A stretch of DNA of 34,877 bases from Candidatus Cloacimonadota bacterium (lineage in GTDB: Bacteria > Cloacimonadota > Cloacimonadia > Cloacimonadales > TCS61): positions 1 to 34,877 of the forward strand of contig JAIPGO010000038.1 in NCBI GenBank assembly GCA_021736135.1, written 5' to 3'. The translations under genes were made by a program, and so were the position numbers. Below the pieces are notes generated by a model. The model was not told the origin of the DNA, searched no databases, and worked only from the letters and a program-made list of their open reading frames with translations. Below are positions 1-34,877 of the stretch, piece by piece. Position 1 is the first letter of the stretch, and each line of letters begins with the position of its first letter.

Positions 1-79
1 AATTTATTAATTCATACAAGAACTCTCCCTCAAAACTTTTTAACTCTAATCTGCTTAAATGATTAGCGTGCTCTTTCAT
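1..79 (-). CDS. Partial CDS, 5' end of an unidentified gene cut by the left window edge
   Basis: Read leftwards from an ATG at 79-77 the frame stays open for 26 codons to the window edge. A strong Shine-Dalgarno AGGAGG (minus strand, 89-84) lies just upstream. A second in-frame ATG at 82-80 is only 1 nt from it, so the ATG at 79 (4 nt away) is preferred, though both are close. The visible peptide begins MKEHANHLSRLELKSFEGEF and is charged and soluble, with no signal peptide. The start lies about 50 nt after the stop of the 1654-aa gene with no terminator between, so it may be the last gene of that operon. I do not recognise the family from this fragment. Confidence 0.5.
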   Translation of the reverse strand, partial: MKEHANHLSRLELKSFEGEFLYELIN

Positions 80-133
80 CATGCCTCCTGGTGCTTTATT
101 AATAAGATAATCAACCCCAGGGGACATATGTCA

Positions 134-3100
134 CTATTTGAGGAGCAGCATTTTGCGGGTTTGAGTATAGCTTGGCGTATGCAATCGATAGAGATATACT
201 CCGGAAGCCCGGTTGTTTGCCTTCCAGATATAATCGTGACTGCCTTCAGTGAACTTCTTTTCCTGCATTAACTGCCCTTTGGCATTATATATGCTCAAAA
301 TCCCTGTTTCTCCGGCTTTTATACTGAATCTGATATTCGTTTCGGGATTAAAGGGATTGGGCATATTGCCAAGTAAAGCAGAGACTTCCGGTAACTGACC
401 GGTGTCTCCATTCAGACAGGTGAGATCAATGATACTGGTCTGAGTATCATAATTGATCTTGAGCGTTAAACTGATATTCTGTGGCAGCTCGTTATCCTGA
501 TTTCTTTGCAATGGTATTTTCAGGAACGTACCTTCTATATACTGAGCAGAGGCAGAGGCAAATTTGTAATCAGCAGCATTAAAAGCAGATATAGCGTCAG
601 GTATCAGAAATTCAGGGGTCTGCAGAAACTCCTTATGGCTGTTAATTTCCAGTTCAAAGGAAAGCAGGTTATCCTGAGCAGTGAAGTAAAGACAATCATC
701 AATTGCTTCGATCACTACTCCGGCAGTAACAGGATTAAATCTACTTACGCCTTCCACAGGAAAATCATTGATCATACCTACTACGAATTGCAGAATAAGA
801 GCAGAATCAAAAGCTTCCACACTGCCGTTGCCATCCACGTCTGCTACTGTAATGCGCCATTCTTCCCAGGGTAATGGAGCTGAAGGAGCAGGATCCATTC
901 CTACCACATATTGTAGAGTCAGCGAAGCATCAAAAGCTTCCACAATACCGTTATCATCAACATCTCCATAAGTAGGATCACCTGTATAAACGAATTCAAC
1001 GGTCACTGTTTCCGATTCTCCGTTTGTGTATTGCGCGGAAACTCCGGCAAGATAGCTGCTGTTAAATTCCAGACCTGTAAATTGATAGAAAAGATCAGTG
1101 GTTTGGGTGATATATTCATTATCAAGGTAAACGTTGTAGCTTTCCAGTTCACGGCTGGTATTTACGTTATGATTGATCACATCAGCAAACACTTTTTCTC
1201 CAGGAGCCAAAGCATGTGCAGCCACTTTTTTTACAGGAATAGGAGAAAGTTCTGCAATCCTGCCATTGCCATACTGAACAACTGCGCGAATGAGATAAGC
1301 TTCAGGCCAGGTAGTCCAGCCTCCAGCATCATCATGATCCCATGATCTGCCATTGTTCAAGTTGTAATTGCAGCTCATATATGTATATTCATTGATCGAG
1401 CCAAAGGCTACAACAAAATCAGAGTTCACCATCAGATTCGCCTCAGATATATCCACTGTTACCCAATCATTCACTAAAGCATAAGCTGTTTCAGTGTGTA
1501 ATAAGTCTTCTGTGGGAGCCCCGGCATCCCAGCCCCATACTTCAGCATTGAAATCAGAACCGGAAGAAGTGTGTATTTTCAGTTCCAGGATCTGGCAGGC
1601 TTCAGCAGGACTCATGTGAGTTCCCATACTATAGCCCACATAACTGAACTGGCCGTTAGTTGCGCCATTATCGTAGATCAATTCTTCAATTTCACCGCCA
1701 CCACCACCTGGTGCATCCCACGAAATGAGTCCTGTATCTTCATCAACTGCCAGATTGACAGGTGGGTCAAAAGTTGTCGTTGGATCATAAGTGAAATCTA
1801 TTGTTACAAGCCCTGATACTCCGTTATCATAGATTGCTTCTAAACCGGCTGTGTAAGTCTGGCCGCCTGTGAGATCAGAGAACATCCACTGGATATCGGC
1901 CGTATTACCAACCATTACATCATCAAGGTAAACGTTGTAGCTTTCCAGCTCACGGCTGGTATCTACATTGTGATTGATCACATCAGCAGAAACTTTTTCG
2001 CGCTGAACCAAAGCATGTGCACCAACACTATTTACAGGAGTTGGAGAAAGTTCTGCAATCCTGCCATTGCCATACTGAACGACGGCGCGAATGAGATAAG
2101 CTTCAGGCCAGGTAGTCCAGCCTCCAGTATCATCATGATCCCATGATCTACCATTGTTCAGATTGGTATTGCAGCTCATGTAAGTGTATTCATTGATCGA
2201 ACCAAAGGCCACAACAAAATCAGAATCCACCATCAGATTCGCATCAGATATATCTACAATTACCCAGTCACTCCATAAAGCATTGGCTGATTGAGTGTGT
2301 AACAGATCTTCTGTAGGAGCACCGGCATCCCAGCCCCATACTTCTGCATTGAATTCTGTACCGGAATAAGTGTGTATTTTCAGTTCCAGGATCTGGCAGG
2401 CTTCCGCAGGACTCATGTGAGTTCCCATGCTGTAGCCCACATAACTGTACTGGCCGTTAGCTGCGCCATTATCGTAGATCAGTTCTTCAATTTCACCGCC
2501 AGCTTCTGGTGCATCCCACGTGAATAGTCCCGTTTCTTCATCAACTGCCAGGTTTGTTGGTGGATCAAGAACTGCCAAAGGATTAAATGTGAAATCTAAT
2601 GTTACAAGCTCTGATACTCCGTCGTCATAAACAGCTTCTAAACCGGCTGTGTAATCCTGATCGTCTGTAAGATCAGAGAACATCCATTCTGTAGCGTCCG
2701 TATTACCAGCCATTACATCATCAAGGTAAACGTTGTAGCTTTCCAGTTCACGGTTTCCCGCAGGTGCGTCCCAGGTGAAAAGACCATATTGATCAACTGC
2801 CAGGTTCACAGGTGGATCAAGTGCCGGGATTCCTCCGCTGGTCAGCAGCACGTCATCAATATACCAGTAGTTAATACCGTAAGAATCACCATTCAGATAG
2901 AAGCACATCTGGAATGCAGCAGAACCTACATCTGTTGTGGTTATATTTACGTTAACTGATTCAGGTCCAACCATGCCAGCAGGAACAATCGACCAGGCCG
3001 CATTCCAGGTTATACCATCACTGCTGGTAGCTACACCCAGAGTGTATCCTCCGGAATAGTCATCTACACTGTGCATGAATTCTAAAGTTAATGCCTCCAT

Positions 3101-5098
3101 GTTTGATGTATCCATTGCCATTGTGCACATTCTTGATGAACCATAAAATGGGGGTGTCCAGCCGAACATCATCTCCATACCAGTACCACCGGCATAGTTA
3201 TCTATAGAGGATTCCCAGTTTGTCTGGCCAAATCCATCAATATACCAGCCGGCTGGTGGTACACCACCGCTGAAATCTTCCAGGATCAAAACGCCTGACT
3301 CACTGATAAGAACTATATTGGAAGTAGCACTGCCGCCATCACCTATTAAATTATATGCAGTAACTGTGTAGCAATATGTTCCCACTTGAGGAATTGTATC
3401 ATCTATAAAAGATGTAGCTGAACCAGTTACTTCAAATAAAACTCCATCATTTCTGGCGATGTGATAACCACTAATAGTATTGTTGCAGGCACCGCCATGC
3501 AATCCGGTTGTGGGATTATCCCAGGTAAGTGTTCCGGATAAAACACCAGGAGTCGTTTGCACCAAAACCAGGTTATCAACTGCAGCAGGAACATCTTCTC
3601 CAACCCAGATAGTATTTTCCACGGTGATCCCTTCACCTGCATCATTGAAACCGACTACACCGTAGGTATAAGTTCCGGCAGTCAGCATGCTGAAATCCAT
3701 GTGAGAACCTGGGGCACCTATTGCAGGAGAATTATCTGTGAAAATAAGAGTTCCATCTCTGTAAACTCTCATTTCATCAAGATCTGTAAGTGTAGCTCCA
3801 CCAATTGTTGTTGCTGGACAGGTCCAGGCGATTTCAGCCTGAAAAATTCCACTTGCTGCTGGAATGGCAGTTACGTCTGTGGGAGCTGAAGGTATTTCCA
3901 TAGTTTCGGCTAACAAAGTTATATCTAAAGTGGTCATTTCATCAGCTAAGATTTCCACATCAGGGATCGTGAGAGCATTATAGCCATCCTTTGTTAATGT
4001 TACTTCATAAATCCCGGGAATTTTTTCGAAGCTGAACGAGCCATCAGCAGCAGTTTCAGCCAGACTAAAATAACCATCTGAGAAGACCGCACCTGCAATA
4101 GCCTCTCCTGTCTCAGCATCTGTAACCGTTCCGGCTACAGAACCGAAATCGGATTCCTGATAACAACATAATCCACCCTCATAAGTACCGATCCAGAGTC
4201 TGGATTCAGCATCTAACGCCAGACTCAATACATTATCTGCGGGAAGTCCGGAATTTGTACTATTATAAGAATACCAGGTTTCACCATCAAATTTTGCCAG
4301 TCCTTCTTCAGTTCCCACCCAGATATTGCCCTGATCATCGATCAGGAGTTCCTGGGTAAAATTACTGGGAAGACCGGAATTATCGACATTGTAAACTGTC
4401 CAGTTATCACCGTCGAAACAGGCAACACCACCACCATAAGTAGCCATCCAGATACTGTCCTCATTATCAAATTGGATATCATAGACCGTATCATCCGGGA
4501 TCTCTGAATTTTCCGTATTGTAAGAAACCCATTCAGATCCATTATAGCTGGTTAGTCCACCCCACTGGGTTCCAATCCATTTAACATCATCTCGATCGAT
4601 ATTTATGGTATAAATCATGTTATCAGGTAATCCACTGTTACCAGTATCAAAAATATTCCAGTCAGAACCATCAAAACTGGCAATTCCGCCAAAACCGGTT
4701 CCCAGCCATTTAACGTTATCTCCATCAATGGTAATTTCTGTAACTACCGGATATGGAATTGGGGTTTGCCCATACGAATATTCTGTCCAGTTAGAACCAT
4801 CAAAGACAGCAGCCCCACTGCCTGTTCCGATCCAGATATTACCATTATCCTCTCTGGCAATACACCTTATGGTGGCATAATCATTATAATAATACTGCCA
4901 GCTTTCATCATCATAACTGGCTAAACCACCACTGAATGTTCCTACCCATTTGGTATTATCGGGAGCTGTTAATACAGCATATACATCATCTGCCGGAATA
5001 CCTGAATTTGTAAGATCATAAATATCCCATTCCTCTGCATACGCTGAGAAAGAGATTGCTAATAACATTAACATCAATAATAAACTTTTGCTTTTCAT
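134..5098 (-). CDS. Large secreted multidomain protein: seven-blade propeller, FnIII-like modules, dockerin-like pair, C-terminal sorting domain
   Basis: The 1654-aa protein starts with a signal peptide (residues 1-21, cleavage after SAYA). Residues 22-315 hold seven ~43-residue repeats with W(I/V/L/M)(G/A)T at 51, 89, 131, 174, 217, 260 and 302. This is the two-component-regulator propeller type, but no kinase follows. Next come a carboxypeptidase-regulatory-like beta-sandwich (318-397), two FnIII-like domains (403-600), a choice-of-anchor-J/MAM-like domain (602-755; EDFSGGVPPAGW), and three copies of a further FnIII-like module (760-1372). Two of those three carry a ~180-residue insertion. 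A dockerin-like pair of Ca-binding loops follows (DVDDNG 1379, DVDGNG 1420), then a weak cohesin-like beta region (about 1455-1562). The C-terminal FlgD/type-IX-style domain (1572-1654) has NMPNPFNPETNIRF and ends KMLLLK. The start has an AGGAG site. It lies 22 bp after the 816-aa gene. Likely surface-attached or released; ligand unknown. Confidence 0.9.
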   Translation of the reverse strand: MKSKSLLLMLMLLAISFSAYAEEWDIYDLTNSGIPADDVYAVLTAPDNTKWVGTFSGGLASYDDESWQYYYNDYATIRCIAREDNGNIWIGTGSGAAVFDGSNWTEYSYGQTPIPYPVVTEITIDGDNVKWLGTGFGGIASFDGSDWNIFDTGNSGLPDNMIYTINIDRDDVKWIGTQWGGLTSYNGSEWVSYNTENSEIPDDTVYDIQFDNEDSIWMATYGGGVACFDGDNWTVYNVDNSGLPSNFTQELLIDDQGNIWVGTEEGLAKFDGETWYSYNSTNSGLPADNVLSLALDAESRLWIGTYEGGLCCYQESDFGSVAGTVTDAETGEAIAGAVFSDGYFSLAETAADGSFSFEKIPGIYEVTLTKDGYNALTIPDVEILADEMTTLDITLLAETMEIPSAPTDVTAIPAASGIFQAEIAWTCPATTIGGATLTDLDEMRVYRDGTLIFTDNSPAIGAPGSHMDFSMLTAGTYTYGVVGFNDAGEGITVENTIWVGEDVPAAVDNLVLVQTTPGVLSGTLTWDNPTTGLHGGACNNTISGYHIARNDGVLFEVTGSATSFIDDTIPQVGTYCYTVTAYNLIGDGGSATSNIVLISESGVLILEDFSGGVPPAGWYIDGFGQTNWESSIDNYAGGTGMEMMFGWTPPFYGSSRMCTMAMDTSNMEALTLEFMHSVDDYSGGYTLGVATSSDGITWNAAWSIVPAGMVGPESVNVNITTTDVGSAAFQMCFYLNGDSYGINYWYIDDVLLTSGGIPALDPPVNLAVDQYGLFTWDAPAGNRELESYNVYLDDVMAGNTDATEWMFSDLTDDQDYTAGLEAVYDDGVSELVTLDFTFNPLAVLDPPTNLAVDEETGLFTWDAPEAGGEIEELIYDNGAANGQYSYVGYSMGTHMSPAEACQILELKIHTYSGTEFNAEVWGWDAGAPTEDLLHTQSANALWSDWVIVDISDANLMVDSDFVVAFGSINEYTYMSCNTNLNNGRSWDHDDTGGWTTWPEAYLIRAVVQYGNGRIAELSPTPVNSVGAHALVQREKVSADVINHNVDTSRELESYNVYLDDVMVGNTADIQWMFSDLTGGQTYTAGLEAIYDNGVSGLVTIDFTYDPTTTFDPPVNLAVDEDTGLISWDAPGGGGGEIEELIYDNGATNGQFSYVGYSMGTHMSPAEACQILELKIHTSSGSDFNAEVWGWDAGAPTEDLLHTETAYALVNDWVTVDISEANLMVNSDFVVAFGSINEYTYMSCNYNLNNGRSWDHDDAGGWTTWPEAYLIRAVVQYGNGRIAELSPIPVKKVAAHALAPGEKVFADVINHNVNTSRELESYNVYLDNEYITQTTDLFYQFTGLEFNSSYLAGVSAQYTNGESETVTVEFVYTGDPTYGDVDDNGIVEAFDASLTLQYVVGMDPAPSAPLPWEEWRITVADVDGNGSVEAFDSALILQFVVGMINDFPVEGVSRFNPVTAGVVIEAIDDCLYFTAQDNLLSFELEINSHKEFLQTPEFLIPDAISAFNAADYKFASASAQYIEGTFLKIPLQRNQDNELPQNISLTLKINYDTQTSIIDLTCLNGDTGQLPEVSALLGNMPNPFNPETNIRFSIKAGETGILSIYNAKGQLMQEKKFTEGSHDYIWKANNRASGVYLYRLHTPSYTQTRKMLLLK
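983..2566 (-). repeat. Internal tandem duplication (~795 bp x 2) inside the 1654-aa gene
   Basis: Residues 845-1109 (nt 1772-2566) and 1110-1372 (nt 983-1771) are two copies of one module. Long stretches are nearly identical at both protein and DNA level, for example around SYVGYSMGTHMSPAEACQIL and SWDHDD.GGWTTWPEAYLIR. Each copy is an FnIII-like half (DPPxNLAVDE..WDAP), an inserted beta-rich block (nt 1958-2503 and 1154-1705), then the other FnIII half (RELESYNVYLD). The close DNA match implies a recent duplication or ongoing homogenisation. Confidence 0.85.
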
Positions 5099-5120
5099 GT
5101 GTTTTTCTCCTTTTTTTATA

Positions 5121-7571
5121 TTATTTCATTAGAATCATTTTCTTTGTAGAAATGAAATTTCCGGTTTTCATTGTGTAGAAGTAAACTCCACTTGCTACCG
5201 TTTTACCTGCATCATCAGAACCGTTCCAGCTAACGATCTGATCTCCGGATTCCCTTACACCATTAATGAGGGTCTTCACAAGTTCACCGCGTAAGTTGTA
5301 AACCTCCAGAGTTACTTTTCCTGCTTCTTGCACTGAGAAGGCTATGTTCGTATCAGGATTAAAGGGATTTGGATAATTGCCAGTAAGTTCTGTTTTAGCA
5401 ATGATGTTATCATCGGCATTAGTTCCCATATAGGTGAATTCAATGGTTACAATGTCAGATTCACCATCATCATAAACCGCCATTACACCAGCGGTATATG
5501 TTTGATTGTAAACCAGATTTTCTAATAGCCATTCTGTATCGGCTGTATTACCAGCCACAGTATCATCAAGGTAAACGTTGTAGCTTTCCAGTTCCCGGTT
5601 TCCGGCAGGTGCATCCCACGTGAAAAGTCCTGAATCTTCATCGACCGCGAGGTTTGCAGGTGGATCGAAAGTCGCTGTTCCTGTGCTGGTCAGCATCACA
5701 TCATCAATATACCAGTAGTTGATAGCGTAAGAATCACCATTCAGATAGAAGCACATCTGGAATGTCGTTGAGCCAACGTCTGCGGTAGTAACATCAACGT
5801 TAATTGTTTCGGCTCCCATAGCTCCAGTTGGCATAACAGTCCAGGCATCATTCCAGTTTATACCATCGCTGCTGGTAGCTGCACCCAAAGTGTATCCTCC
5901 GGCATAATCATCTACACTGTGCTTGAATTCTAAAGCTAATGCTGCCAGGTTAGATGTGTCCATTGCCATTGTGCACATTCTTGATATACCATTAAATGGG
6001 GGTGTCCAACTGAAATACATCTCAATTCCACTCCCGCCTGCATGGTTTCCTGTAGCAGCTCCCCAGTTTGTCAGGCTCATTCCATCAACATACCAGCCGG
6101 CTGGGGGAACTCCGTCACTGAAGTCTTCTGAGATCAAAACGCCCGACTCACCAATAAGAACTAAATTGGAAACAGCACTGCCGCCATCACCAATGATATT
6201 ATATGGAACAACTGCATAACAATATGTTCCAGCTAAAGGAATTGTATCATCTATAAAAGATGTAGCTGAACCGGTTACTTCAAATAAAACGCCATCATTT
6301 CTTTCGATGTGATATCCACTGATGGCATTGTTACAGGCACCGCCATGCAATCCGGTTGTGGGATTATCCCAGGTAAGTGTTCCGGATAAAACACCTGGAG
6401 ATGTTTGCGCCAAAACCAGATTGTCAACTGCAGCCGGAGCATCTTCACCCACCCAGATAGTATTTTCCACGGTGATCCCTTCACCGGCGTCATTAAAACC
6501 AGAAACTCCATAGTTATAAAATCCGGAAGTAAGCATGCTGGAATCCATGTGAAAACCTGGGGCACCTATTGCAGGGGAAGTATCGGTGAAAATAAGCGTT
6601 CCATCTCTGTAAACTCTCATTTCATCAAGATCCGTAAGAACAGTTCCGCCAATTGTTGTTGCTGGACAAGTCCAGGCGATTTCAGCCTGGAAAATACCAC
6701 TTGCTTCTGGAGTTGCAATTACATCTGTAGGAACCGCAGGTGAATCCGGATCTGCAGCATCACGAAGTTCCATTCCATAAAGAACGTCAGGCATTCCCTG
6801 TACAAGACAGCCTAAAATAGTAGTACCAGGAACCAAACCTCCTTCATAATAGAAGGCTCCTCCAATATCTCCGTCACTTCCATGAATAACAGTATAAGAA
6901 GTTCCCGTTGCTGCACCATTCAAGTCATATTGGAAAAATGTGTTTTGTTCAGCAAAAAGCCATAAGCAATCTGCAAAAGAATCATAAGCCATACCATAAG
7001 CCGAGTTTTCATCAGCATAAGAATTGATTACTGTACCACCGGCATCAAATTCATAAATGGGATTACTAAAATCCTTTGTCCAGAAATGGCTGCCGTCATA
7101 AGCTAAAGCACGGATAGTTCCGAATGATGAGCCAAATTCCACAGTCCAGGTTTCTGAAGCAATGTCAAATGAAAAGAAATCAGTTTCATTTCCGCCATAA
7201 ATCTTGCCTTCTGTGTCAACATAAGCCAGATCCCGAATTCCCCAGACGCAGGCTGCAACCGGTTGTTCATAGCTGCTTACTAAAGTTCCTGCAACCGGAT
7301 CTATTTTATACAGGTAGTTGGGATCTAAGCCATTTCCACCACCGGTAACCCATACATAAGTGCCATCATATTCCACACCAAGCAGTTGACTGTCAGATGT
7401 GATACTTTCCACATCAAGTTCATATATAAGGTCTCCCATTTCGTCTGTGATCACTGGATTCGTTGATGCCGGACCAACATCATTCAGCATTGGTGCTGCT
7501 TCTGATTTTATAGCAGCAGATAAACCTGCTGAGACCAATAGCACTAACACTAACAAAAATAACGTTTTCAT
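5121..7571 (-). CDS. Secreted multidomain protein, paralogue of the downstream 1654-aa protein
   Basis: 816 aa with a signal peptide (1-20, LLVSAGLSAA). Residues about 45-270 form a degenerate beta-propeller-like region with W/Y-rich repeats (GTYVWVTG, GSHFWTKD, DCLWLFAE). Two FnIII-like domains follow (about 277-475), then a choice-of-anchor-J-like domain (480-628; EDFSDGVPPAGWYVDG), one uninterrupted FnIII-like module (636-714) and a C-terminal FlgD-Ig/type-IX-style sorting domain (729-816; GNYPNPFNPDTNIAF, GVYFYTMK, ending KKMILMK). Residues 277-714 match residues 403-838 of the next gene closely, also at DNA level. Its AGGAG ribosome site overlaps the stop region of the response regulator 10 bp upstream, so the two are probably translationally coupled. 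Predicted exported surface or extracellular protein; substrate unknown. Confidence 0.9.
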   Translation of the reverse strand: MKTLFLLVLVLLVSAGLSAAIKSEAAPMLNDVGPASTNPVITDEMGDLIYELDVESITSDSQLLGVEYDGTYVWVTGGGNGLDPNYLYKIDPVAGTLVSSYEQPVAACVWGIRDLAYVDTEGKIYGGNETDFFSFDIASETWTVEFGSSFGTIRALAYDGSHFWTKDFSNPIYEFDAGGTVINSYADENSAYGMAYDSFADCLWLFAEQNTFFQYDLNGAATGTSYTVIHGSDGDIGGAFYYEGGLVPGTTILGCLVQGMPDVLYGMELRDAADPDSPAVPTDVIATPEASGIFQAEIAWTCPATTIGGTVLTDLDEMRVYRDGTLIFTDTSPAIGAPGFHMDSSMLTSGFYNYGVSGFNDAGEGITVENTIWVGEDAPAAVDNLVLAQTSPGVLSGTLTWDNPTTGLHGGACNNAISGYHIERNDGVLFEVTGSATSFIDDTIPLAGTYCYAVVPYNIIGDGGSAVSNLVLIGESGVLISEDFSDGVPPAGWYVDGMSLTNWGAATGNHAGGSGIEMYFSWTPPFNGISRMCTMAMDTSNLAALALEFKHSVDDYAGGYTLGAATSSDGINWNDAWTVMPTGAMGAETINVDVTTADVGSTTFQMCFYLNGDSYAINYWYIDDVMLTSTGTATFDPPANLAVDEDSGLFTWDAPAGNRELESYNVYLDDTVAGNTADTEWLLENLVYNQTYTAGVMAVYDDGESDIVTIEFTYMGTNADDNIIAKTELTGNYPNPFNPDTNIAFSVQEAGKVTLEVYNLRGELVKTLINGVRESGDQIVSWNGSDDAGKTVASGVYFYTMKTGNFISTKKMILMK

Positions 7572-7581
7572 TTATTCTCCT

Positions 7582-7986
7582 TTATTTATGAATTACTTTT
7601 TTTTTATTATATGTATCTTCTGCTTTTATTCTCTGGATTGTTTCAATCAGGGATTCATAATTAAATGGTTTTTTCATGAATAAAAAGGCACCCCGCTTCT
7701 TAGCTTCAACCTGGATTTCTTCATCTGCAAAGGCAGAATAAATTATCACTTTTGCTTCCTTATCCATCTCTAAGATCAATGTTAATACTTCGATCCCATT
7801 GAGCTTCGGCATCCGGAAATCTGTTATGACAAGCTCGTAAATATTTTTATCATATTTACATAAAGCCTCCTCCGGATCATTGAAACCCTGATTTGGAAAA
7901 CCACCCATTTTCAGCGCGTAACTTATGCTTTTCAAAGTAAATTCATTATCATCGATCACCATTATCATTTTATCATCCTTTTCCAT
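7582..7986 (-). CDS. Single-domain response regulator (CheY-like)
   Basis: 134 aa that is only a receiver domain: acidic pair D12/D13, phosphoacceptor D56 in VITDFRMP, switch S84 (IIYSAF) and K106 in the KKPF motif. There is no output domain, so it probably acts by protein contact or as a phosphate sink. An AAGGA site precedes the first Met; Met7 also has an upstream AAGG and is an alternative start. It is the first gene after a sigma-54-type promoter (8024-8039), and its stop lies in the ribosome site of the 816-aa secreted protein. That is an unusual co-transcription of a cytoplasmic signalling protein with exported surface proteins. The nearest kinase is the TPR histidine kinase at 10771-12465. 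Confidence 0.92.
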   Translation of the reverse strand: MEKDDKMIMVIDDNEFTLKSISYALKMGGFPNQGFNDPEEALCKYDKNIYELVITDFRMPKLNGIEVLTLILEMDKEAKVIIYSAFADEEIQVEAKKRGAFLFMKKPFNYESLIETIQRIKAEDTYNKKKVIHK

Positions 7987-8023
7987 TTTTCCTTCACCCC
8001 GCTTCTTTTCTCAACTATACTAT

Positions 8024-8039
8024 AGCAAATGCGGAGCCA
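8024..8039 (-). promoter_or_regulatory. Sigma-54 (-24/-12) promoter for the response regulator/secreted protein operon
   Basis: The minus strand reads TGGCTCCGCATTTGCT, preceded by C, against the consensus YTGGCACG-N4-TTGCW. GG (8038-8037) and GC (8026-8025) are exactly 10 nt apart, as sigma-54 requires. The predicted start is near 8013, giving a ~27-nt leader with the AAGGA site. A GAFTGS-bearing activator is encoded next upstream. Confidence 0.7.
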
Positions 8040-8132
8040 GATGAAATGGGATTAGAATGAAAAGCATATATGCAATAAATATAATAGTTTAGAGCTCTCG
8101 CGCTTAATTGTGCTGGAAATGATCAAGGAGTA

Positions 8133-8179
8133 GATCAATTCATTCTGAATCGTTCGAATTGATCCACAAATTCAGAATG
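8133..8179. promoter_or_regulatory. Overlapping dyads, candidate enhancer (UAS) for the sigma-54 promoter
   Basis: Two interleaved perfect inverted repeats: GATCAATTC (8133-8141) with GAATTGATC (8156-8164), and CATTCTGAAT (8141-8150) with ATTCAGAATG (8170-8179). Their midpoint is about 130 bp upstream of the -12 element, within the usual range for bacterial enhancer-binding protein sites. The role is inferred from position and symmetry only. Confidence 0.45.
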
Positions 8180-8247
8180 GAGCGTATAAAATTTGTTAAG
8201 CGCTTACGTGTAATATTCATGCAGTTTTGGGCAAAAGAATTCTTTTT

Positions 8248-8367
8248 AACCGCGAAAGCCGCTAAAGCACGCGAAATAATTCAAGTAAAGAAAGCAAATC
8301 CTATTCTTCTACTCATTGCATTTCTTACTTTCGCGTCTTTTCGCGTCTTTTCGCGCTTTTCGTGGTT
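8248..8367. repeat. Long hairpin with 10-bp-periodic arms
   Basis: The left arm (8248-8276) starts AACCGCGAAAGCCGCTAAAG. The right arm (8328-8367) consists of exact 10-bp steps TCGCGTCTTT, TCGCGTCTTT, TCGCGCTTTT, then CGTGGTT. The arms are imperfectly complementary across a ~50-bp AT-rich centre. An open frame crossing it on the plus strand (8159-8518) is an artefact of the repeat. Confidence 0.65.
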
Positions 8368-8383
8368 GAATGTCTTAAAAAAT

Positions 8384-8461
8384 CCAGTCACCAATCACAA
8401 ATCACCAGTCACGCTGAACGAAGTGATGTCTCAATTTCTCATTTTCTCAATCTCACAATTT
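8384..8461. repeat. Phased short repeats: four 7-bp units, an 18-bp core, four 8-bp units
   Basis: Units CCAGTCA, CCAATCA, CAAATCA, CCAGTCA (8384-8411) run into the core TCACGCTGAACGAAGTGA (8409-8426). Then follow CTCAATTT, CTCATTTT, CTCAATCT, CACAATTT (8430-8461). The reverse complement of the core recurs at 13464-13481, with a variant at 15188-15205. Confidence 0.65.
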
Positions 8462-9242
8462 CGGTTTAACCGAGTTGTCGAAGGCAGAAAAAGAAATTTT
8501 AGCAACGAACAATACTAACTAAACGAATTGAAGATAGCAATTTTAATAAAAAAGTGGTAGGCTATTCGGTTTACTAAAAAAGTTCGTTTTGTTGGTTTTG
8601 TTCGCGGCTAAGATAAATCTTCTTTTTTATCCGTGCTTCTGATAAATCCGCGGTTGATAAATCTTTTCCTGGTTACGGTTTAACCGAGTTGTCGATGGCA
8701 GAAAAAGAAATTATGAGCCGCGAACAATCGCTAACAAACGCGAACTAAAGAAATTAAAGATAATGATATTTGCTTAAAAAAAGTTCGCGCTTGTTCGCGT
8801 TTGTTCGCGGCTAAGATAAATCTTCTCTTTTATCCGTGCTATCCGCTAAATCCGCGGTTGATAAATCTTCTCCTGGTTACGGTTTAACCGAGTTGTCGAA
8901 GGCAGAAAAAGAAATTTTAGCAACGAACAATACAAACTAAACGAACTGAAGATAGCAATTTTAATAAAAAAGTGGTAAGCTATTCGGTTTACTAAAAAAG
9001 TTCGTTTTGTTGGTTTTGTTCGTTGCTAAGATAAATCTTCTCTTTTATCCGTGCTATCCGCTAAATCCGCGGTTGATAAATCTTCTCCTGGTTTCGGTTT
9101 AACCGAGTTGTCGATGGCAGAAAAAGAAATTTTAGCAACGAACAATACTAACTAAACGAACTGAAGATAGCAATTTTAATAAAAAAGTGGTAGGCTATTC
9201 GGTTTACTAAAAAAGTTCGTTTTGTTGGTTTTGTTCGTTGCT
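8462..9242. repeat. Tandem array, four copies of a ~215-bp unit with internal hairpin
   Basis: Units start at 8462, 8676, 8880 and 9095, each with CGGTTTAACCGAGTTGTCGA; spacings are 214, 204 and 215 bp, and the fourth copy is incomplete. Each contains an imperfect inverted repeat of 29-31 bp (arms 8501-8529/8581-8609, 8716-8746/8782-8812, 8919-8947/8999-9027, 9134-9162/9214-9242). Units 1-3 also carry a 9-bp-phased stretch ATCCGTGCT ATCCGCTAA ATCCGCGGTT or a variant of it. Unit 2 differs from 3 and 4 on both arms in matching fashion. No coding potential is visible. The array lies between the regulator gene's 3' end and the sigma-54 promoter region. Confidence 0.85.
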
Positions 9243-9299
9243 ATAATTAATCTTATCTTCGAGTTTCGAATCTCGAACGAAGTGAAGTTATTATGTCCT

Positions 9300-9327
9300 C
9301 TCACTTCTCACGTCTCACTATTCACTG
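9300..9327. repeat. Four phased 7-bp units
   Basis: CTCACTT, CTCACGT, CTCACTA, TTCACTG in exact 7-bp phase, just after the regulator stop on its strand. They are preceded by a similar run (CTTCGAG, TTTCGAA, TCTCGAA, CGAAGTG) at about 9258-9285. Same style as the other short-period arrays of this zone. Confidence 0.6.
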
Positions 9328-9340
9328 ATTCCGAGTCTGT

Positions 9341-10774
9341 TTATAAATCCCCAATTATGCGACGTACTTTATTGATGGAAATGTTCAGATAGGAAGCAGT
9401 TTTAGTCTTATTACCTTCAAACATAGCCAGGACTTTCTCTACAATTTTCTTTTCGACTTCATACAGATCAAGTCCCTGTTCCGGAAAACTTATACTCAAA
9501 CTCTCCATAGAGCCAGTTGTGCCTGTTTTTTTATTTAAAACAGCTCTGATCTGATCTGCATTCACTTGACCGGCATTAGAAAGAAATGCAGCCTGCTCCA
9601 TTGTGTTTTGGAGTTGCCGCACATTGCCGGGCCAGTCGTAATTTATCAGAACCATTGCCGCTTCTTTCGTCAGGATACTGGCAGGCTGCCTTCTTGCTCT
9701 GGCAAATTCTTCCAGGAACATTCCGGCTAAAGGAATGATGTCTTTTTTGCGTTGCTGCAGGGCAGGAATCAATATTTTTGCCGTATTTATCCGGTAAAAT
9801 AGATCCAGGCGAAAACGGTTTTCTTCAATATTTTTTTCAAGTTTACAATTTGTTGCACAGATCAAGCGAAAGTTAAGAAGAATTTTTCTGGTGCCGCCTA
9901 CCCGGTAGATCTCTCTATCCTGCAGAACTTTTAATAATTTCGGCTGCATTTCCAGCGGCAGTTCCCCAATCTCATCCAAAAATAAAGTCCCGCCATTGGA
10001 CAGTTCTATTTTTCCAATCTGGCCTTTGCTGCTGGAACCTGTAAAAGCTCCCGCTTCATATCCAAATAGTTCACTTTCAAATAGAGCCGGAGAAATTGCC
10101 GCACAATTTAAAGAAATAAAAGGTCTGCTAAGATCATTGTCTCCATAATGGATCATTCTGGCGATGATCTCTTTTCCAGTTCCGGAATCACCCTGAATCA
10201 ATACGGAAATTGTCGGGTCAGCGTGAAGTCTTTTGGCCATGTCGGTTATCTGCTTCATCTCTTCAGAAAAAACTCCAACCTTACCAATTCCAAAAACTTC
10301 TTCATAAGCGTATTGCTGCTTTTTTAGTTTTTCATTGAGCAGAACACTATCAGATTGAACCTTTTCATCTAACCTGTTACGTAAAACAGTATTTTCCCTA
10401 AGCAGTTTCTGATGCTCTTCCACTTTGTTAACCACGGAAACGAGCTGCTCAAGATCAAGCGGTTTGCTCAGGTAATCGTATGCTCCGGCTCTTAATGCCT
10501 TTAATATACTCTGCATGTCTGTATGACCCGTGATTAAGACAATGTCTGTATCTTTGCCGTCAGGATTGTCTTTGATCTTTCGGGTTAACGTAAAGCCATC
10601 CATAGAAGGCATGCGGATATCACTGATGATCATGGGAAATGAAGAATTTGAAAAGATCTTCTCGCCTTCCAGAGCATTGTCGCAAACGGTTACTTCATGA
10701 TTCAATTGATGCTTCAGGAAATCGCTTATCGCTTTAGATATCAATTTATCATCATCAATAACTAATATTCTCAA
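9341..10774 (-). CDS. NtrC-family sigma-54-dependent response regulator
   Basis: 477 aa with full NtrC architecture. The receiver (1-120) has D7/D8, phosphoacceptor D52, T82 and K104. A coiled linker follows (about 115-155). The AAA+ sigma-54 interaction domain (about 165-400) has Walker A GDSGTGKE at 195-202, the sigma-54-contacting GAFTGS loop at 242-247, Walker B TLFLDE at 263-268, and arginines in RFRLDLFYRI near 320-329. The C-terminal Fis-type helix-turn-helix (about 440-477) is short. It should activate sigma-54 promoters when phosphorylated. The start overlaps the kinase stop by 4 bp (ATGA), so the partner is almost certainly the kinase at 10771-12465. The closest visible target is the promoter at 8024-8039. 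Confidence 0.96.
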   Translation of the reverse strand: MRILVIDDDKLISKAISDFLKHQLNHEVTVCDNALEGEKIFSNSSFPMIISDIRMPSMDGFTLTRKIKDNPDGKDTDIVLITGHTDMQSILKALRAGAYDYLSKPLDLEQLVSVVNKVEEHQKLLRENTVLRNRLDEKVQSDSVLLNEKLKKQQYAYEEVFGIGKVGVFSEEMKQITDMAKRLHADPTISVLIQGDSGTGKEIIARMIHYGDNDLSRPFISLNCAAISPALFESELFGYEAGAFTGSSSKGQIGKIELSNGGTLFLDEIGELPLEMQPKLLKVLQDREIYRVGGTRKILLNFRLICATNCKLEKNIEENRFRLDLFYRINTAKILIPALQQRKKDIIPLAGMFLEEFARARRQPASILTKEAAMVLINYDWPGNVRQLQNTMEQAAFLSNAGQVNADQIRAVLNKKTGTTGSMESLSISFPEQGLDLYEVEKKIVEKVLAMFEGNKTKTASYLNISINKVRRIIGDL

Positions 10775-12465
10775 CTTTCTGCTCCCTTACTTTTTTTAAA
10801 AGTTATCACAAACTCAGCACCACCGGTTTTTCTATTTCCTGCTTTGATCTCGGCATTATATTTATCTACATAATTTTTCACGATGGCTAAACCCAACCCC
10901 ATTCCTTTGTCAGGTGATTTGGTGGAATAAAAGGGATCGTAAATTTTTTCTCCCTCTTCCAGATTGATGCCTGTTCCATTATCGGAAATTTGTAATACAA
11001 CCTGGTTGTCTTTACTCCTGGTGCAGATTTGTATGCGCTTATCTTTTTGTTTAGAATCATCCAGAGAATGAATGGCATTTGTGATAATATTCAAAATGAT
11101 CTGCTCAATATGTATTGATTCCGCGCAAATATATAGTTTCTGATTTGCTAATTTAGTCTCAATAAAAACTTCATGCGAATAAAGCTGTCTTTCGATCAGG
11201 TTTAAAGCATGTTTGACTGCTTCATTAAGGTCTATCGGTTTAAGCGAAATTGTTTCCGGAAGTTTCCAGAATGAGCGCATGTGCTTTATTATTTCATCGA
11301 TCCTGTTGCTGGCTTCAACAATATTTTCCAGGCCTTCTACCAGATATTCCGGTAAGATCAGATCATTTTTTCTGTTCCAGTACAAGATGCTCTCGGCACT
11401 CATTTTAATAGCACAGACTGGTTGATTTATCTCGTGAGTTATTCCACCTGCGATCACTCCGATCGAAGCTAATCTCCCGGCTTTTTCCATCATCTGTTTG
11501 GAAAGAAGCTCTTTCCTCTCCATTTCGTGAGAAGAAGTTACATCTGCCAGTTTCCTGGTTAATTCTTCGGTGAAAAGAGAGTCCTTAATTTCTGAGTGTT
11601 TTTTATAATACTGCAAGGCAGATTCAAAATCTCCCTGTTTTTCGTAATCTTGTGATAGATAGAGATATATGTTTTTGATAAATTCTTTATAGCCCAATTC
11701 CTCCGCCATCTGGAGTGTCCTGGAATGCGTTTCAACAGCTTTCTCATATTGACCAAAATTACAAAAAGAAGCTCCCAGATTATTCATAGCCGGTATTAAT
11801 ATCTTTTTGTCTTCTAACTCACGGGCAACATAAATAGCTTTCGTAAAATATTCGATTGCCCGTTCATGCTGATCTTGAGCCATATATGCTTCACCGGTAT
11901 TCACAAGTATGATCGCCTCACTTCTTTTTAACTTGTGTTTTGAACAAAAGGAATATGCTTCTTCCAGATTCTTTAGAGCTTCATCAAATTTACCCATGCG
12001 AAGATATGTAATTCCGGTATTGATAATAACTGATTCCGTGTTATAAGTTGCATTATAATCTTCTTGTTGCGGAACGTAGTTCTTTGCTCTCAGGAAATAT
12101 TCCAGTGCTTTATCCAGTTTGTTCATGTTCAAATAAATGATGCCGATATTTCCCAGGGTTATGGCAATAGCAGGATTATTGCTGACTGCCTTATAGACAT
12201 CGAAAGTCTGTAAAAAATAATTCAAGGCTTCATCATAATTGTTGGATGAAACTTCGATTAAACCCAGGGTATTCAAAGCTGCTGCTTCCAGGTTCTGAAG
12301 ATGATGATTCTGGGCCATGTTCAGAGTGAGTTGAGCATATTTTTCACTATTCTTCAAATCTGATAATTGCCAGTAAGCAACGGCTATATTAATAAATATT
12401 TCAGTTTTCTTCTCAAGGTCTTTTTCTTTATCAGCCTGCACTATCAATTCACTCATACTTTTCAT
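10771..12465 (-). CDS. Cytoplasmic TPR sensor histidine kinase
   Basis: The start at 12465 is chosen because AGGAG (12475-12471) sits 5 nt before this ATG. The 94 extra residues of the longer open frame are translated repeat DNA. The 564-aa product has at least six tetratricopeptide repeats (about 10-300; for example NNYDEALNYFLQTFDVYKAV, DQHERAIEYFTKAI), then a helical linker and a HisKA/HATPase core. Motifs: H344 in GGITHEINQPV, N box with N459/N463, DNGTG 495-499, F box DPFYSTK 510-516, G2 GMGLGLAI 521-528. There is no signal peptide or membrane segment, so it probably senses a cytoplasmic partner through the TPRs. It forms an operon with the NtrC-type regulator. Confidence 0.95.
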   Translation of the reverse strand: MKSMSELIVQADKEKDLEKKTEIFINIAVAYWQLSDLKNSEKYAQLTLNMAQNHHLQNLEAAALNTLGLIEVSSNNYDEALNYFLQTFDVYKAVSNNPAIAITLGNIGIIYLNMNKLDKALEYFLRAKNYVPQQEDYNATYNTESVIINTGITYLRMGKFDEALKNLEEAYSFCSKHKLKRSEAIILVNTGEAYMAQDQHERAIEYFTKAIYVARELEDKKILIPAMNNLGASFCNFGQYEKAVETHSRTLQMAEELGYKEFIKNIYLYLSQDYEKQGDFESALQYYKKHSEIKDSLFTEELTRKLADVTSSHEMERKELLSKQMMEKAGRLASIGVIAGGITHEINQPVCAIKMSAESILYWNRKNDLILPEYLVEGLENIVEASNRIDEIIKHMRSFWKLPETISLKPIDLNEAVKHALNLIERQLYSHEVFIETKLANQKLYICAESIHIEQIILNIITNAIHSLDDSKQKDKRIQICTRSKDNQVVLQISDNGTGINLEEGEKIYDPFYSTKSPDKGMGLGLAIVKNYVDKYNAEIKAGNRKTGGAEFVITFKKSKGAES

Positions 12466-12884
12466 TTTCACTCCTGATCCCAAAATTTTACAAATAGGCT
12501 GGTTGTTTGATTCTTGTAAATATAAATTTGTCTTGATGAAGGGATAATAGCCGCAGGGTATCTGATAAGATTGAGAAAATGGGTGATGAACCCTCACTGC
12601 GATCAGGAGTGAGACGTGAGACGAAGATACGAAGATGTAAAGATGAGAAGATGAGAAAATGGGTGATGAGTTATGAGTGAATTGAAATTGGGATGAACCG
12701 GGATCCAAGACTCGGGTGCCGAGATTAGAGAAAATAGCGTTTTCCATAAATTGACTTGCTCAATTTACTCCAAGGTTTCCGATTCGCAATTTCCCTTTCT
12801 TCTCTCTGTGTTCTCAGTGCGCGTTGCCTGCCATGCCGTAGCTTTATGCGAAGGCGGATGGTGGTGAAAATATCTTCTCTTCGC
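12466..12884. other. Intergenic region with short repeats, no gene
   Basis: No coding signal. It holds an 8-bp-phased array at 12621-12660 (ACGAAGAT, ACGAAGAT, GTAAAGAT, GAGAAGAT, GAGAAAAT). TGAGAAAATGGGTGATGA occurs twice (12572-12589 and 12652-12669). A dispersed GC-rich repeat lies at 12825-12866. No convincing kinase promoter was found. Confidence 0.6.
12825..12866. repeat. Dispersed intergenic repeat, copy 1
   Basis: The sequence beginning TGCCTGCCATGCCGTAGCTT resembles 15274-15312, beginning TCTGCCTGCCGTGCCGTGGC. Both continue with TTRTGCGAA and end near GTGG. Neither is coding. They are two copies of one dispersed family. Confidence 0.5.
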
Positions 12885-13256
12885 TTACTCAATTTCCGGC
12901 AATTGTGACGAATGATGCTCGATGATCAGCCAGCGTCTGTCAAACTTTTTATATACATAAGTAAAACGGGCTTTCACTGCGGATCCATCCTGAAAAGTAA
13001 ACTCATAAATCCCCGAATTAATCGCGATCTGCCCATAAATCCTGACGTTTGATACCAGTATGGTGCCTTTGGGACTATTCTCACAAAAATGGACGAAATA
13101 GTCCTTGATCTCATCATGATTGCGCCGAACCAGATTAGACATCGTGGGCAGCAAAATCGCTTCCGCAGCATAAAGATCAGTTACCTGCTCAGGGTCTCCG
13201 CTCATAAGCGCGGTATTCCACTCATCAAACAGCTCTAAAACCATATTTTTATTCAT
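12885..13256 (-). CDS. CaMKII-association-domain / SnoaL-like (NTF2-fold) small protein
   Basis: 123 aa covering a single NTF2-like cone domain. The N-terminal helix (LFDEWNTALMSGDPEQVTDLY), AILLPTMSN, the helix with EIKDYFVHF, INSGIYEF, and the closing strands FTYVYKKFDRRWLIIEHHSS match the bacterial CaMKII-association/DUF4440-SgcJ type. The fold may bind a small ligand or oligomerise; the substrate is unknown. The start is preceded by AAAGGG 7 nt upstream. It has no signal peptide. It stands alone, separated from the kinase operon by ~420 bp of repeat-rich DNA. Confidence 0.85.
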   Translation of the reverse strand: MNKNMVLELFDEWNTALMSGDPEQVTDLYAAEAILLPTMSNLVRRNHDEIKDYFVHFCENSPKGTILVSNVRIYGQIAINSGIYEFTFQDGSAVKARFTYVYKKFDRRWLIIEHHSSQLPEIE

Positions 13257-13287
13257 ATTTATTCCCTTTTCTTTTTTTACCGTTACC

Positions 13288-13312
13288 TGAAATGATCACC
13301 TCAGACTGTCAA
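13288..13312 (-). promoter_or_regulatory. Possible promoter -35 and operator of the SnoaL-like gene
   Basis: The minus strand has TTGACA (13312-13307), followed by the 16-bp imperfect palindrome TGAGGTGATCATTTCA (13303-13288) where the promoter spacer would be. No good -10 hexamer follows, so this is weak. Confidence 0.25.
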
Positions 13313-13388
13313 ATAGTTTTGTGTTTGAACCGTGATTTGTGATTCGGTAGAATACATTCACTCACTCCGTTCAGAAGAAAAGATTAAA

Positions 13389-13440
13389 AATCAGACCAGG
13401 GATGGTCTGGGTACGTTTACAGGGCATCCCTGCCCTGATT
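13389..13440. repeat. Twin-palindrome element with complementary loops
   Basis: Two perfect 7-bp stems with 4-nt loops: CAGACCA-GGGA-TGGTCTG (13392-13409) and CAGGGCA-TCCC-TGCCCTG (13420-13437). The loops are reverse complements of each other. The outer ends AATCAG (13389-13394) and CTGATT (13435-13440) are also complementary. Confidence 0.65.
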
Positions 13441-13463
13441 CTCGGTTTTCGTACATTCACTAT

Positions 13464-13504
13464 TCACTTCGTTCAGCGTGATTGGAAATTTGTGATTCGT
13501 AATT
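13464..13504. repeat. 18-bp core plus four phased 7-bp units
   Basis: Core TCACTTCGTTCAGCGTGA (13464-13481), then CGTGATT, GGAAATT, TGTGATT, CGTAATT (13477-13504) in 7-bp phase. The core is the exact reverse complement of 8409-8426. Confidence 0.65.
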
Positions 13505-13776
13505 AGAGAACCGAAACTCGAGCCTGGAAATTTCACTTCGTTCAATGGCTGAATAACTTCTGGACTAGATGACGGATCGACGATTCTCCGTAATGTAAAA
13601 TTGAAAATGTAAAATTATGAAGAGAATAAAAAAAAGACTTCTTATCCGTGTAAATCGGTGAAATGCGTGGCTGATATTCTTGGTATAAAACCCAGCTAAT
13701 GTCTTAAATCCTGAGGATCCAGATCCAGGCTGCGTTCCAATGCATTACCGGAGCTAATGCTCTCTAAAAATAGTTA

Positions 13777-13804
13777 TTGACACTTATACTGGGTCATATA
13801 TTTA
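13777..13804 (+). promoter_or_regulatory. Sigma-70-type promoter of the AAA/DUF4143 gene
   Basis: Perfect -35 TTGACA (13777-13782), 16-nt spacer, -10-like TATTTA (13799-13804). The predicted start is near 13811, about 40 nt before the ATG. Confidence 0.6.
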
Positions 13805-13850
13805 TGTTTAATGGTACCTGTGTGGGTCAGTAAGCGATTTGGGAGGATTA

Positions 13851-15155
13851 ATGGAAAGGTATCTTTATGATCAGAATATTCACTGGCAGGAGAAATTTTA
13901 TACCGCAGGTGTGGAAAGGGAGTTGCTATCTGAGATCAAACCCTTGCTGGCAATTGATCAGATCATAGCAGTTTCGGGGATACGGCGGTGCGGTAAAAGC
14001 TTTCTTCTGAAACAATTGATAAACTATTTAGTTAGCGAAAATGTGCCACGCGAGAATATCCTTTTTCTTAATCTGGAATTCCCCTCTTTTGTGAGTGATA
14101 GCACTAATGAGATATTAACAAAGGTTTTTGAGCTTTATCTACGCTTGAAAAATCCAGAGGGTAAATTGTATGTGTTTCTTGATGAGATACAGACAGTGGA
14201 AAACTGGGAAACCTGGTTAAAATATTATTATGATCTGAAGAAAGGGGATATAAAATTCTTTATAACTGGCTCCAACAGTCGACTTTTAGCAAGCGAATTT
14301 GCTTCTAAATTATCCGGCAGGATCATTGAAAAGACGCTATTTCCTTTTTCTTTTAGAGAGGTCTTAGCTTTTCACCAGGTTTCTTATCAAAATACTCAGG
14401 AAGCATTTTTACACAAAGAGCGGATATTGCATTACTTTGAACAATATCTGGAATATGGTGGTATGCCGGAGCTTTTACCGGTCGAGTTAGTGGAAACGAA
14501 ACGTGAATTGCTATTATCTTATTTCAATACAATAATTTATAAGGATATTATCCCGCGTTTTTCTCTACGCAATGATAAGACTATTTTTCAATTGGCATTA
14601 TATCTGCTGGCAAATACAGCATCATTATTGAATATTAAGAAAGTGTCCGATTATCTGGGAATCAGCAAGAGGGAACAGACCAGGCAGTATCTGGATTATC
14701 TGCAGCAGGCATATTTCAATTTTATCCTGACCAGGTTTGATTTTACTCAAAAGCCGCAACTTCTGGCTCAAAAAAAAAGCTTTGCAGTTGATACGGGATT
14801 TGTTAATCTACTACCACTCAGGTTTTCGCAGAATAAAGGGAAATTGCTGGAAAATGCAGTATTTGAGGAACTTATAAGAAGATATAAGGTTGTTTATTAT
14901 TACCGTGATAATGGAAATGAATGCGACTTTATAATCTATGATCAACTGAGTGACATTGCTGCCTTTCAAGTATGTTATGATTTTAACGAGAATACGCAAG
15001 AGCGCGAGATCAAGGGACTAATGACGGGATGCCGGAAAATTGGAGTTGAAAGTGGAGTTATTATAACTTACGATCAGAATGATACTTTTAGCGCTGATGG
15101 CATTGATATAAGGATAATCCCCTATTGGAAATGGGTGTTGGATAGGAATGCGTAA
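13851..15155 (+). CDS. AAA ATPase with DUF4143 domain
   Basis: 434 aa. The ATG at 13851 is chosen because GGGAGGA lies 3 nt upstream; a TTG at 13839 would overlap that site. The N-terminal AAA_14 domain has Walker A GIRRCGKS (about residues 42-50), Walker B YVFLDEIQ, sensor FFITGSNS and the LSGR..FPFSF stretch typical of this family. The C-terminal DUF4143 domain includes a winged-helix-like part (VSDYLGISKREQTRQYLDYL) and a nuclease-fold-like end (ECDFIIYD...AFQVCYD). These proteins are widespread, often multicopy, and of unknown cellular role. It is the only confident plus-strand gene, has its own promoter and is embedded in repeat DNA, consistent with independent acquisition. Confidence 0.93.
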   Translation: MERYLYDQNIHWQEKFYTAGVERELLSEIKPLLAIDQIIAVSGIRRCGKSFLLKQLINYLVSENVPRENILFLNLEFPSFVSDSTNEILTKVFELYLRLKNPEGKLYVFLDEIQTVENWETWLKYYYDLKKGDIKFFITGSNSRLLASEFASKLSGRIIEKTLFPFSFREVLAFHQVSYQNTQEAFLHKERILHYFEQYLEYGGMPELLPVELVETKRELLLSYFNTIIYKDIIPRFSLRNDKTIFQLALYLLANTASLLNIKKVSDYLGISKREQTRQYLDYLQQAYFNFILTRFDFTQKPQLLAQKKSFAVDTGFVNLLPLRFSQNKGKLLENAVFEELIRRYKVVYYYRDNGNECDFIIYDQLSDIAAFQVCYDFNENTQEREIKGLMTGCRKIGVESGVIITYDQNDTFSADGIDIRIIPYWKWVLDRNA

Positions 15156-15187
15156 ATGATTAATGATTAATAATGAGTGAGACAACT

Positions 15188-15235
15188 TCACTTCGTTCGG
15201 CGTGTTTGGTGACTCGCTATTCGTGACTTGTGACT
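15188..15235. repeat. Variant 18-bp core plus phased 7-bp units
   Basis: TCACTTCGTTCGGCGTGT (15188-15205) is followed by GGTGACT, CGCTATT, CGTGACT, TGTGACT (15208-15235). This is the same arrangement as at 13464-13504. The rest of the 261-bp gap between the two genes is repeat-like, with no gene. Confidence 0.6.
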
Positions 15236-15273
15236 TGTTCAATATAAAAAATTATCAGTGGAAATCAGTGTGA

Positions 15274-15312
15274 TCTGCCTGCCGTGCCGTGGCCTTGTGC
15301 GAACGATTGTGG
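15274..15312. repeat. Dispersed intergenic repeat, copy 2
   Basis: Partner of 12825-12866: TGCCTGCCGTGCCGTGGCCT here against TGCCTGCCATGCCGTAGCTT there. A degenerate ATCAGTGGAAATCAGTG run precedes it, resembling ATCCGTGTAAATCGGTG at 13644-13660. Confidence 0.5.
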
Positions 15313-15363
15313 CTAAAGAGTTTCATAGTTAGGTTTTTCGCACTTTCTCATCTTCACACATTT

Positions 15364-15427
15364 TCCCTTCATTCCATCTGTCAGTCCATCAGTCATGTTT
15401 TCACGTAGTCAAGTGGTCAATCAGTCA
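15364..15427 (-). repeat. Eight phased 8-bp units overlapping the end of the DMT gene
   Basis: Minus strand in exact 8-bp phase: TGACTGAT, TGACCACT, TGACTACG, TGAAAACA, TGACTGAT, GGACTGAC, AGATGGAA, TGAAGGGA. The first unit contains the last codons and stop of the membrane protein gene (ACT GAT TGA). Confidence 0.7.
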
Positions 15428-16361
15428 CTCCCTCTATCCCTCGATTTTTTCGACTCTCGACGCTCTTTTCCGCTTTGAGGATATCAGCGTTGCGGGTGAG
15501 TCGAAGATCTTTTTCTGAAAAGATGACCATGCCTGTAATAATGCAGATGAGGCCCGTGATCTCGAATTTACCCGGCAGGTAGTGCGGCAGAATAAGGATC
15601 TGGATTATTATGGGCAAGGTGATATAGGCGACATTGTAAAACGGGATAAGCTGTGAAACGAAGACGCGGCGGCTGTAAGCATGCTGAGTAATGAGCATAG
15701 CTGCGGAGGAAGCAGCAAAGCTTAGTATAAAGAGCAGCCAGCCAATGGTATTATCCGGGATAAAACCATTGGCACCGGCTAAATTTTGCCCGGTAGCTTT
15801 AAGTATAGGATCAAGCGCGGCAATCAGTCCGGCAATCAATCCAACGTGCATAGCATCCTTAAAGAGATGACCGCTTTTTTTGCCGTTAATAATGATAAGG
15901 GGAGAGATCAAGCCGGTAACGAGCAGGATAAGCAAAAGAGTTTTAATATTGACCAGGCTATAATTCACCGGGAGTGAATTCCGGGCGGCAAGACTCATAA
16001 TGAAACCACCAATGATAACAATGATTACTCCGACCCAGTTCTGGACACCTGATCTTTCTTTCATCACGTATTTTGTGAAAAGCAGCATCGGCAGCATACC
16101 TATACCATACATAGCGGTGAAATATGAGATTGTACCGTATTTTCCGGCAAGAATAACAAAAACCACGCAGAGATTGGAAAGCAGAAGTCCAATAATATAT
16201 ATATGGTGTTTCCCTGCGGGGCTTAAAAGAGGTGCTTTACGAGTGAGATGCTGGCGGAATCTATCGAAAGAGTGAATGCCCAGCCTTTGCATACTACGGG
16301 CTATATGAAGCACACAGGAATAGATAATACCCAGGATGATAACAATGATATTACCGTTCAT
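15417..16361 (-). CDS. DMT-superfamily membrane transporter (EamA/NIPA-like), possibly Mg2+
   Basis: 314 aa, almost wholly hydrophobic, with about nine to ten membrane segments in two similar halves. The EamA-type signature is visible (ISYFTAMYGIGMLPMLLFTKYVMKER followed by NWVGVIIVIIGGFIM; the second half ends ITGMVIFSEKDL). The start is 15 bp after the mgtE stop, so the two are co-transcribed. NIPA-type magnesium transporters are DMT members, so a role in Mg2+ movement is plausible from context. Sequence alone only supports a DMT transporter. The start has a weak AGG site. The polar tail (SVESRKNRGIEGVTD) runs into short-period repeat DNA, so the terminus may be recent. Confidence 0.8.
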   Translation of the reverse strand: MNGNIIVIILGIIYSCVLHIARSMQRLGIHSFDRFRQHLTRKAPLLSPAGKHHIYIIGLLLSNLCVVFVILAGKYGTISYFTAMYGIGMLPMLLFTKYVMKERSGVQNWVGVIIVIIGGFIMSLAARNSLPVNYSLVNIKTLLLILLVTGLISPLIIINGKKSGHLFKDAMHVGLIAGLIAALDPILKATGQNLAGANGFIPDNTIGWLLFILSFAASSAAMLITQHAYSRRVFVSQLIPFYNVAYITLPIIIQILILPHYLPGKFEITGLICIITGMVIFSEKDLRLTRNADILKAEKSVESRKNRGIEGVTD

Positions 16362-16376
16362 TAAAACCTGCTTAAA

Positions 16377-17711
16377 TTACATTATTAATAAAGTGGCAAG
16401 CCCCAGGAAACAGGCATAACCGCCGATATCGGTTAGCATAGTGATGATCACGCTGGACGCAAGAGCCGGATCAATCTTAAGAGATTTAAGAATAACCGGG
16501 ATCAATGAGCCGACGAGTCCGGCAATAAACATATTGCAGACCATGGCCACGCCTAGAATAAAGCCCAGTCGAGGATCAAACTTGAGCAGAAAAGCCAGCA
16601 GAAATACCAGAGTGCCAATGATCACGCCATTGATAAATCCAACGGTAATTTCTTTGGTTACTGCTTTCCAGGTATTATGTAGTGTAAGTTCTCCCAGCGC
16701 GATACCCCGCGTGATAACGGTAAGTGTCTGAGTACCGGAATTTCCCCCAAGTCCTGCCACAATAGGCATGAGCACTGCCAGAATGCTGAGCCTGGCGATA
16801 GTTTCTTCAAAAATACCGACCACGGAAGAGATGAGAATGGCAGTCAGCAGATTCAGAGTCAGCCAGGGTAGTCTTTTTTTCACGGAATTAATGGGACGCG
16901 TAAAGACGCGGTCTTCTTCATTCAAACCCACGAGACGGTAAGCATCTTCAGTAGCTTCTTCATCCATAACGTCGATGATGTCATCCACGGTAATGCGTCC
17001 CAGCAGACGGTTATGTTCATCCACAACGGGGAGCACATACATATCGTATTTACGGAAGAGATTAACTACCTTTTCCTGGTCCATATCCACCTGGGCAGAA
17101 ATGAGTGAAGTATCCATCATTTCTGCAACGATGGCAGAATCAGGGGCGAGCAGCAGATGCCCGATATCCAGAATCCCAACGAGTCTATGGTGATCATCTA
17201 TAACGTAAACGCGATGGATGTTTTCCACTTCCTCATAATTCTGCCGGATGTCTTCGATAACCTCATTGCGGGTAAGTTTCTGGTAAACGGCGATGATCTC
17301 CGTCTGCATAAGCCCGCCGGCAGATTCTTCAGGATAGCTAAGCAGTTGTGTGTAATTCGTGCGGTCTTCGTCATCGAGAGCGGAAAGCACATCCTGAGTG
17401 ACATCATCCGTAAGCTCGGAAAGCATATCCACGGCTTCATCGGTTTCCATCTCATCAATGATGTTCACAAGTCTTTCGGAATTTGTATGATCAAGGATTT
17501 CCTGACGGAATTCGTCATGAATTTCGGAAAGGACATTGGACGCCATTTCCGGATCAAGCAGAGTAAAAAGTTCTAGATGGAATTCCTGGGGTAATTCGTT
17601 AATTAATTCCGCAACATCAGCAGGATGCTGCTCTTTGAGGAAAGCGGCAAGTTCGGTAAACTGCCTCTCTTCCAGAAGATGCACAACCTGGTCATAATCA
17701 ATTTTGATCAT
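16377..17711 (-). CDS. mgtE: Magnesium transporter/channel MgtE
   Basis: 444 aa from the ATG at 17711, which is preceded by GGAGGT; the longer frame adds 20 unlikely residues. Layout: MgtE N domain (about 1-125, helical, acidic), two CBS domains (about 138-190 and 200-250) that sense cytosolic Mg2+, a connecting helix (254-283) and five membrane segments (285-444). The conserved PIVAGLGGNSGTQTLTVITR (316-335) and the late aspartate D428 (MLTDIGG) line the ion path in the family. It lies 37 nt after the terminator of the ribosomal operon, which leaves little room for its own promoter. No M-box leader fits there, so terminator readthrough may supply expression. Confidence 0.95.
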   Translation of the reverse strand: MIKIDYDQVVHLLEERQFTELAAFLKEQHPADVAELINELPQEFHLELFTLLDPEMASNVLSEIHDEFRQEILDHTNSERLVNIIDEMETDEAVDMLSELTDDVTQDVLSALDDEDRTNYTQLLSYPEESAGGLMQTEIIAVYQKLTRNEVIEDIRQNYEEVENIHRVYVIDDHHRLVGILDIGHLLLAPDSAIVAEMMDTSLISAQVDMDQEKVVNLFRKYDMYVLPVVDEHNRLLGRITVDDIIDVMDEEATEDAYRLVGLNEEDRVFTRPINSVKKRLPWLTLNLLTAILISSVVGIFEETIARLSILAVLMPIVAGLGGNSGTQTLTVITRGIALGELTLHNTWKAVTKEITVGFINGVIIGTLVFLLAFLLKFDPRLGFILGVAMVCNMFIAGLVGSLIPVILKSLKIDPALASSVIITMLTDIGGYACFLGLATLLIM

Positions 17712-17747
17712 ATTACCTCCAGGATAATAATTCAGGATTGCAGAGTC

Positions 17748-17780
17748 AAAAAAAAAGGCTGCCCTCTGCAAGCAGCCTTT
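17748..17780 (-). terminator. Intrinsic terminator after rplQ
   Basis: The minus strand has stem AAAGGCTGC / GCAGCCTTT (9 bp; 17780-17772 with 17762-17754), 9-nt loop, and a run of nine T. It ends the tuf-rplQ operon 20 nt after the rplQ stop. Confidence 0.92.
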
Positions 17781-17799
17781 TCAACATTAAATCAAGAGT

Positions 17800-18207
17800 C
17801 TATTTTGCGAGGTCTTCGGCTTTGATATTATTAGAATCAGCAGAAACGATATCTCTTTCCACGAATTCGATAACTGCCATCGGGGCGCAGTCGCCGCGAC
17901 GGAAACCGTTTTTAAGAACGCGCAAATAGCCACCTTTACGGTTCATATAACCAGGTGCCATTTCATCAAAGACCTTTTTCACCAGAGTACGGTTTCCCAG
18001 CACTTTGAAGGCAAGGCGACGATGATGAACGGAGCCCTTTTTTCCATAAGTAATGACTCTTTCACAGAGTGATCTAACTTCTTTGGCTTTCGCCAGCGTA
18101 GTGTTGATGCGCTCATGCACTATGAGAGATTTAACCAGGTTTTCCATCAATGCTTCGCGGTGCCCGGCTTCTCTGCCAAATTTTCTTCCTCTTACTTTGT
18201 GTCTCAT
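17800..18207 (-). CDS. rplQ: 50S ribosomal protein L17
   Basis: 135 aa (E. coli 127). The conserved start MRHKVRGRKFGREAGHREAL and the ITYGKKGSVHHRR segment identify L17, which binds 23S rRNA near the exit-tunnel side. A short acidic tail (SADSNNIKAEDLAK) extends past the usual end. It is the last gene of the alpha cluster, 10 bp after rpoA, and is followed directly by the terminator. Confidence 0.97.
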   Translation of the reverse strand: MRHKVRGRKFGREAGHREALMENLVKSLIVHERINTTLAKAKEVRSLCERVITYGKKGSVHHRRLAFKVLGNRTLVKKVFDEMAPGYMNRKGGYLRVLKNGFRRGDCAPMAVIEFVERDIVSADSNNIKAEDLAK

Positions 18208-18217
18208 GTTACTATCC

Positions 18218-19228
18218 CTATCTTACAGTTACTTTTTTTCTTGCATCCTGGATTTCCTTCTCTTTGCCGGCGACGTCATAACCTAAATGAAGGTTATATT
18301 TCTCCAGCAGAGCATTGATCTCTTCCAGGGATTTTTTACCAAAGTTACGGTATTTTAACATTTCATTATCCGATTTAGATACAAGCTCGCCAATAGTATC
18401 GATCTTAGCAGCAGCAAGGCAATTGCTGCAGCGTACGGATAATTCCAGCTCATTGACATTCATGCAGAATATCTTTTCCAGTTCTTCAAGTTCCGGGTCC
18501 ATCTTCACTTCCTCGATGTATTCCGGCTCGTTTTCGAAGAGCACTACGCGGTTATAAAGATCACGGAGTATCATGGCAGCCAGGTAGAGTGCATCGCGGG
18601 GGTTAATGCTGCCATCGGAGGTGATATCCATAATGATCTTGTCATAATCAATCTTTTGACCCACACGCTGTTTTTCCACGGTGTAATTCACTTGTGTGAT
18701 TGGTGAATAGATGGAATCTACGGAAATCACGCCGACGGGATATTCTTCATTGATCTGTGAATCGGCTGGCACGTAACCACGTCCGATACCAACCCAGATT
18801 TCCATGCGGAATTCCACGTCTTCGGTCATTTCTGCCAGAACCAGTTCCTTGTTGATGATCTTCACATCACCGGTTTCCTGGATCTCGCCAGCCGTGATCT
18901 CGCCAATTCCGTTATGTTCCAGAACGAGCTTTGTTTCCTGGATAGTGTCTGATTTAACCACAAGCTGCTTCAGGCGCATGATGAGGTCAATGTAATCTGA
19001 ATCACATCCTGGAATTGGAACAAATTCGTGATGCAGTCCTTCTATTTTAACGTAACGGACAGCCGCACCCTGAATGGCAGAAAGAAGCACACGACGCAAG
19101 GTGTTACCAATAGTAGTACCAAAGCCGGGTTCCAGAGGACCTATCTCAAATCTTCCGTAAGTGGAAGTAAATGTACTTTCGTCAACTTCTACTTTTTCGG
19201 GAAGCTGTATCGGTTCTAGTAAAGTCAT
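18218..19228 (-). CDS. rpoA: RNA polymerase alpha subunit
   Basis: 336 aa. The N-terminal assembly domain (about 1-235) carries GFGTTIGNTLRRVLLSAIQGAAV, which forms the alpha dimer and contacts beta/beta-prime. An acidic linker (EPEYIEEVKMDPELEELEK) leads to the C-terminal domain (about 255-325) with its helix-hairpin-helix (IDTIGELVSKSDNEMLKYRN), which binds promoter UP elements and activators. It sits in the classic position between rpsD and rplQ, 15 bp after rpsD. An AGGAGA site precedes the ATG. Confidence 0.97.
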   Translation of the reverse strand: MTLLEPIQLPEKVEVDESTFTSTYGRFEIGPLEPGFGTTIGNTLRRVLLSAIQGAAVRYVKIEGLHHEFVPIPGCDSDYIDLIMRLKQLVVKSDTIQETKLVLEHNGIGEITAGEIQETGDVKIINKELVLAEMTEDVEFRMEIWVGIGRGYVPADSQINEEYPVGVISVDSIYSPITQVNYTVEKQRVGQKIDYDKIIMDITSDGSINPRDALYLAAMILRDLYNRVVLFENEPEYIEEVKMDPELEELEKIFCMNVNELELSVRCSNCLAAAKIDTIGELVSKSDNEMLKYRNFGKKSLEEINALLEKYNLHLGYDVAGKEKEIQDARKKVTVR

Positions 19229-19243
19229 ATTACCTTCTCCTTT

Positions 19244-19861
19244 TTACTTGGAGTAGTACTCAACGATCAATCTTTCTTCGATATTTACAGGAATCTGTTC
19301 ACGAACTGGTAATTCGAGAAATGTACCGGTAAATCTTTCCTTATCAACTTGCAGCCAGGAATAAGGATTCGCCGAAGCGTCCATTGCATCCTGAATGGCA
19401 AGCATATTGCGACTCTTTTCTTTAACCTCAACAATGTCATTGGGTTTGACGAGGAAAGAAGGGATATCCACTTTGCGACCGTTCACCTTGATGTGTCCGT
19501 GATTAACGAACTGACGCGACTGCATAATTGTACGGGCAAAACCCATGCGGTAAACAACGGTATCGAGTCTTCTTTCCAGTAACTGGAGAAGATTGACACC
19601 GGTGGCACCGGCCATTCTATCTGCCTTGGCAAAATAATTTCTGAACTGCTTCTCCAGAATGAGATAAGTATATCTCAATTTCTGCTTTTCCATCAGGTGT
19701 AATCCGTAATCAGAAACACGACGTTTGAATTTGCCTCCATTGCCGTGCTGTCCTGGAGGAAAGTTTCTCTTTTCCAGTAAGCGATCAAACTTCGGGTTTC
19801 CGTAAATATTTTCACTAAATCGTCTAACGATTTTTCCTTTGGGACCAGTAAATTTAGCCAT
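19244..19861 (-). CDS. rpsD: 30S ribosomal protein S4
   Basis: 205 aa, like E. coli (206). The S4 RNA-binding domain is at about 95-160 ([35 protein letters not shown]). The N-terminal region has no zinc-binding cysteines, so this is the zinc-free (C-minus) form. S4 nucleates 16S assembly and in some bacteria represses its own operon; no such site was recognised here. It is 11 bp after rpsK. Confidence 0.97.
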
Positions 19862-19872
19862 ATCTTAATTCC

Positions 19873-20268
19873 TTAGATTCTTCTGGTTTTTCTAGGACGA
19901 CAACCATTATGAGGAATGGGTGTGGCGTCTTTTATCATTGTGACTCTAAGTCCATTGGCATCCAGGGACCTGATAGCTGATTCACGTCCTCCACCGGGTC
20001 CGCGCACAACTACCTGAACTTTGGTAATACCCATTTCAAGAGCAGCTTTTGCCACTTCTTCAGCAGCAAGCTGAGCTGCAAAAGGGGTACTTTTTTTCGA
20101 GCCTTTATAACCAATCTTGCCGCCACTGGACCAGGTCAACGTATTACCTGCCAGATCTGCAAGACTGACTATTGTATTATTAAAACTGGAATGAATGTGT
20201 GCAACTCCTTCATTAAAAGAGAGACGAGTTCTTTTTTTCTTAATTCTGCGTGCAGTTTTTTTTGCCAT
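19873..20268 (-). CDS. rpsK: 30S ribosomal protein S11
   Basis: 131 aa. The [21 protein letters not shown] segment, [17 protein letters not shown] and the basic tail [14 protein letters not shown] are diagnostic. S11 lies on the 30S platform near the Shine-Dalgarno helix. The N-terminus is unusually rich in Lys/Arg ([13 protein letters not shown]). It is 10 bp after rpsM. Confidence 0.97.
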
Positions 20269-20278
20269 ATTTTATCTC

Positions 20279-20653
20279 CTAACTCTTCTTCTTTCCAACG
20301 GCAGAGCCACGGCGGCGACCGCGACGTGTGCGGGCATTAGTATGAGTTCTCTGACCACGTACCGGCATTGATCTTTTATGCCGTAATCCACGATAAGCAC
20401 CTATTTCCATTAGACGCTTGATGTCCATCGCGACCTGAGTTCTCATTTCTCCTTCCACTACATGCTCGGTTGTAATAATATCCCGCAAAAGTTTTTCCTC
20501 TTCCAGAGTAAGGTCTTTCACTCTTTTGTCGGGATCAATTCCGGTGCGGGCAAGCAATTTCGTGGAAGTTGTAAGCCCTATTCCGTAAATATAAGTAAGA
20601 CCTATAATAACACGTTTGTCTTTTGGTAACTCAATACCTGCTATATGTGCCAA
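20279..20653 (-). CDS. rpsM: 30S ribosomal protein S13
   Basis: 124 aa. It begins [25 protein letters not shown] (helix-two-turn-helix region) and ends with the basic tail [19 protein letters not shown], which reaches the A- and P-site tRNAs. The head protein contacts S19 and L5. An AGGAGG site precedes the ATG, 21 bp after the rpmJ stop. Confidence 0.97.
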
Positions 20654-20674
20654 ACTATATCCTCCTTATCTGAT

Positions 20675-20791
20675 TTAACCCTGTCTCTGCTTATGCTTAG
20701 GGTTTACGGGACATATAATTCTGATTATTCCATTTCTTTTTATAACTCTGCAATCTTTGCAGATCTTCTTAACGGATGCTTTAACTTTCAT
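20675..20791 (-). CDS. rpmJ: 50S ribosomal protein L36 (38 aa)
   Basis: A short frame found by reading the infA-rpsM gap: ATG at 20791, TAA at 20677-20675, 38 aa beginning [20 protein letters not shown]. Zinc ligands C11, C14, C27 and H33 are all present, so this is the zinc-binding type. AGGAG lies 7 nt before the start. Length and position between infA and rpsM are as in many bacteria. Confidence 0.95.
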
Positions 20792-20801
20792 CTTCTATCT
20801 C

Positions 20802-21020
20802 CTATTTATAACGGTATGTGATCCGACCTCTGTTCAGATCATAAGGTGAGAGTTCCACTTTGACCTTATCTCCGGGCAGAATTCTGATATAATGCATGCG
20901 AATCTTGCCGGAGCTGTGAGCTATGATCTCATGTCCGTTTTCTAATTCAACCCGAAACATGGTGTTCGGTAAGGCCTCTTTCACGACACCCTCAACTTCT
21001 ATAACGCCTTCTTTTGCCAT
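20802..21020 (-). CDS. infA: Translation initiation factor IF-1
   Basis: 72 aa, a single S1/OB-fold domain: [61 protein letters not shown]. It occupies the A site of the 30S subunit during initiation. Length matches the family exactly. It lies 12 bp after map and 10 bp before rpmJ. Confidence 0.97.
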
Positions 21021-21032
21021 AAATTCCTTTCC

Positions 21033-21797
21033 TTAATTATAAGGTAATGTAAGTATTTCCGGCTCTGCATCTGTCACCAGGAGCGTGTTTTCAAAATGAG
21101 CAGACAGGCTTCCGTCTGCCGAAAAAAACTCCCAGCCACGTTCAATCACTTGGTTAGTGCCAATGTTTACCATAGGTTCAATTGACAGTGTCATTCCAGC
21201 CTTAAGCCTGGGTCCTTTTCCTGCGACACCAAAATTCGGGATCATGGGGTCTTCGTGCATCTCTCTTCCAATCCCATGACCAGTGAGATCATCAGCTACG
21301 CTATAACCTCTTTCTCTGATGAACGACCCGATTGTCCAGGAAATATCACCTACCCGGTTACCTGCTCTTGCCATCTGCATGCCGCGGTTGAGCGCTTCGC
21401 GAGTAACTTCCAGAAGTTTCTCGGCTGCTCCTGCTATCCGTCCCACTCGAAAGCTGCGGGCACCATCACCATGGAAACCATTTTTAAAGGCTCCGACATC
21501 AATGCCGATTATATCGCCTTCTTTCAAAATGACCTCTTTTGATGGTATCCCGTGAACTATGCAGTCATTAACGGATGAGCATATCGCTGAAGGAAAGGGT
21601 TCAAGACCCGGTACGCGATATCCCTTGAAACTGGGAACCGCTCCCTGACTGAGGATATAATCTTCCGCAATCCGGTTCAATTCCCAGGTACTTACTCCCG
21701 GAGCTACATGCTCTGCCAGCAGCGCCAGCAGCTCACCCACTATCCGGTTGCTTTCCCGCATCAATTCTATTTCACTTTTATTCTTAATAAAGATCAT
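21033..21797 (-). CDS. map: Methionine aminopeptidase, type I
   Basis: 254 aa. It removes the initiator Met from new proteins. The five metal ligands are visible: D100 (GIDVGAF), D111 (GDGARSF), H174 (TGHGIGREMHEDP), E207 (LSIEPM) and E236 (AHFENT); H82 in VHGIP is the usual substrate-side histidine. There is no N-terminal zinc or SH3 extension. It follows secY by 9 bp; adk, often between secY and map, is absent here. Confidence 0.97.
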   Translation of the reverse strand: MIFIKNKSEIELMRESNRIVGELLALLAEHVAPGVSTWELNRIAEDYILSQGAVPSFKGYRVPGLEPFPSAICSSVNDCIVHGIPSKEVILKEGDIIGIDVGAFKNGFHGDGARSFRVGRIAGAAEKLLEVTREALNRGMQMARAGNRVGDISWTIGSFIRERGYSVADDLTGHGIGREMHEDPMIPNFGVAGKGPRLKAGMTLSIEPMVNIGTNQVIERGWEFFSADGSLSAHFENTLLVTDAEPEILTLPYN

Positions 21798-21806
21798 CGG
21801 ATTTTG

Positions 21807-23111
21807 TTAACGGCTTCTGCCACGCAGCTTGCCCTTTTTCATAAATCCGTCATAATGCCGCATCACCAGGTGTGATTCGATCTGCTGCAGCGTATCAAGC
21901 GCTACTCCCACAATAATGATCAAACCAGTACCACCAAAGTAGAAAGGCAGGTTTGCCCATTTTGCCATAAATTCCGGCAAAATAGCTATAAAGGCAAAGA
22001 ATATGGCTCCCGGCAGCGTAATTCTGGTTAAGACGCCGTTGATGTAATCTGCCGTCTTTTTACCGGGTTTTCTACCCGGTATGAAACCGCCATAACTTTT
22101 CATATTTTCTGCCATTTCTGTTGGATTCAATACCATTGCTGTATAGAAATAAGCAAAGAAAACGATCAGGAGCACATATAATATGGAATATAACCAGGCT
22201 CCCGGTGATAAAATATTTACTATGGCATTGGCAAAATCGCTGTCCTTGAAGAAAGTAGCGAGCGTGCGCGGGAACATTAGTACTGACTGTGCAAAAATAA
22301 TCGGGATAACACCAGCTGAATTCACCTTCAAAGGTATGAAAGTGCTTTGACCACCATATACTTTGCGCCCTACCACTCTTTTGGCGTATTGCACTGGTAT
22401 TTTACGAATACCTTCCGTTACCAGAACGACCGATGCGGTTACCAGTATCATTACAAGAATAACAGCAACTGCGGTAAATATATTCATCACACCGGCTGAG
22501 ACCATATTGAACATGTTCAGGAATCCCTGTGGATAACGGGCTATAATACCTGCAAAAATTATCAGTGAGATACCATTCCCAATTCCATGCTCAGTAATCT
22601 GTTCTCCCAGCCACATTATTATCATAGTACCGGTAACCATGCTCAAGACACAGGTAAACACGAATGTGAAACCCTCATTGGGAACTGCGCCTTCCAGTCC
22701 TTGCAGGAATAGAGCAATACCAATAGAGTTGAAAGTGGCTATAAATATCGTGCCATAACGCGTGTACTGGTTAATTTTCTTCTGCCCTTCCGCACCTTCT
22801 TTTCGCAGTTTCTCGAAAAACGGGATTACGCTGCCCAGCAACTGGATCACAATAGAGGTCGTGATATATGGCATAATACCCAGGGCAAAGACTGATGCTC
22901 TTTGCAGGTTGCCTCCCACAAAAAGATCAAACATACTGAACATATTGCCACTGGCTCCTGCACCTGCAATAAAATCTTTTAATGCGGTTGCATTGATGCC
23001 AGGTACGGGTACAAAGCTGCCAAGACGGTAAATCACCAGGATCAGGGCCGTGAAAAGAATCTTCTTCTTAAGATCCGGAATCTTGAATATATTACTTATA
23101 CTGTTAAACAC
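21807..23111 (-). CDS. secY: Protein translocase subunit SecY
   Basis: 434 aa with ten predicted membrane segments forming the Sec channel. The early VYRLGSFVPVPGINATAL, the plug region (GGNLQRASVFALGIMPYITTSIVIQLL), and the cytoplasmic loops VTEGIRKIPVQYAKRV and GGFIPGRKPGKKTADYI, which contact the ribosome and SecA, are typical. The basic tail ends KLRGRSR. The start is 1 bp after the rplO stop, so translation is probably coupled. Confidence 0.97.
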   Translation of the reverse strand: MFNSISNIFKIPDLKKKILFTALILVIYRLGSFVPVPGINATALKDFIAGAGASGNMFSMFDLFVGGNLQRASVFALGIMPYITTSIVIQLLGSVIPFFEKLRKEGAEGQKKINQYTRYGTIFIATFNSIGIALFLQGLEGAVPNEGFTFVFTCVLSMVTGTMIIMWLGEQITEHGIGNGISLIIFAGIIARYPQGFLNMFNMVSAGVMNIFTAVAVILVMILVTASVVLVTEGIRKIPVQYAKRVVGRKVYGGQSTFIPLKVNSAGVIPIIFAQSVLMFPRTLATFFKDSDFANAIVNILSPGAWLYSILYVLLIVFFAYFYTAMVLNPTEMAENMKSYGGFIPGRKPGKKTADYINGVLTRITLPGAIFFAFIAILPEFMAKWANLPFYFGGTGLIIIVGVALDTLQQIESHLVMRHYDGFMKKGKLRGRSR

Positions 23112-23112
23112 T

Positions 23113-23565
23113 TTAAATTACCTCCGCTTTGCCGCCAAGTTTTTCAATTATTTCCTTGGCAGTTTTAGAGAAGGAATTGGCTTTGATGGTTATTGTTTTG
23201 TTAAATTCTTCCTCACTGTCAGCCAGAATCTTAACGGGCGCCTGCTCATGCTTACGCAGTTTCCTGATTAGATTCAATTCTTCCAGTATCTCGATATCAA
23301 ATTCGGTGATGTCAAGTTTCAGCAGGGTTCCCAGGTTCACTATCCGGCATTCAATCCGGAAAGGATTCTTAAAACCTCGTTTGGGAACACGCCGTTGCAG
23401 GGGCATTTGTCCACCCTCAAACCAGGCCGGAATTGTTCCGCCTGAACGTGATTTCTGTCCCTTGTGACCTTTGCCGGATGTTCCACCCCATCCTGATCCT
23501 TCACCTTTACCCAATCTCTTCTTGTTCTTTTTGATATCAGGTCGTTTTATGTCATGAAGTAACAT
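23113..23565 (-). CDS. rplO: 50S ribosomal protein L15
   Basis: 150 aa. The glycine-rich basic N-terminal extension (KKRLGKGEGSGWGGTSGKGH) threads into 23S rRNA. The C-terminal part (ILADSEEEFNKTITIKANSFS) folds as the globular domain. It lies between rpmD and secY as in the standard spc cluster. Confidence 0.97.
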   Translation of the reverse strand: MLLHDIKRPDIKKNKKRLGKGEGSGWGGTSGKGHKGQKSRSGGTIPAWFEGGQMPLQRRVPKRGFKNPFRIECRIVNLGTLLKLDITEFDIEILEELNLIRKLRKHEQAPVKILADSEEEFNKTITIKANSFSKTAKEIIEKLGGKAEVI

Positions 23566-23581
23566 TATCTACTCCTTAACC

Positions 23582-23770
23582 TTATTCCACTATCTCATCC
23601 ACCTGTACCAGGTGAGAGACCTTATTTACCATTCCCCTGATCATCGGGGTATCATTATGTATGCGGGAACTGCTGATCTTGCCTAAGCCCAAAGCTTTCA
23701 CAGTCCGCTTCTGATCTTCCTTGCGACCAATTACACTGTGGATCAAGGTTACTTTAAGCTTCTTTGTCAT
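23582..23770 (-). CDS. rpmD: 50S ribosomal protein L30
   Basis: 62 aa with the L30 core: [40 protein letters not shown]. It overlaps the 3' end of rpsE by 17 nt in another frame. The start ATG is supported by GAGGTG 4 nt upstream, which lies inside rpsE. Confidence 0.95.
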
Positions 23771-24296
23771 GTTTCACCTCTCTGCCGGTAAGTTCCTCGA
23801 GGGTCTTACCGCGTAAACGAGCCACGTCTTTAATTGTTCTCAGGCTTTTAAGTCCGTTAACAGTTGCTTTCACCACATTAGCAGGTGTGTTTGAGCCCAG
23901 GGACTTGGTGAGTATGTCCTGGATTCCTGCTGCTTCCAGAATTGCCCGGGCGGGACCCCCGGCTATTACGCCGGTACCTGCCGAAGCTGGTTTCAGAAGT
24001 ATCTTGCTGGCACCAAATCTGCCTACGATCTCGTGAGGGATTGTGCCCCTGACCATTGGTACTGCAAATAGCTTCTTGCCTGCTTTCTCTTTGGCTTTCC
24101 GAATCGCTTCCGATATTTCATTCGCTTTACCGGTGGCTACACCGATGCGTCCATTTTTATCGCCGACTACTACTGTTGCATTAAAACTGAAATTTCTTCC
24201 ACCTTTCACAACCTTTGCTACGCGGTTTGTGTCTATCAAAGTCTCGGCAGCAAATAGAGCTTCTGTGAAACGAGGATTTTTTGTGTTTTTTTCCAA
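23754..24296 (-). CDS. rpsE: 30S ribosomal protein S5
   Basis: 180 aa (E. coli 167). The double-stranded-RNA-binding N domain ([30 protein letters not shown]) and the C domain ([22 protein letters not shown]) are complete. S5 helps maintain decoding accuracy and mRNA unwinding. The short C-terminal tail EVKHDKEA is encoded in the overlap with rpmD. Confidence 0.97.
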
Positions 24297-24307
24297 TTTA
24301 TTCCTCC

Positions 24308-24682
24308 TTAGAATTCCAGCCCGGCTTTACGGGCTCCTTCTGCCAATGCTTTGACGCGTCCATGATATAAATAACCTCCGCGGTCAAATGTGACTTTTGT
24401 TATACCCTTGGCGAGTGCCAGCTCTCCCAGCTTCCTGCCCGTTTCAAAACTCTGCTCGGTCTTCTTGAGCTTAGTATCGGAAGCAAGCTCTTTTGATAAG
24501 GTTGAAAACGACACAAGTGTATTACCGGTTTTATCATCGATGACCTGACCATAAATGTTATTCAAACTGCGAAATACAACCAGGCGCGGGCGTTCAGCCG
24601 TACCAGAAACGCGATTCCGGATATGTAAATGACGGCGTTCTCTGGCTAACCGCTTCTGAAATGATATGTTCTTGCTTTTCAT
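24308..24682 (-). CDS. rplR: 50S ribosomal protein L18
   Basis: 124 aa; binds 5S rRNA. Diagnostic segments: [34 protein letters not shown] and [22 protein letters not shown] near the C-terminus. The N-terminal basic stretch is normal for the family. Gaps of 11-14 bp separate it from both neighbours. Confidence 0.97.
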
Positions 24683-24696
24683 TGTTTTTATACCTC

Positions 24697-25269
24697 TTAC
24701 TTGGTTCCGCTTTTACCTGGCTTGATCAATACCCACTCGTTCAGGTAGCGTATCCCTTTACCCTTGTAATTCTCGGGAGGACGACAGTTCCTGATTTCAG
24801 CAGCAAATTTGCCCACATCTTCCTTGTGAATACCTTTTACGGTGATCACAGCCTGCACACCAAGTTTACCTTGCTCACGACGCGGTATCACCTGAGCATT
24901 TACGTCCAGGTTTTCCGGTACTTCCATCAATATCTCATGTGAATATCCCAGAATCAGCTTTACCCAAGGTCCAATCCGCTCTGCACTGTAACCGGTTCCG
25001 ATTACCTGCAGTGTCTTCTCAAATCCCTCACTAACGCCAATTACCATATTATTTACCAGAGCACGGGTTAATCCATGATACGCTTTCTGCTCACGACTGT
25101 CATCGCGACGCTCGAAATAAAGAATGCCATCCTTTTCTTCAAAGCTGATGCCATCGCACATTACGTATTCCAGTTCGCCCAGTTTCCCTGTTGCTTTGAT
25201 CTTACGCCCATCAAGGGTTATTTTAACACCTGCTGGTAATTTGATCGGAGTCTTTCCTATTCGTGACAT
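24697..25269 (-). CDS. rplF: 50S ribosomal protein L6
   Basis: 190 aa from the ATG at 25269 ([17 protein letters not shown]), chosen for the conserved start and the AGAGGG site. The longer frame adds 24 residues that belong to the rpsH-rplF gap and rpsH coding region. The protein has two L6 repeats; the second carries the rRNA-binding end with [27 protein letters not shown]. It lies near the factor-binding site of the 50S subunit. Confidence 0.97.
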
Positions 25270-25282
25270 GTTCCCTCTCTTC

Positions 25283-25696
25283 TTACCATACTTTACAGAT
25301 AAACTCGCCGCCAATACCCTGTTTGCGAGCTTCCCTGTCAACCATTACACCGCAATTGGTAGAGAGAATGGCACAACCGGTGTTGTTAAATACCGAAGGG
25401 ATATTATTCGCATTTACATACATGCGCCGGCCGGGTTTACTAATTCTCTCAATACCTCTCAACACAGCTTCACCATCATTGGTATATCGCAGATTTACGA
25501 ATATCTGCTTACGATATATCTTTTTCTCAGGATCTCTGTCAATCAGTTCAAAACTGTTAATGAAGTTCTCTTCATCAAGTATCTTGACGATTGCTTCCGT
25601 CAGGTTGCTGTGATTTAAATTAACTGACTTATGATTTGCCCGATAGGCATTTCTGATCTTTGTCAATGCATCTGCTATAGGATCGCTTACACTCAT
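25283..25696 (-). CDS. rpsH: 30S ribosomal protein S8
   Basis: 137 aa from the ATG at 25696 (MSVSDPIADALTKIRNAYRA), with AAAGGAGA upstream; the longer frame runs back into rpsN. The C-terminal signature STNCGVMVDREARKQGIGGE is complete. S8 organises the 16S central domain and in E. coli represses spc translation at a site by rplE; I did not find a clear mimic here. Confidence 0.97.
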   Translation of the reverse strand: MSVSDPIADALTKIRNAYRANHKSVNLNHSNLTEAIVKILDEENFINSFELIDRDPEKKIYRKQIFVNLRYTNDGEAVLRGIERISKPGRRMYVNANNIPSVFNNTGCAILSTNCGVMVDREARKQGIGGEFICKVW

Positions 25697-25706
25697 ATCT
25701 TCTCCT

Positions 25707-25892
25707 TTACCAGCTCGCCTTGGTGATACCTGGTATCTTACCCTCTGATGCCAGCTTACGGAAGCAGAGCCGACACATGCCAAAGTCGCGCATATATGCT
25801 CGTGATCTGCCACATAACTTACAGCGGGTATATTTACGGACTGTAAATTTAGGAGTCCTTAGTTGCTTTACTCGCCATGATTTCTTTGCCAC
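25707..25892 (-). CDS. rpsN: 30S ribosomal protein S14, zinc type
   Basis: 61 aa from a GTG at 25892, giving the family start (M)[15 protein letters not shown]. The Shine-Dalgarno AAGGAG lies about 5 nt upstream. An ATG two bases earlier (25894) is out of frame, so GTG must be used. The four zinc cysteines are present (CKLC at 24-27, CRLC at 40-43). This short type-Z S14 replaces the ~100-aa zinc-free form of E. coli. Confidence 0.95.
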
Positions 25893-25902
25893 ATTTGCTC
25901 CT

Positions 25903-26445
25903 TTAATTCTTTTTAAACGGCATTCCCAGGTCACGTAATAGTGATCTGCCTTCCGCATCCGTTCGCGCAGTTGTTACTATCGATATATTCATTCCTCTAA
26001 CTGCATCTATCTTATCATATTCTATCTCGGGAAATACTGTCTGTTCCTTAATGCCCATTGAGTAATTACCACGTCCATCAAATGATTTGGGAGAAATCCC
26101 TCGAAAATCACGGATTCTCGGTATCACTATGGCAATAAGCTTATCCAGAAATTCATACATGATCTCTCCGCGAAGAGTTACCATACAACCAATCGGCATC
26201 CCTTCCCGTAATTTGAAGTTTGATATGGATTTCTTCGCTTTCGTGATCACTGGCTTACGCCCTGATATCTGCATTAAATCCTTCACTGCATTATCAAGAA
26301 TGGCTTTATTCTGCGTGGCTTGACCTACACCTATATTCAGGGTAATCTTTACCAGCTTCGGTACCTCATTGACATTCTTATAGTCATATTCCTTTTTAAG
26401 AGCAGGAATTACTTCACTTTCATATTTTGTTCGCAATCTGTTCAT
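25903..26445 (-). CDS. rplE: 50S ribosomal protein L5
   Basis: 180 aa from the ATG at 26445, 6 nt after AAAGGAG; an ATG two codons earlier abuts that site and is unlikely. L5 binds 5S rRNA and contacts P-site tRNA. Signatures: [46 protein letters not shown] and [21 protein letters not shown]. Confidence 0.97.
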
Positions 26446-26456
26446 TCCCATCTCCT

Positions 26457-26780
26457 TTAAATCTCGTCTCCGGTTTTCTTATCAACACGCACCCGCCGGT
26501 CGCCCACTATCTTATAAATTGCGCTCGTCGCCTCGCCCAGTTTATCATTAAACAGTTTCACGTTGGATACATGCACCGGCGCTTCCATCTGCACTATCCC
26601 GCCCTGGGGATTCTGCTGCGTTGGACGCGTATGCTTTTTGATAAAATTAACCTTCTCGACTATGACGCGGCTCGTTTTAGGAAAAGCTTTTAAAACCTTG
26701 CCTTTACGTCCTCTGTCTTCACCGGATATGATGACGACGGTGTCGCCTTTTTTTATTCGCATCTTATTTCTCTTATTCAT
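26457..26780 (-). CDS. rplX: 50S ribosomal protein L24
   Basis: 107 aa with an N-terminal KOW motif ([24 protein letters not shown]). L24 is an early assembly protein at the tunnel exit. AGGAG lies 6 nt before the ATG. A second Met (MRIKKG, residue 7) matches many family starts but lacks a comparable site. Confidence 0.95.
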
Positions 26781-26789
26781 CTCATACTC

Positions 26790-27158
26790 CTAAATCACTT
26801 CAGGCGCAAGAGATACGATCTTGGTGAAATGCTTCTCGCGCAGCTCTCTTGCTACTGGACCAAATACTCGTGTTGCCCGGGGTTCCATCTTTTCGTCTAT
26901 CATCACGCAGGCATTGTCCTGAAATCTGATATAAGAACCATCTTTCCGGCGAACTTCCTTGTGCGTTCGAACGATAACAGCCTGCTGAACTGTGCCCTTC
27001 TTGATCTTACTTGTCGGCGTGGCTGATTGAACAGCTACGACAATAACATCACCAAGTGAAGCAAACTTACGCTTGGAACCACCCAGAACCTTGATACACC
27101 TTACTTTCTTAGCGCCTGAGTTATCTGCTACTATCAACATCGTTTGTGCTTGTATCAT
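26790..27158 (-). CDS. rplN: 50S ribosomal protein L14
   Basis: 122 aa. [27 protein letters not shown] at the start and [19 protein letters not shown] at the end are diagnostic. L14 forms an intersubunit bridge and is the docking site of the silencing factor RsfS. Length equals the E. coli protein within one residue. Confidence 0.97.
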
Positions 27159-27168
27159 CTCTGGCTCC

Positions 27169-27423
27169 TTACTTACTTCTCTCTATGATGCGCTGTAATA
27201 CCCAACGCTTCTCACGGCTTAAGGGGCGTGATTCTGCTATCAATACAACATCGCCTTCATGGCATTCATTATTCTCATCATGTGCCTTGAATTTCTTATG
27301 CTTCTTCACGATCTTTTTGTATAGCGGATGCTTATACTGACGCTCAACTTTGACCACGATCGTTTTGTCCATTTTATTACTGACAACGATTCCCTGTTTA
27401 GTTACTTTCTTTTCATTCTGCAT
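27169..27423 (-). CDS. rpsQ: 30S ribosomal protein S17
   Basis: 84 aa, OB fold. [37 protein letters not shown] is the family core; the later part [19 protein letters not shown] is conserved. S17 binds early to the 16S 5' domain. The order rpmC-rpsQ-rplN is canonical. Confidence 0.97.
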
Positions 27424-27431
27424 GTTCGCCT

Positions 27432-27629
27432 CTATTCAGCCTTCGCTTGTTCTTCGTTTAACAATGTCATTATTCGCGCTATGCTCTTTTTCACCTCGCC
27501 TATCCGGTTTGTGTTATCCAGACGGTTCGTGGCTTTCTGAAAACGAAGATTAAAGAGCTCTTCACGAAAATCTTCCAGCTTCTGGTGCAATTCTTCTACC
27601 GTTAAATCCCGGAGTTCCTGTGTTTTCAT
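27432..27629 (-). CDS. rpmC: 50S ribosomal protein L29
   Basis: 65 aa, a two-helix protein: [54 protein letters not shown]. It lies at the tunnel exit and helps bind trigger factor and SRP. Its ATG shares one base with the rplP stop (TAATG), so translation is coupled. Confidence 0.97.
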
Positions 27630-28045
27630 TACTCAACTCCTTCTCGTAATATCAATTTTGTCTTTATCGGTAATTTATGACCTGCCAGACGTGCTGCTTC
27701 TTTTGCCTGATCCAGTCCTACTCCTGAATATTCAAAAAGTATGCGACCCGGTTTTACTACTGCTACCCAGTATTCCGGAGCACCCTTTCCTTTACCCATA
27801 CGTGTCTCGGCTGGTTTCTTCGTGATCGGCTTATCTGGAAATATTCTTATCCACAACTTACCGGTACGCTTCATGGTTCTCGTGATCGCCACACGTGTAG
27901 CTTCAATCTGGCGACTGGTGAGCCAACCCGGGGATGTGCTGATGATTGCATAATCACCAAAATTTATCGTGCTGCCACGATAAGCCAATCCGCGCATACG
28001 ACCGGTTTGCTGTTTTCTATATTTAACTCTCTTCGGTGCTAACAT
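27629..28045 (-). CDS. rplP: 50S ribosomal protein L16
   Basis: 138 aa. [52 protein letters not shown] and [24 protein letters not shown] identify L16. It sits near the peptidyl transferase centre and the A-site tRNA elbow. The loop arginine region hydroxylated in some bacteria is conserved. Confidence 0.97.
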
Positions 28046-28057
28046 CTTCTCCGCTCC

Positions 28058-28705
28058 TTATTTCAGTATGTCGCCTTTATAAACCCATACTTTGATTCCA
28101 ATCACTCCGTAAGTCGTGGTGATCTCTGTCAAAGCATAATCTATATCTGCTCTCAATGTGTGCAAAGGTGTGCGACCCTCTTTATAACGCTCGGTTCGCG
28201 CCATATCGGCGCCACCAAGACGACCGGCTACCTGCAGCTTGATTCCTTGAGCTCCACTCCGCATGGCGTTACGGATGGCAAATTTCATCGCCCGCCGAAA
28301 CGATACGCGGTTCTTGATCTGACGACCTATTTCCATGCCTATCAAACTCGCATCTGCCCACGGATTCTTGATCTCCTGAACATTCACAAATACTTTCATA
28401 TCTGCATCGCGCTGCTTATTGACAAGCACTGTGATCTCGTTACGCAATTTGTCTATCTCTGTGCCCTTTCTTCCAATTACCTGACCCGGACGGGCGGTGT
28501 GAATATCAAGTGTGAGTGACCGTGTCTTGCGAAAGATTTCAATCCTGGATATCTGCGCTTCCGGTAAACGGCTGATGAGATACTTGCGTATCATCAAATC
28601 TTCATGTAAATTCTGGATGTAGTCTTCTCCGGTGGCAAACCAGATAGATTCCGTATCCTTATTGATCCCAAGTCTGTAACCTATTGGATTAGTCTTTTGT
28701 CCCAA
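28058..28705 (-). CDS. rpsC: 30S ribosomal protein S3
   Basis: 215 aa (E. coli 233, which has a longer tail). The N-terminal KH domain includes HTARPGQVIGRKGTEIDKLR. The C-terminal domain has GAQGIKLQVAGRLGGADMARTE and ends at VWVYKGDILK. S3 lines the mRNA entry channel and has helicase activity with S4 and S5. It lies 1 bp after rplV. Confidence 0.97.
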   Translation of the reverse strand: MGQKTNPIGYRLGINKDTESIWFATGEDYIQNLHEDLMIRKYLISRLPEAQISRIEIFRKTRSLTLDIHTARPGQVIGRKGTEIDKLRNEITVLVNKQRDADMKVFVNVQEIKNPWADASLIGMEIGRQIKNRVSFRRAMKFAIRNAMRSGAQGIKLQVAGRLGGADMARTERYKEGRTPLHTLRADIDYALTEITTTYGVIGIKVWVYKGDILK

Positions 28706-28706
28706 T

Positions 28707-29051
28707 CTACCCTCCTAACTTCTCAGATATCGCAATGGTGATGTGGCAGGTGCGACGACGGATTATCGTTGCTCTACCATGTGCTCGCGGGCGGTGACGA
28801 CGCATTATTGGTCCGTCATCCGCAAATACTTTGCTTACTATCATCACGTCCGTTGCTAACTTTGTATCTTTCTGCTGGGCATTTGCCACTGCCGATTTTA
28901 ACAGCTTGGCTATTTCATCTGCTACCCGCTTCTTGGAAAAAAGCAATATATTCTGAGCCTCAGGAATTGTCTTTCCCCGGATTAAATCAAGTACAAGCCT
29001 TGCCTTACGCGCTGATCCTCTCAGATTTCTTACTCTGGCTATTGCTTCCAT
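28707..29051 (-). CDS. rplV: 50S ribosomal protein L22
   Basis: 114 aa from the ATG at 29051, with AAAGGGG upstream; the longer frame reads back into the 3' end of rpsS. ARVRNLRGSARKARLVLDLIRGK and the long tunnel-lining hairpin (DDGPIMRRHRPRAHGRATII) are present. The hairpin is where macrolide-resistance changes occur in other bacteria; no unusual residue stands out by eye. Confidence 0.96.
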   Translation of the reverse strand: MEAIARVRNLRGSARKARLVLDLIRGKTIPEAQNILLFSKKRVADEIAKLLKSAVANAQQKDTKLATDVMIVSKVFADDGPIMRRHRPRAHGRATIIRRRTCHITIAISEKLGG

Positions 29052-29064
29052 TACTATAACCCCT

Positions 29065-29337
29065 TTATCTATTTGCTTTCTTTTCTTTGTGCCCACGGAA
29101 TGTCCGCGTCGGCGCAAACTCACCTAACTTATGTCCTACCATGTTCTCAGATACATAAACAGGTACAAATTTACGTCCATTATGCACTGCAAATGTGTGT
29201 TCCACAAACTTCGGAAGGATCGTTGAGCGTCTCGACCAGGTCTTGATTACCTGTTTTTTCTTGTCGGCATTAAGTATGTCCACCTTTTTCTCAAGGTGAG
29301 CATCCACAAATGGTCCTTTTTTTACTGAGCGTGCCAT
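29065..29337 (-). CDS. rpsS: 30S ribosomal protein S19
   Basis: 90 aa. [63 protein letters not shown] is the full family signature. S19 forms the top of the 30S head with S13. A 25-bp gap, one of the larger ones in this cluster, separates it from rplB. Confidence 0.97.
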
Positions 29338-29362
29338 ATCTTTTCCTTACCTCTCTTCTTAA

Positions 29363-30196
29363 CTAACGTTTCTTCTTTTTCGATTTGATGATATAAGCAT
29401 CGCTGTATTTGTGCTTCTTACGCGTCTTGCCACCCTTGGCTAATACGCCCCAGGGTGATACTGGATGTCCACCACCTGATGTCTTGGCTTCACCACCTCC
29501 CATCGGATGATCGTGAGGATTCATGGCTACACCACGGACTGTGGGACGCCAACCCATCCAGCGTCTGCGACCTGCTTTACCTATTACTATCGAATTGTGC
29601 TCGACGTTACCTACTTGACCCATTGTTGCATAACATTCCTTACGCAAAAGATGTACATCTCCAGAAGGCATACGTATTTGCACGTAGTTGCCTTCTTTGG
29701 CGATTAATTGGGCATAGCTGCCTGCGCTACGCGCCAACTGACCACCTCGTCCTGCCTTGAACTCAATATTGTGAATGATACTACCCAGAGGGATGCGTTC
29801 CAGAGGAAGACAATTACCCAAACGGATTTCTGCTTTTTCACCGGATATTATCTTATCTCCTACTTTGATGCCCAGGGGTGCAAGGATGTAACGTTTCTCT
29901 CCATCTGCGTAAAATAAAAGGGCTATCCGGGCGGATCGATTAGGATCATATTCTATTGCTGCTACCTTGGCTGGTATTTCATGCTTGTTACGTTTGAAAT
30001 CTATTATACGATAATGACGCTTATGACCTCCACCACGATGACGGATGGTTATTCTGCCTTGATTATTTCTGCCTGCTTTTTTGGGTAACGGGACAATCAG
30101 CGATTTCTCAGGTTCACTTTTGGTTATCTCTTCAAATGTATAACCCGTCTTGAATCGCAGCGTTGGTGTTATCGGTCTGTATTTTTTTATTCCCAT
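29363..30196 (-). CDS. rplB: 50S ribosomal protein L2
   Basis: 277 aa. The OB and SH3-like domains and the conserved C-terminal loop [31 protein letters not shown] are complete; the histidine in that loop (NPHDHP) is needed for peptidyl transferase assembly. The C-terminus is rich in lysine (KSKKKKR). L2 bridges the subunits and is a primary 23S binder. Confidence 0.97.
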
Positions 30197-30206
30197 GTGT
30201 TACTCC

Positions 30207-30494
30207 CTATACGTCAAACTCAGCGATCTTATCGCCGGCTCTCAGCTTGACTATCGCTTTCTTCCAGTCGCTGCGCCGTCCTACATATCTGCCTAATCGC
30301 TTAGTTTTTCCACGCTGATTGATCGTGTTTACTTTCAAAACCGAAACACCAAATACATGCTCGATTGCCTGCTTGATCTCAATCTTATTCGCATTTACAC
30401 TTACTTTGAAGGTATAGCTGTTATCTGTAGTACTACTCCGCTGTGTCTTCTCTGTTAATAATGGGGCTATGATTATTTCTCTGGGATGTTTCAT
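30207..30494 (-). CDS. rplW: 50S ribosomal protein L23
   Basis: 95 aa. [50 protein letters not shown] and the basic loop [22 protein letters not shown] are typical. It is the main tunnel-exit docking site for trigger factor and SRP. It overlaps the rplD end by 4 bp (ATGA). Confidence 0.97.
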
Positions 30495-31129
30495 TTGTTA
30501 AATACCTCCACTATCTTTGCTAATGCTGATTCCGTTATCACAAGATTGTTGCACCGTAAGACTTCATAAGCATAAATTCCATCAGCTCTGTCCGACTTCA
30601 CATAAGGTATGTTACGGAAAGATCTCACAATGGATGCATCACTTCCATCGATCAATACCAGCGTCCTGGCTCGCTCTGGTGAAATTTTCTCTAATAAAGT
30701 CCGGGCTATCTTGGTGTCTGGTTTCTCTAATTTTAAATCCTCTATTACTGATATCTGGTCCTTCTGTGCCCGCTCAGTTAATGCTAACTTAAGCGCCAGA
30801 CGTTTCTTCTTCTTAGGTATGTGACGATACCAGTCTTGAGGTTTCGGTCCAAAAGCTGCCCCACCACCGACTCTCACCGGCGTACGGCGATTACCCGGGC
30901 GAGCGCTTCCTGTGCCTTTCTGACGATAAAGCTTGCGTCCACTGCCTTTGACTTCCGATCTGCTTTTGCAGGACGCTGTCCCTTGACGCTGATTCGCCAG
31001 ATACATATTGACCACTTCATATAATAAAGCATCTCGATTACCTTTACTCTCTACATTAAATAAAGATTCCGGTAATTCTACTGTGCCTATCTCCTCTCCC
31101 TGCGCTGAATATTTCTTTACTTTCAACAT
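30491..31129 (-). CDS. rplD: 50S ribosomal protein L4
   Basis: 212 aa. The tunnel-reaching loop is intact ([39 protein letters not shown]), as is the Rossmann-like body ([42 protein letters not shown]). In E. coli L4 represses the S10 operon through its leader; whether the leader here works so is unknown. Confidence 0.97.
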
Positions 31130-31143
31130 CTATTACTCCCGCT

Positions 31144-31767
31144 CTACAGTTCTTTTCTGATATACACGATACTGTTTCGGTGACCCGGAACCGCACCCTT
31201 GACCATCAATAATCCACGCTCCTGATCCACTCTTATCACTTTCAGATTCTTAATGCTCACCTTAGCAACACCCATATGACCCGGTAACTTCTTACCTTTA
31301 AATACTCGCGAGGGCGTCGCGCATTGACCTATTGATCCTGGTCCACGGTAACTCTCATGAACACCATGCGTGGCTTTGAATCCATGAAATCCATGACGAC
31401 GCATTACTCCCTGAAAGCCTTTACCCTTGGATGTCCCGGTTATTTTAATCAGCTCATCTTCCTGGAACATCGTTACGTTCAGTTCTTCATCTTCCTGGAT
31501 ATCTTTGTATATCGTTAATCGAAATTCTTTCAAATATCTATAATACGGACTCTTATGCTTTTTGAAATGACCAAGCATTGGTTTGTTCACTCGTTTCTCT
31601 TCTATCTTCTCAAAACCAAGCTGCATCGCATCATAGCCATCACGGGCAACAGTCTTGCGGAAAACCACCCAACAGGGTCCCGCCTGAATCACCGTTACCG
31701 GCACCAGATTTCCATGCTTGTCAAATACCTGGCTCATCCCTATCTTTTTACCTATTAACCCTACCAT
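31144..31767 (-). CDS. rplC: 50S ribosomal protein L3
   Basis: 207 aa. GLIGKKIGMSQVFDKHGNLVPVTVIQAGPC opens the protein. The central extension near the peptidyl transferase centre has GKGFQGVMRRHGFHGFKATHGVHESYRGPGSIGQ. The Gln in GSIGQ is the usual PrmB methylation position. L3 starts 50S assembly. Confidence 0.97.
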   Translation of the reverse strand: MVGLIGKKIGMSQVFDKHGNLVPVTVIQAGPCWVVFRKTVARDGYDAMQLGFEKIEEKRVNKPMLGHFKKHKSPYYRYLKEFRLTIYKDIQEDEELNVTMFQEDELIKITGTSKGKGFQGVMRRHGFHGFKATHGVHESYRGPGSIGQCATPSRVFKGKKLPGHMGVAKVSIKNLKVIRVDQERGLLMVKGAVPGHRNSIVYIRKEL

Positions 31768-31777
31768 CTTAACTCCT

Positions 31778-32098
31778 TTACTGCTTGATCTCTACATGCA
31801 CCCCAGCCGGAAGACTCAATTTCTTTAATGCTCCTGTCGTTTGCGGTGTCGGATTTATGATATCGATCAGCCGCTTGTGCACAAGCATCTGAAACTGATC
31901 CTGGGCTTTTTTGTTCACATGAGGAGAACGCAGCACTGTGTATAATGTCCTCTCTGTAGGAAGAGGTATCGGTCCTTTGATCCGCGCTCCTGTATTGCGG
32001 GTATTCTTGATTATCTCGGCTACTGAGCGATCCAAAAGCCGAAAATCGTACGCTTTCAGCTTTATTCTGATTCTTATCTCATCGCTGCTTTTTGACAC
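31778..32098 (-). CDS. rpsJ: 30S ribosomal protein S10
   Basis: 106 aa. [50 protein letters not shown] and HKRLIDI are diagnostic. S10 (NusE) also acts in antitermination with NusB. It lies 16 bp after tuf. Confidence 0.97.
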
Positions 32099-32114
32099 TA
32101 TTGCCTCCGGTTGA

Positions 32115-33305
32115 TTATTCTACTATCTCTGCTACAACGCCAGCACCAATTGTTCGTCCACCTTCGCGGATAGCAAAACGAAGCCCAAGCTCCATGGCTA
32201 TCGGTGTGATCAATTCGCCTGATATATTTACATTATCTCCGGGCATTACCATCTCAATTCCCTCAGGTAAACTGATGGAACCGGTAACGTCAGTCGTACG
32301 GAAATAAAACTGGGGACGATAGCCATTAAAGAATGGCTTGTGTCGTCCACCTTCGTCTTTGGTTAGTATGTAAGTCTTGCCACTGAACTTCGTGTGCGGG
32401 TTTACTGATTTCGGCTTAGCCAGAACCATTCCACGTTCGATCTCGTCTTTTGCCATACCGCGTAGAAGAATTCCCACGTTATCTCCGGCTTCCCCGCGAT
32501 CAAGTATCTTTCGGAACATCTCCACTCCCGTACATACCGTCTCAACCGTGGCATGAATTCCTACTCTTTCAACTTTCTCGCCTACTTTGATTACACCACG
32601 TTCAATTCTTCCAGTAGCAACCGTGCCACGTCCCTGAATAGAAAATACGTCTTCCACGGGAAGCAGGAATGGTTTGTCAATATCACGCTCCGGTAACGGA
32701 ACATAACTATCTACAGCATCCATTAATCTCTGGATCGACTGCTCTCCCAGCTCTCCGGGATCGCCATTCAAAGCCAGTAACGCTGAACCGGTAATGATAG
32801 GAATATCATCTCCCGGAAATTCATAAATGCTTAGAAGTTCACGTACTTCCAGCTCTACCAGTTCCAGTAGCTCTGGATCATCTACCATGTCGGCTTTGTT
32901 TAAATAAACTACCATTGCCGGAACTCCTACCTGACGCGCCAGCAAGATATGCTCACGAGTCTGTGGCATTGGTCCGTCCGCGGCACTCACTACTAAGATC
33001 GCTCCGTCCATCTGAGCTGCTCCGGTGATCATATTCTTGATGTAATCTGCATGTCCGGGACAGTCAACATGTGCATAATGACGGTTTGCTGTCTGGTATT
33101 CAACGTGTGCCGTTGCAATGGTTATTCCGCGTTCTTTCTCTTCCGGTGCATTGTCAATTGCATCAAAACTCATGAAACTGGCACCACCTGACTTTGATAA
33201 ATAAAGGGTAATTGCTGCTGTTAAGGTTGTCTTACCATGATCAATATGACCAATGGTTCCTACATTAACATGTGGCTTATTACGAACAAATTTCTGCTTT
33301 GCCAT
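32115..33305 (-). CDS. tuf: Elongation factor Tu
   Basis: 396 aa, a GTPase that brings aminoacyl-tRNA to the ribosome. G1 is GHIDHGKT (19-26; Ile where most have Val), G2 RGIT (59-62), G3 DCPGH (81-85, catalytic His85), G4 NKAD (136-139; commonly NKCD or NKVD). Domains 2 and 3 follow and the protein ends [16 protein letters not shown] precedes the ATG. It is the first gene of the operon; rpsL, rpsG and fusA, its usual partners, are not beside it. Confidence 0.98.
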
Positions 33306-33325
33306 TTATGCCTCCTAAATGATCT

Positions 33326-33357
33326 AAAAAACCTGCTGCTTATTTTTTCCAGGTTTT
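33326..33357 (-). terminator. Terminator-like hairpin in the tuf leader (candidate attenuator)
   Basis: The minus strand has stem AAAACCTG / CAGGTTTT (33357-33350 with 33335-33328), a 14-nt loop and six T, ending ~20 nt before the tuf start. It could attenuate the operon or stop transcripts from upstream. The AT-rich stem is moderate in strength. Confidence 0.5.
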
Positions 33358-33364
33358 CAATTTC

Positions 33365-33405
33365 GCAGTACGCAAAGAATACTGCTTATACCCCTTTCAT
33401 GGGGG
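33365..33405 (-). promoter_or_regulatory. Two further small hairpins in the tuf leader
   Basis: GCAGTA / TACTGC (33385-33380 with 33370-33365, 9-nt loop) and CCCC / GGGG (33405-33391) precede the terminator-like hairpin. The second may sit at or just upstream of the transcription start. Confidence 0.35.
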
Positions 33406-33409
33406 AATG

Positions 33410-33440
33410 TCTAAACTCGATTAACACCAATATCTGTCAA
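33410..33440 (-). promoter_or_regulatory. Probable promoter of the tuf-rplQ operon
   Basis: Perfect -35 TTGACA (33440-33435), with an AT-rich UP-like stretch AAAAAACAATTTTTTAT immediately upstream. The -10 is poor: best fit TTTAGA (33415-33410) with a long 19-nt spacer. The -35 and UP context fits a strong ribosomal promoter; the exact start is uncertain. Confidence 0.5.
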
Positions 33441-33530
33441 ATAAAAAATTGTTTTTTACCTAATTACCTTAAATTCCCATTATTTAACCTTGAGCCTTGT
33501 CGACTCATATATCCCCGCTCTCAGTCTCTC

Positions 33531-34031
33531 TCAAATTAACCGATTGATTATCTCAAGAGCTTCTCTGACGTTTTCTGCCACATAAATATTTCTTGTCAAC
33601 ATTTCTTCTCTTTCAGATAAATATTGAACCCAGCCTCCGGTTCCGGACATTAATATTATCGGCTTTGCCTGCTGGGCTGCCAGACTTATTTCCGAAAGTG
33701 TTCCCCAGCTACCTTCAATAGCAATTACAGCTGCTCCTGTTTGCACAAGTATCAGATTCCGGGCATACCCCAGTCCGGTCGGTATTACAATATCCACAAA
33801 TTCGTTAGCATCATTAATGTCAGTTCCGGGGATGATCCCTATAGTATCTCCCTCCTGATAATTTTTACTCTGATGAGCACCTTCCATAGCTGCTTTCATT
33901 ATGCCCTGCAGCCCACCGGTGGCAACCCGGTATCCAGCATCAACCAGTTCCTTTCCCAGCTTTACTGCCATTTTATAACTTTCTGCACCCGGTTCCGCAC
34001 TCCCGATTATACTGATTGTTTTCTTTCGCAT
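33531..34031 (-). CDS. SLOG/LOG-like Rossmann-fold protein of the TIGR00725 type
   Basis: 166 aa. The family motifs are clear: SIIGSAEPG at the N-terminus, VATGGLQGIMKAAMEGA (about residues 36-52) and the nucleotide-binding EGSWGTLSEISLAAQQAKPII (about 105-125). It is related to lysine-decarboxylase-like LOG proteins and to the DprA fold, but the TIGR00725 group has no established function. It should bind a nucleotide-like ligand in the cytoplasm. AAGGAAG lies ~10 nt before the ATG. It has its own promoter and is followed by the tuf promoter, so it is probably monocistronic. Confidence 0.9.
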   Translation of the reverse strand: MRKKTISIIGSAEPGAESYKMAVKLGKELVDAGYRVATGGLQGIMKAAMEGAHQSKNYQEGDTIGIIPGTDINDANEFVDIVIPTGLGYARNLILVQTGAAVIAIEGSWGTLSEISLAAQQAKPIILMSGTGGWVQYLSEREEMLTRNIYVAENVREALEIINRLI

Positions 34032-34085
34032 TCTGACTACTCTTCCTTATTCCAGTATTTTCCTGCTCTTCAAATTACCTGGTTA

Positions 34086-34113
34086 TTTATACTTTTTTTC
34101 TCTTATAAGTCAA
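34086..34113 (-). promoter_or_regulatory. Sigma-70-type promoter of the SLOG gene
   Basis: TTGACT (34113-34108), 16-nt spacer, TATAAA (34091-34086). The predicted start is near 34079, giving a ~48-nt leader. Confidence 0.6.
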
Positions 34114-34174
34114 TTTATTCCCATTTTCTTTCCTTATTCATTAACCGGAACATCCTGCTTCTTTTTATACCCAT

Positions 34175-34423
34175 TTTAGAGGCTGTGCGAAAACTTTCTG
34201 TTTTGTGATCAATATAATAATTCCAGCTGAGAACAAGAGTTTTGAACGGTACTCCGGGCAAGACTTTTGGGCGACGAATACTCCCCAGGCATCTTTTATA
34301 TAATTACCTGATAATATGTTAGTCGCTCAAAAGTCTTGTCCTTAGTACAGTCCAAAACTCTTGGCTTAAATTGGATGTCGGCATCTTTAATGGACAATTA
34401 TTAATTCTCGCACAGCCTCTTTA
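34175..34423. mobile_element. MITE-like element with 12-bp terminal inverted repeats and TTTA target duplication
   Basis: Ends GAGGCTGTGCGA (34179-34190) and TCGCACAGCCTC (34408-34419) are perfect inverted repeats, flanked by TTTA on both sides (34175-34178 and 34420-34423). Inside, a second imperfect inverted repeat of ~45 bp pairs AAGAGTTTTGAACGGTACT (from 34236) and AAGACTTTTGGGCGAC with GTCGCTCAAAAGTCTT (from 34322) and AGTACAGTCCAAAACTCTT. The 241-bp element has no transposase and could fold as one long hairpin. It is probably a non-autonomous derivative of an IS with the same ends. Confidence 0.8.
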
Positions 34424-34500
34424 TGCTGTAGAAAAATTCAGTTGAAAATAGAGAAGTTGCTTTATTCAGTAGAATTCACCATAACTTACCATTAACCATA

Positions 34501-34637
34501 TACTTAGTTGTATATAGGAGCCTATAAGGTTACTATAAAGAGGGACAACACAGCACAATCGGGCATTATTTTGCTATATTGTGCCTTGTTGTGACTCTTT
34601 AGTACCTCCTATAAGGCAACTGGAACCAACTATATAG
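34501..34637. repeat. Second long imperfect palindrome
   Basis: Arms pair imperfectly over ~60 bp each around a centre at 34560-34577. The best core is ACAACACAGCACAAT (34545-34559) with ATTGTGCCTTGTTGT (34578-34592). Outer parts pair TAGTTG (34505-34510) with CAACTA (34628-34633). CCTATAAGG occurs in both arms in the same direction. It may be a decayed MITE or a structured RNA; no gene is seen. Confidence 0.55.
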
Positions 34638-34663
34638 TAAGATAGACGCCATTTCCTGCTGTG

Positions 34664-34697
34664 AAAAAAAAAGAGATGATTGTCTTAACTCATCTCT
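34664..34697 (-). terminator. Intrinsic terminator for the gene entering from the right edge
   Basis: The minus strand has AGAGATGA / TCATCTCT (34697-34690 with 34679-34672), 10-nt loop, then nine T (34672-34664). The stop codon of the right-edge frame lies within the loop region. Confidence 0.88.
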
Positions 34698-34877
34698 ATA
34701 AGTATTATTATAAAAAATCCGGCAATGATAATTATAAGACTATTTACATTAGTGCCAAATGTCCCCATAAGATTGCTAAAATCATCAAGAAAGAAGAGAG
34801 AAAGGAAATATTTCCCTCTTCCTTCTTTTTTCTTGTGCATTCTTATTTTCGATTCCACACTTTTTCCTGTCAACTTT
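34685..34877 (-). CDS. 3' end of an unidentified membrane protein gene cut by the right edge
   Basis: The frame is open to the window edge and ends TAA at 34685, directly in a terminator, which supports a real gene end. The visible ~64 residues have a basic stretch (KIRMHKKKEGRGKYF), then SLFFLDDFSNLMGTFGTNVN, and a C-terminal hydrophobic segment LIIIIAGFFIIILIEMS. Whether the start lies inside the window is unclear: the earliest candidates are a TTG at 34873 and an ATG at 34840, neither with a good ribosome site. Family not recognised. Confidence 0.45.
   Translation of the reverse strand, partial: KLTGKSVESKIRMHKKKEGRGKYFLSLFFLDDFSNLMGTFGTNVNSLIIIIAGFFIIILIEMS

Follow-up and report, generated by a model that had tools for sequence, protein, structure and literature searches.

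Inverted word arrays around GxxExxY genes and a tandem cluster of gene-less hairpins in Candidatus Cloacimonadota

In the REPIN/RAYT system, dispersed short intergenic palindromes occur as singlets, as hairpin doublets and as tandem clusters that include flanking sequence, and the gene for TnpA_REP, a HuH Y1 transposase, is linked to its cognate repeats and co-evolves with them (Bertels & Rainey 2011, PMC3116915; REPtron study, PMC8266576). The repeats described in this work show the same arrangements, the linkage to a gene and the co-evolution, and REPIN/RAYT is their nearest analogue in behaviour; however, membership fails on the enzyme, as the linked protein belongs to PF13366 (PD-(D/E)XK) instead of PF01797. 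Furthermore, and unlike REPINs, the arms are arrays of 8-11-bp words with a total length of about 30 bp, the words vary among the loci of one genome, the GxxExxY gene itself lies between the arms, and the loci are distributed over many phyla.

MITEs and insertion sequences constitute a second term of comparison, given that the same terminal inverted repeats occur in forms with and without the gene and that empty sites are found. On the other hand, the only gene between the ends is here of the PD-(D/E)XK type, the ends are word arrays which differ between copies, and single arms are common. Tandem arrays of short words in intergenic space, like those of the window, are also found in cyanobacteria as STRR heptamers, but we know of no case in which these heptamers form inverted arms around a gene.

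GxxExxY (PDDEXK_3) is a common small gene with no assigned function, present in many phyla, and a genome frequently holds several copies of it. Word repeats (CGCAAAGACGCAAAG, CACAGAGACACAGAG, ATCCGTG and others) are common in the intergenic space beside it. The window, that is, the whole stretch of 34,877 nucleotides that was analysed from a Candidatus Cloacimonadota genome, contains four hairpins that are gene-less copies of a dispersed repeat, the fuller relatives of which hold a GxxExxY gene between their arms. The best explanation, to which we assign a probability of roughly 0.7, is that of a gene-less cluster of dispersed repeats, moved or copied by a nuclease-like GxxExxY protein of the cognate word.

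The tandem array and its two hairpin subfamilies

The original prediction placed tandem repeats of about 215 bp at 8462-9242. This was confirmed (TRF period 215), and the span widens to 8459-9259, where four tandem units are found, each holding an inverted repeat with 23-28 Watson-Crick pairs over 29-31 nt. Each arm consists of a short word (GTTCGTTTT) repeated in tandem with a period of about 10, the two arms being in inverted orientation, and the linker carries a second word, TTATCCGTGCTATCCGCTAAATCCGCGGTT. The features are the following:

8459-8670, + strand: unit 1, type A hairpin with type B 3' end, plus linker
8501-8529, + strand: left arm of unit 1, GAAC words
8581-8609, - strand: right arm of unit 1, last bases of type B (GTTCGCGGCT)
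8671-8874, + strand: unit 2, type B hairpin, CGCGAAC words, plus linker
8716-8746, + strand: left arm of unit 2
8782-8812, - strand: right arm of unit 2
8832-8857, + strand: single ATCCG word array in the linker of unit 2
8875-9089, + strand: unit 3, type A hairpin plus linker
8919-8947, + strand: left arm of unit 3
8999-9027, - strand: right arm of unit 3
9047-9072, + strand: single ATCCG word array in the linker of unit 3, same as in unit 2
9090-9259, + strand: unit 4, type A hairpin with shortened linker
9134-9162, + strand: left arm of unit 4
9214-9242, - strand: right arm of unit 4
8245-8370, strand not assigned: separate gene-less hairpin with CGCGAAA words (AACCGCGAAAGCCGC... / ...TTTCGCGCTTTTCGTGGTT)

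In the linker of unit 1 the ATCCG array is degenerate. Recounting of the arms gave the pairing already proposed for units 2 (28/31) and 3 (26/29); Watson-Crick pairs number 23/29 (+2 G.T) in unit 1 and 26/29 (+1 G.T) in unit 4. Elsewhere in the window (34237-34360), and also in L253, L255 and L259, another dispersed long inverted repeat (CAAGAGTTTTGAACGGTACTCCGGGCAAGACTTTTGGGCGAC) is found, which is unrelated to the word hairpins.

Units 1, 3 and 4 represent one subfamily, type A, and unit 2 represents another, type B. As had been noticed, both arms show differences between units 2 and 3 at positions that pair (AGCCGCGAAC/GTTCGCGGCT vs AGCAACGAAC/GTTCGTTGCT), and the arms of unit 2 are longer by 2 nt, left and right alike. 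The linkers of these two units are nearly identical (40/43 positions on the 5' side and 64/64 on the 3' side), while their hairpins agree at only 76/109 positions, which indicates that unit 2 is a different hairpin set in the same frame. In comparison, the hairpins of units 1, 3 and 4 agree among themselves at 104-107 of 109 positions. The hybrid nature ascribed to unit 1 is also real: it combines a type A 5' arm with a type B 3' end, and the switch from A to B takes place at the shared TTTGTTCG, which would be most simply accounted for by recombination. The mosaic of the window would have arisen by recombination of two repeat subfamilies, the arms of which would then decay independently.

Perfect relatives of both types were found. 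The arms of type A pair at 29/29 positions in G026:C74. Type B is a dispersed subfamily with a single copy elsewhere in the genome of the window, C109 (L264:8417-8745), which shows perfect 31/31 arms and the loop of unit 2, this loop being broken by a nested inverted-repeat element of 166 bp. At the arm ends of units 1-4, G026:C74 and C109, neither the GTAG nor the CGTC tag of REPs and REPINs was found by inspection. The nested element occupies L264:8492-8657, with inverted ends AACCCATATTGTGCA / TGCACAAAATGGGTT; similar ends were found near several contig ends, so that it may be a multi-copy MITE-like element.

Pairing of the arms and the question of compensatory change

The agreement between arms had been interpreted as the outcome of selection for the fold or of arm-to-arm copying. 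The correlation itself holds as a rule throughout the genome and across phyla, and copying from one arm to the other is possible at the moment when an element or a new word arises, although none was seen at fixed sites. Compensatory selection for the fold, however, is not supported. It would imply that an RNA or DNA hairpin is maintained by compensatory mutations, as has been reported for the inner hairpin of REPINs (PMC3116915), and it would be in line with the differences on both arms of units 2 and 3, between which pairing is kept, and with the strength of the predicted folds (z-scores from -4.9 to -9.1 for units 1-4, with 0/200 shuffles equally good for every unit). Nevertheless, no Rfam family was matched in the window, and every mismatch of the four units is a departure from the perfect-armed relatives (29/29 in G026:C74 and 31/31 in C109), with 0 compensated pairs. 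The three mismatches of unit 2 are exactly its three single-arm departures from the C109 copy. Positions 13 and 20 of units 3 and 4 show a departure in one arm, and at position 16 both arms depart and the bases are still not Watson-Crick paired; the mismatches of unit 1 likewise fall at departures from the perfect 29/29 relative.

Related to this, orthologous elements located at one site in different species were compared by their changed pair columns. One-sided changes broke the pair in 57 columns and restored it in 19, and two-sided changes lost it in 12 and kept it in 4, these counts coming from 15 comparisons that share members and include some neighbouring sequence in the arm alignments, and which are therefore not independent. 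Orthologous flanks mostly score far higher left to left and right to right than left to right within one element, with scores that also take in sequence adjoining the arms. Besides, the situation that had been proposed as contrary to selection, many copies with unpaired arms, is the one observed, as single arms are numerous. Neither the orthologous-site counts nor the departures from perfect arms revealed covariation beyond that expected from common descent. Taking together the uncompensated mismatches, the one-sided changes, the likeness between corresponding flanks and the single arms, maintenance of the hairpin by compensatory mutations is considered very unlikely. The likeness of the arms goes back to the origin of each element, which begins as an exact inverted copy of a single word array and decays afterwards.

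Dispersed words and their association with GxxExxY genes

Copies of the arm and linker words are scattered over the 4.14-Mb genome of the window, where exact patterns counted 18 GAAC arrays and 49 ATCCG arrays, vs 0 for the reversed-pattern control. The words of the dispersed repeat measure 8-11 bp, and singlets, inverted hairpin doublets and tandem clusters were all found. A hairpin survey covering stretches that add up to 425 kb of this genome detected 57 hairpins vs 2 in a block-shuffled copy. Many of them display other words (CACAGAG, CACAGATT, CGCGAAA, TTAGTAG, CTCGAGA), and in each hairpin the arms agree. Other gene-less tandem arrays of hairpins exist as well, such as the one at C1:7080-7620, with 3 units of 208-223 bp.

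Two minor observations concern these words. Many contigs end near a repeat with an ATCCG array and GGTTCTGGCTTGTCCAGGTTAGG (L007-L010, L014, L015, L021, L022, L024 and L026), by which the assembly was probably broken. In L059, L060, L061 and L065 (and in the complementary strand of L046 and L063), the GAAC arm lies in frame within coding regions and encodes SNEQNQQNEQ, near the C-terminus of proteins with a ...NPFNP.TTISF.. domain.

Arms of the window's type enclose a whole GxxExxY gene in a relative. Between type A arms with 29/29 identity such a gene is found in G026:C74, and less perfect type A arms border one in G019, G023, G028, G031 and G032. Arms of type B lie around the GxxExxY gene of G004:C21; the proteins of G004:C21 and G026 are 64% identical. 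The genome of the window contains only one PF13366 gene, located inside a tandem array of ATCCG hairpins, and ATCCG is its word class. Of the two words counted in this genome, that of the resident protein is thus the commoner. No GxxExxY gene with GAAC words is present there, so that the GAAC hairpins, including the array of the window, may be relics.

The association was quantified by matching the upstream 100 bp of each gene to the reverse complement of the downstream 100 bp at usable loci (100-150 bp gave a sharper signal, which flanks of 350 bp diluted). At 88 loci of the same taxonomic family the median score reached 16. Mismatched partners had a median of 10 (p 6e-24), and so did 225 control genes (p 8e-18); in about a third of the loci of this set the match was weak or absent (score below 14). 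Named genomes from many phyla provided a further 72 usable loci, with a median of 18 vs 11 for mismatched partners (p 3e-13) and 9 for shifted positions (p 9e-23). These loci come from Bacteroidota, Acidobacteria, Cyanobacteria, Planctomycetes, Chloroflexi, Geobacter, Desulfobacteraceae, Ignavibacteria, Verrucomicrobia and others, and they cover one part of the family, the query having been a GxxExxY subgroup. Words vary between loci, whereas the arms of one locus agree. In L070, L071 and L075 the GxxExxY reading frames extend into the downstream word array, which results in C-termini such as NNYPDSLRPQRSQR.

That related GxxExxY genes share a word suggests a bacterial repeat system that has not been described. 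No paper on this association was found, nor were six of the word strings, in a literature search of incomplete coverage, which makes the novelty provisional; the works retrieved with TIGR04256/PF13366-type identifiers do not deal with repeats as far as their titles and abstracts indicate. In this study the family is known by fold and motif alone. The genes score far above the curated cut-offs of PF13366/TIGR04256 (PDDEXK_3), a family of PD-(D/E)XK fold, and the D and ExK of the D...ExK motif of this superfamily are invariant. No solved structure lies within sequence range. An AlphaFold2 model built from 60 sequences reached a pLDDT of 94, and its best Foldseek matches were Cas4 SSO0001, LHK-Exo and lambda exonuclease (E 2e-3, TM about 0.5), according to which the protein is likely a DNA nuclease.

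The genome of the window also contains nine PF01797 (Y1_Tnp) genes, one of which might have mobilised the array as a REPIN/BIME cluster of the RAYT kind. The singlets, hairpin doublets and tandem clusters with flanks would fit published REPINs (PMC3116915). However, six of the nine Y1_Tnp loci were examined and all six are surrounded by other, different arrays, whereas the words of the window surround PF13366 genes; Y1/RAYT transposases were consequently rejected as owners of the repeats, and this origin is regarded as extremely improbable. Tandem REP-like arrays, among them TCCCTACGGGATAA and CAGACGTCCCCGTCTG, border the Y1_Tnp (RAYT-like) genes of L031-L036.

Gene-bearing and gene-less elements were also compared at orthologous positions. 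At one intergenic site of one genus, G034 is empty, G023 and G032 carry a GAAC gene element, and G013 and G030 carry gene-less ATCCG hairpins. In another genus, at a site between genes that we take from their sequences to be purH and purC, G061 is empty. The gene element found there in G063 and G062 has CACAGAG words and that of G033 has CGCAAAG words, and in G022 a CGCAAAG hairpin without a gene occupies the site. Filled and empty sites differ by an element-sized gap (G023/G032 vs G034; G063/G033 vs G061). A target-site duplication was not recognisable at these two empty sites, which were compared between diverged species, so that loss is not separable from gain.

Word vocabularies, protein lineages and the proposed movement

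GxxExxY lineages have their own words, and the repeat sequence and the protein linked to it co-evolve. The more alike two proteins are, the more alike their words tend to be (Mantel r 0.37, p 0.001). Mapping of eight word classes, defined by the analyst on these same data, on the maximum-likelihood protein tree required 13 changes, where 500 shuffles averaged 37 and never fell below 31; this tree derives from a short protein and has many weak forks, and only two-flank word labels were used, as one-flank labels are noisy. When one locus was kept per genomic site, 12-13 changes were counted; shuffles averaged 23.5, with 18 as the lowest count. Single genomes hold several words, and only 9% of the gene pairs within one genome share a word. 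Seven proteins with GAAC words come from 7 genomes of 4 genera and form one clade (SH-aLRT 95).

It is proposed that the nuclease-like GxxExxY protein would recognise its cognate pair of words and would move or copy the element; the substrate would probably be folded or an inverted repeat, and it may be a single-stranded hairpin. Gene-less hairpins and single arms would then be non-autonomous copies served in trans, and tandem arrays could be formed when a hairpin plus its linker is amplified or unequally recombined; amplification together with flanking sequence has been reported for REPIN clusters (PMC3116915). We infer that GxxExxY moves the repeats. The link between gene and repeats, with the protein lineage predicting the DNA word, provides GxxExxY with a testable function and would explain where a large class of intergenic repeats comes from, and it would represent a second solution to the REP/RAYT way of life, reached with an unrelated enzyme.

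The gene could instead be a passenger of words spread by replication slippage, by another transposase or by recombination, or the arms could be operators that regulate it. The words far outnumber the GxxExxY genes, no target-site duplication was recognised, and another small gene family, PF05635, shows the same architecture with other words: an inverted flank match was also obtained for its genes (n=30, p 8e-10), which makes it possible that the mechanism is common to small genes and not specific to GxxExxY. Against this, the distribution of word classes over genera and sites agrees with the protein tree and not with the genome, and the two vocabularies are disjoint. PF05635 word classes gave 12 matches among 30 PF05635 loci vs 0 among 92 GxxExxY loci, and GxxExxY word classes gave 69 matches at GxxExxY loci vs 0 among the 30 PF05635 loci. 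Operators, moreover, leave the gene-less hairpins at the same sites, and the empty sites, unexplained. The passenger or operator explanation is for these reasons considered unlikely.

Mobilisation by the cognate GxxExxY nuclease can be extended to a wider hypothesis, for which the odds seem about even: GxxExxY proteins would be the nucleases behind a class of prokaryotic mobile repeats that is widespread and has not been described, in which each protein lineage recognises its own word, inverted word arrays bound the element, gene-less copies (hairpins, single arms and tandem arrays) are moved in trans and new words appear on both arms at once by arm-to-arm templating, and the four-helix PF05635 proteins may operate a similar system alongside, with words of their own. 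In L320-L349, 23S_rRNA_IVP/four-helix-bundle (PF05635) genes lie between inverted word arrays, and their words AATTGAT, GTGACTT, AATCCC, CAGCCGGT and AGTGCCTG were not seen at GxxExxY loci. PF05635-type words (CACCAATCACAAATCACCAGTCAC, TCTCATTTTCTC; CTCTCACTTCTCACGTCTCACTATTCAC) also occur in the window at 8388-8456 and 9296-9325, on both sides of the hairpin array.
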